Origin: Diabrotica undecimpunctata
Taxonomy: Eukaryota > Arthropoda > Insecta > Coleoptera > Chrysomelidae
Direction of reading: 5' to 3'
Length of the DNA stretch: 64,000 bases
NCBI RefSeq assembly: GCF_040954645.1
Contig: NC_092803.1
Coordinates: forward strand, 60,285,984 to 60,349,983
Positions 1-64,000 of the stretch are shown in pieces. The position numbers and the translations under genes are program-made. Within the stretch, counting starts at the first letter, position 1. Every line of letters begins with the position of its first letter. Under the pieces are notes generated by a model that was not told the DNA's origin, did not search any database, and saw nothing but the letters and a program-made list of their open reading frames with translations.

Positions 1-956
1 TTAAAATACGTATCAAATCAAAGTTTGTTTCTTATTTGGGAGTAAACCAAATGTTATACCAAATACTTACCATGTTGGGATAGCATTATGAGGTTTTTTC
101 CTGGGTTTTTGCTCATGATTTACTTTGGGATCACCAACAGGAGAATTTTACTGTCATCATTACATGCGGTTGTCTTCAGTGCATGCTTTACCTTGAATTC
201 GATGTTACTTTTTTCGTTGCATGCATTGTATTCACAATAATTTGTTTTCAATTTTAACTTTAAAATTTTAACAGAAACAATAAAATGTTTCATTTTGACA
301 AAAAACAAGTCAATCTAAGAGTACACGTGACAGCCAGTACAGTTATGGAATTAGCATGTATTTGGTCGTTACACTGTAGATTTAGAGCAAGGCAAAAATG
401 ACAAAGAAGATTATAGGGCACCATTTAATTAATGATAGATTAGATTGACCACGGGTTTTTTTGTGAGTTGTATAAAAATTACTCTACAATTTTTTTTAAC
501 TATGACCGAATGAACCTGTTTTGATGAACTGTTGACTTTATTAAAAAAATGGTTATTGTCATGTGCAAATGCGTAAGGATTTGAATTTTACTGAAAAACA
601 ACTTGTTATTATTACAAAAAGGTATTTATTTATATTAACTTTTTATATATCAAGTTTCTTTAAATTTACAGGAAATATGTGTATATATAATATGTATCTA
701 TATAAGAAACATTTCATTAAGTATTTGTAAATGTCTGAGGATTCCGAGGATGTTTAGATGTTGTATGTGCATCTGAGCTAAAAATATATATATAGCTTTT
801 TATGTGTAAAAATCTGTTGCATTGTATCTTATCTTTTTTGTCTTCTAGTGTGCTATTTTCACCAGCAAATATGCCCACCAGCTCCTGTCAGGCAGATTTT
901 TTTAAAACTCTGTTCTTGTATTCGTCATATTTCACGTTCCAAATACATATTTTCTT
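1..956. other. AT-rich sequence, no gene seen
   Basis: Short spurious frames only; no splice-flanked conserved coding segment or recognisable transposon end was found. Probably intronic or intergenic DNA. Confidence 0.5.
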
Positions 957-2466
957 TTGCACTTCATCAATGAACATTTCAACAACAAGAACAACAAGGC
1001 AACAGGTCCTGACAAAATACCTGTAGACATAATACGGTTAATAGAAGAACAGCAAATTGGAATATTTGTCGACTTATTCAATACAATATACAGTACAGGA
1101 ATCATTCCCAGAGATTGGCTGATGTCAACATTCATAACACTACCAAAAAAACCAAATGCAAAAGAATGCCAAGACCACCGGATAATAAGTTTAATGAGTC
1201 ATACGCTCAAAATATTTTTAAAAATTATACACCAGAGAATACACAACAAACTTGAGCAGGACATAAGTGACACACAATTTGGATTTAGAAATGCACTGGG
1301 TACAAGGGAAGCCTGGTTCGCTGTGAATGTACTTGTGCAAAGGTGCATGGATGTTAATCAGTCAGTATATATGTGTTTCTTGGATTACAACAAAGCCTTC
1401 GATAAGGTCAGACATAACCGTCTTATCGAATTACTTGAAAAGAAAAACTTAAATATGAGAGACATCAGGATCATTAGCGCTATCAATTATAATCAGATCG
1501 CTGTGGTAAAAGAGAACAACGTCTTTTCAAATGAAATACAGATTGAGAGGGGCGTCAGGCAGGGCTGTGTCCTGTCTCCTACTTTGTTTAATTTGTATTC
1601 AGAGAAAATAATCCAGGAAGCACTAGAAGAACTAACCATGGGAATAAAAGTAAATGGCCGATCAATCAATAATATAGGGTTTGCCGACGACACTATTTTA
1701 TTAGCGGAATGTCTTGAGGATTTACAACAAATGGTTGACAGAGTGGTAGAAGTCAGTGAAGAAAACGGACTGTCTTTAAACACAAAAAAGACACAATTTA
1801 TGGTAATTACAAAAACCCAACAGCGCCAAGAAAACATAACAATACATAGAGAACAAATTAAAAAAGTTGAAAAATATAAATATCTGGGTACAATAATTAA
1901 CGAAAATAATGAGTACACAGAAGAGATTAAGGCAAGAATAGGACAGGCAAGAAATTCTTTCAACAAACTGAAAAAAGTACTCTGCATCAGAAACATTTCA
2001 ATTTCTTTAAAGATAAGACTTCTGAGATGCTACGTGTTCTCCGTATTATTTTATGGGTTAGACGCTTGGACTTTAAAGAAAGATGTTTCGGACAGATTGG
2101 AAGCCTTCGAGTTATGGGCCTACAGAAGGATATTAAGAATAAGTTGGGTGGATAGAGTCACGAATGTCGAGGTATTGAGAAGAATGGGAAAAGATCAAGA
2201 GGTTTTAAATACAATTAAAGTCAGAAAATTGCAATATCTGGGATATGTCATGAGGGGCGACCGTTATAACTTGTTGCAATTAATAATGCAAGGAAGAATA
2301 CAGGGTAGAAAGAGTCGCGAAAGAAGACCCATCTCCTGGTTAAATAATTTGAGAGCTTAGTTTAACTGCACTTCTGCTGACCTCTTTAGAGCAGCGGCGT
2401 CGAAAATGCGAATTGCCATGATGGTCGCCAACCTTCTTAGAGGAGATGGCACGTGAAGAAGAAGAA
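957..2466 (+). mobile_element. Non-LTR retrotransposon, 3' half (GAA-tail family), RT with one stop
   Basis: Open frame of 467 codons with no ATG at its left end. It covers reverse transcriptase from the fingers (ATGPDKIPVD) through LDYNKAFD, RQGCVLSPTLFN, the active-site box FADDT and a C-terminal LWAYRRILRISWVDRVTNVE block typical of insect RTE-like endonuclease/reverse transcriptases. The frame stops with TAG at 2358-2360, but the same frame continues to a natural-looking TGA at 2454-2456 that overlaps a GAAGAAGAAGAA tail. The upstream endonuclease is missing, so this is a 5'-truncated copy. Other copies lie at 29702, 31500, 33178 and 51114. Apart from the single stop the RT is well preserved, which suggests a moderately recent insertion. 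Clade assignment to RTE is an inference from motifs. Confidence 0.85.
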
Positions 2467-3610
2467 TGAACATTTCCCTATACAAATTTTTAACTTTCAT
2501 TGTAGACAGATCGCTTTTCAACAAGGCAGAGCGATGTCAACTGAGCAAAAGCGCGATGTACGATCACATGCCTCTCCTAATAACTAGAAACGTGCTGCAA
2601 ACACGTTGTTTGAAGTATATTCTACGAACGCCATGTTTTGACGACGTTGGTTCTAAACGCAACTGGTAAACGATACCATTTGTTCCTCAGTACTTGGAAC
2701 ACGGCGTTAGCCAAACGCGGCGTCTAACGCCCTCATGTGTACAAGCTCTGAATAATGAAACTTTTAAATGACGGTAGATGTGTAAACTCTAATACTTGTT
2801 GGCGGAAAATTTTTATTCGCTAGTTGGTTAAGATAGGCATATGCGCGTTTAATCAAAATCTACGTTTAAACTTACTTAATTTTGAAACGAACTCACATTT
2901 TCTCGACAGATTTTAATACAAAACTAGAAGACTGACTAGCATTTCAAATAACATACTTCATCCCTAATAGACTAAACAAGATATCTCAAAATTCTATAAA
3001 ATTGGTCTCTGGATGTTTAACTTTTACCAGTTCATATAAAAGTAAAAATGAGATATCATGTGGTTTGCATATTTTTCTGCTATTTTTGTATATTGTATCG
3101 TCACGGAATTAAAAATATTCGTTTCTTACAAAAATTATTATTATATAAAAATATAAAAAATAAATATATTATTATCTATATAAAAATAATCTCGTCAGTT
3201 TATTTCGCTGATTATCCATTTTGCGACAGAAATCAACTCGACATCCGCAATTATCTTAATATTAGCCTAAAACAACATCCTCAGCTATTCTATTTTTATA
3301 TAATTCTTTTTAAACGTCCCCCTAGAGGTAATCAACAAAAAACAAATCCGTATACCTTTCATCTGGAATCACGAAGCGGAGAAAAATAAAGCCAGTTACA
3401 CTCCGGAAAATCCTCTATCATTTCTTGAATTGGAATTTGAAACAGGCCAACCTGTGACGTCATTCCTGACCTCATTAGGAAAGCCGGTTAACAAAGTTCA
3501 TGCAATGCTGATGCCGCGTCGATGTACGGTTTGGCCGTTTCTTAGCGGAAGAATATACTGTAGTATATTCTTCTGTCTAATCTAAAATATTCATGTACAT
3601 TATGTTATAA

Positions 3611-3611
<1 letters not shown>
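2467..3611. other. No gene recognised
   Basis: The interval between the (GAA)n tail and the (TA)n tract has a somewhat GC-richer patch near 2500-2750 and 3390-3540, but no frame or repeat that I can name. It includes the short perfect palindrome annotated at 3548-3573. Confidence 0.4.
3548..3573. repeat. 12-bp perfect inverted repeat (hairpin)
   Basis: GAAGAATATACT is followed after 2 bp by its exact complement. It could be the centre of a palindromic element or a regulatory hairpin; nothing else supports either reading. Confidence 0.6.

Positions 3612-3686
<75 letters not shown>
3612..3686. repeat. (TA)n microsatellite
   Basis: About 75 bp of nearly pure TA dinucleotide repeat. Confidence 0.97.
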
Positions 3687-3693
<7 letters not shown>

Positions 3694-3779
3694 TATACAA
3701 TAGTCTGAAAACGCATAATTATCTCTTAAATGGATGGTCAGAATTGTACAAAAACTGGGATACGCCTATTGTGCAGTGC

Positions 3780-5150
3780 ACAATTCGGTTTTTTCATATT
3801 TACCCAGGGCTTCTTCTGCTGCAATTTTGAGAGATTGTTTTATGTAATTATAATGGTGCTCAACACTATCAAAGTTTTCTTGTAAGAGCTTTTTATCGAG
3901 TCACTTTTTGTACAGGGCCTTTGTGCTTTCATGGTTGAGTCTATCCAAGTTGTATTTGGTCTCTATTGTTTTTTGCTCTTATTCTTTGTTGTGTTCTTTT
4001 TTCTTGTTTAGTCGTATGGGCATTATATTAGCCTTTACTAGGTATTGGTCGCTTTTCACATGTGCTTCCTCTAAACTCATTTACGTCTTGTATATTGAGT
4101 TACGTATTTTGTCAGGCGATCACATAGTCTATAATGGATTTCAAATTTCTTGATTGTTGGACCCGAAAAAGCCGTTAAGTATTTTCAGGTTATCTTGTTC
4201 TCGTATATTGATACACCCATCTCCATTGTCCTTTCTAGTATCTTCTCCAAATTGACCAACTATTTTTTCTTTAACTTTTCCCGTTCTCGCATTTAGGTCT
4301 CCTAATAAGAGTATTTTCCTTGATGTTGCTATTTTCGATATTTCGTAAGAGAGTTGCTTAAATAACTCTTCTTTATCTTTTAATATAACGTCCTCATTTA
4401 CTGCATAGATGCCAAGAAGGGTGACTTTACTACAATGCAGGGTAAGGTTAAATTTGATGATGCGCTGATTCACTGCTTCCCAGGATGTTATGCAACTTCT
4501 AAATCTTTTTCTTATAAGTATGGTCACTCGTTGCTGGGCTCTCTTATCTCTCTGTATTCCTGAGAAAAAGTGGTCGTATTCTTCTAGGTTTTCTGAGCCT
4601 TGCCCTTTTTTTTAGTCTCGGTAAGTACTTAAATATCCAGTTTTGATTTATTGGCTTCCGAAAATCGTCGCTGAGTTTATTGGAGAGCCCTTGAACGTTC
4701 TAAGTACCAACATTCATAGTCCGTTTTCTAAACTTAAGTGGTCATCGTCTGTTTAATCGTTTCCAAGGCCTTTTACTAGAACTTTTAATCTTTAAAGTTT
4801 TTAACAAGTATTGACGGGTTGACCCGATGCCTCAACCCCCATCCTGGAGGACCGGAAGCTTTGATTTCGGAGTGCCCCTCCTAGACCGGTTGCCTTCTCT
4901 ACGGCTCAAAGAGACCTGTTTTTCCTTTATTCCTTTTATTTCATCCCCTAAAGGTTGGGTTACCACCTCCGCCATTGGATCCCCAAGCCGTTATGGTCTT
5001 TAACCGTTACCTGGTCAAGAGACACTTAGCAGGTACTAGTTTCCCGGGTCAGGAAACGCCTGGAATCTGTGGAAGGCAGAGATCGATTTACTTTGCCTTA
5101 TAGCACTATCCAAAAAGGAGTTCCTACTCTCTATCCGTAGGTAGCTAGTT
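3780..5150 (-). mobile_element. Non-LTR retrotransposon 5' part: 5' UTR plus endonuclease relic
   Basis: Read on the minus strand, 4141-4527 is open and encodes an apurinic-type endonuclease (EEP) core with the motif LLLGDLNARTG; residues upstream to about 4740 continue the domain in shifted frames, including a start-like MNVGT and a TKKKG-like stretch. Sequence to the right (4830-5150) is GC-richer and looks like the element's 5' untranslated region. The left portion to about 3780 continues towards the endonuclease-RT linker, with stops and frameshifts. No RT is present here, so the copy is broken. The same endonuclease type recurs at 46445-47135. Function in an intact element would be target-site nicking for target-primed reverse transcription. 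Confidence 0.75.
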
Positions 5151-5292
5151 TGCTAGTTTTATAAACTAAAACATTAACATGAACAAATTATTTAAAATAG
5201 AATTTACTAAATCTATTAAATTGTATAATTTTATTAGTGTCTAAGTTATGACTCGTGTGAAATGGATGTTAGTAATAAAATAAGATTATGTA

Positions 5293-6528
5293 AAGGGTGT
5301 TTTTTTAAGGTATAGAAATGTAAGTCGGGAACATTTTTTTTAACTCTGTCATTTTGACAGCTCTCAAGTGATTTATGTTAAGTTCGGTTGGGAATTTCAG
5401 CATGAATAGACTTGACGCCCGAACAACGCTTCCAAATTGTACAAATTTATTTTGAAAATTGTGGTTCTATTGGAAATACGTATCGCGCACTACGTTCATT
5501 TTATGATCAACATAATAGTCCATCAGAGCAAGTAATTCGATTATCCATCCACACACAGACGTCGTACAGTACATACAGAAAAAGTTGTTGCTGCTGTAGA
5601 GCGTAGAATACAGGATCCAACTCATTTAATCACGCAATAATTTAATGTACATCATCAAGTACCAAGACGTAGATTCGTAGATTCGGTAAGTGGGTCCAAA
5701 ACGAAATTGCCGTTTTTGTTAAGCGATGAAGCTCACATTTGGTTGAATGGCTACATTAACAAATAAAACTGCCCTATTTGGAGATAAGATAATCCTCAAA
5801 TGTATGTCGAGAAACCATTACATCCAAAAAACTGACTGTTTGGTGTGCTTTATGGTCTGGTGAAATCATTTTACCGTACTTCCTCAAAAACGATGCTGGC
5901 CAGAACGTTACAGTCAATGGTGACCGCTATAGAGTCATAATTAATGCCTTTTTCATTTCTTAATTGAACAATTATGATATGCAGAAGCTGTCGTTTCATT
6001 AAGACGGTCCAACATGTCACAAAGCTTGTGCCATAATTGATTTATTGAAGAAAACGTTCGTAACCTCAAAATTTCACGTTTCGGACCATATATTGGCCTC
6101 CAAGATTGTGCAATTTAACACAGCTAGACTATTTTATGTGGGAATATATGAAGGTCACTTGAAAGGATCACTTGGAAGACGTACGGCGACAAATATTAGA
6201 AAAAGTAATTGAAAATTGGACCTCCAGATTAGACTACGTCAGAGCCAGTTATGACGGTCATATGACAGAAATTATATTTAAAATATAATGCCAAAAGATT
6301 ATCTTTCTAATTTAACTTAATTTCTCTCACTGGAGAGGACCACATCACGCCAGAACCAAGGGACAGGACCTAAACTCATCACATTAACTTATAGAATACA
6401 TTGTTTTTATTCTGATTGTTAATTTATTAGTTATAACAAAAAAAAAAACTTAATTTCATGTCAATTTATAAAAATCATTTTTGTTTTATTCCATTTCAAA
6501 GTTCATTACCTCTAAAAACAACACCCTT
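5293..6528 (+). mobile_element. Mariner-like DNA transposon, full length but decayed
   Basis: The terminal inverted repeats start AAGGGTGTT on the left and end AACACCCTT on the right, flanked on both sides by TA (5291-5292 and 6529-6530), the normal Tc1/mariner target. The 1236-bp length fits a mariner. Transposase pieces in shifted frames include an N-terminal helix-turn-helix (TPEQRFQIVQIYFENCGS, from about 5412), a catalytic-region fragment (LPYFLKNDAGQNVTVNGDRY, about 5875) and a later ACAIIDLLKKTF fragment (about 6025). Stops and frameshifts are frequent, so it is dead. A second, different mariner lies at 57800-58969. Confidence 0.85.
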
Positions 6529-6530
6529 TA

Positions 6531-6989
6531 TTTTAAACATTACCTTTAAACCCAAAACCCTTGAAACTACTTACACTATCGCATTGAGACAACCGGATGA
6601 TATTTACGTAAAAATTAACGAAGAATTAAAAAACATACTTAATTGATTATTACGACAGTGGCTAGGATTGCGATGGGGCAAAAGGAGGTACCTATCACTA
6701 CAGCACGCCTTTGGTAACAGCAAAAAACTGTCTTCTAACACTAGTTAAAGTATCCTAACATGTGTAAACTATTTGTCAAGTTTGAACAAAAAATATTGAA
6801 AGATGTTAAAACAATCGGCTAAAATCATTTTAAAAAATATTTGAAATAAAGCACTCTGTATCTCGGTAATTTTATTTAAGTGTTTTAGGTTAAATCTTCA
6901 TATTTTGTGCTCAGGTTTCTTCAGTTACCATATGGACAATTTTTAATGAAACGCCCTGTATAGAGTGAAGGTATTGGCATAATACCTAA
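6531..6989. other. No gene recognised
   Basis: AT-rich spacer between the mariner and the Jockey-like relic. It contains one CGCCCTGTATAG motif that resembles ends of Tc1/mariner-derived MITEs, but no partner end was identified. Confidence 0.4.
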
Positions 6990-8075
6990 ATCCAGAAATA
7001 AAGGTTTATAGTGTCCCCTATATTCACTACTCTTATTTGTAGTTTAAAAATTTGATCTGTGCGACAAGAATTACCTCAGACAGTTATTCCGTACTGTAAA
7101 TAGCTATGAAATAGTGCAAAGTAGCACATTCTAAGGGTACTTTTAGGAATCAAATAAACTAAGTTGCGTAGTAAAAATATACTATTAACAAGTTTAGAAC
7201 TTAAGTAATCTGTATGAGCATTCCAATCCAAATTATCATCTTGATAGATTACTAATAGTTTAACACTATTTCTTGAGATATACTTCCGATCGGATCTAAA
7301 AATTTAACACATTTTATAGGAAAAGTATAATAAAATAAATTGTTCAGATAAATAAGAAACAAAATGGGTCCTAATATCGAACCTTTAGGAACCCCATATT
7401 CGACAGTGTTAAACTCAGGATAGCTGTTTTTAAGAAAAACTGCCTGTTTTCTAATTGTTGAGAATGTTACTCTACCGTATTTATGCTTTTTCCTATAGTA
7501 ATTTATGCGAAACACAGTCAAAAGCTTTGAATAAGTCACACAATGTCAAAGACACAAACTGACCTTCCTCCAAGCCATCAACTATATATCTCACAATTTT
7601 CTGCATAGCTAGTGTAGTGCTACACTTTTTTCTAAAGCCATATTGATTACAGTGAAGTATTTTGTGTTTTTCTAGATATTCTGTTGATATATGTTCAAAC
7701 GAACATTTAGAATACTCTCAAAAATTTTGAGGATAATGGGAATGATTGAGATGGGATGATAATTTCCAATTTCATCTTAAGCTCCCCTTTTGAACACTGG
7801 TTTCACTTTTGGTACTTTTAATACATCTAGGAAATTCCCTTCAGTAAGACAATTATTATAAAGTTTAATTAATTTGTCAATAATTGTATCGATTGTTTTC
7901 ACAAATATTTTTTTGTTTACGCAATAAAAATCCATACAGTGTGAATTTTTGAATATATGCAAACATTCCTGATTTTAGTATCACTAACAGTTAATAAAGG
8001 AGAGTGTACATCTTTTAAAAAATCTATGGCTACATTTTCATTTTTAGAATTAAAAGAACTTCTAAAATGTTTAGC

Positions 8076-8641
8076 CAGTGGCGCACTCAGGAGGGTTTGG
8101 GGGTTAATCTCCCAGGGCATATAAAGTAAAAAATGTATAAAGAATATTAACTTGTCTTTCAACATAATACAAGAAATTCAAAACGCTTATTTAAAATTAA
8201 ATTACCTGTAGCGACCTGTACATGTGAAAGGTTATTTTTATTTGCTGAAAGTATTAAAGACTTATTTAAGAAACTGTATCAGAGAAGAGAGACAAAATGG
8301 TTTAGCTTTGATGTTTATCCATCAGGACATTTAAATATATGAAGAGGTAATGAACCATATGGCTCTACAGCAACACCGTTTAGACATTTTATTATAACTT
8401 TAATTTGTTTACAAATTATTATTTAATACAGTTAATATTATTAAATACAGTTTAAATACGTGCGACAGTTAACTGCGCACAAGTAGGAGAGATAACAGAT
8501 ACCTGAATCTTTGACACTGCTAACTTTAGTACTTTAAATTAAACTAAAACCCAAATTTTAATGACCCAAAATGAAGGTAGCATAAAAAAAATTCGATTCC
8601 CCAACAACCCCCCCACTAGAAACATTATAGGTGCGCCACTG
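8076..8641 (+). mobile_element. Non-autonomous hAT transposon, 566 bp, 8-bp target duplication
   Basis: Ends are CAGTGGCGCAC and its exact complement GTGCGCCACTG, with the direct repeat TGTTTAGC immediately outside both ends (8068-8075 and 8642-8649). An 8-bp duplication and CAG...CTG ends are diagnostic of hAT. Between about 8180 and 8350 the plus strand still encodes the hAT C-terminal dimerisation region, including LPVATCTCER and, after shifts, NGLALMFIHQD. The rest of the transposase is missing, so it is an internally deleted derivative. It is inserted in the Jockey-like relic. Confidence 0.92.
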
Positions 8642-9360
8642 TGTTTAGCTACTAAAGTAAAATAATCATTGAAATCCTTTGATGTAATCGCACTTGGACA
8701 TTTCTATGATAATTTATAACTTTCCAACTGTCACGAGATATATTTTCTGAATTGGAAAAGACCGTTTTTTCTTTAATAAGATTGTTGATTTGTAGTTCTT
8801 CTTAACCTTTTAATATAAATTGAATCTTTACTATGAGTTCGTAAGTTTTTATCGGAAAATTAATTTCATTTAACTTATCATACATTTCGGTAGTACATTG
8901 AGCTAATTCTGTTGCTGTTTTGAGAGAAACAACTAAAACCCAGTCAACGTTATTTAATGACTATTTTAACATAAGGATGCCATTACTTGTTATATGTCTC
9001 CTGTAGGTATTAGTACTATAACTTTTTTCAGATTTTATTTTTAAGTAAGAAAATTGAGCGGGATAATCATAAATACATAGTCTACAATTCCACAACAAAC
9101 GATCTCACTGCTTATGTTTGTTCAGATGTTATCTAAACAAGTTGCTGATCTAGTTGTGATTCTAGTAAATTCATTAATATTTATGGTTAAGCTAAAAGTA
9201 GATATGTTTAGTTCATTAGAAGCTTTTTTAAAATTAACGTTGAAATCTCCAATTATTATTATTTCTAAAAGATTAGCAGAACACCAAAACAAAAATAACT
9301 TTTTAAATAGGTCTAGAAAATGAAAAAGACAGTAAAGATTCTATTTCACGTACAAATCGT

Positions 9361-9420
9361 CTATGTATCTGTTTATACGTATTTCGCTTTAATAAAGCTC
9401 ATCAGAACAGTTATTCATAG
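9361..9420 (-). ncRNA. Type I hammerhead ribozyme, copy 1
   Basis: Minus-strand order: CTATG, AATAA, CTGTT, core CTGATGA, stem II GCTTT-ATT-AAAGC, core GAAA, then ATACGTA-type stem III, A, AACAG, ATA, CATAG. Stem I has two perfect 5-bp helices (CTATG/CATAG and CTGTT/AACAG) flanking an internal loop, as expected for loop-loop contacts. Stem III is very short and self-complementary (UACGUA), the arrangement known from dimer-acting hammerheads such as newt satellite. The predicted cut follows AUA, before AACAG. All invariant core bases (CUGANGA, GAAA, UH) are present. Activity is inferred, not tested. Confidence 0.88.
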
Positions 9421-9757
9421 GCGTTCTCAACGTGAAAAATAGATCTTTTCTGTCTTTGGGAAGCAACGATAAAATGCTTCGAAACTGACGCAATAGCGAC
9501 ATCTGATATTAAATCCGTAAAATAGTTTCGAAACACAATTCAGATTTCTGCTTTAATCTGAACCTTCTATAAATGCAAGGTATAACAGACGTTGATAAAG
9601 ATGTTAATAGAGACATGGGGAATCTAAAATTTGCATTCCACGACATGTCTCCTCAACTAAGCAGAAATCGTTAGCGAATTGGTTTCTTGTACTCATACAG
9701 AGTAGATCCGAATAAAATGAAAAAGACAGTAAAGATTCCATTTTGCGTACAAATCGT

Positions 9758-9817
9758 CTATGTATCTGTTTATACGTATTTCGCTTTAATAAAGCTCATC
9801 AGAACAGTTATTCATAG
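9758..9817 (-). ncRNA. Type I hammerhead ribozyme, copy 2
   Basis: Second copy of the motif, 397 bp downstream of copy 1 and identical to it in core and helices. Together they would release a ~397-nt unit-length RNA from a minus-strand transcript crossing both sites. Confidence 0.88.
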
Positions 9818-10390
9818 GCGTTCTCAACGTGAAAAATAGATCTTTTCTGTCTTTGGGAAGCAACGATAAAATGGCTTTGAAACGGACGCAATAGCGACAT
9901 CTGATATTAAATCCGTAAAATAGTTTCGAAACACAATTAAGATTTCTGCTTTAATCTGAACCTTCTATAAATGCAAGGTATAACAGACGTTGATAAAGAT
10001 GTTAATAGAGACATGGGGAATCTAAAATTTGTATTCCACGACATGTCTCCTCAACTAAGCAGAAATCGTTAGCGAATTGGTTTCTTGTACTCATACAGAG
10101 TAGATCCGAATAAAATGAAACTATTTGTGTTTCGAAACTATTTTACGGAGGTCTAAAAAAATTTTAAAATTCTCATTTCCGTTTCCATACACAGTTACAC
10201 AATTACTAAAATAGTTCTAATATCTATAATTTCTAATGTACAAAATCCACCCTCATATACACATGATATATCATTTAAACAAACTTGTCGTGTAGAGATT
10301 TTATTATGGCTAAAAATTGTATCACCTCCACGTTCCCTTACATTTTGACAATAGAAAGTTGTCAAAAATACCCTTTTTAATAAATGAATT

Positions 10391-11419
10391 AACTTTAATG
10401 TTGTTTTTTCGTTTTGTCTGAGTTAGTACTCAGTAAAACGTAATATATTATATATACATATGACAGGAAAAATAACTATGAAGGGAATTAATGTTGTAAT
10501 CTGATCAAAAAGCGATAATATAAATTTTCAAGTAAAATTTTCACCACACTTAAAAACTAATACATGCTACGAAAGTTATTTTTTTTTTTCTAAGTATTGT
10601 TCTGGATTTCTGTCCTTTTGGATGTTAATTTATGATTAAATATTTACTTCGATACTAAAAAAACATCAACATTTAAAGTTTCGCGAAATCCAAAGGGCTT
10701 ATAACAATATAGTAATCGGCATATTAGAAAAACGCTATTATACCATAATAGTTTTTAAAACCCTTTATAAATAGAACTCTCGAAGTCTTTTTCCGTGCCC
10801 GACAACTCTTCAAAGCGCTCAGCAGCCAGATATAAAAGTCATGATCAAATAACATTATCGTAGGTCAGTGCTCGTTCGTTCTGAGAAAACTCTCATCATG
10901 AAAGAAAAACTCCGGATACAATCGTGATATCCTGGTAGATAAAGGACCCCTGATTAATTTATCCTAAGTAAATAGGGTGGGAAAATGGAGGGTGTCACGA
11001 AAAGCCTCCTTTTCAGACGCGTATAAAGAAAAAGGTAAAATAAAATGGTAATTTAAAAAAAATCAAGTAGATACAATAAAAATAAATATATATGTAATGT
11101 TTTATGTTCTATTTATAAAATTGGCGGTTACTTAATGGAAATTCATGTTCAATAATATAAAATATAAAACACAACACTATTTTAAATTTCTAGAAAATAT
11201 AGTAAACTTGAGATGTTTCCCTGAAATATCAACTTTTTCAAAGAATTATTGTAGATTATAGATTTCCAGAAAATATTTTGTGTACATGCTACATACAGGG
11301 TGATTAATTAGTGTGATAAAGCTCAGTTTATCTGCTATAATAACAGATAGCAATAAAAGTTAATATCAAAGATTGTAAGCATCTTTAATCCTAGGAAGGT
11401 TAACTATAATTAACTGGCA
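10391..11419. other. No gene recognised; one promoter-like patch
   Basis: Mostly AT-rich. A GC-richer patch at 10790-10990 contains a TATA-like box (separate entry). A motif ACAGGGTGATTAATTAGTG at 11295-11313 resembles termini of Tc1/mariner-derived MITEs seen elsewhere in the window. No coding frame is supported. Confidence 0.4.
10831..10870 (+). promoter_or_regulatory. Possible core promoter (TATA plus initiator)
   Basis: TATAAAAG at 10831-10838 is followed by TCAGTG at 10865-10870, close to the TATA-to-initiator distance of arthropod promoters (slightly long). The transcript it would make is unknown; it might be from a decayed LTR or a host alternative promoter. Confidence 0.3.
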
Positions 11420-11778
11420 GTTAAGGTAAACTATCGTCATTTTTACGACATCTAACAAAAAATTGAAAAAAAAAAATACAATTGTAATTATAAACACTTT
11501 TATTACAAAAAATTAGAAAAAAAGTAAGTCTTAGTAAGTGATACAGTCGATGTACACTACTCTTTTGCAAACATTGTACATACATTACCTCGGTGTTAGC
11601 CACAGATAGCGGGATGACATTGATTACAATATGTAGTAGTCATTTGCTTTTTTTTACGCCGACAATGGAAACATGCCTTGCGTTTCTTTTCTTCAGGGAA
11701 CGGGCGTTCAACTTCTTCGGAAATTTTGAGGACATCTTTTTGCTTTCGACGAAGATTTGGACGTAAAGTTGTAATACC
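11420..11778 (-). pseudogene. piggyBac transposase, C-terminal part (split by the gypsy element)
   Basis: On the minus strand the frame from 11781 reads through PNLRRKQKDVL and a Cys-rich C-terminal finger with C-x2-C and YCNQCHPAIC, the usual end of piggyBac transposases, where it helps bind transposon ends. It is the downstream piece of the transposase whose middle and start lie at 17886-19570; the 6.1-kb gypsy insertion separates them. The left terminal repeat of this piggyBac could not be fixed, though TTAA sites occur at 11411-11426. Confidence 0.8.
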
Positions 11779-11782
11779 CAAT

Positions 11783-12093
11783 TGTTACGATAAATATACT
11801 GGCCTAACTTTTATGACTAATTATTCTGTTTTATTGTAGAAATTTCGGTGGAAGTCTAGATTCAAATTATGGTGAATTCTCCAACTTGATGTTCTCGACT
11901 ATTCCAGTATATCAGGATTTCGTATATAAATACAACATTTTTATATGGAGAGCCAGTTAATACTCAAGACCCGCGCTCGCGAATTTGTACGTACGGATAT
12001 AATAAATTATTGTCAGATAAGTTAATATAAATAAAGAAATAAATTAAATCCGTAAGTGTTATAAATATTGAACCTTTTAATAAATTCACAACA
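11783..12093 (+). repeat. 5' LTR (311 bp)
   Basis: Starts TGTTACGATAAA and ends TTCACAACA. It contains a TATA box, TATATAAA, at 11923-11930 and a polyadenylation-type AATAAA at 12030-12035, so a U3-R-U5 order is plausible. It is identical in length and, by reading, in sequence to 17571-17881. Confidence 0.97.
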
Positions 12094-12095
12094 AA

Positions 12096-12112
12096 TGGTG
12101 TCAGAACAGTGG
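12096..12112 (+). other. Primer binding site
   Basis: TGGTGTCAGAACAGTGG begins 2 bp after the 5' LTR. TGG at the start is complementary to a tRNA CCA end. The sequence resembles the leucine-tRNA type of primer site, but I could not check the tRNA. Confidence 0.8.
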
Positions 12113-12169
12113 AATACTTAGATAAATTGCGAAAATAAATTACAAGTGAATATAAAATAAATTGTGAAA

Positions 12170-12871
12170 ATGGCTACGATTTATGAGCTGACAGTGACTA
12201 ATTTAAGAAGACATCTTGAAGACAGAGAATTAGCTTCTACCGGAAAAAAGGCTGAGTTAGTCCAACGACTAAAGAACGCTTTGCTAGAAGAAGGACTAGA
12301 TCCAGAGACTTATATATTTGAAGATGCTGTCCTCTCGTCGATTTCGAAAGTTTCTTCTGATGTAGCCAAAGTTTCCGGCGACATCGCATCATTGGAGAAC
12401 AAAGTATCCGGCGACATCGCTTCTTTAGAAAGCAAAGTTTCTAACGAGATTTCTTCTCTGGAAAGCAAAGTTTCTGCTAACATCTCTAAAGTCACTTCTG
12501 AAATATCTGCTCTTGACGATAGAGTGTCTTCGCTAAAAAACCAAGTTGCTGCCGATAAGTTGGCCTTCGAAGAAAAGATTAAAGAGATGGAAAGGAAGAT
12601 GGAAGAAACAGGGACAGCAGAGAGAGGTAACAATCCGATTACAGTGGAGATAAAAGAAGACGAGACGAAATTTAAGTTGGAGACACGGCCGAAATTTGAA
12701 GGAAGTGGAGGTTCTATTCATGTTAAAGTCCCAACTTTCGACGGAAAATCATCATGGAACAACTACATGAAACAGTTCGAATCAGCCGCAAGAGCAAATG
12801 GATGGTCTGAAAAAGAAAAGGCTGTAAACCTGACTATCGCTCTTCGAGGAGATGCCTTAGATGTGCTTTAG
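12170..12871 (+). CDS. gag: Gag, N-terminal part (SAP domain, coiled coil, start of capsid), ends at internal TAG
   Basis: ATG at 12170 is the first good start after the primer site (AAAATGG context). Residues ~5-42 form a SAP domain (LTVTNLRRHLEDRELASTGK, then KAELVQRLK), a helix-turn-helix DNA/RNA-binding fold known from chromatin proteins. Residues ~53-155 are heptad-rich with repeated SLESKVS/DIASLE units, predicted coiled coil. From ~183 a Gag capsid-like stretch starts (IHVKVPTFDG, then WNNYMKQFESAARANGW). The frame stops at TAG 12869-12871, in the middle of the capsid region; the next codons continue capsid in the same frame, so the stop is either a nonsense mutation or a readthrough site. 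An intact Gag would assemble the particle and bind RNA. No CCHC knuckle occurs here or in the continuation. Confidence 0.9.
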   Translation: MATIYELTVTNLRRHLEDRELASTGKKAELVQRLKNALLEEGLDPETYIFEDAVLSSISKVSSDVAKVSGDIASLENKVSGDIASLESKVSNEISSLESKVSANISKVTSEISALDDRVSSLKNQVAADKLAFEEKIKEMERKMEETGTAERGNNPITVEIKEDETKFKLETRPKFEGSGGSIHVKVPTFDGKSSWNNYMKQFESAARANGWSEKEKAVNLTIALRGDALDVL

Positions 12872-12925
12872 ACCATAGCCGTAGAGGAGACCGATGATTT
12901 CGAACAACTGAAGAAGAGGTTAAAT

Positions 12926-15900
12926 ATGCGATATGGCCACGAACATTTGGAGCATGTTTATCAGTCACAGCTTAAAAATCGTAGACAGAAGAAAGAGGAG
13001 GCTCTTCAAGAATATGAGGTAGATATTGCCAGATTAGTACGATATGCTTATCCAACAGCTCCCGAAGACATGATGGAAAAATTGGCCGTTCAAACGTTTA
13101 TTGATGGTCTTCGTGATCATGAAATGCAGAGAACACTACGATTAGCTCGTCACAAGACGCTGGTTGATGTCTTATCCGCCGCCCTCGAATACGAGTCAGC
13201 TACGCAGGCCTCTGGCGGGTACAGTAAAGTTAGGACTGTAAAAGAGGAAGGAGATGAAGATAAACTTGACCAGCTCTTTAATTTGATAAAAAGCATGACA
13301 TGCAAGAAAACGAAGACCATAAAATCAAGAAACTCACAATCGGAAAAACCAGAACGAGTCGGCTTTAGGGGAGCAGCTTCGACCCGGAACTTTTCCAAAG
13401 ACCCTCTTATACTAATAGCTTCTTTGAAATGTCGTGAAGATAGTGTATATGTAGATGGAGAAATAAATGGTAAAAGACATACGTTGTTGGTGGATACCGG
13501 AGCGACCGGAACCATTATACGCCCGACAGTTATAAACAGCCGAAAGAAACTGTTACCAACGAGGTTACGACTTCGGACCGCTACAGGTGAAAATGCCAAC
13601 ATTCATGGAGAAATCCAGGTACAATTGGGAATTGGGGCAGAAAAGTTTGTCCATACTGTTATAGTTGCTGACATCGAAGAGGATGTTATATTAGGAATGG
13701 ACGTAATGAATATGCATGGATTCCAATTGGATTTTAAGAATAAGGTAATCAAAGTTGGCAACGAGGAGGTATTTCTCCATCCACATAATGACAACACTGT
13801 GCAAGCAGCCATTACAGAAGATACAGTCGTGCCTGCGAGAAGCGAAACGATCATAGTAGCGCGACTACAGGGAATTGTAGACGAAGGGAGACCTGTTATG
13901 ATGGAGCCTTGGAACCACGACGATGAGGTTGGCCGTGGAATCATAATTGGAAAGGAATTGGTGACTTCGGCTAAAGAAATTCCTGTGAGACTTATCAATG
14001 TCAACGACTACCCAGTGACCATAAAGAAAGAGACAAAAGTAGGAACTTGTGTACCTGTGACATCCATAATCCGTCAGGCGACAACATCTGATAATTCCAA
14101 CGATAAATTCGACCAAATGGTTGCAGTTGCAGGACAGTCTCTAAATCAGATGGAGAAAAGGAAATTAAGGGAATTTCTTCGGCAGTATCGTGATATTTTC
14201 GTACCGAAAGGAGGAAAGACGGGAAGAACTACGGTTGTTAAGCATAAAATTGATACTGGTAATGCTAAGCCAATTCGTCAAACAGCTCGACGATTACCAC
14301 AGGCGAAAAGAGAGGAAGCTGAAACGATTGTTCAGGAAATGAAGAAAGACGGGGTGATAGAACCTTCTACGAGCCCATGGGTCTCTCCGGTGGTCCTGGT
14401 TAAGAAGAAAGACGGAACGACGAGGTTCTGTGTGGATTACCGTTTGCTGAACAACGTTACCAAGAAAGATAGTTATCCTCTGCCTCGGATCGATGACACA
14501 TTGGACACATTGGCTGGAAGTAAATTGTTTTCTACTTTGGATTTGAAGTCTGGATACTGGCAGGTAGAAATGGACCCAGTAGATAAAGAAAAGACAGCCT
14601 TCACCACAGGATCTGGATTGTGGCAATTCAACGTTATGCCATTTGGACTCTGTAATGCTCCTGCGACATTTGAGAGGCTTATGGAAAATGTGTTGAGAGG
14701 GTTATCTTGGAAAACATGCCTGGTTTATTTAGATGACATAATCGTCTTGGGGGAGACATTCGAAGATCATTTGAGGAATTTAGAAAACGTTTTTAATCGA
14801 CTTAAAGCTGCCCAATTAATGCTAAACCCCAAGAAGTGCCAGCTATTTCAAGGTAAAGTCAATTATCTGGGTCATATAGTCAGTAAAGAAGGAGTGGCCG
14901 TGGATAAGGGAAAAATCGATTCCATTAAGGAATGGCCAAAACCAACTGACAAACATCAAGTGAGAAGTTTTCTTGGACTATGTACTTACTACCGGAGGTT
15001 TATTAAGAAGTTTGCAGATATCGCTAAGCCATTAACGCGACTTACAGAGGAATCAAGAGAATACCGCTGGGATATAGACTGCCAAAATGCCTTTGAAACG
15101 TTGAAAAAGCATTTAATAACAGCACCAATTTTGGGGTATCCACTGCCAGAAGGAGAGTTCATCTTAGATACGGATGCAAGTAATGTGGGAATTGGAGGAG
15201 TGCTGTCTCAGATTCAAGGAGGACAGGAACGAGTCCTCGGATATTTTAGTAAAGTTCTTTCAAAACCAGAACGGAATTATTGCGTCACGAGAAGAGAACT
15301 TCTGGCAGTAGTGAAATCAGTAGAGCACTTCTATCAATATCTCTATGGCAGAAAGTTTCTAATCCGAACCGACCATGCCGCCCTTAAGTGGTTGATGCAG
15401 TTTAAGAATCCAGAGGGTCAGATAGCCAGGTGGATCGAACGACTCCAAGAATACGATTTTAAGATTGAGCACCGGGCCGGAGTTAGCCACAGAAACGCTG
15501 ATTCTCTTTCCAGAAGGCCATGCCCAGCAGAGTGTTCCCACTGCAACAAAACGGAATCCAAGGAAGCAGCAGTGCTAAGAACGACGATTGTCAACGACGA
15601 CTGGACGCCTACTAAGATAAGGGAAGAACAAGAGAGAGATCCAGTTATACAGAAAATCCGAAAATGGAAAGAGGAAAACCGTCGACCACCTTGGCAGGAA
15701 ATATCAAACCTATGCTCAGTAGTTAAGACGTATTGGGCCCAGTGGGACTCATTTATCATCGAAGATGGCTTGCTCAAACGAGTCCTGGAAAATGATGACG
15801 GTTCAGAGAAGAGAAGACAGTTGGTGATCCCAAAGAGCAGAATAGCCGAAGTACTTCGTCAGTTACACGACAGTCCATCGGGAGGGCATTTTGGGGTAAA

Positions 15901-17581
15901 GAAAACCCTTCAGCGAATTCGGGAACGGTTTTATTGGATGAACAGTTCCGACGACGTAAAAGACTGGTGTAAGAAATGTACTATTTGTGCTACGAGTAAC
16001 GGGCCTCACCGAAAAAGGAGAGCTCCTATGAGACAATATAATGTTGGAAGCCCGTTTGAAAGAATAGCTTTGGACATCGCTGGGCCATTTCCAGAAAGTG
16101 AAAATGGAGGCAAGTACATGTTGGTAGTAATGGATTACTTTACTAAGTGGGTCGAGATTTACGCACTTCCAGACCAGAAGGCCGCCACCGTTGCAGATAA
16201 GTTGATCCAAGAATATATCAGCCGATTTGGAGTGCCTTTGGAGATCCATAGTGACCAAGGCAGGAACTTCGAAAGCGATCTATTCCAAGGAATATGTGAT
16301 AGACTAGGCATGAAGAAAACAAGAACTACCGCGTATCATCCGCAATCGGATGGTATGGTAGAACGAATGAATAGGACAGTTGGCAAGTATTTGACAAAGA
16401 TGGTGTCCGATCATCAGCGAGACTGGGACCAATACCTTCCGTTCTTCACAATGGCCTACAGATCTGCTGTTAACGAATCAACAGGCCAGACACCAGCCAA
16501 AGTCCTATTCGGACGCGAAATGCGACTACCTTGTGATCTCGAGTTTGGATGTAAACCTGGAGAAGATGTAGCAGGTGAAGATTATGTGATCGAATTACGA
16601 AGAAGAATGGACGATGTACATGAGTTGGTCCGTTCCCACCTTCAGATCGCTAGCGACAGAATGAAGAAACGGTACGATACACAAGCCGAAAAGGGTTGCT
16701 TTAAGAAGAACGACAAAGTATGGCTGTATAATCCCAAGAAGCGAAAAGGTTGTTCTCCCAAATTGCAGCAGTTTTGGGAAGGTCCATACCTCATTATGGA
16801 GAAGATCAACGATGTCATCTACCGAATAAGCAAGATTCCGAGGGGAAAGCCGATGATAGTACACCATAACCGGTTGGCATCTTTCGAAGGTGACCACGAC
16901 GTAGATGAAGAAGTGGAAGTAAACCAAGTCCAAGATGTGTCTGACCTCACGTTTGAGGAATTCATGGGTGCCTATGGAGGTACCGGTAAAGCAAGACATG
17001 GTGTTACCACTGAAGAAAAGCAAGATCTACTCGCGCTCCCCGATGACTACTCGCTGGCCCTTACCATCCCGGCCAGTATCAAAGATGCACCAGGGTTGGC
17101 ATCCGTCTTTCGAAGGAAGTTTGGTCGAGTTGCAGAACTTCAATGCCAAGTGCCAGCTCCCGGTAAAACCTTGAAACTCCAAGATGCATCACGTTACCTT
17201 TTCTACCTGGTAACAAAAGACACTGCCCGTGACCAACCTACCTACCGAGATGTATGGGAAGCCTTACTTCAATTGAGAGAGCACGTACTAGAGTCCGACG
17301 TGCAAAAGTTAGCCATGCCAAAGTTGGAGTGCCGCCAATTAGATTGGAGGGTTATCCGAAATATGGTGGAGGAGATCTTCCAAGACACCGAAGTCCAGGT
17401 GTTAGTCTGTTGCAATCCGCTAAGTACCTTGTGCGGAGAGAAAACCGTCCCTTGTCATTTTTATACAACTGGAAGTTGTAAAAGAGGGTCCAGTTGCCGA
17501 TACCAGCATACAGTTCCGGTTCCAGTCCCGACAAGGTTCCAGGAGGAACCATCTTTTAAGAGGGGGGCAATGTTACGATAA
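12926..17581 (+). CDS. pol: Gag C-terminus fused to Pol: protease, RT, RNase H, integrase, macro-like domain, CCCH finger
   Basis: A 1551-codon frame, in phase with gag; the open frame starts right after the TAG, first ATG at 12926. Residues ~1-100 finish the capsid. Aspartic protease: DTGAT at 190-194. RT with active site YLDD at 601-604; RNase H with DTDAS at 748-752; integrase zinc region H981/H988 and C1015/C1018; catalytic D1050, D1110 and E1146 (D-x35-E spacing); a GPY/F module (FWEGPYLI) near 1288. Past integrase, residues ~1362-1497 resemble the TARG1/OARD1-type macro domain (SVFRRKFG, SRYLFYLVTK, QPTY, AMPKLEC), with lysine K1431 in the LVTK position, but the glycine-rich loop and the following catalytic aspartate of active TARG1 are not evident. 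Residues 1510-1528 are a CCCH finger, C-x7-C-x5-C-x3-H. The stop codon lies 11 bp inside the 3' LTR, so the polypurine tract is translated. Domain calls for the extension are from memory of family motifs. Confidence 0.93.
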   Translation: MRYGHEHLEHVYQSQLKNRRQKKEEALQEYEVDIARLVRYAYPTAPEDMMEKLAVQTFIDGLRDHEMQRTLRLARHKTLVDVLSAALEYESATQASGGYSKVRTVKEEGDEDKLDQLFNLIKSMTCKKTKTIKSRNSQSEKPERVGFRGAASTRNFSKDPLILIASLKCREDSVYVDGEINGKRHTLLVDTGATGTIIRPTVINSRKKLLPTRLRLRTATGENANIHGEIQVQLGIGAEKFVHTVIVADIEEDVILGMDVMNMHGFQLDFKNKVIKVGNEEVFLHPHNDNTVQAAITEDTVVPARSETIIVARLQGIVDEGRPVMMEPWNHDDEVGRGIIIGKELVTSAKEIPVRLINVNDYPVTIKKETKVGTCVPVTSIIRQATTSDNSNDKFDQMVAVAGQSLNQMEKRKLREFLRQYRDIFVPKGGKTGRTTVVKHKIDTGNAKPIRQTARRLPQAKREEAETIVQEMKKDGVIEPSTSPWVSPVVLVKKKDGTTRFCVDYRLLNNVTKKDSYPLPRIDDTLDTLAGSKLFSTLDLKSGYWQVEMDPVDKEKTAFTTGSGLWQFNVMPFGLCNAPATFERLMENVLRGLSWKTCLVYLDDIIVLGETFEDHLRNLENVFNRLKAAQLMLNPKKCQLFQGKVNYLGHIVSKEGVAVDKGKIDSIKEWPKPTDKHQVRSFLGLCTYYRRFIKKFADIAKPLTRLTEESREYRWDIDCQNAFETLKKHLITAPILGYPLPEGEFILDTDASNVGIGGVLSQIQGGQERVLGYFSKVLSKPERNYCVTRRELLAVVKSVEHFYQYLYGRKFLIRTDHAALKWLMQFKNPEGQIARWIERLQEYDFKIEHRAGVSHRNADSLSRRPCPAECSHCNKTESKEAAVLRTTIVNDDWTPTKIREEQERDPVIQKIRKWKEENRRPPWQEISNLCSVVKTYWAQWDSFIIEDGLLKRVLENDDGSEKRRQLVIPKSRIAEVLRQLHDSPSGGHFGVKKTLQRIRERFYWMNSSDDVKDWCKKCTICATSNGPHRKRRAPMRQYNVGSPFERIALDIAGPFPESENGGKYMLVVMDYFTKWVEIYALPDQKAATVADKLIQEYISRFGVPLEIHSDQGRNFESDLFQGICDRLGMKKTRTTAYHPQSDGMVERMNRTVGKYLTKMVSDHQRDWDQYLPFFTMAYRSAVNESTGQTPAKVLFGREMRLPCDLEFGCKPGEDVAGEDYVIELRRRMDDVHELVRSHLQIASDRMKKRYDTQAEKGCFKKNDKVWLYNPKKRKGCSPKLQQFWEGPYLIMEKINDVIYRISKIPRGKPMIVHHNRLASFEGDHDVDEEVEVNQVQDVSDLTFEEFMGAYGGTGKARHGVTTEEKQDLLALPDDYSLALTIPASIKDAPGLASVFRRKFGRVAELQCQVPAPGKTLKLQDASRYLFYLVTKDTARDQPTYRDVWEALLQLREHVLESDVQKLAMPKLECRQLDWRVIRNMVEEIFQDTEVQVLVCCNPLSTLCGEKTVPCHFYTTGSCKRGSSCRYQHTVPVPVPTRFQEEPSFKRGAMLR
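17557..17570 (+). other. Polypurine tract
   Basis: AAGAGGGGGGCAA lies directly before the 3' LTR and would prime plus-strand DNA synthesis. It is also coding, near the last codons of Pol. Confidence 0.85.
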
Positions 17582-17881
17582 ATATACTGGCCTAACTTTT
17601 ATGACTAATTATTCTGTTTTATTGTAGAAATTTCGGTGGAAGTCTAGATTCAAATTATGGTGAATTCTCCAACTTGATGTTCTCGACTATTCCAGTATAT
17701 CAGGATTTCGTATATAAATACAACATTTTTATATGGAGAGCCAGTTAATACTCAAGACCCGCGCTCGCGAATTTGTACGTACGGATATAATAAATTATTG
17801 TCAGATAAGTTAATATAAATAAAGAAATAAATTAAATCCGTAAGTGTTATAAATATTGAACCTTTTAATAAATTCACAACA
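17571..17881 (+). repeat. 3' LTR (311 bp)
   Basis: Copy of 11783-12093 with no difference found. Followed by the CAAT target duplication. Confidence 0.97.
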
Positions 17882-17885
17882 CAAT

Positions 17886-19570
17886 CGTTCTTTCAGCCGG
17901 GGTTTGGTGAGACGACAAGCCAAGTCAACCATATATTCGTATCTGGATAAAACTTTTCTGTTTGCTTTAATGTGTTTGTGGTGTAAATAACATACGAGTT
18001 GATACTTGCAAGATTTATCATATTATAGAAGAACGCATCTGGTCAAATGTATCCACTGCACCTTTCGTTCCAATATAATCAGTTATTATAGTGGGTTTAC
18101 CATTTATTTTGAAAAAGTCAGCATCTCCGTGAAGTGTTGAAAGAAGTGAAACTACCTTATTTTTCTTCGGCATATATGACACCAATGTTTTTCTTTCATC
18201 AAAGCAAAACATCGATATATTAAGGACTCTCTTCTTTATGTTTAACAATTCCTATAGAATTTCTCTTTTATTTTTGCGAAGAGTTCTGATAATTTCTTGT
18301 TTGTACTGATCTTTTAGTAACTTCTCTGCTAAGCTAACTGATGTAAACTAGTTACTAGAACCGTGGTAATATTTCTGTTACTACCATAAACTAATTTTGT
18401 AAGGTCCCTTACAAAATATGTACTCAAAGACAAACCATTTGTATTGGTTTTCTTGCCTAAATAAGGAATAGCATCGATATTATATTTTGAAGAGCTGTCA
18501 TACATCATAACGATTTTTAGACCGCACGAATTAGGGTTATCAGGTAAATATATTCGAAAAAGGCAACGTTCTCGAAATCTGTTTATCAATAGTCAGGTAG
18601 GATGAGGGTGTATATGATCTCTGCAGATGGTTAGGTCTTTTCGTGTTTCCTTTTCATCAAACCTAAGACAGTTTATGAGATATTTGAAAAGCCGACCACT
18701 CATACAAGCCTGATAAAATTTTCCTGATATATTACTATCATACGTATATTACATGGATAGATGACTGTCTTTATTTGCTGCAGACATTATCCGAATTGTC
18801 AATAAAGCTTTTAGCTCATTTTTACTCATATTAGAAATATTTCGAATAAATACGACTGGCATATTGACGTGACAACGTCTTAAATTAGGTTGTGGCTCGG
18901 AGTCATTCATGAAAAAGTGTAACGCTCGATCACGTCTGTTACAGTGAGTCACCGAACGAGAGAGAGGCCCGCCGGACCGGCAAATGCCTTGCGTCTCTCT
19001 CCCACTCAAACATAATCGGTCCGCTGCGCGCGCAGCACTAGAGAATTAGGCGCGTTGAATCGGTGCGGTGAAATTAGTTAAGTTTAAGTTTACATGTACA
19101 ATGTTTTAGTAAACAAAATATATTTCTATAGTTAAAATTTGTGCAATTTTTATTTTCATTCAATTCCTTGTTCCTATTGTGCAATTTAATAATATTCATA
19201 TCAATAAATATTCTACCGAGAAAAAGACGTTGTCACGTAAAATCTTCGCCCGTAAAACCGACTTTACAGGCAAGCGATTTTTTTTTTTTTAGATTGTCTT
19301 GTAATTTCACTATTTGAGTGTAACAGAGTACGACATAATATACCATCTGAAAAAAATGTAAGAAATGAACTTTTGTGTAGTTTCTGGCATTTCCTTTGGA
19401 ACCAGGAAATTGTTGAATTACCACTATTTTTAGAGTCATCTTTTTCATCTGAATCGTCTGATTTAAACTCCATCTGATTCTAACTCCCAGTTACTTCCAC
19501 TATCTTCAAAAGTTCCTGCTCACTATCTTTACCATTCCTTATACGCTGTATTTCATCGTTTATTTTATTT
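17886..19570 (-). pseudogene. piggyBac transposase, N-terminal and middle part
   Basis: Minus strand, right to left: an acidic N-terminal stretch (about 19560-19430, KSDDSDEKDDSKN); MSKNELKALLTIRI (about 18830); SGRLFKYLINCLRFDEKETR (about 18660); FRERCLFRIYLPDNPNSCGLK (about 18560); PYLGKKTNTNGLSL and GSNRNITT (about 18400); then VSYMPKKNKVVSLLSTLHGD and DYIGTKGAVDTFDQM (18018-18248). This is the order of a piggyBac DDD transposase. Frameshifts and stops occur and a MITE (18871-19234) is inserted. The remaining C-terminus is at 11420-11778, beyond the gypsy element. A GTCACCGGCGCCC motif at 19665-19677 may belong to the right terminal region. Confidence 0.85.
18871..19234. mobile_element. 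MITE, 364 bp, inside piggyBac pseudogene
   Basis: Ends GACAACGTCTT and AAGACGTTGTC are exact complements, each flanked by ACGT (18867-18870, 19235-19238), a possible 4-bp target duplication (ACGT is palindromic, so the exact border is ambiguous). Imperfect complementarity continues inward (CTCGG / CCGAG). The interior is GC-richer than its surroundings with an inner GAGAGAGG / CTCTCTC pairing. No coding frame. Superfamily not determined. Confidence 0.8.
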
Positions 19571-19790
19571 AACGTTAAATTTTTTTTATGACATAATACT
19601 ATAATTAAATAAAATAATAATAACTACAAATATAAAAAAGAATTAGATAATGACATCAAAAACGTCACCGGCGCCCAAATAAACTCGAGAGAATAAAACT
19701 AACGTAAAAAGTGGACTTTCATAAAATTGACGGCATGCTCCCAAAAAAAATGTAATACATAATTACAGTAGTATTGAAACACAAATCATC

Positions 19791-20640
19791 ATTCAATCTT
19801 CGCTTATCCACTGCTGGACATAGATCTCCCTCATAATTTTCCATCTATTTCGATCTTGTGCCTCTTGCATCCAATTCCTATGACAACGTTTTAGATCGTC
19901 AGTCCAACGTGTTGGTGGACGACCTCTGCTTCGGTAGGCATCATCTCTTGGTCTCCATTCCAGTATCCGCTTTGTCCATCTATTATCTGTCATTCGAGCT
20001 ACGTGACCTGCCCAGTTCCATTTCAGTGTTGCTACTCTCTCTACTGCATCAGCCACTCCTGTTCTTTGTCGTAGCTGGCGATTTGGGATCTTGTCTCGTA
20101 GTGAAACGCCCAACATAGCACGCTCCATCGCCCTTTGACACACACGGATCTTTTGAACTGTTCTCCTTGTCATGGTCAACGTTTCGGCACCGTAAGTTAA
20201 CACTGGCAAAACACACTGATTAAACGTTTTTCTTTTAAGGCATATTGGTATATCAGACGATTTGAAAATATGGTTCAGCTTGCCGAAGGCTGCCCAAGTC
20301 AGTCTTATACGACGGAGAAGCTCAACGGTTTGGTTATCTTTTCCTATGCGAATCTCATGACCTAGGTATTTATAGGCCATTACCTGGTCTATGGATCTTG
20401 TTCCTACGCATATATCTTCGCTGACTACAAGATTTGTCATCATCTGGGTTTTAGATATATTTATTTTCAATCCCCCTTCTAGCGAGGAAAGGTAGAGCTG
20501 ATTTAAAAGTTCTTTGGCCTCATCTATCCTATCAGCTATTAGTACAATATCATCTGCAAACCTTAGATGGCTAAGCTTTTCTCCGTTTATGTTTATGCCC
20601 TTGTCGGTCAGTTTTATTGTCAGGCCATGGAGTGGGGTGT
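19791..20640 (-). mobile_element. Non-LTR retrotransposon 3' part (GRPPT family)
   Basis: Minus-strand frame of 225 codons (19793-20470), plus upstream coding to ~20640. It includes the RT active-site box LRFADDIVLIADRIDEA (about 20560), YKYLGHEIRI, VLPVLTYGAETLT, the WAGHVARM block, RGRPPTRWTDDLKRCHRNW and AQDRNRW...YVQQW at the end. The stop at 19793 is followed by GATGATT, the short tail. A second 3' end of this family is at 63241-63530. Joined head to head with its own 5' region at 20641 (next entry). Confidence 0.88.
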
Positions 20641-21290
20641 CAACTTTGGAAAAATGGCGTGCACCCTATTCTTCATGCTATGGCATGCTGGACGAGCCAT
20701 ACAGTCTGTAGTCAACACCCCGAGGTATGAGCGGGAACACAAAGTGAATAAATACTCATACGCTTATGAAACGCACCTGGCGGATCATAAGGGCCTTCAC
20801 ATTTTACTCTTTTTCAACTTGTCTTGAGTGAAATGTCTTTAATCTTTCCTATCAGCCTCTCTTGGCTAACTCTTGTTTCTTCCGACCCCGAATGGCGATT
20901 AGGTTTCCGAAGGCAGACGGGTCACTATATTTCCTTCTTCTACTACAACTCTAAAACTCGCCAACACGCTTGGCCAGCGCGGCGTTTCAAGGCCAAATTT
21001 CCCCTCATGATGGATACATCAAGTGTACGGCCCCCAGTCCCCGGCGGTTCCAATTTCCCTGACCAAGGTGGCGGTCAGAATAGTGTTGGAGCAGAGGGTG
21101 CTAAGAATCACCGGAAGAGATCAGGCCACCAAAACAAACGACAAATGCATATATGTGCCTACAATGTACAAACTTTATCAACAGAAGCATCAATGATAGA
21201 ACTAGAGAATGAACTACAACACATAAAATGGGATATAATCGGTATAAGTGAAGTTCGACGTCGAAACACAAATACCACCTGTTAAATCAA
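20641..21290 (+). mobile_element. Non-LTR retrotransposon 5' part, inverted relative to the 3' part
   Basis: GC-richer 5'-UTR-like sequence (20650-21140) followed by the start of an endonuclease domain, HICAYNVQTLSTEASMIELE and WDIIGISEVRRRN (about 21145-21270), ending abruptly near 21283. Endonuclease of this type pairs with RT of the type encoded antisense at 19791-20640, so the two pieces are probably one insertion that was inverted at its 5' side. Confidence 0.75.
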
Positions 21291-21820
21291 GACTAAAGAA
21301 ACAGCTACTAAGTGTATGGGCATAGCTAACGCGATTGCACCCGAACTGCGACGAAAACCGAGAAGCGTGTCAAATTTACGATATTCATTTCTAGGGTTAA
21401 GGTTCTTATTACAAAATTAGTTAGAATTTTACAGGGTATTCGATAACATAGTGGCAGACCAAACCTTTGTGTTTTTAAATGGACCACCCTGTATTTTATT
21501 TTATATTCGAAATCTTCTTGACTTCCTCATCACAACGATATAAGTTTTTTATAATATAGAGGATATTTTACAAAGTTATAACCAATTTTCTATGAAAATC
21601 GTAACAACTTCAACTCCCTAATAATTAAACAGAAGCAGAATAACAATGATTTTTGCTACCACCTTTTTAATTGATTTTCAAATTCAAAATTTTTAAAAAT
21701 GATTAACATTGTTAATTTCCTTGATATCTAAAACACGGTAAATCAAAATGCAAGTACATTATTTTCTCAGTAATTTTAAATAGTTCACCCCCTATTTTAT
21801 GTCACTATCGAAAAGTTCCA
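21291..21820. other. No gene; one MITE-like ACAGGGT pair
   Basis: AT-rich. A 66-bp segment beginning ACAGGGTATTCGATAACA (about 21431) and ending GACCACCCTGTA (about 21493) has inverted ACAGGGT/ACCCTGT ends, like short Tc1/mariner-derived debris. Confidence 0.4.
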
Positions 21821-21945
21821 TTCTTCTTCTTCTAGTGCCTATCCGTTTCAGATGTTGGTGACCATCATGGCAATCTGTATTTTGCAAACTGCTGCTCTGA
21901 AATGATTGTGGTTGTTGGGTCGAACCACGTACGTAGGATAATTTA
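21821..21945 (-). mobile_element. Solo 3' end of GAA-tail family
   Basis: TTCTTCTTCTTCTAGTGCCTATCCG is the complement of the family's stop-proximal sequence and (GAA)n tail. Minus-strand translation preserves WFDPTTT and AAVCKIQIAMMVTNI. Severely 5' truncated. Confidence 0.8.
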
Positions 21946-23050
21946 ATCTAAAAAAATATTTGTGCTTCGTCGACTACTCAAAAGCGTTCGATAATGTAAA
22001 GTGGCATAAAATGTGGGGAATACTGAGAGAAATGGGTACCCCCGAACATCTAATATACCTCCTGAAACAACTGTATATCAACAACAAAGCAAACGTAAGG
22101 GTAAACAACATATACTCCGATAATTTTAAACTAAAAACCGGTGTTCGTCAAGGATGTATTATCTCTCCCACGTTATTTAATATATATATATATATAGCGA
22201 ATATAGCAAACACATCATGCGCATTGTATTCGACGGATGGCAAAAAGGAATACCAGTCGGAGGCCAAAATATCAGTAATCTCCGCTATGCTAACGACACT
22301 TTAGTACTAGCATCATCAACAAATGACCTTAAATACATTATCAATAGACTAATACTATTACTCGTGAATATGGACTTAAAATTAATATACAGGTAATGAT
22401 AATCGATCGAATTAGAAATAACCAGCCGAAAATACGAAACTTAGCGGGGTTTGAAGTGGTAAGCCGTTTCAATTACTTAGCTTCTGTTATTACAAACAAT
22501 GATGGATGCGAATAAGATATACGTCCACGCCTTACAAATCTGGAAAGATACGGACATAACCAGGAACACGAAATTGCGCCTAGTACGGACGCTTATCTTT
22601 CCTATTGCTACCTATGCGTCAGAAACTTAGACCAATAAAAAGTCCTACTCACGACGTATAATGCCCTTTGAAATGTGGGTATATCGTAGAATGATGCACA
22701 TACGCTGGACAGCACATCGAACAAATATCTCAATATTGACAGAACTCGACATCAATACTAGGCTTACCATAATCATCAACCAAAATATATTGAGGTACTT
22801 TGGACACATTACCAGACAAATGGAAGGCATGAAGGGGTAGGTGGTTGAAGGCAAGGTAGATGGTAAAAGAACCCGAGGAAGATCGGCACTCCGATGGTCA
22901 GACCAAATAAAGTACACTACCGGTTACTCTCTGTCTCAGGCAGCACACCGCGCCCGGGAGAGAGAAGAATGGATAGCAAACATTCGTCAAATACCATAAC
23001 GTCACCACATCCTTATGAAGGATAAAGGATAGAGGAGGAGGAGCATCTGT
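21946..23050 (+). mobile_element. Non-LTR RT relic, frameshifted
   Basis: RT palm starts with CFVDYSKAFDNVKWHKMW, then VRQGCIISPTLFNIY (to ~22190). After a frameshift the active-site box is LRYANDT (about 22285), so the second catalytic Asp is replaced. Further degraded frames carry the C-terminal GHI..., GKVDGKR and ARERE-type block to ~22990, and the copy ends with GGATAGAGGAGGAGGAGC. A (GAGGAG) tail-like end suggests a lineage related to, but distinct from, the GAA-tail family. Confidence 0.75.
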
Positions 23051-23359
23051 GAGAATCCACGACTCAACTCCAAAGTTCCATTACCATACTTCAATTTTTA
23101 TTTAATACTCCTTATGTCTAAATTTATTAGTTTTTAAGATATTTTCATTTTTCAAAGCAAATTATTAGTTAGGTGTCTAAATTTTTAAAATTTTAAGTCA
23201 TTCAGCATTACTGATTATTATTGCGATAATCAATGTAAAAATTTAACAAATGATAAATTAATAATAATAAATTTTACAAAAAAAAACCAAACGCATAATA
23301 CAACATTTACGAAATAATTAAAAACTAATTATAATAAAACATTTTTAATATTTTATTAT
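23051..23359. other. AT-rich, no feature
   Basis: Nothing beyond short homopolymer runs. Confidence 0.5.
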
Positions 23360-23612
23360 ATAAGGTGTCCAAAATGACCTATACCATTTATGCACGCCCG
23401 ATAACGCTCATTGAACAAGTCACTTACATTACGAAACATTTGTACACTAACACTTTGAAATACATTTCGTGTTCTATCTTTTATCTCATCCCTTGTTGGA
23501 GGTACTTTATAAACTTTATCCTTAACGTTACCCCTTTTTATTCATCCATTTTATTAAATTTTGGTGATCTGGGTGGCCACAACTGGTCCATTCTTAATTG
23601 GTTACAATTTTT
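23360..23612 (-). mobile_element. Mariner-like transposase C-terminal fragment
   Basis: Minus strand: LWPPRSPNFN, then KKG..LRIKFIKYLQQGMR and a VTCSMSVIGRA stretch, matching the W-P-x-R-S-P-D region and C-terminus of mariner transposases that follows the second catalytic Asp. Stops are present. No terminal repeats were identified. Confidence 0.65.
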
Positions 23613-23879
23613 ATAGAAAATTTGTTATAGCTTTGTAAAAACCCGACATAAAAACAAAAAATTATGTAATTTTGATAAGCAAGTGAAGCACATTTCGCAT
23701 ATAAAATAAAATAGAGGGTGTTCCATTAAAAAAAAAAACAAATGTTTGTTATACCATTATGTCATCGAACACCCTGTAACATTTGTTGTAACTAATTTTG
23801 TAATGATCTACTGAGCTTTATCACAGTAATCAGTCACTCTGTATATGTTTCAATCAGGGAGATATGATAATTTGATTCA

Positions 23880-25260
23880 GCCACATCATTACCAGCAATT
23901 ATTTACTACCCTCGCATTAGGATGCTTGAGAGGTATTAGGATGCTTGATTTCCATTCTTGAGAAATTCTGTTTTGTTCAATTATTTTTTGGATTATTTTT
24001 AATAGTTGGTTGGTCATATTAGGTCCTCAGTACTTTAGGAGTTTGTTTGGTATTCTGTCTTCTCCTGGTGATTTTTTATTTCTTAATTTCCTTAATGCTT
24101 TCTTTACCTCTTTCTCCTTAATATTATTTCTTCGTTTGTCGTCACCTCTGGTGTTGGTAGTTTAGTTTATTATTGTCACATTTAGGAAATAGGGATCGAA
24201 AGTAGTCTGCTTATGTTTGGTTTTGAATGTGTTTCGTTTTTATTAGTTTGACATCTCTTTCCTTTGTCCTTTGACTAGTGCCCATATTTCTTTTTGTGTT
24301 TCGTAGAAGTCGTGTGTGTTCCATCTGTTTTGAGAAGCTCTTCCAGTATTCTCTTTTTATTTGTCTATATTATTTCTTCGCTTGTCGTCATCTCTGGCAT
24401 TGGCAATTCGTTATCGTCACATTTAGCAAATATGGATCAAAAGTAGTCTGCCAATGTTTGCTTCTGAATGTGTTTGGTTTTTATTAGTTTGACATAATTT
24501 TTGTTTATCCTCTAATCATCCTCCATATTTCTTTTTGTTTATGTAAAAGTCGTGTTCCATCTGTTTTAAGAAGATCTGCCAATGTTCCCTTTTTATTTGT
24601 CTCGCTAAATTATCCGATTCATTTCTGATTCGATTAAAGTGGTTGTATACCTGTTGTGTTTGTTTTGTTCTGTATTGTAAAAATGCTTTCTTCTTTTCTT
24701 CACATTTTATCTTTACTTCCTTTCTAAATCATAAAGTGTTCTCTTTTGATATGTTACTGTTAGTTACTTTCCTCTCACCAATTGGTTCTGTTGCTGCGTT
24801 AATTATGATATTTTTGAGTTTTTCACAGCTTTTCTCGATGTTATCTTTTTCTAATAATTTATTCCCAGCGATCTTCTCTGACATTTTTTCCTGTATAAGT
24901 ATTCTGTGTATTTCGTATTTAGTCCTTCGACTTTGATTTTTGTTTCTGTTGGCGCTGCTCTCTTGGGTGTGAAGTATTTCAGGATGATTCTTAGTTTACA
25001 TAATACTAGGCTATGGTCGCTACCTACATCTGCTGAGTTAGGGCATCTTACGTCGATTATTGATGTTTATATATTGATTGATGGATGTATGTCTCTGTTG
25101 GTTATAACATTATCTATCATAGATCTTTGTCCCGGGCGTTATTGAATGTATATTTGTATAGGCCTCTGTGGTCAAAAATTGGGTTGTTTATTTTAAGTTC
25201 GTTATTTGTGCATTTTCGTTTTTAACATTCTCGGTTTGTTTTTGCCTAATTCGCCGAAGA
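23880..25260 (-). mobile_element. Non-LTR element middle: endonuclease end, linker, RT start
   Basis: Minus strand from right: endonuclease C-terminus with RSMIDNVITN-like and DVRCPNSADVGSDH-like residues (about 25120-25000), a basic linker (about 24950-24130), then RT start LRKLRNKKSPGEDRIPNKLL (about 24050) and ISQEWKSSILIPL (about 23960). Several frameshifts. The linker contains a 246-bp imperfect tandem duplication (24121-24612). Probably related to the RTE-like endonuclease/RT group. Confidence 0.7.
24121..24612. repeat. 246-bp imperfect tandem duplication
   Basis: Unit 1 (24121-24366) and unit 2 (24367-24612) both start ATATTATTTCTTCG and share GTCGTCA, TTGGCA/TTGGTA, TTTATTAGTTTGACAT and TTCCATCTGTTTT landmarks in order. 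The units differ by many substitutions, so the duplication is old. It duplicates part of a retroelement linker. Confidence 0.8.
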
Positions 25261-26039
25261 AACATACAAATATTTGTGATTAATATAAGTTTATTAACAA
25301 GTTATTCACCCAAAACCTTCCTAAACATAATAAACAGCGCATAGAGAAAGCATAGAGTAGCGCTTGTTAAAATGAGCAAATTTTCAACACGCATGATTTG
25401 CTAATTCAAACCAAAAACCGCCTTCATCGGCATTTTGTCTTTATTCGATTGTGTTTATGTCGATTATTCTAGTATCGTGGACACTAACGAAAACATCAAT
25501 TAAATTACTGGAAGCATTTGGTATATGATACTACAAAAGAAAGCTGAAAATCTCCTGGATGAATCGTATATAAAACAGTGCAATCAAACAGTGAGAATAT
25601 TGGTCAAGAAATAATTTTAATAATTTTATCTAAGATAAATAATTGGTTAATGAAAATTTTTAAAGGAAACTGTGATGAACGATAGAATGCTGGATATGAT
25701 GGAAGTAGAAGAAGGGTGAAATATAAGAACATGATAGAATTGATAAAAAAATAAGAAGTAATATTAGACCTACCAAAAATACATAGGTGAGTGAACAATT
25801 TGCAAAAATTTACATCTTAGGGCAAAGTTATGTCTTATTTATTTAAAACAAAATGCCTTCTTCTAATAACAGAATCCAACACCTTATCATAAATCTCCAT
25901 TAATTTTTTCAATACCTAAAATATTGAGTCGGACTAGTTAATTTCCTCTACCTTCATTTCCCCCCCAAGGAAAACTTCTTCCTTCAATAGACACCTCACT
26001 GACCATCTTTAAAAAACGTTTATCTCCTATCATTCTTAG
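25261..26039. other. No gene recognised
   Basis: AT-rich sequence without a supported frame, repeat or splice-flanked exon. Confidence 0.4.
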
Positions 26040-26490
26040 AAAGAAAGCATTTTTAGAGATTATACAAACTATATCGATGCTTCTAAAAGTACCACTGGTA
26101 TTGGCTATACAATCACCACTAAACATAAACTTGTCAAATCATCTCGGTTACCCTTAACATGCAGCTTTTACACAGGTGAACAATGTAGTATTCGGTTGGC
26201 TTTTAAATGCATCTTGACAAGGATACTTGGCAAAATTTATGGAGAAGAGCAAAACAAGTCTTTATGAACTCCAACCATTTATTGGTTATCGCTCTCTGGA
26301 TTTCCTAACTGGAAGAGAATCGTCAATGGTTAGAAGACTCCGAATCAACAACACCGAACTTATCCATGGTTTCTTGATGTTCTCAGCAACTCGTCCAATT
26401 TGCTACAATTACAATGTTTACCTGACTATAAAAAACCTCCCGACCGACTTCAAACAACTCACCAACCTGTATAAAGCACTGGACTTGAAA
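26040..26490 (+). mobile_element. Non-LTR retrotransposon RNase H / C-terminal relic
   Basis: Shifted plus-strand frames give YTNYIDASKSTTGIGYTI (RNase H first strand), then SSRLPLTCSFYTGEQCSI, and later RRLRINNTELIHGFLM with PICYNYNVYLTIKNL, which matches the C-terminus of I/R1/Jockey-type elements carrying RNase H. The clade is not resolved. Truncated on both sides and abutted by an antisense GAA-tail end. Confidence 0.6.
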
Positions 26491-26790
26491 CCTTCTTCTT
26501 CTTTGAGTGCCTCTCCTATCGGAGATTGGATATCATTAGGGTGATTCTAATTTTATTTACTGCTGTTTTGAATAATTCGTTAGTGGTACAGCCAAACCAC
26601 TCTCTTAAATTTCTCATCCAGGACATTCTTCTACGGCCTGGATTTCTGCGTCCTTGGATTTTTCCTTGCATTATATTTTGTAGGAATGTGTACTTTTGTC
26701 CTCTCATCAGGTGGCCTAAGTATTCAAGTTTTCTCTTTGTTATATTCAGTATAACTTCTGGATCGTTATTTTCAGTATAACTTGAAACCT
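26491..26790 (-). mobile_element. GAA-tail family 3' end
   Basis: Minus-strand 63-codon frame MRGQKYTFLQNIMQGKIQG, then RRRMSWMRNLREWF and AAVNK-like end, followed by GGCACTCAAAGAAGAAGAAG. 5' truncated near 26790. Confidence 0.85.
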
Positions 26791-27559
26791 ACTCTAAAGT
26801 AAATGCTCAACAACCCTCCACAGATCACGAAAATTATACAGTTTCTAAAAACTTCTCAGCTCTACCACAAGATTTAACCTGTTAGACTTAGGTAAAATGA
26901 TATTATCATTATTTGTTTTTATTATTTATTATATATCTAATGTTGGTGTTCCTGTACAAATGGCCATAGTTGTCAAGGTACTTTATGTAAATAAAAAAAA
27001 TTCGCCCCGAAAAATATAATGAAAACTAAATAAAAGGCAACTAGGAAATGTAAATAAAGAATAATGATATTATGTTGATCTCCGCCGAAAAAATATAATA
27101 TGCATTTATGTACTTAAATCAAAATTTCCTGTTTTACGACTGCAAAAATAGCATATAACCCAAACACCATCATAACTTATTAATAAAATAATTTAAAATA
27201 AACTTTTTAAATTTAATTTAAACAATAATAAACGAATCGTTAAATTTTATGGAGAAACTCCATTAAAATTATTGAATATAATTTAGTAAGGACGCGATGT
27301 AAATGCTGACGTCACGTCGATAATTCCGATAAATAAATCTGTCATAAAAGTATTTCTGGAAAAAACGATTAAGAGTTAAATACGCTACATACAGTATGGA
27401 CTAGAATTACATATGCTAATAGAGTGCAAAGAAAAATTTAAGAACATTATTACGGGATCAGAAACAATTACGCATATTGTCATAATGTCATTACCATTAA
27501 CAAGTAGTTGCTAGTAAGTTACTGTGTTTTTCAAAGTAACTATTAGTGTCTACTACTTT
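26791..27559. other. AT-rich, no feature
   Basis: No coding or repeat structure recognised. Confidence 0.4.
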
Positions 27560-28100
27560 CAAAGTAACTAAAAGATCATAAACAATATAAACCTGCCGAT
27601 CCACCAAGATACCGAGGATGCACGAAATACCCGTCTCCGTTCTAGAAAACCACCAATGAAAACGGCAAAAATGATACATGAGGAGTTCAACATCACGAAT
27701 GCATAGTCCCAAGAATGGAACGAATGGCAAAATAACATGCCCTGAATTACCCACAAACCACCAGGTTTTGATCTGGTGCAAAACATGGTCCACTCTAAAT
27801 AGGATCCGAACCAGACATGGCAGATGTGCATACATCCTACATAAATGGGGAAAGAACCCGTCTCCTCAATGTGACTGTGGGGAGAACCAAACCATCGACA
27901 ACATTATTGAAGAGTGTCCCTCAAGATCCTACAATGGTAGCCCTGAAGACTTCCTGTTTGCAACGTCAGAGTCAATTGATTATATAAATACACTTGATGT
28001 TTGTTTGTAACTATTTAAAGTTTGTCAAACACCTATATTACTAGTGTTTGTGTATTTGTTCTAAATGTGTTGTAATTGCCATACGATAAATAAATAACTA
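27560..28100 (+). mobile_element. Jockey-type retrotransposon C-terminus and 3' UTR
   Basis: Plus-strand frame ends NRIRTRHGRCAYILHKWG, PSPQCDCGENQTIDNIIEEC and INTLDVCL (stop at 28008-28010). The Cys-x-Cys...His/Cys arrangement is the C-terminal knuckle of Jockey-like ORF2. A frameshift lies just upstream (about 27720). The 3' UTR ends near GCCATACGATAAATAAATAA. Confidence 0.75.
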
Positions 28101-28269
28101 CGACACTTAAGCAGGAAAAGCAACCACTGAAACTAACTTATACCGACCTATAAGAGTTCTTGTCTATTGTCGAAAATGTTTGGGAAGATACTTTAAAGAA
28201 GAATTTCTATCTGATAAAATAGAAATCTTAGTCGTAGTATCTTAAAGAACCACAAGGTGAAATTGGTGG

Positions 28270-28961
28270 AACGATTTTCACAAGGTGGGGTCACCGGCGA
28301 CCCGAAAATATTTTTCAAAATAAAAGACATTTAAATATTTTAAGTTACTTGTCAAAAAATTTACTAAATGATTTGATTTCTAATCAGAAAATGTATTGTT
28401 ATATAACAATAAGCAAAACTAATATACAGAGTGAGTCAAGATATAAAAGCACATATTAAAAAACAAGTTAAAAATTAAATAGTTTATTCTTATATTATTT
28501 AGTCTCCACAAATACTAAATTATCGTTTTTTTTTATCGTGTATTTTTTCTATCGTTTATTCTTGGACAATAATAACATGAACGATTGCGTTTCTGAGGAT
28601 ATACAGTGGGTATTTTGGCTGGATATGCTAAATAATCACAAATAGATTCCCTTAACTTTTTCAGAAGCCATATATTATTCATTCTTTGTTGCATATGATC
28701 TTGCACTAATGCATCAGCTAAGGACTTCAAGAATTTCGAACGGGAAATTTTTTCATCAGTATGTTTCAGTCTGTACAAAACCATTGTGTTTACTCCACCT
28801 CCGTCTAACATTTGTACATAAAAACACGCATCACCACTTACAAGTCATGTGAAATACTGAAGATAGATGGGCGGCCAACTTACAGGTTGATCAGAATCGC
28901 GCGCGTGTCAAAAAAATTAGTGCGGTGGAGTCACCGGCGACCCCACGTTGTGATTCGAGGG
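28270..28961 (-). mobile_element. Internally deleted piggyBac transposon with TTAA at right end
   Basis: Right end reads ...GTGATTCGAGGG followed by TTAA (28962-28965), i.e. the inverted form of a TTAA-CCCTCG piggyBac terminus. Both ends contain a near-palindromic GGTCACCGGCGACC block; left CACAAGGTGGGGTCACCGG aligns with the complement of the right CCGGCGACCCCACGTTGTG. The left outer end and its TTAA are degraded. Between them the minus strand 28533-28811 encodes the last part of a piggyBac transposase, MLDGGGVNTMVLYRLK, KISRSKFLKSLA and the Cys cluster SCYYCPRINDRKN. The rest of the transposase is deleted. Distinct in sequence from the piggyBac at 11420-19570. Confidence 0.82.
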
Positions 28962-29209
28962 TTAAATCACGAAAATGACCTAATCTACAATCTCTACCTT
29001 GTTAATGCTCCAGCAAAAATTAGAAGTCTAAAGATACAGTGACCAGAAGTTCTGGTTAGATGAATCAACGTGATTCGGCAACACCCACAAGCCAACATCA
29101 TCAACAAGTTTATTTAATACACAGAATGTAACGATTAGATTGTAAATAAACAGTTTGATAAAAGAGACAAAGGGCATTAAAACAGTAGTAATATGATGGC
29201 GATGATGAT

Positions 29210-29460
29210 AATGTTATAGGTGGAAAACAAGCCCATCAATATAAATAAAACCCAAGCATATATTCCTCTGGCAGACAAACGAAACAAATATGTAGAACCA
29301 TTGCGAGATACATCAAAAATTAAAAAAAAAACCAAAAGAAATCGAAATAATTGTCGGCGACTTCATTGCCCATATTGGCAAGAAAATTGTAGATAACTTG
29401 TTGAATTCGGAGATAGGAATGAACGAGTAATCTACCTGCCATTTAGAATAATTTCTAAAT
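29210..29460 (+). mobile_element. Non-LTR endonuclease fragment
   Basis: Plus-strand pieces read YIPLADKRNK, IEIIVGDFIAHIGKKI and FGDRNERVIYL, matching the IVGDFNAKIG...GTRNERG region of RTE-like endonucleases. Frameshifted and short. Confidence 0.65.
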
Positions 29461-29701
29461 TAGAAATATATACTATGAACTACAACCTTGATTATAACAT
29501 ACTTGGAAATCCTACTTAATATGTTTTCGGTTGCTACACTTCATGTACAACAAATTAATTTTATTCTTATATTAAAGTAAAACAACTCACCTATTACACT
29601 TTCTCATCTTACATATTTTGGATTCACGTTTAATTTGTAAAAAAGGATACTTCAATTTAAAATCCTGAATGGGGTCAATTCCTATGCTGAAGGTAAGTGT
29701 A

Positions 29702-30245
29702 TCTTCTTCTTTATGTGAAAAAAAACCAAGCTCTCAAATTGTTTAACCAGGAGATGCATCTTCTTCCGCGACTCCTTCTACCCTGTATTCTTCCTTGCAA
29801 TATTAATTGCAACAAGTTATAACGCTCGCCCCTCGTGACATGTCCCAGATATTGCAGTTATCTGACTTCAATTGTATTTAAAACCTCTTTATCTTTTCCC
29901 ATTCTTCTCAACACCTCGACATTCGTGACTCTATCCACCCAACTTAATCTTAATATCCTTCTGCAGGCCCATAACTCGAAGGCTTCTAATCTGTCCAAAA
30001 CATCTTTCTATAATGTCCCAGCCTCCAACCCATAAAATAATACGGAAAACACGTATCATCTCAGAAGTCTTATCTTTAAAGAAATTGAGTAGCTGCAGAG
30101 TACTTTTTTCCGTTTGTTGAAATAATTTCTTGCCTGTCCTATTCTTGCCTTAACCTCGTCTGTGTACTCATTATTTTCGTTAATTATTGTACCCAGATAT
30201 TTATATTTTTCAACGTTTTTAATTTGTTCTCCATGTATTGTTATG
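29702..30245 (-). mobile_element. GAA-tail family, antisense RT C-terminal copy
   Basis: The complement closely parallels 1850-2466 at DNA level: VEKYKYLGTIINENNEYTDE, IGQARNYFNKRKKVL, WVDRVTNVEVLRRMGKD and the ISWLNNLRA region, ending with a short (GAA) tail at 29702. Several frameshifts. This is the closest relative of the 957-2466 copy in the window. Confidence 0.88.
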
Positions 30246-31499
30246 TGGATAAGTGTATAGATAATGTTATAGGACAAAAGAGTATATTGTTTTATACCAA
30301 TAGATCGCATTTATTCTTTTTTTCCCTTTTAACCATCCATTGTTGTACATTTACCGGCTTTTCTTTTATTTATGTAAATGACTTCGTTCGACGTTCACGT
30401 TCTAAAAAGTGTGGCAACAGTGTTGTTCTTAAGGGTGCTACTTAAATCTAATCTTGAACTCAGTGTACGTGACTGTACATACGATTATTTTCTTTATATA
30501 CCATAAGATTGCCAATTTACTGCTCTAAAATTTAGCCAGAGATAAGGGTACAAAAAAAAATAAATTTGTTTAGGAGTTTTTATTTTTATAAACTTAGCTG
30601 GGCGTGCTCAGTTTATATGTCGTTAATATTAACCGTTTTACAAAGGCTTTATTTGCTATAAGTCAACAAATCATCTGAATATTCTAATTAATAATTAGAT
30701 ATAATAATTCATTAGATATATTGTTGTTGGATAGGACCAAGATACAAAAGGGGTAAAACGAAAAAAGCAATAAAAAAGGTTATTGAAATGAATAAAAGTT
30801 ATTCTATTTGGAAGCCAGTTAAAATTATTATTTATTTTCACTATAGTATAACAAACTGAGATAATTAGGAGCGGAGTAATGGAAGGTAAAAATATTACTC
30901 TTTAAAATATTTATAGCAATTGTTGTTATTCTTAACGGCTATTTTCATTTTATTTGCTATTGATCTACTAATCTATTCAGTGGTAGATAGTGACACATCT
31001 TAGGGAAAGCTGTCACCCGTAAAGAGTGCGCTCCCAGGTGACGGATAAAAGTATGCCGGATCCATTTTACCGGTGGGAGAAAGGAAACAAAATACCTCCT
31101 GTAGATTAATAGGTAATTCACGAAATGATTGTCGGTATAAGCAATAGTCCACTTACTAACCAACGGCTGCGAGCGGATGAATTGTTAAGTGGTGCAGTAC
31201 CATTTTGAATGAACCACAAATTTCGTTAACGACATAAGGATGTAGAAAGTAGGGGGAAACCACTACATTACACATCCTTTACGGATATACCTAGTACAAA
31301 CGTCATGGGTATATGAGAAAGTAACAATGTTACTGATCATGGATATCGGAGACGAAGACCCAGCAGGGAGTCATATTACACAGAAACTTAACTAAAATCC
31401 CTGTTAAATGCCTGGTATTAATACATCGAGTAACAACAGTACTGGTGGCAGAAGAAATGATATAAAGAAAGGCACGTTGAATGTTAAATTAATATACGG
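30246..31499. other. No gene; GC-richer patch 30960-31400
   Basis: 30246-30950 is AT-rich and featureless. 30960-31400 is GC-richer with GTCACC and TCCCAGGTGACG motifs and leads into a retroelement 3' piece at 31500, so it may be a 5' UTR of a non-LTR element; I cannot prove it. Confidence 0.35.
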
Positions 31500-31830
31500 A
31501 GCAGAAAAAATCTATAATGTTATATAGAATACAAAAAGACTCATGGACCTACAAAAGAATATTACGAATAAATTGGATGGGTAGAGTCATGAATGTCGAG
31601 GTGTTCCAAAGAATGGAAGAAGAGAGGTTTTAAATGCCAACAAAATTAGAATATTGCAATATCTTAAGACATGTCATAAGGTGGGACCGTTATAACTTTC
31701 TGCAATTAATAATACAAGAAATAATACTGAGTAAAAGGAGTCATGGAAGAAGATGCATCTCCTTGTTAAACAATTTGATAACTTGCTATTATTAGAGCAA
31801 CGGTATCGAAAGTTTGAATTCTCTAGGAAT
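31500..31830 (+). mobile_element. GAA-tail family RT C-terminal relic
   Basis: Plus strand retains RRILRINWMGRVMNVEVFQRM-like and YNFLQLIIQE-like codons across frameshifts, aligning with 2120-2400. More decayed than the 957 copy. Confidence 0.75.
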
Positions 31831-31899
31831 TTTTTTTTGCCAGTCTAATTTCTTCTGCCTTGTACTTTTTCTTGCAATATAAGCTGTAGTAGGCCATAC

Positions 31900-32140
31900 C
31901 GATATTGATTTCTCATTATGTTACCAAGATATTTATTTTTAAACCGATTTCTTTCCAGGCTATTTCCATTTTTCTAACATGATGTTGATTTTGCTTAGAT
32001 CACCTCATATCAAAACTATGTCATCAGCATAATTCAGGTGGTGCCATCTTCCCCGCAGATAAAGACATCTTATGTTTTTTCATCAATAAATCATTTACAC
32101 CAAATCGTACCTCTCTGATTATATTAGTTATTAGCGTCCT
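31900..32140 (-). mobile_element. RT active-site fragment (YADD)
   Basis: Minus strand reads HHLNYADDIVLI followed by a degenerate region. A reverse transcriptase palm relic, lineage uncertain. A separate GACGGCATATGAAGAAGAAG tail remnant (32310-32329, +) marks another GAA-tail 3' end. Confidence 0.6.
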
Positions 32141-32439
32141 TTGCTACGTAACAAAAAGTACTATATTACTCAATTGACCATTAATAATAAAATAGAGGAA
32201 AAACGGGGTATTGCAAGAAAAAATTCTGCTATTTGCGTAATACTAGTAACTAGACAAGGCTTTGAAAAAAACTATTTGTCACCATAAACGTCAACCTTCA
32301 ATGATGAAGACGGCATATGAAGAAGAAGTACCTTACTGGTATCTACATCTTTTTTAACGTTTAACGTCAAAAACGTTTAATCTTATGCCCAGTTACTAGA
32401 TGATCGTAATACGTATTTTGTGAAATATCATTATTATAA

Positions 32440-34345
32440 GTAGCTCGAGAATCCGTTGTGGATCTTGGCCTGCTCACAAAGAAGTCCCCCTTCCTGTCAA
32501 ATCCTGGCAACTTTCCTCCATCTTTTGACCCTTAGAATCTGTAGGTCTTTTTCCACATCATCAATCCATCTCCTTCGGGGTCGTCCTCTACTTCTTCTTC
32601 TTCAGCCCAACTAAGTCTCTGTACTTTAACGAATTTCAAAATATCTGGATTGGTGTATAACTGATTTAGTTTAAAGTTGTATCTTTGACGCCATAGCCCA
32701 TTTTTATTTACGGCGCCAAAAACCTTTTTAAAAATTTTTTTCTCAAAAATACCAAGAAGTCTTTCATCATTTTCAGATAAGGTTTATGTTTCAGCCCCAT
32801 AGATTAAAACCGGTCTTATTAAGTTCTTGTATATATTGAGCTTTACTGCACGTTTTATATTTTTATTTTTTAAATGTTTCTGGAGAACGTGAACAGTTCT
32901 GTTTGCTATTGCTATGCGTTTTTTTTTTCATCGCTTGTCGTGTTTATTACGTTTACTAGCGATCCAAGATATTTAAGTTCTTTGACTTGCTCAAAGATAT
33001 GGTTGTTAATTTGAATTCTCTGTTGGATATTTTGGGTGTTTTTAGAAACCACCAACATAAATTTGTTTTTTTCCTCGTTTACCACAAGTATTAATTTACT
33101 TGCCATGCCCGCAAGACTTGTAAAACACTGCACCATGTCTCTCATACTTCTGCCCACTATAACTATATCGTCAACGATTTGCTCGTTGGGAGCAAATATC
33201 AACAGCTAGTGTAATTCAAAACAAGAACTTCTTTCAAGAATCGAACATGCGAGGAATACACTCATGAACATAAAAATATTTTTTGCAAGATCAGACCTTA
33301 GACTAGAGCTCAGAATTCGAATGATCAGATGTTACGGTTTCTCTGTTTTGCTGTATGGCTGTAAAAGTTTGACAATGGACTCTGAAACAGAAAAAAGAAT
33401 AGATGCCTTTGAAATTTATATATACAGACGGATGCTGAGAATTCCATGGATAAAAAAAGTTATCAATGGTGAGGTACTTCGACGCATAAGTAAACAAAAA
33501 GACTTTCTCAGCATAATTAAAGAGAGAAAATACTTGGGTCATGTTTGAGAGGTAAAAGATATGAAAAACTCCAAATCATATTGGAAGATAAAGTTCAGGG
33601 CAAAAGATCAGTTGGAAGATGCCAGACCTCGTGGCTGAAAGAAATCAGGAAATGGTTTGATTGCTTATCCACAGAAAACTTTCGTGCAGCAGTTTCCAAA
33701 ACTACAATTGCCATTTGGATCGCCAACCTTTAAAAAGAAAACGGCGCAATAAAAAGAAGAACTATATGGTTAGCGAATGCGAGAATTTGCGTCGATCTAC
33801 TAACAATAGTTCCATTCATTATTATATTTAATTTTCTGATTGCCTTTTCCAAGGCAATATTAAAGAGAAGACACGCCTGCGTATTCCCGTGTCTTAGACC
33901 ATTATTAATGTCAAAGAACATAGAGTTTTCTCCTTCAATTCTAACGCATGAGCTTACGTTTTGCATTGTAAGTTATGCCAACTTAACTAACTCAGGTGGG
34001 ATCCCAAAGTTTATTATTGCATTATATAATGCAGTTCTTTTCACACTATCACAGGCTGCTTTGATGTCGACGAAGAGATGGTGTGTATCTATGTTATATT
34101 CTAGTGACTTTTCTAGATTCTGTCTATGTGCTTGAATTTGATATGTAGTTGACTTTCCAGCAGTCAATCCGCATTGATAAGTACCAGCAATATCCTTTGT
34201 AAAATATTTGAGACTTTCAAACAATATATTGCCAAAGATTTTATACGCAGATGCTAACAGAGTAATGCCTCTCTAGTTGTTGCACTCCAGTTGATCATCC
34301 TTTTTATGCAACGGACATTATTCCCTTTAGCAATTTTGTGAAATA
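32440..34345 (-). mobile_element. RSMRD-family non-LTR RT, split by a nested GAA-tail insertion
   Basis: Right half (33776-34345, minus strand): YQCGLTAGKSTTYQIQAHRQ, HHLFVDIKAACDSVKR, GLRHGNTQACLLFN (normally RQGD) and LAFAN, just at the catalytic box. Left half (32440-33177) resumes with DDIVIVGRSMRDMVQCF, VNEEKNKFMLVVSKN, VKELKYLGSLVN and, downstream, LIRPVLIYGAET and FKKVFGAVNKNGLWRQRYN. The two halves join in the middle of the F-x-DD catalytic box, which is where the nested copy at 33178-33759 sits. Numerous substitutions show the host element was long dead. Confidence 0.85.
33178..33759 (+). mobile_element. GAA-tail-family 3' end, nested, with ~17-bp target duplication
   Basis: Plus-strand frame 33264-33548 MNIKIFFARSDLRLELRIRM, LLYGCKSLTMDSETEKRIDAF, YRRMLRIPWIKKVINGEVLR, then after a frameshift VGRCQTSWLKEIRKWF and FRAAVSKTTIAIWIANL with stop, followed by GGCGCAATAAAAAGAAGA. 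Flanks AACTATATCGTCAACGA (33161-33177) and AACTATATGGTTAGCGA (33760-33776) match at 14 of 17 positions and are the duplicated target. A subfamily distinct from the 957 copy. Confidence 0.87.
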
Positions 34346-36354
34346 TAAGAAACGTTTAAGTTGATTACAGTGAATTCACTAAAATTTTTGGAATGGGTGT
34401 CAAGACTTAAAAAAGCTTATCAGGGTTTTTCGTTCTATATTTTAATATACGATAAAATTAACTAAAAATAGATGTAAAATAGTTTATATACTTTTATGAT
34501 CAGTTTTAAAATTGAAATATTGACGTATGCTATATAAGTCGAATACATCAGTATTAATACATCTACTCAAAATACATACATATCATAATGACATGTCACA
34601 TTGATTGATGTATGGAATCGACATGTGATATTGACGTACGACAATAATATCTTGCGAAATATAATAGGAGTTTTAAACAATTATGTTTCTGTTGCATTTT
34701 TCTTTATTTATTTATTTTGGCCGTTTAATTTTTTTTGTATTCAAATGTTCTCCTAAAACTATACCAACTTATTAAACCTTTATATTCCTGGCAATTGCCT
34801 TTCCTCTCTTAAACATAACCACATATTTAGTTCGACATCAGCGAGCTTCGGGTAATTTACTGATGCTAATAATAAGTTGCATTTATAAACGAAGCTAATG
34901 GATAACAAATTCAAATCAAGCAAATGCAACGTTATAGCAAAAGAGGTAATTACTCAAAGCAATCTAGGAATCTACCTCGCTTTAAAATTACTTCCAGCAT
35001 TCCCATTAAATCATAAAATCAAATCTTGAAATTAAAATCTAAGGATAATTACGGGCAACAATAAGTAAAGTTTAATTATGGGGTGAGTTGGAACTAAGGC
35101 TGGCAAAATGAGAATATTTTTTAAAGAAATAAATATTGGATAACACAAAAATCTGCATATCTAAAGTTGATTTTTTTTATTAAATTGAACGGTACTATTA
35201 CAGGAGAATATTTATGTTATTCTCACTACATAAAGAAATTGTCTAGTATTATGTAATTTCCTGTAAGGTAAGATGATAAGCATTCACATTCTTTCATGTC
35301 AAGCAATTCTGGTAATTTTTTCAAATATAAATTCAATTATTGTAGGAACTATCGAATACATTTCTTTTACTGCAATTGTGTTTTTATGAATTTATTAAAA
35401 AAACTTTAATGGTAAGGTTCCCATCTGAATATCTTTTTCTTCATCAATATTTTCTTTTTCCCAGTCCCGCAGCTATTATTGTTGTCTCATATCGCGTCCC
35501 GTATTCCGCGGGACTTCCCGCTGTCCCGCACAGCTAACTTAAATTATATTTTTTTAATAAATAAATATATTTTTATAATAATGGTGTAAAGAAAAATTTA
35601 GTATTTATATTTTTTTCTAAGCACATTGTGTTTTTACAAATTGGCTTGAAAATTATACATTAAAATTATATTATTATTTAGTTTCTACGATTACATTATT
35701 TCTACAATCTATAATAGTTTGTACAATTTATATTTTGTAATTTTTTTGTATTTGTTTCGAGTTTATCCCGTTTAAATTGTTTCAGACGCTATACTATACA
35801 GGATTATTCATGCAATAATTTAATTAGAACTTTTCAATGTTTTATTGTATTTAGACCAAAGGGGGAGGTAAAAGATGCTCCACCTTTTGATTTATTATTT
35901 TTTATTAATTATTACTTTTGGCTATATTAAAAATCGCTGTAAGCTTTCTTATTTAAAATAATAAAATATTCGAATTCTATGTGTTTTTTGGTCATAGGTC
36001 GTAGGTCATAAAAGGTGGAGTAGTTATTTTTATAAGATTACGATTAAAATAGAAATGTGTAACAAAAACTGATTTTTATTTAAGTAATGTATTGGACCGT
36101 TACTTGATGGATATTCATTTTATGAATTTCCATCAATAAAACACTGAAGTTTTTTGTTTTCAACACTTCCATAAAATTTATTTTAAATTATTATCACAGT
36201 TGTACAGCACATTATACAGCTATTGCGGACAGGGTGCCTCTCTCAAGTGATCTATTTTTCTTATGTTTTGTATGTTTGACACTTTATAGTCTTTAATTGA
36301 ATAAGTTGAGGAGGGGAAAGCTGTTTGTTTTAAGTTGGTAATTTAGAATTCTAG
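34346..36354. other. About 2 kb without a recognised gene
   Basis: AT-rich throughout. Two points: 35460-35530 has clustered TCCCG pentamers around a CCGCGGGAC core, and CTCCACCTTTT (about 35878) with its complement AAAAGGTGGAG (about 36014) form an 11-bp inverted pair ~137 bp apart. No frame is supported. Confidence 0.4.
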
Positions 36355-37800
36355 GGAGGGAATCTATGCTGAAATGCTTAAAAATGGAACTTATAAACTA
36401 TTTTAAATATTAACGTATGTGATCAATCAGTGTCTAAATGGACACTCAGTACTAGAACAATGGAGAACGGCATACATGTCCTCAATACACAAAAAGGGGG
36501 ACAAAAGGAATTGTAATAATTATAGAGGCATATCGGTAACCAGCACCCTGAGCAGACTGTATGGACGAATTTTGAGAAATATGATCGAGGAAGAATATAA
36601 GCACAATGAAGAGGAAGAACAAAGCGGGTTCCGTGCAGGAAGATCGTGCACCGATAACGTATTTTGTCTTAAACAAATAATAGAAAAAAGATCGGCTAAG
36701 AATCTAGAAACTCATATTACTTTTGTAGACCTGCAAAAAGCATATGACAACATCCCCTTAACAAAACTGTGGACAACTTTGAAAAGATCTAACATCAACC
36801 ATACATTGATAAATGCTGTACAAGAACTATATAGAGACTCAAAGGCACAGATAAAAACAGGAAAATATCTAACGGAAGAATTCCTGATTACAAAAGGCTT
36901 ACGACAGGGATGCTGTATCTCACCAACCTTATTCAAGATATATGTTGCAGTGGCATTGGAAAGATGGAAAAGAAAGGTACATAGGATGGGTATAGAGCTT
37001 AGCAATGAATGTATATATACACTCCAGTTTGCTGATGACCAGGTAGTGCTAGCGACCGACAGGGAAGACATGCAGTACATGCTAAGAAAACTGATAGAAG
37101 AATATAACGACTGGGGAATGAATGTCAATAGGTACAACAAAAACCAAATATCTTTGTATTGGAAACGAGTCAGATAACATAGACCTCGAAAACGGACAAC
37201 ATATTTCCTGCTGTCAGAGCTATGACTACTTGGGTGTTGCCTTTGACAATACAGGAACTGATACACAAGAAATAGAAAAACGAATCACTCAAGCAAAGAA
37301 AGTCTTAGGATGTCTCAATGGTATACTGTGGAGTAAAGAGATAACGAAAGGAAGGAAATTTAATATATATGAGATCATGATTAAAACTACTCTTCTTTAT
37401 GGCGCTGAAACATGGAGAATTAGTGAAAAGAACAAAAAGCGAATAGAAGCAGTAGAGATGGATGCAATGAGAAGATCTTTAGGTATTTCCAGAGGAGACC
37501 GAATCAGAAATGATGTAATAAAACAATGTATGGGAATAGAAGGAAATATAACTCAAGATATAGAGAAGAAACAATTAAGGTGGTATGGGCATGTTCAACG
37601 GATGCCAGCATCAAGACTCCCCAAAAAAGTAATAGAATGGCAACCGATAGGTCGACGGAAAAGAGGAAGACCCAGATTAGAATGGCAACACGGCGTAAGC
37701 AAGTCCATGAGCGAAAGAAATTTAACAACAAACGACTGCGAAGATAGAAAGAGATGGTGTTTAGGTATCGAACAACATCGAAAGACGTTCTAAACCGATA
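36355..37800 (+). mobile_element. Non-LTR retrotransposon RT, nearly complete, one frameshift (TA-tail family)
   Basis: Two overlapping plus-strand frames, 36419-37177 and 37122-37793. First: WRTAYMSSIHKKGDKRNCNN, QSGFRAGRSCTDNVFCLKQI, THITFVDLQKAYDNIP, GLRQGCCISPTLFKIY and active-site LQFADDQVVLA. Second: YDYLGVAFDN, TTLLYGAETWRI, LRWYGHVQRMPASRLPKKV, RKRGRPRLEW, ending KRWCLGIEQHRKTF. A single frameshift near 37122-37177 joins them. Upstream residues back to ~36355 (IYAEMLKNGTYKLF) are still readable, but the endonuclease is gone. The 3' UTR is short and TA-rich (GTATATAA). A 3' end of the same family at 41010-41196 runs straight into (TA)n. Confidence 0.88.
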
Positions 37801-37849
37801 TGTATATAATTTAGAATTCTGCCTGTATTTTTTAATTGGTTGATTTCCA

Positions 37850-38170
37850 TAGATTGTAGTAACAATAGCTTAAGGTCTTTATTCTGAATTTGAAGAATTT
37901 AAAATTCGTCATTAAAAGAATGATTATCGTCTAGAAGGTGAAATGCTTGCGTAGAGTCTGTTTTTCTATTATTGAAACCCCTTTAATGTTCTGCTGTACG
38001 TTTGATAAAAGTTCTACCAGTTTGAACGATGTAAGTTTTTGGGCAGTCGCCAGATTGAAGTTTGTCATTTTTATTTACTAAAAGAAATCCCTTATTTTTT
38101 TATTTATCACGGTGATGGCCAGATTCAAAGGTATCATTATCTGATGGTGTCGTCATAATATCGGAAGGTG
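37850..38170 (-). mobile_element. Penelope-like retroelement, GIY-YIG endonuclease relic
   Basis: Minus strand: LQSGDCPKTYIVQTGRTFIK, RTAEH, then after shifts QAFHLLDDNHSFNDEF, ILQIQNKDLKLLLLQSMEI and NQLK. This matches the C-terminal GIY-YIG nuclease of Penelope elements (CpxxYVGQTGRSFxxRxxEH, then a distal histidine-rich 'HxxxxNH' stretch). No RT part was found next to it. Penelope RTs are candidate mobilisers of hammerhead-carrying repeats like the one at 9321-10148. Confidence 0.72.
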
Positions 38171-38364
38171 ATTTATTGAGAGGACCTAAACCAAAAAAAT
38201 TGTTTTCCATACCAAGTGAGTATTGCAATAAATCAAAAAGTGTTTAGGAAAATAAAATTTTTTGTTTTCCTAAACGTATTAAATATGTTTCACCAATATG
38301 ATTCCATTAAAATACAATACCTTTTAATTCATCATCTCGCAGAAAATCGCTGTCCTATCCCGTG

Positions 38365-38450
38365 TCCCGTGCAGCAGTTTCCAAAACTACAGTTACCGTT
38401 TGCTTCGCCAACCTTCCAAATTAAGACAATGCAATAAAAGGAAGACTGAA
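38365..38450 (+). mobile_element. Solo 3' end of the 33178-type subfamily
   Basis: GTGCAGCAGTTTCCAAAACT at 38368-38387 and the following GCCAACCTT match 33690-33730 nearly base for base and end in GCAATAAAAGGAAGA. Only the last ~80 bp inserted. Confidence 0.75.
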
Positions 38451-39149
38451 AGAATATTCCAGACCAAAGGCAGGCAAAAATGTTATTACAATATTCGACT
38501 CACTGTATGAAAATGGTCTTTTTGCTTAGGAAAATTAAATTTAGACTAACCACATTTGTGTTCTTAATGGATAGTGATCAATCAGATATTATCTCTGTAA
38601 AACGAGCAAAGTGTTACATTTGGGATTTGACATTTATATAAATACAGATGAAACCTCTTGTCTGGACCTTCAGGATAATCGTTTGACATGGTTATAAAAA
38701 ACTTGAACAGGTCGTTTTTGAATCTGATCAGGTAAAAAACGTAGCTCCGAACGAATAATAGGTTTTCTTATAAGTCTTAATCTTATGGATTACAGTAAGG
38801 AAAAGTCGACAAGGCTAAAGGACTTCTTTAAAATTAACAATCCACAAGTTTTTCTATTTATAGGCATACAACTACTTTAAAAAGATTGTATCTGTTATTT
38901 CCAAAAAATATATTATAAAGCCTAGACAGTAGATAAGAGACTCGTCCAACATGTACAGAGTATTGTTCAGCGCGTTATCTGCTATGATATGTTTATTCTT
39001 TGAGTTATTTTTCTGCTATAAAACTACAATAATACTGAAACTATGTTGAAGATCTTAAAATAACAGTAATACAAACAAATATACAACAAGTAACTGTATC
39101 TGAAGAGTAGAGAGGGCGAGTTAAGTCCCACAGTACTTAGACAACAATT
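38451..39149. other. No gene recognised
   Basis: AT-rich sequence; nothing supported. Confidence 0.4.
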
Positions 39150-39780
39150 GACGCATTGTGACCTCATTGTGTATGTGCATCCTCCCAGGAGCTGTCGATC
39201 TTAACTTATTGTCCAACCTGTCATTTTTGGGATGGTGGACAAGTAACCAGGGAACATCTCCCTTATGTGGGTGTAGTAGGTTCTCATTCGTACCTCCCGC
39301 AGTACAAGTGTGAAATTATTAACTTTAGTCCAGTGTGTGAAGGTGTCTGCTTAATTGACAATGACTAGTTAAAACACCATCGGTGTACATACAATACAAA
39401 CTTACCACGTTTGTCTCCCTATACTGTCTTGTTTCGATTTTGTAGTATTTGTCAAAGACAAACTTTAATATAATTAAGTTTAATTGATTGCCATCTCTTT
39501 GACATATATGTCTAGAGGGAAGATGTTAATAACCAATTCCATTGCAGCAGTTGGTGTTGTTTTCATGTCACCTGTTATATTTATACAAGCCATCTGCTGA
39601 TTCTGATTTAGTTTGTTAATCGCTGTTACCAGTAGCACTTTTGGTACCCAAGCAATAGCTCCATAAGTTTGCATTGGACTAATAAACTTAGAGCTTATAA
39701 CTATAATACACGTAACTAAGTACAAATCCTTAGGACAAATCACAAAACTGATTAAGAAAAATCAGACTAATAAAATAAAC
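39150..39780 (-). mobile_element. Non-LTR retrotransposon C-terminal relic (I/R1/Jockey-like)
   Basis: Minus strand 39480-39743: MQTYGAIAWVPKV, INKLNQNQQMACINITGDMK and TTPTAAMELVINIFPLDIYV, matching the RT thumb/connection of elements with RNase H (ITYGAxVWWPKV...LQRLACLAITGAMRTTPTAALE). Further left (about 39360) DGVLTSHCQLSRHLHTL resembles the tail of RNase H. Stops and shifts intervene. Confidence 0.7.
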
Positions 39781-40956
39781 GGAACGAAAACTCTAGCTTG
39801 GCTTGAATACCTCTCTTATGTACTAATAAATATACAATACCAGTACTATCTAAAAATAAGGGTGTTTAATGTTTTAACATGCCACTCCCCAACATACACA
39901 TTTATCATGGACAAGATAGAGAAAATCGAAAACTCATAAAGCTGTGGAAATAGCAACTATTGCAGTATAATAAACCAAATATCAAAATAAATTGACAATA
40001 TTTAAATAGGAGATATATCTAAGCAATGTAATTTAAGTAAAACGAAGGCTAATCAAAAACAAAGACGAAAACGTCATAATCACAATAAGATAAATACAAT
40101 AAAACAGGTTAATGAATTTATAAATTAATAAATATGGACGCCAAATATTGCTTTATTGTTTAAATATTTCTGGGACACCTCATATAATATATACATTTTT
40201 GTACAAAAGATTTTGTGCAAAAGTGTAAAAAATAAATAGTTCAAGTTCTTGATTACGTCGGTGATAAATTATAGGCTGTAAATAGCGTACTAGAGGTATA
40301 ACAACCCGGAAACCACTTATCTTTTAGAAGATTGCTTATCTCCGGGACTCCAATAAACAACTTTCTTGAAAATATCAACTGTTATTGTTGTTAACCCGTT
40401 CACAATGTGTGTTCAATTTTAAAAATGACAGCGGTTTGGGACACAGCGCTCGCCACAATCGTTCCTAAAAATAAAGGAAAACATCAAAGGTATTTTGTTT
40501 TTGTAATATTTCTGGAATCACTCGATATTTGTAAGAAAAATCTAAGTGTTCGAAAAATTATTTTCGTAAACATGTTAATCTTGTTCGGATTTACATTCTA
40601 AATTTGAATGGCTTAGTTTTAGTGATGACTTTGCCGAGTTTAATTCATATTAATGTTCTGTTTAATAAGGTTTTAAGTTTTAGGTGGGTACCAGTGATTT
40701 TTTAATTTATTATTTTGACCTATATTTGTTTGGTTAGGTTAGGATGACTTTAGCTGACTTAAAGATACTTTTGGAATAGTCAAATCAATTTTAAATAAAC
40801 GTATAAAATTTAGTTAATATTACTTTTTCGCCCATTTCTGATTTCGAAATCAAAACGTTAAGAATAAATAATTTACATTTATTCTAAAGATTTATGTTTG
40901 TAGTTTTTATCTCATCTATCATATAAATGTAGTTTCCCTAACTTAAATTTTATAGT
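39781..40956. other. No gene assigned; weak exon-like patch near 40424-40490
   Basis: An ATG at 40424 in AAAATGA context opens a 22-codon stretch ending before a donor-like AAAGGTATTTT (about 40489). It is compatible with a small first exon but has no homology I recognise. The remainder is AT-rich. Confidence 0.3.
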
Positions 40957-40972
40957 ATATATGTATATATAT

Positions 40973-41003
<31 letters not shown>

Positions 41004-41191
41004 CATAATAGTAGACGATATTGGTATGTGGATCCCTCATGGTAGAAAAAAAAGGGGAAGACCCCGCCTTAGTTGGAGAGAAGGCATCAGTAGAGAAATG
41101 AAAGACAGAGACATAGAAGAAGACTTATTTATGGATGAATCGAGAGGAGTGGCAACTGGGTATCGGAGAACGTAGGAAAACGTTTTAAACG

Positions 41192-41264
<73 letters not shown>

Positions 41265-41281
41265 ATATGTATATATATATG

Positions 41282-41315
<34 letters not shown>

Positions 41316-41320
41316 TATAT
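40957..41320. repeat. (TA)n microsatellites flanking a retroelement 3' end
   Basis: (TA)n at 40957-41004 and a longer (TA)n with GTATAT interruptions at 41197-41320. The longer one starts directly after the retroelement end at 41196, so it probably grew from that element's TA-rich tail. Confidence 0.95.
41010..41196 (+). mobile_element. TA-tail family 3' end
   Basis: Plus strand: [36 protein letters not shown], then after a shift [11 protein letters not shown], parallel to 37650-37793, followed by GTTTTTATATATATAT. 5' truncated to ~187 bp. Confidence 0.82.
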
Positions 41321-41711
41321 AATAAAGGTACAAGATATCGGCATAGCTCGCAACAAAGAAAAAAAAAATATAATAAAACATGTGTGTAAGATGGAAGGCA
41401 ACCGTATATATGTATTTCTGACTATTGGTCGTCTTCAGTATGGTGCAGCCAAGTTAGAAAAGGAGCATATTAACTTGGGAAAGGATCACTATAGGAGCAA
41501 TGCGACCAATTTGTGGCAATCATGTTAGAAGACTCTGAGGTTTCCAGAGCAACAACCAACACATGCACGGAGGAAGCTAAGCTACCTGAGGAAAGAAATG
41601 CCAAACGTTTAGAACGTTTCAAACAACAAAATAAAGGTACAAGATATCGGCACAGCTCGCAAAATAGAAAAAAAATATAATAAAACATGTGTATAAGATG
41701 GAAGGCAACCG
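41321..41711. repeat. 82-84 bp direct repeat around a 225-bp unique core
   Basis: 41321-41404 and 41630-41711 both read AATAAAGGTACAAGATATCG, GC(A)TAGCTCGCAA.., TATAATAAAACATGTGTRTAAGATGGAAGGCAACCG with few differences. The 225-bp core has no frame I recognise. Period 309 bp. It could be a 1.3-unit tandem repeat or a small element with long terminal direct repeats. Confidence 0.8.
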
Positions 41712-41829
41712 AACACATGGGTAAAGGAATTTAATATGACCTTTCAAGTTATATTAAGTTCCTTTACATATGTGTCTAATCTGTGGCCTATTATTTGGTC
41801 GCCTATTTTAAGCTTGGACTATCAGCGGG

Positions 41830-42110
41830 AAATATTACGCCATTTGTCTAACAAAGTATTTTTATTTTATTGTTCCCTATCCTGTATGCTTTTCCGCCGT
41901 TGACACTTTCGAGGACTTTATCTATAGCTAAATTGAATAGTGTCGGCCTCAATGAGCCCCTTCCAATTTCTATCTTTTGGTAGATGCTTTCAATTGTCTT
42001 TATGTCCTTAAGAACTTCTCTATTAAATTAAAGATGAATAATATCTTTGGGTCTGACTCTGTCGAACGTTTTTTAAAGTTCACCAATTGTTGTCGATTAT
42101 ACTTTAATGT
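41830..42110 (-). mobile_element. Non-LTR RT palm relic
   Basis: Minus strand, across frameshifts: VDFKKAFDRVRPKDII-like, IKTIESIYQKIEIG, GSLRPTLFNLAIDKVLESVNG and YRIGNNKIKILC. This is the RQGDSLSPTLFNLxxD region of RTE-like RT. Lacks the catalytic box. Confidence 0.7.
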
Positions 42111-42254
42111 TTTGAATTAATGGCAAATACTACATATTATGTACAAGATCTATTGTACAAAAACATTGTCGCCAATTTTTTAAATTTATCCTCCAGATTT
42201 ATTTGTTCATGCATAGTTTCATGCATTTTTGTTTAACAAAAGACTTATGTACTG

Positions 42255-42301
42255 GGGCCTGATGATGGGGCATATATTGTAAGTTTTGAAACTGGTAGCT
42301 C
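42255..42301 (+). ncRNA. Degenerate type I hammerhead motif
   Basis: GGGC, core CTGATGA (42259-42265), a weak stem II of mainly G.U pairs (GGGGC/GTTTT), core GAAAC (42288-42292), TG, GTA, then GCTC. GGGC/GCTC can form stem I and C-TG-G with A-U a 2-bp stem III. The layout is the minimal hammerhead of Penelope-type repeats. Stem II is probably too weak for activity. Confidence 0.55.
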
Positions 42302-42394
42302 AAATTTAACAACAATAAAAATAACTTAAGATTGTGAATATTGACTTTTTTACTATACATTTGTCTTATGTACTCCCATTGGTAACCTTTTCAT

Positions 42395-42595
42395 CATTTG
42401 AGTATATACAATATTGGAAATATCCCTCAAGTTTGGCTCAAATCAACATTTATAACTTTGCCTAAAAGTCGAATAAAAGAAACATAAAGAATATTAAACA
42501 AATTAGTTTCATAAGCAACCTCTTTAAGGCATTCTTGAAAATTATACACAGGAGACTATACAGTGTGTTTCATGACGAGCTTACAGTACCTCTAT
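42395..42595 (+). mobile_element. RT fingers relic
   Basis: Plus strand reads IGNIPQVWLKSTFITLPKSR and, in a second frame, SNLFKAFLKIIHRRLYSVFH, the DWLxSTFxTLPKK...LLKIFLKIIHxRI region seen intact at 1110-1240. GAA-tail family or close kin. Confidence 0.7.
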
Positions 42596-43559
42596 ATTGG
42601 AAAGTAGTTGTGCGATACTTATGAAAATTGGTTTGTGAGGATTACAAGTTATGAAGAACTTAAAAACAATATTTTGATAGACATGCCACTTTCGGTTATA
42701 CCAGAAGTAAACAACAACTTGGGTATTTTAAATGGGACACCTATTATTGCATTTATAGATCTTACACAAAATTGTAGACGAAATTTGTGTTAAGTACTTT
42801 ATATCATAACCTCATATTTTTTGAGTTATTCATCTTTTTCAAAAATTTTGTCAGATAGAGACAAACTTTTCAAAATTATTAGCTCATCGATTTACAAACA
42901 TAATGCCTTAAAAGCCTTTGCACACAAAGATTAGGTTCTTTTAGGAGTTTAGATCAAAATCAAATTTCTAAATACAGTATGTTCACAAACGATAGGCCAT
43001 TTCAGTAAAGTTCAAACCAGAGTAAGTTAATAATTTTAAATAAAATATCCTATATTGTATAATTTTAATGAAAAAGAAGTTAATTGTCTTTTAAATAGTA
43101 TTGGTATTTCCTATACCTAAAGGTAATACTTTTAGAGATAATTGGAGTTTAGTGTTCATCATCATAGTCATTAACATCTTTGCAGATGTGTTATGGTTCA
43201 TGTATTGCATTATTCGCTGTCCAAAAGAGTAAGTGTATCAGATATAGAGCTTCGAATAAATCTTTATTGGAAACAATAAGTCAAATTAATAATGCAGAAA
43301 AAGTAATATATGAAATTTTTATATAAGAAACCAACGAAGACAAATAAACAAACGAATATAATAAACAAACAACTTATTTAAAAGAAAAAAAACTTAAAAT
43401 GAAAAAAATATACATTATTCAGTTAATTTGAACTTTCTCAAGTTTATCATCAGCTTGTTTATTTTATAAATTGGTTATATTCAGAGCTGTAATCATTTTT
43501 TCTGGGTGGTGTTAAATTGACATAACACCATAATACTTAATGTAAAGTATCTGTTTTAC
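42596..43559. other. No gene; decayed hammerhead-like hairpin near 43420-43453
   Basis: AT-rich. On the minus strand 43453-43421 reads CTGATGA, a hairpin AACTT-GAGA-AAGTT, then CAAAT instead of GAAAC; a likely dead member of the same motif group as 42255 and 48305. A pseudo-frame at 42608-42793 has no recognisable homology. Confidence 0.4.
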
Positions 43560-44194
43560 CAAGCGGTTCCTGCACTTTTTCTATTGGAACATCGTGGTAT
43601 TCTTGAAGTTTCCTCTAGTGATCATCAATCTTTCTGATTCGACATTAGTTACAGAAACAGTATTAGATAATGAAGCTTGGGTATTAATTTTTCTTTCTAT
43701 TTAACTATTTGTATATCTGAATTAAATTTAAAATCATTTTTATATTGTACTATTTTATTTTCTAAGTCGTTCTGTTGTTGTGTTATTTTATTTTCTAAAT
43801 TGTTTTTTTTGTATTCTTTTATTTTGTAAATCGTTTTTTAAATTTTTTTGTGGATCTATTTTATTTTCTAAATCACTCTGTTGTTCTTCTAACTTATATA
43901 TTTGATTTGACTTACCTCTACCTTTTAATACGCCTCTCCTTGTCTTCTTATCTAAGCTTCTCCTTTACCTCCCTACGCTCCTCCTTCGCCCCTTTCTCTT
44001 GTTGCCTATGTTTCTCTTTCTCTTCTTGTCGACGATTCTCTTTCATATTTTCCTCTTCTTGTTTACGCTTCTTCTTTTTTTTTCTTACATTTTTAAAAAC
44101 CATGGAGGGGCCGGACGTATTCATTTCTTTATAAATTTCAGTTGATCCAGTCTTAACCGTTAACAATTACTTATTATCCCACCGCTGTCACCAA
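43560..44194 (-). mobile_element. LTR retrotransposon gag relic and primer binding site, antisense
   Basis: Minus strand: TGTAACA (end of LTR, complement of 44195-44201), A, then TGGTGACAGCGGTGGGAT (complement of 44176-44193), a standard primer-site position and TGG start. It is followed by a 72-codon frame (43948-44166) rich in Lys/Glu/Arg (EENMKENRRQEEKEKHRQQE) and, leftward, EEQQSDLENKID-type coiled-coil codons to ~43800 with stops. It looks like a gypsy-type leader and charged Gag N-terminus. No protease or pol follows. Confidence 0.6.
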
Positions 44195-45170
44195 TGTTAC
44201 ACTTCTTGAAAATTAACTTTATTCAACACCAACTTGTTTACAATACTTAATACAATGACAACTATAAACTTCAAAAACTGAATTACAACTGTTAGTTTAA
44301 CTGTCAACAACATATGTTCATATATATTTTCTGATGTTTCAAACGTCACTAGAAATGTTAGGAATTTTCGATGTCATCTGAAATGATCTAATAGGTATAA
44401 TTTTTCCATAAAAAGCATATAGAAATCCATATAATTATAAAATAAAAATGACTAACTTTTAAGATATTTTAAAGTTATCTTATTCATTGATGTATTTTTC
44501 TATTAGCTTGTAGTCTTGTAGCAGCTTTTTGTGTCGCCTTTTAATGTTTATACTTTGCATGGTGAGCTAATAGTTACTTAATGTTTAGTTTTCGAAGATT
44601 CCCGTAATTTTAAGTTTGTGAATCACATGTTTATTATATTTATTGTTTACTACCAATATTTGGTCGTGTGGATGCACTAAAATGTGTCTATGATAGACCC
44701 CTTACAGAGAAATCTACATAATAATTTTAATTATTTATTTAGCAGGCTTTAAATATGCCCAAATAACGTCTTGTTGTTATTTGTATAATATGCAATTATT
44801 TCAAATTTTGATAAAAATTAAGATGGCAAAAGTTATTCATAGTTTACTAAAATCCTGTTAAGGGTCCATCATGGGCATATATGCGCTCATGATGGACCCT
44901 TTGATACGCCCATGGTGGACCCGTTGCATTTTGTATAAAATAATTTGACATACTTACTTTACCTCTCTATTGTCAAGACTAAGTGGGGATGCTATTGTAT
45001 TTTCTTGTACATAAGAAAATATTTGTGCTGATTTGGGGTTTTCCCCATCAGTATTTTTTTAGAGTATTCATCCCATTCACGTAGGCTAATAGAGAAGATG
45101 ATATTTATCTCTCCTACGTCTATTCTTTTCGAAGAAATTTAAGTACTTTTCAACTTTAGGTATTTCTACT
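44195..45170. other. Probable decayed LTR (from 44195, antisense), then AT-rich DNA
   Basis: 44195 begins TGTTACACTTC, the inverted LTR end of the preceding relic. The other LTR border could not be found because no second copy is present. 44860-44935 has GGGTCCATC / GATGGACCC inverted pieces (TCCATCATGGGC near 44867 and GATGGACCC twice), a possible small foldback. Confidence 0.4.
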
Positions 45171-45590
45171 ACCTTTCAGGTAAGTTTTAATTTTGGAGCA
45201 GTTTCTCTCCCAGCATTCGTTTTTATGGGTATTGCCCTTCGTACCTCTCTTTGAGCTGTTTGGTATTCGCGTTTATTTTTATCCGTTTTTACGTTCAGAA
45301 ATGTGTTGTATTTATTACGTTTGATTTTAATTTTCTCTTGGATTTCTTCATACCACCAATAGGGCTTTCTCTGTGTTGTCTGTTTATACTTGCCCAAGAA
45401 TCTTCTGCTGCATCCTTTAAGCATTCTTTTGTATAGTTTTTTCGGTCCTCTACATAATCAAAGTTTTAGTATGTATAAGAGTTTTTCATCTAATTGTTTT
45501 TTATACACTATTTTTGAGCGTTCGTTGGGAAAGGTTTCCAAGTTGTACTTTATTTTCAGAGTTGTTTTGTTTTTGTTAGAATATCCAACA
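45171..45590 (-). mobile_element. Non-LTR linker region relic
   Basis: Minus strand: LYKRMLKGCSRRFLGKYKQT, RKPYWWYEEIQEKIKIKRNK and YNTFLNVKTDKNKREYQTAQ. The W-W-x-E-I...K...Y pattern is the linker between endonuclease and RT in RTE-like elements. Neither domain itself is preserved here. Confidence 0.7.
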
Positions 45591-45629
45591 TAAAAAGTGG
45601 ATGTTGTCCTAAAGTTGTTCTATATGAAG

Positions 45630-46234
45630 CATCGAGTTAGAATCTATGGAGAAGCTATGAGCATATTAACGTGTGTATTAAAAACGGCGTAGGTAGGCGT
45701 GGCTAACGATAATACCAATATGGCGGTGGGATCATGGCCAGACTCATTAATATTAAAACTACTATAAAAATATGACTAGTTATTCAGAAGATTTAATTAT
45801 AATCTAAAAAAGTGCAATACATTTTTAATAAACTATGATTTATTTATCCCGTGGTAAACACTAAAAACACGATATATTATACATAAAGATAAATTAATAC
45901 AGTCAAATACTATTAACTTATTCTCTGAAGTACGGGCCATTACTTTGTTTATATATTTGTATACTAACCTGTAGAACATTATTCCTGAAGATTTTTTATT
46001 AACATTGCTTCTGCTACTGCAACTACGTTGAGAACAAGAAACCATTATTATGCACTATCACAATATATTATTACAGTTTCTATAGAAGTTTTATAAAACT
46101 AAAAATATTTGAAAAACAACAAACGTAAACAAACATATGCGATCTGTCAAAAGTGTCAAAACAATCTTAACAATATGGCCGAAATGAGGTCGTTTTTAGT
46201 CACGTGATGCCCTCTCCATACATTCTAACTCGAT
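45630..46234. mobile_element. 605-bp MITE with 9-bp target duplication (Mutator-like candidate)
   Basis: TATATGAAG occurs directly outside both ends (45621-45629 and 46235-46243). Inner ends are inverted: left (C)ATCGAGTTAGAATCTATGG, right complement ATCGAGTTAGAATGTATGG. A 9-bp duplication is characteristic of Mutator-like elements, but I found no transposase. The interior includes CAATATGGC motifs in both orientations. Confidence 0.8.
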
Positions 46235-46444
46235 TATATGAAGTGACATTGTTGACAGTTTGATGAGTAATGTCATAAATAGGTCATAAACTACTGTCAG
46301 TCAAGTTTTGTATTGTTCTGTATGTAAGAAGGAATAAAGTATAATTGTTGATGGCCAGACGTTTATTGGTGCATATTTCCTAAAATACATATTTCCTTGT
46401 CTCTTGATGTCTTCATACTAGAAGGAGGACTTCACCTAACCTGA

Positions 46445-47135
46445 ATTAGAACAGTTTTTCTCCTGCGCATCTTCTTTTTATTGTCTAGTCGAAAGAGAAT
46501 TATTTTAGCATTAATCAAGTGGTGATCACTTCCACATTGAGCTTTGTACTATATCTAGTTATCACATAAACGATGATTGATTTCAAGTTTCATGTTGAAC
46601 CCATCTAAATTTTTGTATTTATCGATGCTGAAAAAAAAAACATTTAGGATTCGTAAGTTGTTTTGGTCACATATGTTAATTACCCTACCTCCATTGTAAT
46701 TTAGAATTGGTCAACTATATTACGTTTAAACTATTTTCCTGTCCAAGCATTTAGGTTCCCTACCAGAATGATTTCCCATTCATCTTTACCTCTCACTAAA
46801 GCATAAACGTAAACTCCGATAATGGTGACTTAACTTCCTTGCAAGTTTAGATTTGGTTTAATGATGCGTTGGCTCAGTATTTCCCAGGATGTTATATATC
46901 TTTATAGCCTTCTTCAAATAAGTATGGACACTTCTTGGGATTTTTATCTTTAGGTATTTCAGAGAAAAAGTGGTCGTATTCTCCTAGGTTCTCTGGCTCA
47001 TGCCCCTTCTTTTTGGTCTCGGTAAGTACTATTATATCCATATTAGCCTTTTTGGTTTCTGAAAGTATGTCGTTAATTTTCTGTGAGATACCTTAAACGT
47101 TCTATATACCAATATTCATAATCCGTTTTCCTAGC
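46445..47135 (-). mobile_element. Non-LTR endonuclease relic
   Basis: Minus strand: start MNIGI-like, VLTETKKKGHEPENLGEYDH and FFSEIPKDK, CITSWEILSQRIIKPN-like, then GNLNAWTGK (a decayed GDxNAxxG). Same endonuclease type as 4141-4740. RT downstream is absent; the antisense RT fragment at 47175-47500 lies on the wrong side and must be a different insertion. Confidence 0.75.
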
Positions 47136-47174
47136 TTGAGTCGTCTACATGCCATACCTTCCAGTTCTAAATTG

Positions 47175-47500
47175 TCAATTATTATTGTTTCAGGTGTTTG
47201 GTAACTATGCCTATTACAATATATATATTTGGTTTTTTGGTCTCTGTGGTACTAGCTATTATGTAGATTTCGTATGTATATCCGACAACTTGTACAGATT
47301 TGTAGAAGATAATGCCATTCGTGTTAATCTGGGACTCTGGAATTACTTTTTCTAGAGGAAAGTTAAATAAGAGGCACCATATTCCATTACCCTGTCTTAG
47401 TACAGTTTTGCAATGAAGGAGTCTTGAAAAATGGTTTTGGATTTTGACCATGCTCGCTGCTCCTGTAAGTGTAATTTCAGTGAGTTGAACAAGATGAAGC
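47175..47500 (-). mobile_element. RSMRD-family RT fragment, catalytic box lost
   Basis: Minus-strand frame 47182-47451: KIQNHFSRLLHCKTVLRQGN, LLFNFPLEKVIPESQINTNG, VQVVGYTYEIYIIA. The last block corresponds to LAYADDIDIIA, so both catalytic Asp residues are replaced (YTYE). Confidence 0.72.
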
Positions 47501-47990
47501 AGTATTTAAAATTCTACCTTTTTACCAGGTTAATTCTTGTATTCTATGTAATTTCATATATTTTTTTTTTCTTTTTTTTAAGGATTTATTAAATAAGCCT
47601 TACCTAATAGAATTCATTGGAGTTTTTTAAAAATATTTTTTCACTTAAAACATTAACAAAATCATCAATATTCTCCAATTTATATGGAATGCTTTTCTGT
47701 TCATAAAGTTCTTCTAATTAATCTAATGGCTTCATGGCTCGTATCACAGCGCGAGCCAGAAAAACAACAAATTTAACGTAGGAGTTATAAATAATTCTAC
47801 AATTTAAATCAGAATACGGCAGTATATTCGACCTGTGGATGAGTAGTACTACACGAGATGATGGGGGCTATATAGTTTCTGCCAGTTTTTACTTTTTCCA
47901 AGAACCTAGATCTCCCATCTCCATTTAGATAATTCTCTAAATCTTTTTGTTTTCCAAGTTGTAATTTTTTTAATTAAGGATTTACATTAA
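47501..47990. other. No gene recognised
   Basis: AT-rich lead into the GC-richer block that starts at ~48000. Confidence 0.4.
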
Positions 47991-48056
47991 TTATAATTAA
48001 GAATGTTCTCGCCACGGAGTGTGCCGATACGTCCCGACACGACAGGTCACCGCGAC

Positions 48057-48064
48057 TATAAATA
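48057..48064 (+). promoter_or_regulatory. TATA box in GC-richer block
   Basis: TATAAATA sits in GC-rich context, with a run of GC-rich transcript-like sequence beginning ~30 bp downstream (about 48088, GATTCACTC). Position relative to the structured hairpins suggests it could drive a + strand transcript that contains them. Confidence 0.5.
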
Positions 48065-48149
48065 GAGCGGTAGCGGAGTAATCGTCGGATTCACTCCCTG
48101 CCTCTCGACGCGTTAGTGTTCTGAGCTGTTGGACGTGAATCCCTGTCCT

Positions 48150-48277
48150 GGCATTTGGTTTTCACCTCTGGCTGCGTTGAGTAGTTGAGTTACTGTGACC
48201 AAATGCCCATCTTGGTAGTTAGTATTCGCCTCTGGTTGCGTTGAGTAACTGAGTTACCGTTGCTAACTACCCATCTT
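48150..48277 (+). ncRNA. Two tandem 58-nt hairpins with covarying stems
   Basis: Unit 1 is 48150-48207 and unit 2 is 48214-48271, each followed by CATCTT (64-nt period). Outer stems: GGCATTTGGT pairs with ACCAAATGCC (10/10), GGTAGTTAGT pairs with GCTAACTACC (10/10 with one G.U). The two stems differ at three positions (C-G to T-A, T-A to G-C, G-C to A-T), each change matched on the opposite strand, while the loop (CCTCTGGYTGCGTTGAGTA) is conserved. An inner stem GTAGT-TGA-GTTAC / GTAAC-TGA-GTTAC is also kept, with G.U pairs in one unit becoming A-U and C-G in the other. This is strong evidence that the RNA (or single-strand DNA) fold was selected. I do not recognise the family. Confidence 0.8.
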
Positions 48278-48304
48278 CCTGTCTCTTTCTTTTTCTTTTT
48301 TTTT

Positions 48305-48353
48305 GTTCTCCTGAAGAAGCTACATACAATTGTAGCGAAACGTCGAGATGAAC
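48305..48353 (+). ncRNA. Hammerhead-like motif
   Basis: GTTCTC, core CTGAAGA (fits CUGANGA), one extra A, stem II GCTACA-TACAAT-TGTAGC (6 bp), core GAAA, C-G, U-C, then GAG-ATG-AAC. GTTCTC can pair with GAG and AAC around a 3-nt bulge to make stem I. The extra A between core and stem II and the near-absent stem III make activity doubtful as a monomer. It lies 34 nt downstream of the covarying hairpins. Confidence 0.55.
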
Positions 48354-48439
48354 CCACTTTTGGGTCACTCACAAATGACACGGTCCAAACCCGGAAGACG
48401 AATAAACTATAATTCTGACTCTGGCCGTGGAAGCCTACG

Positions 48440-48830
48440 ATTTCAAGAATGTTCTCTATATATCCCATCCATCGTAATCCCTGTGTTTTGATGCATCTGA
48501 CTCTGTCGTACTCCTTTATTGTGTTGCCTCTCCCGTAGTTAAATTTTTTTGCTGCTTTCAATTTATTTGGCCCATATTTGTTTACAACATTTTCTTGAAT
48601 AACATTATTCTTGCCTTATATTTACTTTTAAGGTACGTCGTCAATTCTGTATACGTGAGAAGTGGCCTGATTACCACTTTTTTTTGTATTCTCCCTTGAT
48701 TTATATCTTTTAGTGTATGCTAACTGCAGTAGATTTTGTTGAATTTTAGTATACGTTCTGTTATTTATGCGTTTATTTTATTTCTTTAACTTATCCTTCC
48801 TCCTAGATACTAGAAGTACTGTACTTTCTA
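48440..48830 (-). mobile_element. Non-LTR RT C-terminal relic
   Basis: Minus strand: NNRTYTKIQQNLLQL, VVIRPLLTYTE (for VIRPVLTYGCE), and EYDRVRCIKTQGLRWMGYIE (for DIVRxIKxQRLRWxGHIxRM). Frameshifts between. RTE-like, probably near the RSMRD family. Confidence 0.65.
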
Positions 48831-49229
48831 AAATATATAAAAATTGTTTACGTCTCTGCATCAATCTAGAACATAATAAGTTTTTTATTTTTTTTTAGTT
48901 AACTTATAGTTCTCTTTTTCTTCATATTGTCTGCGTATGCTTGTATTTGTGTTAAATATTGGGCTATAGTTAGAAGAAATTTGGAAATCTCATCTCGATT
49001 TTCTCACTTTGATCGTGTTTGTGGTGCCTTTTGCAAATATTTTTCGCCAAAATATCATTTACATTTCTTGTAAAAATTTGTTTCCGATGATGCGATCAAA
49101 CTCATATGGTTTGAAATAAGATCAAAATGACTCATCGGATAACCCGATGGTCCATTTTTGCCTGAATTACAGAGCTTGGAAATCGTCATGGTCATTCTAA
49201 CATTCGAACAAACTGTTCAATCAAAGTTT
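48831..49229. other. AT-rich, no feature
   Basis: No supported structure. Confidence 0.4.
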
Positions 49230-49405
49230 GAGTTACCACACTTTTTCTGTCCTTTACATTAACCTTGGAATATGAGTTTATAGATACCGTATTTTTTTCT
49301 ATGCTCTATATGACCTCTTGTCTTCAATCTTCCTAATACTTCTATATTCGTAGCGTGATCCATACATGAAATCTTAAAATCATTATATACCTCTTTCCCA
49401 TTCTC
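49230..49405 (-). mobile_element. GAA-tail-like RT C-terminal fragment
   Basis: Minus strand: MDHATNIEVLGRLKTRGHIE and a YGIYKLIFQG-like run, for WVDRVTNxEVLxRM...YxLLQLIxQG. Very short and 5' and 3' truncated. Confidence 0.6.
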
Positions 49406-49701
49406 CATTTTTTGGTAGTCTTTATCAACTAAAAGTTGACTAAAGATGAATTATTATGACGATTTATGTATATAAATATCCTTTAATATTAAAAATAACT
49501 CGGTGATTTGTTTATAAAACTTAGAAGTCTTAGACTTATATAGTCTTACAATTTACTTTATTGAGTTTTTGTTAGTATTTTTTGTCTTTGGTATTTAGCA
49601 CTTTAGCACTAGAGTATAATCATATTTCAGCGCATAGCCAGCTTTTATATAACTATCTATAGCTCTATAATGAAAATTACTAATAGCTGTTTCTCTTGTA
49701 G

Positions 49702-49825
49702 GTCGCTGCCCAAGCTCAGCAGCCAGGAAGAGGACGGGCACACCCCCCACACCCAATTCACTGGTGTAGCCCATTTCGAGCCCATCCCACATGACCACGA
49801 TTTTTGTGAGAGGGTTGTAATAAAC
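49702..49825 (+). CDS. Sh: Shaker (Kv1) voltage-gated K+ channel, internal coding exon
   Basis: A 124-bp exon between a good acceptor (TTTCTCTTGTAG, ending 49701) and donor (GTAAGT, from 49826). After one base completing a split codon it encodes 41 residues: [20 protein letters not shown], then [20 protein letters not shown] and N, ending in phase 0. SLPKLSSQ and [18 protein letters not shown] are hallmarks of insect Shaker just before and at the first strand of the cytoplasmic T1 domain, which sets subfamily-specific tetramer assembly; the next exon should open with the VSGLRF segment. High GC and an intact frame contrast with the surrounding decayed repeats. The channel acts in neuronal and muscle membranes as an A-type current. 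No neighbouring exon was recognised from 1 to 49701 or from 49826 to 64000. Recognition is from known family sequence; exon limits are read directly. Confidence 0.93.
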
Positions 49826-50522
49826 GTAAGTAGTGTATTTTTATTGTAATTAAAGAACGTTCAACAATACATCTAAGGTATAAAGAAATTCATACTACGG
49901 AATGCAACTTTTACAATATACAGTATGCACTAGAATATACAGTACTGAAAATTATTTACCTATCAGGATGATAATGTTAATGTTTAGAATGTGCTGTTTT
50001 GCGTTGTAGACAGCGTTCATAACGATTATGCAGATTTTATAACATTCTTTAACGTAGGTTACTCCAGAGTCCCGAAAAAAGGGTATCTAAATATATTTTT
50101 TTAACATTCTGCACATATCAGAATTAGACGGTGTCAGATCAGGGGTATGTGATGGGCGAAGGAAATAATTCTATCGAATAATTCTATCCAAAATGACTGA
50201 CCTAAAAAAATTTTCTTGTATTATAGTCACAGCTTTTCGAGCAATATGGCAGAGCGCACCGTCTTGTGAACTACTGCTTATTCATCAGAATATTCTTAGT
50301 CCGACAAAACCTTACTAAGATCCTGACGTAATTGCCAAACCGTCTTTAAACAGTCGTTAAAGTGTTGATGTTTTATTTCACAGCTGTTCGTCGAATTTTA
50401 GTGCCAACAACTGATTTAGGACATATCCATAAAAATTTTCGTTTGCGGAGACAGTTACAGTCACAATACACTAACTAATACACTAATACACTAAAATAGG
50501 TGGCGCTTTTTTCACCTAACCT

Positions 50523-50527
<5 letters not shown>
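49826..50527. other. Shaker intron start; possible mariner debris
   Basis: The donor GTAAGTAGTG begins an intron. 49990-50400 on the minus strand has heavily broken frames with GLW, AHSKH and YERCL pieces that vaguely resemble a mariner transposase C-terminus; too weak to name. Confidence 0.4.

Positions 50528-50603
<76 letters not shown>
50528..50603. repeat. (TA)n microsatellite
   Basis: About 75 bp of TA repeats with one GTATAT interruption. Confidence 0.95.
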
Positions 50604-50606
<3 letters not shown>

Positions 50607-50710
50607 TAATAAATTAATAAAATGGACCGAATTCAAACGAGACTATTTATTGAATCTAATACAGGTCGCAAATCACTGCACTGTTTTCGAGATATTCTTC
50701 TTTATAATGT

Positions 50711-51100
50711 GATTCTTCTTCTTGTAGTTCCTTCTCCTGTCGGAGGTTGACTATCATCACAGCTATCCGTACCTTATTGGCGGCTGCTCTGAAAAGATCT
50801 ACTGAGCTGCAACTATACCACTCTCTTAGGTTTCTCAGCCAGGAAATTCTTCGTCTTTCTATGGATCTTAATGGTAATGTGTCTCTGGTTCTCTGGTAAT
50901 GTGTCCTAAATATTCCAGCATTCTTGTTTTGATGTGCTTTATGACCTCACAATCCTTTTGTAGCCTTCTTAACACTTCTGCGAAGACTACAAAAGGATTG
51001 CGAGGTCATAAAGCACATCAAAACAAGAAATCAGGAATATTTAGGCCACATTACCAGAGGTGCGAAATATGATATATTAAGGCTCATAATGCAAGGCAAA
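50711..51100. mobile_element. GAA-tail family 3' end folded back on itself
   Basis: 50711-50985 is an antisense 3' end, beginning TTCTTCTTCTTGTAG and carrying the RTWLRNLR-type C-terminal codons. 50987-51059 is a sense copy of the same family overlapping the same region: 50891-50963 and 50987-51059 are 73-bp inverted arms differing at a few positions, with a 23-bp spacer. The sense part continues to ~51100 and abuts another antisense copy. Confidence 0.82.
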
Positions 51101-51113
51101 ATGCCTTTATGTG

Positions 51114-52226
51114 ATCTTCTTCTTAAAGTGCCTATCCGTTCCGGATGTTGGCGATCATCACGGCTATCTTTACTTTGTTTATTGCAGCGCGGAAGAGTTC
51201 AGTGGTAGTCGTGTTATACCACTTTCGAAAATTTTGAAGCCAGGAAATGCGTCTTCTTCCCGGTCCTCTCTTACCATTTACTTTCCCTTGGAGAATCAGC
51301 TGGAGAAGGCCGTAGCGTTCTTGATTTCTCATTACATGTCCTAGATATTCCAACTTTTTAGTTTTGACGGTCATGAGAATTTCACATTCTTTCCCCATTC
51401 TACGCAGGACCTCCACATTAGTAACTCTGTCAACCCAGGATATACGTAAGATGCGCCTATAACACCACATTTCAAAAGCTTCGAGCCGATTCATAGATGC
51501 AACAGTCAGTGTCCATGCTTCCATTCCGTAGAGCAGAACTCTGAATATGTGGCAGTTCAATAGACGGCATTTTGTTTTTAATGATATGTCTCGACTGTTG
51601 AAAATGGTTCTCATTCTAACAAATGCTGCTTTTGCTTTTATTATTCGCTGTTTAATTTCTATTGAGTGGTCACATTGGCTATTTAAATTGGTGCCTAGAT
51701 ATGTATATTGCTCGACTCTTTCGATATTCTGTTGGTTGATTGTAAGTTGAGCGTTTAGTATTGGTTTTTTACTAATTGTCATAAATTTGATTTTCTTTAT
51801 GTTAAGAGCTAGTCCGTATCTGTTGCTGACTTCTGTTATGCGATTTGTTAATATCTGTAAGTCATTCAGATTATCGGCAAAAACTATAGTGTCATCTGCA
51901 TATCTAATGTTATTCAACCATTCACCGTTTATTAGTATTCCTTTCGCACAACTGTCTAAAGCTTCCTTAAATACCCATTTAGAATAAATATTGAACAAAA
52001 ATGGAGACAAAATACAGCCCTGTCATACTCTACGTTCTATTGCAATTTTATCAGTTAACTGGTCTTCTATTTTGAGTTTGGCCGTTTGATTGTAGTAAAT
52101 GTTTCTGATAATTCTAAGATCTTTGTTGTCAATTCCAATTTCTTGCATTAGAGTCATTAATTTGTCATGTTTTACTCTGTCAAATGCCTTCTGGTAATCT
52201 ATAAAGCATACATACATATATGTCAC
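51114..52226 (-). mobile_element. GAA-tail family RT, well preserved, one stop
   Basis: Minus strand 52226-52023: MYVCFIDYQKAFDRVKHDKL, NIYYNQTAKLKIE, IAIERRV, then TGA where the family has an Arg before QGC. It continues in the same frame (52010-51132, 292 codons): SPFLFNIYSKWVFKEAL, active-site NIRYADDTIVFAD, YTYLGTNLNSQCDHSIEIKQ, LLYGMEAWTL, YRRILRISWVDRVTNVEVLR, GRRRISWLQNFRKWY, AVMIANIRNG stop, then GGCACTTTAAGAAGAAG. 5' truncated inside the RT fingers. Apart from the stop the enzyme core is intact. Confidence 0.9.
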
Positions 52227-53134
52227 AATTCACATCCCTGCATCTCTGAAATAGCACCTGTACAGCAAAAAGGGCCTCCCGTGTTCCCAGAGCACCACAT
52301 ATGTGATACATTCATAAAATTCGATAACTATTTTGAAAAATCGATGCATGGATCGTAAACGAAGAAACATTATATAAATTTCTATTTCTAACCGTGTATA
52401 TTGGTAATGTAACATCTGTTCTATCTGTATATATTTATTTGTTTTTCAATTCGGTCAATGTTCTGTCTATCCTTGTAGTATTTATAATAAAACTGGCAGA
52501 ATGAACTTTTCAACCAGATTTAAACTACTCTATATCAAATTATTTTAGTGTAGAATAAAAAAAATAAATCAACTTGTTAATACTTTATTAACGCGGCTCT
52601 AAACATTAACAATTATGTGGTAAATAGATAAAAAATACTAGATATAGAAAGGTCATATGCCGATTTTTAAGAGTATTTACTTGTGGTACATACTCAAAAG
52701 TGTATAAATTAGCTCGGATAGGAATAAATTTTGAAAAGAGAATAATTAAACAAACAGCTAGTTTCATCAACGTAGAAGTCTTTAGAAACTAAAGAAAATT
52801 ATAAATTCAGCCATAACCTTGAAATTTTCCATTAGCTACAAAAAATTAGGCTTTAATTTTAATTGTTAAGTAACTGAAAAAATTTTATCCAATAATTATT
52901 AACGAACAAACATTGAACAGATATTGTAAGACTACCGTCACTGGCTACAATATGTATTAAGTTAGGAAAGCAAAAACGCTTTTTTAGGTATATATATATA
53001 GATGATTATTATACAGCAATATTTAGTTTAAAATTATTACTTTTCTGAGAAAGCTGACGATATATTAGATTGACTATATTATGTAGGAATTAAAACAACC
53101 TATTTAAATATAATAACAAAATCCTTTTAGAGAA
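52227..53134. other. No gene recognised
   Basis: AT-rich; short frames only, none with homology I recognise. Confidence 0.4.
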
Positions 53135-53482
53135 CATCCATAAACTACATCGTAGTGAAGAGGCCTCCCTCTTAGGGGACTTTGTTTATTACGATGGTAT
53201 ATGACAGGAGGAAGGAGGGCATAAGTGCATATCTGATGTAATTTGGTGTATTTAAATTTGTCACTATTGTGTCTATAACTATAATTAATTATTCTTGTTA
53301 TGATACATTCGTAAATAAAACTTCATAGCTAATTTTCAAAAATAAAAATAACATTGAATTTTTTTAAAACTCACTGAAAAGGGGGCCTACATGAGGGAGG
53401 GCCACAATTGTAAACGACGCTTTACGACAAAGGGGAGGGGGTATTAAAAAGTCCAAATTTTTTTGCGACGTAGTTTATGGAT
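53135..53482. mobile_element. MITE, 348 bp, CATCCATAAACTAC termini
   Basis: Left end CATCCATAAACTACATCG and right end CGACGTAGTTTATGGAT are inverted with one mismatch. Subterminal GGAGGG/CCTCCC-rich segments lie inside both ends. Similar 'ATCCATAAA.TACGTC' elements are common in insect genomes. Superfamily and target duplication not determined. Confidence 0.7.
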
Positions 53483-54469
53483 TTCCTTAAAACGGTATAA
53501 AGACCCTTTTACGTGAATAAAATACATCCTGTTTATGAAGGTATTCTTTTGAGGCTATGTATAATTTACTATTTTTATTGAGAATTTACAACAAATTTAG
53601 TTTAAAATATATTTATTTTGAGGTTTCGATTTCCACTTCGGAAATCATTCTCAAAGTACTAATTAAACATTTTCTTAAATTAAATTACAAATTCAACAAA
53701 TTTGTATTTTGACTGCTCTATGGCAGGGTCTAACTGATAAGTCTATAACCGCCTAAAATCTTTTGAATTGTGGTGATATTGCCACATGCTTAAGGTACCT
53801 TGGAGCTATCACCGTACAGATAATTGAGATAGAACCTGAAATCTTGATATCCATAACATCTATAAGTTATGCGTATTTTAAAGAAGACTCGAAATAATAA
53901 ATATTGTCATCTATAAACATTTGTATAAAAATCAAATACAGAAGACAGGCAGGTTGATGAAGCATACCATGGCTAAAAAAATCTTGAAATGGATCGAAAT
54001 ATTCTCTATTGAACTGTTTTGATCAGCATTTAATAGAATTAACCCGAACAATATTATCGAAAATATCCAAACAAAGGCTCTAGAAATATAATCATGTCTG
54101 GAATATAAAAAGTATTAAATAAATTGTCCATATTTTTTTATTTAAACCAAATACTTCCAAAAGGAGAAATTCCTTCCAAAAGAATGGAAAACCTTCTATG
54201 GTCTACAAAAACAGATTTGAAGGTGAATGAGATCACAAAGAAAATAATATTAAGGATCTACTTGATACGAATTAAATACCTGAGAAAGAGTGGATTATCG
54301 ATTATACCAGATATACACCGAACGATTGTTAAGCATACCAGACATACTAATAAACGAGAACATCTAACTCAAACTGCAGTACATACAATCAGAAATTGTC
54401 TCTATTGTCATTCACTGTTCCATAGATTCGACTTAGTATTTTTTTTTTGAAACATCCTAACATGTTTTC
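53483..54469. other. No gene; GAAAC hairpin motif at 53622-53656
   Basis: On the minus strand 53656-53622 reads CTTTGAGAATGA, hairpin TTTCC-GAAGT-GGAAA, TCGAAACC, a dispersed motif group also seen at 55494. A plus-strand pseudo-frame at 54124-54450 has no family I recognise. Confidence 0.4.
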
Positions 54470-54600
54470 ATTATTTTTTGTTAGACTCCAAGTCTCTAAA
54501 CTATGTGTAAGGACTGGACGTATTATTGTTTTGTAGAGTTTTACTTTTGTATTTTACGATATAACTGAGCATTTAAGAAGGAGCCAAAAAGAATCTATTT
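54470..54600 (-). mobile_element. Non-LTR RT thumb fragment
   Basis: Minus strand retains a YKTIIRPVLT-like run (as YKTIIRPVLTHSLETW with shifts). Abuts a sense fragment at 54600. Confidence 0.5.
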
Positions 54601-55430
54601 GCCGTGCACATTCGGCGGTATATTTATGCGGAAACTGATGGAGTCGAAGACAGCTGGGCAAAAATTAAGTCTAATATCTTTGCCTCTGCCAAGGCGAAGA
54701 ACTCCATGGTTTTGTACAAAAGTGAAGGAAAAATGTAAAGAAAAGCAAAAAACTTACCTGAAATACATGTCAACCCAAACACAAGAGGCATACCATAATT
54801 AGAATACAATTAGAAACGAAACACATGCACAAATAAAAGAATGATCACTGGGAACGCTTTTCCAAAGAAATGGAATATGATTTTTACGGTCTGCAAAAGG
54901 AAATATGGCGCTTCATAAGAGGTCAAAGAACGTAGGTAAAGAAACTAATAGAACCAAAAAACATGGAAAAGGATACGTAGATTGACTACCTAAAAAAGCT
55001 CTATGTAGAGAAAAATAAACGACGCTAGAACCGGAAACAGCAGAAATTACCACGAATAAAAATCTTAGTAGTAATAATTTAGAGGATAAGTTTAGCAGAT
55101 AAACAATAGGGTTTTCGTAGTGGAAGACCGTGTACAGATGCAATATTCGTTTTAAAGCAAATTACTGAAAAATCGCTAGAGTAAAATAGACTAGCATTTC
55201 TGTGTCTAATTGACCTAAAGAAAGCATTTGACAAAGTAAGACTTAAAGATGTAATCCATATTCTGTATAATAGAGAAGTTCCCCTAAATATTATAAAAAC
55301 TATCGAAAACATCTACCAAAACAGCAAAATGGAAGTCAGAATAGAACTTACAGAACCTATAGAAACAGGCAGCAGAATAAGACAAGGGGATTCATTGAGC
55401 ACCATGCTCTTTATATTGTCCTGAAGCTAT
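54600..55430 (+). mobile_element. Non-LTR linker plus RT relic
   Basis: Plus strand, shifted frames: DSWAKIKSNIFASAKAKNSM-like, WFCTKVKEKCKEKQKTYLKY, EMEYDFYGLQKEIWRFIRGQ, GRPCTDAIFVLKQITEKSLE, LAFLCLIDLKKAFDKVRLKD, IIKTIENIYQNSKMEVRIEL, GSRIRQGDSLSTMLFI. It stops just before the catalytic box. Many small indels. Confidence 0.78.
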
Positions 55431-57169
55431 TTTATTGTGGCATGTTAAAGTAATTACTATTTAAATGGGAATAAACCACAATTAAAGGTTTATTGACGTT
55501 TCAATTTCCACTTCGGAAAAATACAAACTAATGTTTGTATTTGTATGTTTCTGTTAATAAAAAAATTATCTACTTCTGATACATTTAATATTTACTGGTA
55601 TTTAAGACCTTTTAAATAATATTTGAATTTACATTAAGTTTTTGTAAAAATTTTTTCATTTTATGCACGTGTCTAAAAAATACGTTTATTTCGAAAAGGG
55701 TGTATGGTGTATGATTTGAAACAGGAATACCTTTTTTGTGTAGAATTGAATGTTTTTTTATGTTTTTTTGCCTAGAATGTTTATGCAGGGCGGACAAAAA
55801 AATTATGGCCACATTAATGAACCAATGTTATAGTAGGTGGCGCCACGTAGTGTCAATGGTAAAACTAATATAATTTTCATATTAAGCATACTAACTAATA
55901 GCAAGATACAAAATTTCCCTTAAATCAGTCGAATAGTTTTCAATATATCCCTAAAAATATTATAAAACATTTTAATGAATCACCCTGTACGAAAACTAGC
56001 AACATTTTGCCCAAGCAAGTTGAGCCCAAACGCTTTATTTTGATGTTAGCTATCACCCATTAGCTAATGTCCAATTAATTATGGGACACCCTGTATATTT
56101 TATATTTATTATACCAATTTATATAATTACAGAGTTTATTTATAATAAAAACGTGTTTAACTACTTATTTCAATAATGCTTTTTTGAGATCCTAATTCCA
56201 ACCTCACTTTTGCAATACTGTTGTAAATATATAAATTATATTTAAATATTATTGTAATAGTAATATTATTTTAGGGAAACGTTTTATAAAACTAGTTAAT
56301 AGATTGTAACAATATGTGGAATTTAATTTACAGTAATCATTAGATAAAAGTTTCTGTCTATATAAATTAGACCTTATAGCGTCATTAACAATCCACAGTC
56401 TACGTTGATGCTTTTTATGATTTTGACTCAGAAACCGGTATTTTTTACTGTAGCAGTTTGCGATGCAACAAATATTACCTACTATCGTTTTGAACAATAA
56501 TTATAATGTATAAATATAAATTAGAAAAGCATTACGGTGATGACAAATTTGGCCAATATGAGCGCTTTGGCTTTAAACGTGACGTATATCCCCTCCCGTC
56601 AGCTGCATAGAACAAATACGATACAGCCAAAATTATTAGTTGTAACAAATACTCGTTTTTCGAAGAAAAACATTTGTTAAACTGTTTTATTATAAATTAT
56701 TATCCTTTATCGTAGATTATAAAAGCATTTTCAAGAATAGATCGAATGGAACAGAACAACTTAGAACGGGATTCTGCAGCATACACAGGGAATAATACGG
56801 GAAAAATAACAATATCATACATAAAACGATTATCAAAAAAACTTAAAACGATAGAAAATCAATGCAACCTTTTAACAATATTTAAAACAACAAACACATT
56901 GTGATCTATTTTATCTAAGAGTAAACCTAACAATTAACAAGAAAAGACAAAGAGTTGAATTTATAAATATAAGAGTAAGTGAATATTAATATTGTATTAA
57001 AAATAGAGAATTTGATAGATCTCAAATATGTAAACACGCATGGAAAAATAAACATAGGGTTTAATGAAACGATTCAAGTATAGTCCTAAAAGAAGCAGAT
57101 GGTAAAAAGAGGACAATCAAAGAAGCGGCTCTAATTATGCTAAATGTGACCAATTGCGTCGCTTATCAC
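55431..57169. other. No gene; small repeat motifs
   Basis: 55494-55519 (minus strand) is a TTTTCCGAAGTGGAAATTGA hairpin followed by AACGTC, the same group as 53622. CACCCTGTAC at 55982 and CACCCTGTATA at 56088 are Tc1/mariner-MITE-like ends in the same orientation. 56520-56620 is locally GC-richer. No supported frame. Confidence 0.4.
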
Positions 57170-57500
57170 GTCGCATAACGCATCGCAATAGGAGTGGAAA
57201 CAGCACACAACCCTGCCTGACTGTGTTTAGAATTTATACTCTTTTGTCGACTTTTCGTTAATATGAATGTTTGATGCCAGTATAATTTTTTAATGACTCT
57301 GATGTCGCGGCTATCAACTCTTTTATCTCTCAATATTTTAATGAGCTCGGCATAATGTACTATGTTAAATGCTTTTCCATAATATGTGAAAAAGACATCT
57401 TTTCATTGGTCTTGACGTTTCTGTAGCAAAAAATTCAGAGTCAAAAGTGTATTTCTAATTCCTAATCCATCTCTTAATGTAAACTACATTTCTTCTTGAT
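57170..57500 (-). mobile_element. RT fingers/palm relic (GAA-tail family or kin)
   Basis: Minus strand: GLGIRNTLLTLNFLLQKRQD, YYGKAFNIVHYAELIKILRD, DSRDIRVIKKLYWHQT, then an eroded RQGC..S region. Parallel to 1280-1600. Confidence 0.7.
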
Positions 57501-57799
57501 CTTCTTCATAATTATTCCTTATTATACTCTCGATGATAATACAGTGCATTTATAAAGTGTGGAAAGGGTCTATTATCTCATGACTTAATTATTTTCAGAG
57601 TTAAAGCTCTGATAGGTCGATTTTTGTTTTTGTTTTTTAACCTTTTTGGAAAAAAATGACTTTTACTTCCACTACCTTAGCAGATGTAACATAATCGATA
57701 ATTTTTTTTAATAGAAAGGGCATATTTTTATCTAAAAAATTAAAAGGTCATATTTTTCTGAGTACAACCGTATCAAACTCATCACATTCAAACGTCAAT

Positions 57800-58969
57800 A
57801 TACAGAGTGTAAAGGAAACCAGTGCTCCTATTTCTTAAAATTTAATTCTAAATTTATTTTACAAAGAAAATTATTAAAGAAGTCATGCCATACTAAAGAC
57901 AAACAAATAATAACATAATTACAACAAATGCTCGAATTGAGCTCCTTGGTTTAATTGGCAGAATCCAAGACGTCCAATGAATTCTTGGGTTATGTTTGAC
58001 AACATCACTGGTGCAATTTGTTGCATTTTAGTACGAATTCTCTGTTTGAGGTCTACCAAATTGGTAGATTGATTTACATATGTCTTACTTTTCAAATAAC
58101 CCTAAATAAAAAAGTTAATGGGATTTAAATCTGGCAACTTAGCAGGCCATTCAATGTGGCCTCGTTTTTCAGTTCAGTGATTGGGAAAGGTTGCATTTAG
58201 AAAATTTAGAATAGTTGCATTTAGAATAACCACTAAAGCATAGTGTGGATATAGTTGATCGGGACTATTGATATCTGGAAATGTTGCGTTTAAAAATGGA
58301 CCTACGTAGGTTTGCAACATATTTAAATATCTTTCACCTGTCACCGTACTGTCAAAAAAATACGGTCTTACAATGGTATTCCTAACAATTCCAGCCCATA
58401 CATTTACTTTTTGGGGATATTGGGTCTAAACTTCCATTGTCCAACTGGGATTTCTGTTGCGCATTTAAACAAAAAGTGGCCTTGTCGGAAAACAAGATAT
58501 TATATTCAAATTCATTATTTCGATTACACAATTCTTGCATATTTTCTCAAAACTCCATACGTCTATCAAAGTCGTCTTCATTGAGTTCATGTATAAATTT
58601 AATTTTATATAGATGTAATTTGGCCTTTTTCAGAATTTCATAAATAGCACCACTACAGGTCTCATTGTTAGTTGATAAAGTTGTAATTGAAGAATGAGGA
58701 TTTTCTTCAATTTCAAGTAATTAATTGATTGCCGTCGGAAACAGTGGGTCTGCCCCTCTTGAACTTATCTTTAACATTGCAAAAATCATTACATTTATGC
58801 AATATTTTGCTTACCATCGCTTTTATTATTGGTACTCGATCAGGATATTTTTACTAAAGATATCGCATACTTCCGTCATACTTATTTTACGATCGCCGTA
58901 ACTAAGATCATCAAAACTTCTATTTGCTGTATTTCTGACAGCACCATTGTAATTTCAAATAATTTCTAT
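57800..58969 (-). mobile_element. Mariner-like transposase relic, second lineage
   Basis: Minus strand from right: YPDRVPIIKAMVSKIL, KFKRGRPTVSDGNQL (HTH and GRP linker), CSGAIYEILKKAKLHLYKIK, FIHELNEDDFDRRMEF, NILFSDKATFCLN (first catalytic Asp in FSD), then a C-terminal half with WPAKLPDLNP-like and RIRTKMQQIAPVMLSNIT-like codons in shifted frames to ~57950. DD34D-type order. Stops and frameshifts are frequent. Terminal repeats not fixed. Not closely similar to 5293-6528. Confidence 0.8.
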
Positions 58970-59350
58970 TAGGGTGATATTTCTCAAAAAGATACTAGTG
59001 CAAACGTCTAAATTGATGTAACACAACAAATCAATTTAATATTAACATATCCAATGGTAACTACGAACTTACTGTCTGGTTGCTAAGGAATTTGACATGT
59101 CTTCTCAGCCTACTTGATTTTTGACAATCTACTGAGTCCAGTCGTTACCGCTTTATTTTATTGTATTGTTGATCTACAGCTAATTACAAAGCCAATACTA
59201 TTTGAATGGAATTAGTTATCTTTAATAGATAAACAATCTACCTTCTGTATCGTACAACAATAGGTCACAATTGATAGTAAATAGATTTTTCCTACGCCTT
59301 TAAAGCGTTTTCTTTATTCTTTGTTTTAGATGTTTTAACATATCACCCTA
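58970..59350. repeat. 11-bp inverted pair TAGGGTGATAT / ATATCACCCTA
   Basis: 58970-58980 and 59340-59350 are exact complements and start/end with TA, 381 bp apart. Could be a small Tc1/mariner MITE; no further support. Confidence 0.4.
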
Positions 59351-60238
59351 TTCTTTGGTCTTTAAATTCTTTTCTTACTCTCTAATCTCCTCAAAGATTT
59401 TAATAAGCGACTATTTAGAGCAATTTATTTTATTTCTAGGCGTTCTTTAAACTGGGGCATACAGTGCGTAACAATTTAAGATACACCAGTGTTATCGAAT
59501 ATTTTATACCTCTCCTTACACCTCATGCGTAGAAGTGATTGTCACGGGTTTTGATTCATTAGGATTTACGGTTTACATAGAATAATTTTTTATATTAAAC
59601 TGCATATGGAATCGGTTAAATAAGACGAGCTAATGTCACCTTCAAATATCCAATTTTGATCTCCAGTATACATTTAGATTTGAAGAATTTTTGAACTGCC
59701 AACAACTCTCCTAACCAAACTAACACTCCGTGAAAGTTCCAAAAATCCTCTCTAATAATAAGGGACTCTTTCTCAGCACACATAAATAGAAAGTATCCAG
59801 CCCTCAGTCGACTTTCTTCATATAGGGAAGCACATACCGATCGAATCAGGCGGGGACCAGGAAAACAAAAAATTTAACACGGTAGTATAAAATCCAAAAA
59901 TGTATCTGTAATTTAAATTGGAAGATATAATCACAGTACAGTACGTCTGTACCTTGCGCAGGCCTCATTCCCTCATCAAAGTGGAACGGCATGATAAAGT
60001 AACATTGGTTTAAAATACTGTACATTTTCTAACTTCAGATCTATAAGCTTTATATCATTCTGAGTATGTTCTTCTATCCCTCAACCTTAGATATCTTCAT
60101 CTGCACCGCTTACATAGCTGCTTTTTGTCTTCTAGGTCTATTTGTGAAGTCGAATTAATTTATAATGCTAGGTAATAGTACGGATTAGAAGGCTAACAAA
60201 TGATTGTTTTCAAAAAAAAAAAAATTTCAGGTCCTTTA
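59351..60238. other. No gene recognised
   Basis: AT-rich with no supported structure. Confidence 0.4.
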
Positions 60239-60779
60239 TTAAATACGATTTTTTTTTAAATATGACTTTATCCTTGAATTAAACATAACTTTTTTTTTAG
60301 TTCTCATAAATAGTTTGTTTTCTAGAGAGCGCCAAAAAAAGGTATGTGATGGCAGACACTAACTTTCAGGATTGGTACATCTTAAACAAAAAATTCCAAC
60401 GGGATTACTTAAAGAAGAAGGTCTTGCAAGACAAGCAACCATTTTTAATCGAAAATTAATATTAAAAATCAAAATGGCTGACACTTGACGAAAAAGTTGA
60501 AAAAAATTGATTTTTTTTACCAATTTTTGCATGTCAAAATTTGGTGGTTAATTGTCTTGTAAGGGCGCTTTATTAAAGTAATCCTGTTGGATTTTTTTGT
60601 TACGGATGTTCCAATCCAAGAATAATTAGTGTCTGTCATCGGTCACCTTTTTTGAGACGTTAACTGAGGCGCCTCCTAGAAAACCCTCTAGCGCCCTCTT
60701 TTTAGTTTATAATAACTAATTTTTTTTTTTGTTTAATTAAAAGAAAAAATCATATTTAAAAATGATATTCGATTTTAAT
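60239..60779. mobile_element. Foldback element, ~541 bp, ~200-bp inverted arms
   Basis: Left arm 60239-60440 and right arm 60541-60779 align in inverse orientation over landmarks AAATATGA, AATTAAACA, TTTTCTAG, GCGCC / GGCGC, GGCAGACACTAA / TTAGTGTCTGTC, GGATTGG / CCAATCC and GGATTACTT / AAGTAATCC. The spacer of ~100 bp is AT-rich. No frame. The arms have diverged, so it is not recent. Confidence 0.78.
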
Positions 60780-61879
60780 ATTTTATGTTCGTATCTAATA
60801 AAGGAGGTGAGAAGTTTTTTTGAAAATATGCATTTTTTAGCCTTCCAAATTGTATTGGTATCTTAATTAATGTTGTTAATAAGAAGAAATTGTAAACTAA
60901 ATGCTCATTTGATCGGATGTTTTTTTTTATATTCTAAGTAAAAATATATGTTTTATCGTTTTATAATAAGAATATATCGTAATAAAGCAAATAATAGAGA
61001 AGTATGAAAAACTCAAATGATTTTGACATTTATTTAGATTTTTATTAGCTAAACAAAAAATTATTGTATCTACTGTTCAAATACATATTTAGTTAAATTT
61101 AAAACTGCGGAAAATATAGCCCAACGATAGACGTTGAGCACTTCCTGTTTCCAGTGATGAAATAAGCATTTCCTCACCAGGAAAGATCGATCTATAAGAG
61201 CCAGAGCCAGAGGTTGTCTTTCTCGTTTGCCGCTACCGATGCAGTCCACCGTTGCCGTTGTGCTTCCCTTGTAAACACCTATTTTATAAATTTGCTGCAT
61301 GAATTAGGGGCGCATGCGCTCCCACATATGTGCGCGATTTTCTGCACGTTGTTCCCGATAGGTTTTCCTTTTATCTGTTTTTTTGATGTTTTATTTTCAA
61401 TCCGGAAAATCGGAAAATGTCCATTATAGCCTTTGGATGAGAACAATAGTCTGAATAATAGCAGCATACTAGAAAGTAACACTACAATATATTATACAGG
61501 ATAAACAAAAAGATCATACTTTTAGATTTAGCTATATGATATAATGCAACAATTTGCTGTCAGGGCGTAAAATTACGATGTACATATATTTAAAGAAATA
61601 TATTTCTATAAGAATTAAATAGAAGTAAATCTAATATAACATTATGGCAAATATGTTTTTAGCTATGACATGGCTATATGACCAATGATTCAAGCTAAAA
61701 ATTGCTATAATATTATCTACGACTTTCTTTAATTATCACTAAATTGGCCTCAATAAAGTATCCAATAACAAAAGTCATGCAGAAATGATAACCCTTTACT
61801 TTACAACTATAAAATTATATACAAAAAATATTTTTTTTATTTATTTATTTCTTACAATATACTCAATAAATATATAGAA
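60780..61879. other. No gene assigned; GC-richer patch 61120-61430
   Basis: 61120-61430 has higher GC and open frames on both strands (for example 61070-61300 minus), but none shows homology I recognise or clear splice sites. It could be an exon, or a fragment of an unrecognised repeat. Confidence 0.35.
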
Positions 61880-62790
61880 TAATTAGTAAATATGATTTAG
61901 AGAAAGGGGTTGACTCAGGTACTATCCACCAATGGTTCCCGGTAAATCGTTTAAGTCTTAAAACCAGTTTGTCAAGTCTTATCTATACTGATTGGTTGAA
62001 CAATTCTATTATTAGACTATTATTTACGTGATCTGTAATGTGGCGTCGATAAGTTTTTGCACTTCAGTTACATACAGTATGTTTAGATCATTGTGTATCG
62101 TTTGGTTCCATAAATACCAGGTGCCACTTATTAATATACTGGGCATTTTTTAATGAAACGTTCAAAGAATATTTAGGTTGGATCTTTTTACTGCGTCCCC
62201 ATAGTTCCGTTTCATATATCCAGATTGGTTTCAAATTTGTTGTTTATACAGTTTTTTATTTTCCATAGATAGCTGTGATTTTATTTTATTTATTAGCCAG
62301 TTTGTGATTTTTACTTTAGGAGCAAGTTGACGTCTCCTAGATAATATATGTGATGTACATGTTAATTTTTTAACAAGAAAAAGTAATAGATATTTTACTT
62401 ATATCTTAATGGGAATGGGCGTTTAATCTATGTTTATTGTCAGACATGTACTTCTTAAATTACGTGTGCTTTCTGAGTCTGTTGGCCTTCTCCATGTCCA
62501 TTTCTCTAGCCCATGTGTCAGTAGGTTGAGATAATTTTAATTGTTTTTCAGTGGCTGTTACTGGATCATCATCTAAGGACAAATTTGCTGTATTATGCAT
62601 CATTTTTGAAGGTTGCTGTATGTTATCGGTTAGAGCAATATCAGAAGTATATAATAAATAAAATGGTGGTCCATTTACGTTGCCCTGCGCTAGTCCTACA
62701 GTTATCTTATAATTTATCATCGACTTTGTTGAAAGCTGGCTTTTTCCCTTCTTTGCCTTTTTAATTTTATTGACGCTGTGACACTACTGA
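61880..62790 (-). mobile_element. Jockey-type RT C-terminal half relic
   Basis: Minus strand from right: VGLAQGNVNGPPFYLLYTSD (for GxPQGSVLGPLLYLLYTSD), DDDPVTATEKQLKLSQ, then LKPIWIYETELWGRSKK (KPIWTYGIELWGxASK) and a C-terminal LKRFTG block near 61950. These are characteristic of Jockey ORF2. Catalytic ADD is lost. Confidence 0.8.
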
Positions 62791-63240
62791 AATGTCGAAC
62801 GGTTTTCCCAAAATTCGAATTGCTGTAACAGTATCAAATTGTCTAACTGCGGTCCTTTTGTTTATTTCGTCTTTAAGTTTTTTCGTTATTTTTGACATCA
62901 TTTGAAGTACACTTATCTGTCTGAAAGAGCCTCTCAAGATGAAAGAGATTTCTGTGGTCGGTTACGCTGTCGTACACATTTTTCTCTTTCTAGTGACTGT
63001 ACTCTAGGAGCTCTAAAGAAGATTACGAAAGGATCACTTTCAACGAAAATAATAACGGTATATCTATTCATAATAATGGTAATTCTACATATCTGAAAGG
63101 GTTACTTATACAAGGTAATTATATTTCGACTTCGTGATCTCAATTCTAATCATTATTAGAACATTTTTTTAGCAAATAACAAAAGCAAAATTTGTTTAAA
63201 TTGTAATCGCAAAGTCAAAATAAACTTAATATAAGGTAAA
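62791..63240. other. No gene recognised
   Basis: A short plus-strand open stretch 62902-63096 shows no homology I recognise. Confidence 0.4.
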
Positions 63241-63530
63241 ATTGTAGCTCATCATCATCATCTCGCTTTCTGCGTCCAAAGTTGAACATAGGCCTCCGCT
63301 AATTTCTTTCAGTTCTATCGTTCTTGAGCTTCCTGCAGCAAATTCCCAGCAATTCTTTTGACGTCATCCGACCATTGTGTAGGTGGTCTACCTTTGCTTC
63401 TTCTGGTCAGCTCGTGGTCTCCATACTGTAATATTTTTGGTCCACCGCCCGTCATGCATTCTTGCCACATGGAACTCATTTCTAACAGACTCCAACTAAC
63501 TTGAATACTGACAAAAACTGGGAACATTTT
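63241..63530 (-). mobile_element. GRPPT family 3' end
   Basis: Minus-strand frame RRSKGRPPTQWSDDVKRIAG, NLLQEAQER, ending with LWTQK-like codons and followed by GATGATGATGAGC at 63262-63250. Same family and tail type as 19791-20640. Only ~280 bp inserted. Confidence 0.85.
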
Positions 63531-64000
63531 GTACCTACTTCTTTGTCATTTTTGGAATTTATTTCATTGTTCTTTATTTATATTAATTTGTATGTTGTTC
63601 GTTGTTATTTATTCTAGGATTATCTAATTTTTATGTCAGTGGCGTCGCGTAATTCTAGATAATTCTACCAGCGGCGTCGCATAAACATATATAACATGAT
63701 ACTGCACTAATATATCTAACTCGGTCTCTGCTACTTTAATATTTTTGTTTTCATCACAAATTTAGCCAGCAACTACCCTTTTGATATTTATTTTAACCGA
63801 CTTATTCCATTTTTTCATATTCGGGACTTGCATGTATAGTGGTAGAACTAAAAACGATTGGAAATATTCAAATATTATATTAAAGGGGTATTTCCAAGAT
63901 ATATAAACGGGAAGAATTTCAGAGAAAATCCCAAAAAACTTGTAAAGAAGTGTGGATTATTCCCATTCTCAAAAAAGATTCTAGCGACTGTTGCGAAAAC
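63531..64000. other. No gene recognised
   Basis: AT-rich to the window end; two GGCGTCGC repeats near 63640-63680 are the only notable motif. Confidence 0.4.

Follow-up and report, generated by a model that had tools for sequence, protein, structure and literature searches.

A TARG1-type macro domain and a CCCH zinc finger behind the integrase of a Ty3/gypsy retrotransposon in Diabrotica undecimpunctata

The Pol protein of a Ty3/gypsy retrotransposon in the beetle Diabrotica undecimpunctata continues beyond the integrase into a macro domain homologous to TARG1/OARD1, followed by a CCCH zinc finger. The domain has a predicted macro fold, sits in the same position in many copies, groups in trees with the domains of other elements, has lost part of the catalytic dyad and shows a deficit of amino-acid changes. 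One means by which Ty3/gypsy elements select insertion sites is an accessory domain placed after the integrase, the known example being the chromodomain; the usual task of the macro fold is to read or remove ADP-ribose tags. With a TARG1-type macro domain in this position, retrotransposons would be linked to ADP-ribose signalling.

Architecture of the element

The window, by which we mean the whole analysed stretch of 64,000 nucleotides, holds an element that is a Ty3/gypsy LTR retrotransposon by its identical LTRs, its CAAT target-site duplication and the order protease, reverse transcriptase, RNase H and integrase (Pfam). A 4-nt target-site duplication was found in 8 of 8 further copies checked, being ambiguous in two that lie within AT-rich repeats. 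The features of the window copy are as follows.

11779..11782 (+), target-site duplication CAAT, 5' copy
11783..12093 (+), 5' LTR, 311 nt, TG...CA, 0 of 311 differences from the 3' LTR
12164..12871 (+), N-terminal part of Gag; start approximate, in-frame TAG at 12869-12871 breaks Gag in the window copy
12188..12283 (+), SAP domain at the Gag N-terminus (Pfam SAP, E 5.8e-7, 29.4 bits against a cut-off of 23.9)
12926-17581 (+), Pol frame, with protease, reverse transcriptase, RNase H, integrase and GPY/F-type module up to residue 1318
13451..13711 (+), aspartic protease (Pfam gag-asp_proteas, E 6.1e-11)
14399..14881 (+), reverse transcriptase (Pfam RVT_1, E 1.8e-38)
15146..15454 (+), RNase H (Pfam RT_RNaseH, E 2.3e-34)
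15827..16342 (+), integrase zinc domain and catalytic core (Pfam Integrase_H2C2 and rve)
16781..16879 (+), GPY/F-type integrase C-terminal module (Pfam Integrase_p58_C, E 1.1e-12)
16880..17008 (+), linker; its stretch TFEEFMGAYGGTGKARHGVT is partly common to related tails (alignment)
17009..17416 (+), TARG1/OARD1-type macro domain, Pol residues 1362-1497 (sequence and fold matches)
17216..17218 (+), Lys1431, equivalent of the TARG1 catalytic Lys84 (alignment)
17318..17347 (+), shortened catalytic loop PKLECRQLDW; TARG1 counterpart PRIGCGLDRLQW, Asp125 equivalent missing
17453..17509 (+), CCCH zinc finger C-x7-C-x5-C-x3-H, Pol residues 1510-1528 (Pfam zf-CCCH, 29.0 bits against 20.5; CPSF4 chains, E 1.9e-6)
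17558..17570 (+), polypurine tract AAGAGGGGGGCAA, coding, within the Pol frame
17571..17881 (+), 3' LTR, containing the Pol stop at 17579-17581
17882..17885 (+), target-site duplication CAAT, 3' copy

From residue 1319 on, the tail runs from the linker through the macro domain (about 1362-1497) and a short variable stretch to the finger (1510-1528). The Pol stop lies inside the 3' LTR and therefore leaves no space for env downstream of pol; no env ORF was found between pol and the 3' LTR of the window copy, which is not an errantivirus or an endogenous retrovirus with env. Among the 21 Pfam families matching Pol at E<=1 there was no chromodomain, a search that a degenerate one could escape.

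A SAP domain is unusual in a gypsy Gag. Two Gag types share the macro-CCCH Pol tail (window about 13310-13345; copies L051-L058 and L071-L082). Of one type 8 copies were fetched, and all contain DNA for a CCHC knuckle; it reads CWNCGEIGHVRSSC in the three that were translated, where Gag stops after the knuckle and Pol then follows in another frame. From the same point onward the knuckle stretch is absent in the window and in all 12 copies fetched for the other type, and the Gag-Pol junction of the window continues in one frame. Open frames of at least 1780 codons were seen in 56 of 150 scored copies, and of 1422 codons in 36 of 150. Replacement of an absent Gag knuckle by the CCCH finger throughout the family is ruled out by the knuckle DNA in all eight fetched copies of the other subfamily; such a substitution may at most apply to the knuckle-less subfamily. 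Elsewhere in the window lie a tandem pair of ~398-nt units that are 98% alike (9317-10120) and two ORF pieces which by eye resemble non-LTR reverse transcriptase elements (19793-20470 on the minus strand and 21960-22304 on the plus strand).

Identity of the macro domain

Human TARG1 matches the macro domain of the window at E 3.8e-22 with no profile needed, and DarG matches it at E 5.8e-5 with a six-row profile. A Pfam search gave no Macro match in the window Pol, and the DarG equivalog cut-off (NCBIfam) was not reached, with 29.8 against 250 bits; the CCCH finger passes the cut-off of its family (Pfam zf-CCCH). Two AlphaFold models both showed a macro fold with TARG1 as the top structural match. 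Model 1 was built on a seven-row alignment that includes two TARG1 relatives (P0006 and P0007) and had pLDDT block means of ~48-87 over the domain. Model 2, built on 47 rows, reached 84-98 and is not independent of homology, because TARG1 relatives sit in its alignment; its finger region was of low confidence (blocks 50-63). The window domain is homologous to TARG1/OARD1 (ALC1-like), with a macro fold nearest to that of TARG1. The best viral structural match to the model was Kadipiro virus VP8 (BFVD A0A8E0KJF2, 34% identity).

An earlier note, made from the letters alone, had read a macro domain and a CCCH finger after the integrase of a gypsy Pol, had taken the former for a captured TARG1/OARD1-type module and had proposed an AlphaFold comparison with macro structures. 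The pair is borne out by homology, Pfam and the predicted fold, and capture by the element is supported by sequence, fold and the trees described below; the comparison returned the macro fold and TARG1 from both models.

Copies of the family and selection on the tail

A search of the 1.74-Gb genome with the tail protein gave 5923 candidates, of which 150 were scored. Identity over the tail was 97-100% in every one of these (100% for the window itself), and two had an internal stop. Since this sample was ranked by the tail itself, a second one was drawn with a DNA query (window 15000-15600); 40 of 1578 candidates were scored and 20 of the 40 fetched. The tail was free of gaps and stops in 19 of these 20 copies, and the remaining one has gaps totalling 2 bases. 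A single-copy accident is ruled out by the 150 matching places and the 19 intact tails, and the suggestion that the extension might be confined to this copy as captured host sequence fails against many siblings across the genome. Gypsy-type sequence in D. undecimpunctata is put at 0.19 Gb (PMC8982398). No tRNA gene was found at any of 30 copy loci, each spanning 3.6 kb, in a search run in a bacterial setting.

Codon changes were counted on the 20 copies with the window as 21st row; these are simple site counts on related copies, and the p values are rough. Shared changes (synonymous and nonsynonymous) numbered 9 and 5 in the macro core (omega 0.16, p 0.001), and 33 and 7 in the integrase (omega 0.06). 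The linker ahead of the macro domain had 1 and 1, the finger 1 and 0 and the last stretch 2 and 2. The eight residues that follow the macro domain had 1 and 4 (four of five nonsynonymous in 1498-1505). Singletons in the macro core were 5 and 6 (omega 0.35). Judged by shared changes, the macro core thus looks constrained, less so than the integrase, on small numbers. An earlier sample, superseded for the main claim, took copies in order of their tail protein score, a choice biased towards sequences with few amino-acid changes; it had given a pairwise pN/pS of 0.44 for residues 1362-1503 and 0.05 for the finger. The former exceeds the later shared-change values partly because residues 1498-1503 were included; five of the seven shared nonsynonymous changes of 1362-1503 sit at 1499-1502, beyond the macro domain. 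The window and protein P0001 are 66% identical in the macro domain and 92% in the reverse transcriptase, and constraint on the macro domain is weaker than on the enzymes of the element.

A second family and relatives in other insects

With P0010 as query, 150 of 5660 candidates in the same genome were scored, at 47-49% identity, and 14 of the 150 were fetched; these copies were ranked by their similarity to P0010, which introduces some bias, though less than ranking by tail score. Macro domain and finger were readable in all 14 copies of this second family. Where the piece reaches far enough, NRLAPY fits the end of the GPY/F region, and copy L103 ends in polypurine-coded KRGA. Shared changes in the macro core were 13 and 7 (omega 0.15) and singletons 22 and 33 (all changes, omega 0.33, p 2e-6). 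The finger had 5 and 1 shared changes and 3 and 6 singletons, and the eight-residue stretch behind the macro domain had 1 and 4 shared changes and 0 and 10 singletons. The dN/dS check on siblings that had been proposed gives omega ~0.15 for the macro core on shared changes in both families, with rough p values, and searches for siblings in this genome and among proteins recovered relatives in other insects as well as this second family.

When a protein search with the whole Pol was limited to residues 1340-1551, one protein was found, P0001. With the macro alignment as query, 509 proteins were matched; the best 120 of them were considered and 15 examined in full. A motif scan of 123 proteins found the CCCH pattern in four (P0001, P0008, P0010 and P0018). 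P0008 has the finger and an integrase C-terminal match under the cut-off (E 0.0011), and P0010 and P0018 (the latter from the leaf beetle Gonioctena) have linker, finger and a polypurine-coded end. P0009, from the firefly Pyrocoelia, has a GPY/F-like start, a linker and the end EGAML, with no recognisable finger. With 24.1 bits, P0010 exceeds the cut-off of 22 for Pfam Macro. P0019, from Nilaparvata, was grouped with the elements by likeness alone, without flanking evidence. IMG/VR and prokaryote genomes yielded no confirmed relatives.

In trees with the catalytic loop removed, the element rows fell on one side of a branch, both with 9 of 92 rows (100/95) and with 14 of 97 rows (100/99). The trees left out P0004, P0005, P0007 and most of P0086-P0123, and the 97-row tree took five of the 14 second-family copies; the branching order inside the element group was poorly supported. 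Placing the aphid protein P0063 as sister of this group is weakly supported (99/68 in the 92-row tree, and a long branch in the 97-row tree). Pfam Macro matched the genome five times, in four host-gene exons and one second-family copy; no host TARG1-type gene appeared in this search, which a gene split by introns could escape. Three of the four exon matches were read and by eye look MacroD-type or GDAP2-like (C3:108401758-108410574, C2:157827204-157827359).

Three public Diabrotica gene models named 'ADP-ribose glycohydrolase OARD1-like' (P0002, P0003 and P0004) look like pieces of the retrotransposons described here, P0002 and P0004 without the Asp loop; a beetle gene model labelled 'OARD1-like' may thus derive from a retrotransposon. 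The D. virgifera model 'tachykinin-like peptides receptor 86C' (P0005) has an element macro piece near its start, which points to a chimeric model or to exonisation of the element.

State of the catalytic site

Residues are numbered here after the PDB sequence of TARG1, with Lys84 and residue 125 in what we take to be their usual numbering. By alignment to that sequence, Lys84 is kept in the window Pol as Lys1431, and the loop PKLECRQLDW is two residues shorter than PRIGCGLDRLQW and has no Asp. The same shortened loop is found in P0001, P0002, P0004 and P0008, and P0003 stops before it. In the window a Gly of the catalytic loop is changed to Glu and the first glycine loop is also changed; with both pocket glycine loops altered, ADP-ribose binding may be weakened or lost. 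The earlier note had held the catalytic Asp to be lost and binding perhaps kept: the loss stands, as a trait of the family and not a defect of the window copy, and the retained binding is made doubtful by the changes in both glycine loops. Because the acid at 125 is absent, the window domain is an ALC1-like macro domain and not a TARG1-type dyad enzyme.

Conservation was counted over 36 columns conserved at >=90% in 37 host-type TARG1 rows. The window keeps 22 of these, P0001 24, P0002 21 and P0008 22; the partial sequences P0003 and P0004 keep 18 and 16. P0009 keeps 34, P0010 33, P0018 30 and P0019 28, and in these four both Lys and Asp are kept. In the second family Lys84 is replaced by Arg in 14 of 14 copies, and position 125 is Asp in 11 and Glu in three (L103, L108 and L114). 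L117, a further second-family copy (Pfam Macro, under cut-off), has Thr and Tyr at the two positions, with WEGPY...HINRLGPY in the macro frame and then an in-frame stop. That the dyad was lost separately in the two families is concluded from the different residues lost, rather than from the tree.

The catalytic residues of TARG1 are Lys84 and residue 125. When residue 125 is mutated a covalent intermediate results, and in DarG the Lys alone is retained (PMC7050489, PMC8501950); residue 125 is given as Glu in the review PMC7050489 and is Asp in the PDB sequence. Since residue-125 mutants trap the intermediate and DarG has the Lys only, the window-family domain could in principle, by analogy, react with ADP-ribose without release or behave like DarG.

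Possible role of the domain

We propose that a TARG1-type macro domain was captured by an insect Ty3/gypsy lineage, in the simplest case by a single event, and has been kept with a CCCH finger at the integrase C-terminus. Where Lys and Asp survive, the domain would remove ADP-ribose near the integration complex, from PARP-modified proteins or DNA ends. In Diabrotica, each of the two families has lost a different half of the dyad and keeps the fold, which makes a non-hydrolytic binding module the most likely form of the domain there; on our reading of the sequences, the role common to both families would be that of a module no longer needing hydrolysis. Such a module might tether integrase or cDNA to ADP-ribosylated chromatin, to a PARP at a DNA break or to a host protein, and the finger might contact RNA or DNA. 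We give a tethering or binding role of some kind slightly less than an even chance, and each specific ligand is less likely. The narrower proposal, that an eraser became a reader in two families by opposite dyad losses and that the reader steers high-copy integration to PARP-marked chromatin or breaks, is speculative and on the unlikely side; if true, it would be an ADP-ribose counterpart of chromodomain-guided integration. The intact version and the two differently broken ones form a natural experiment on erasers and readers.

Alternatively, the Diabrotica macro domain could be a ligand-free folded spacer or a decaying passenger, with the finger as the working part. This would fit the scarcity of shared amino-acid changes in the finger (none beside one synonymous change in the window family, one beside five in the second), its pairwise pN/pS of 0.05 against 0.44 for 1362-1503 in the sample picked by tail protein score, and the loss of one catalytic residue per family. 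However, the macro core has omega ~0.15 on shared changes in both families, and much of the amino-acid change in 1362-1503 lies at 1499-1502, after the domain; we regard this explanation as unlikely. A domain still active through its Lys, in the manner of DarG, might clear ADP-ribose from cDNA ends or bases, which is quite unlikely given the shortened Asp loop and the loop Gly changed to Glu. The second family moreover has Arg for Lys in all 14 copies, so that the two families do not share a need for Lys-only activity.

The domain might also act as a decoy that binds ADP-ribose made by host PARPs and shields the element, in the way proposed for viral macro domains. Macro folds are indeed present in many proteins of the viral library, VP8 being the best at 34% identity, but the conserved pocket columns are partly lost and insects have few PARPs compared with vertebrates, and we hold a decoy to be distinctly improbable. 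A merely accidental likeness, or the uptake of host sequence by a single copy, finds support in the absent Pfam Macro match only, and its probability is negligible in view of the homology (E 3.8e-22), the 150 of 150 scored places at 97-100% (window included), the 19 of 20 intact tails and the relatives in other insects.

Comparison with known systems

The earlier note knew of no described Ty3/gypsy family with this pair, and we likewise found no report of a macro domain-CCCH fusion in a Ty3/gypsy integrase in the literature searched, which left most subscription journals and bioRxiv outside. Fish epsilon-like endogenous retroviruses with macro-domain ORFs have been described (Basta et al. 2009, cited in PMC4977317); these are also retroelements with a macro domain, but there, as far as the citing source tells, it is an additional ORF in vertebrate retroviruses and not an integrase fusion. 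Macro folds in genetic parasites are also known from viruses, as in alphavirus nsP3 and Kadipiro virus VP8.

With TARG1/OARD1 the window domain has in common fold, sequence, length and the position of the catalytic Lys, whereas it is fused to integrase, its Asp125 loop is shortened and several conserved columns are changed. DarG shares the ALC1-like fold and the Lys without an acidic partner; it differs as a bacterial antitoxin acting on thymidine-ADP-ribose, and its match to the window is distant and far under the family cut-off. The placement of the domain is that of chromoviruses and Ty3, where an accessory domain likewise follows the integrase C-terminal domain. A chromodomain at the C-terminus of integrase is characteristic of chromoviruses (PMC3605345). 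The Ty3 integrase has a vestigial chromodomain at the equivalent position, whose contacts with TFIIIB and target DNA do not involve histones, and this shows that integration can still be directed by a reader domain that has degenerated (PMC8632968). In contrast to these integrases, the window element has a macro fold in this position, for which a role in targeting may be proposed by analogy.
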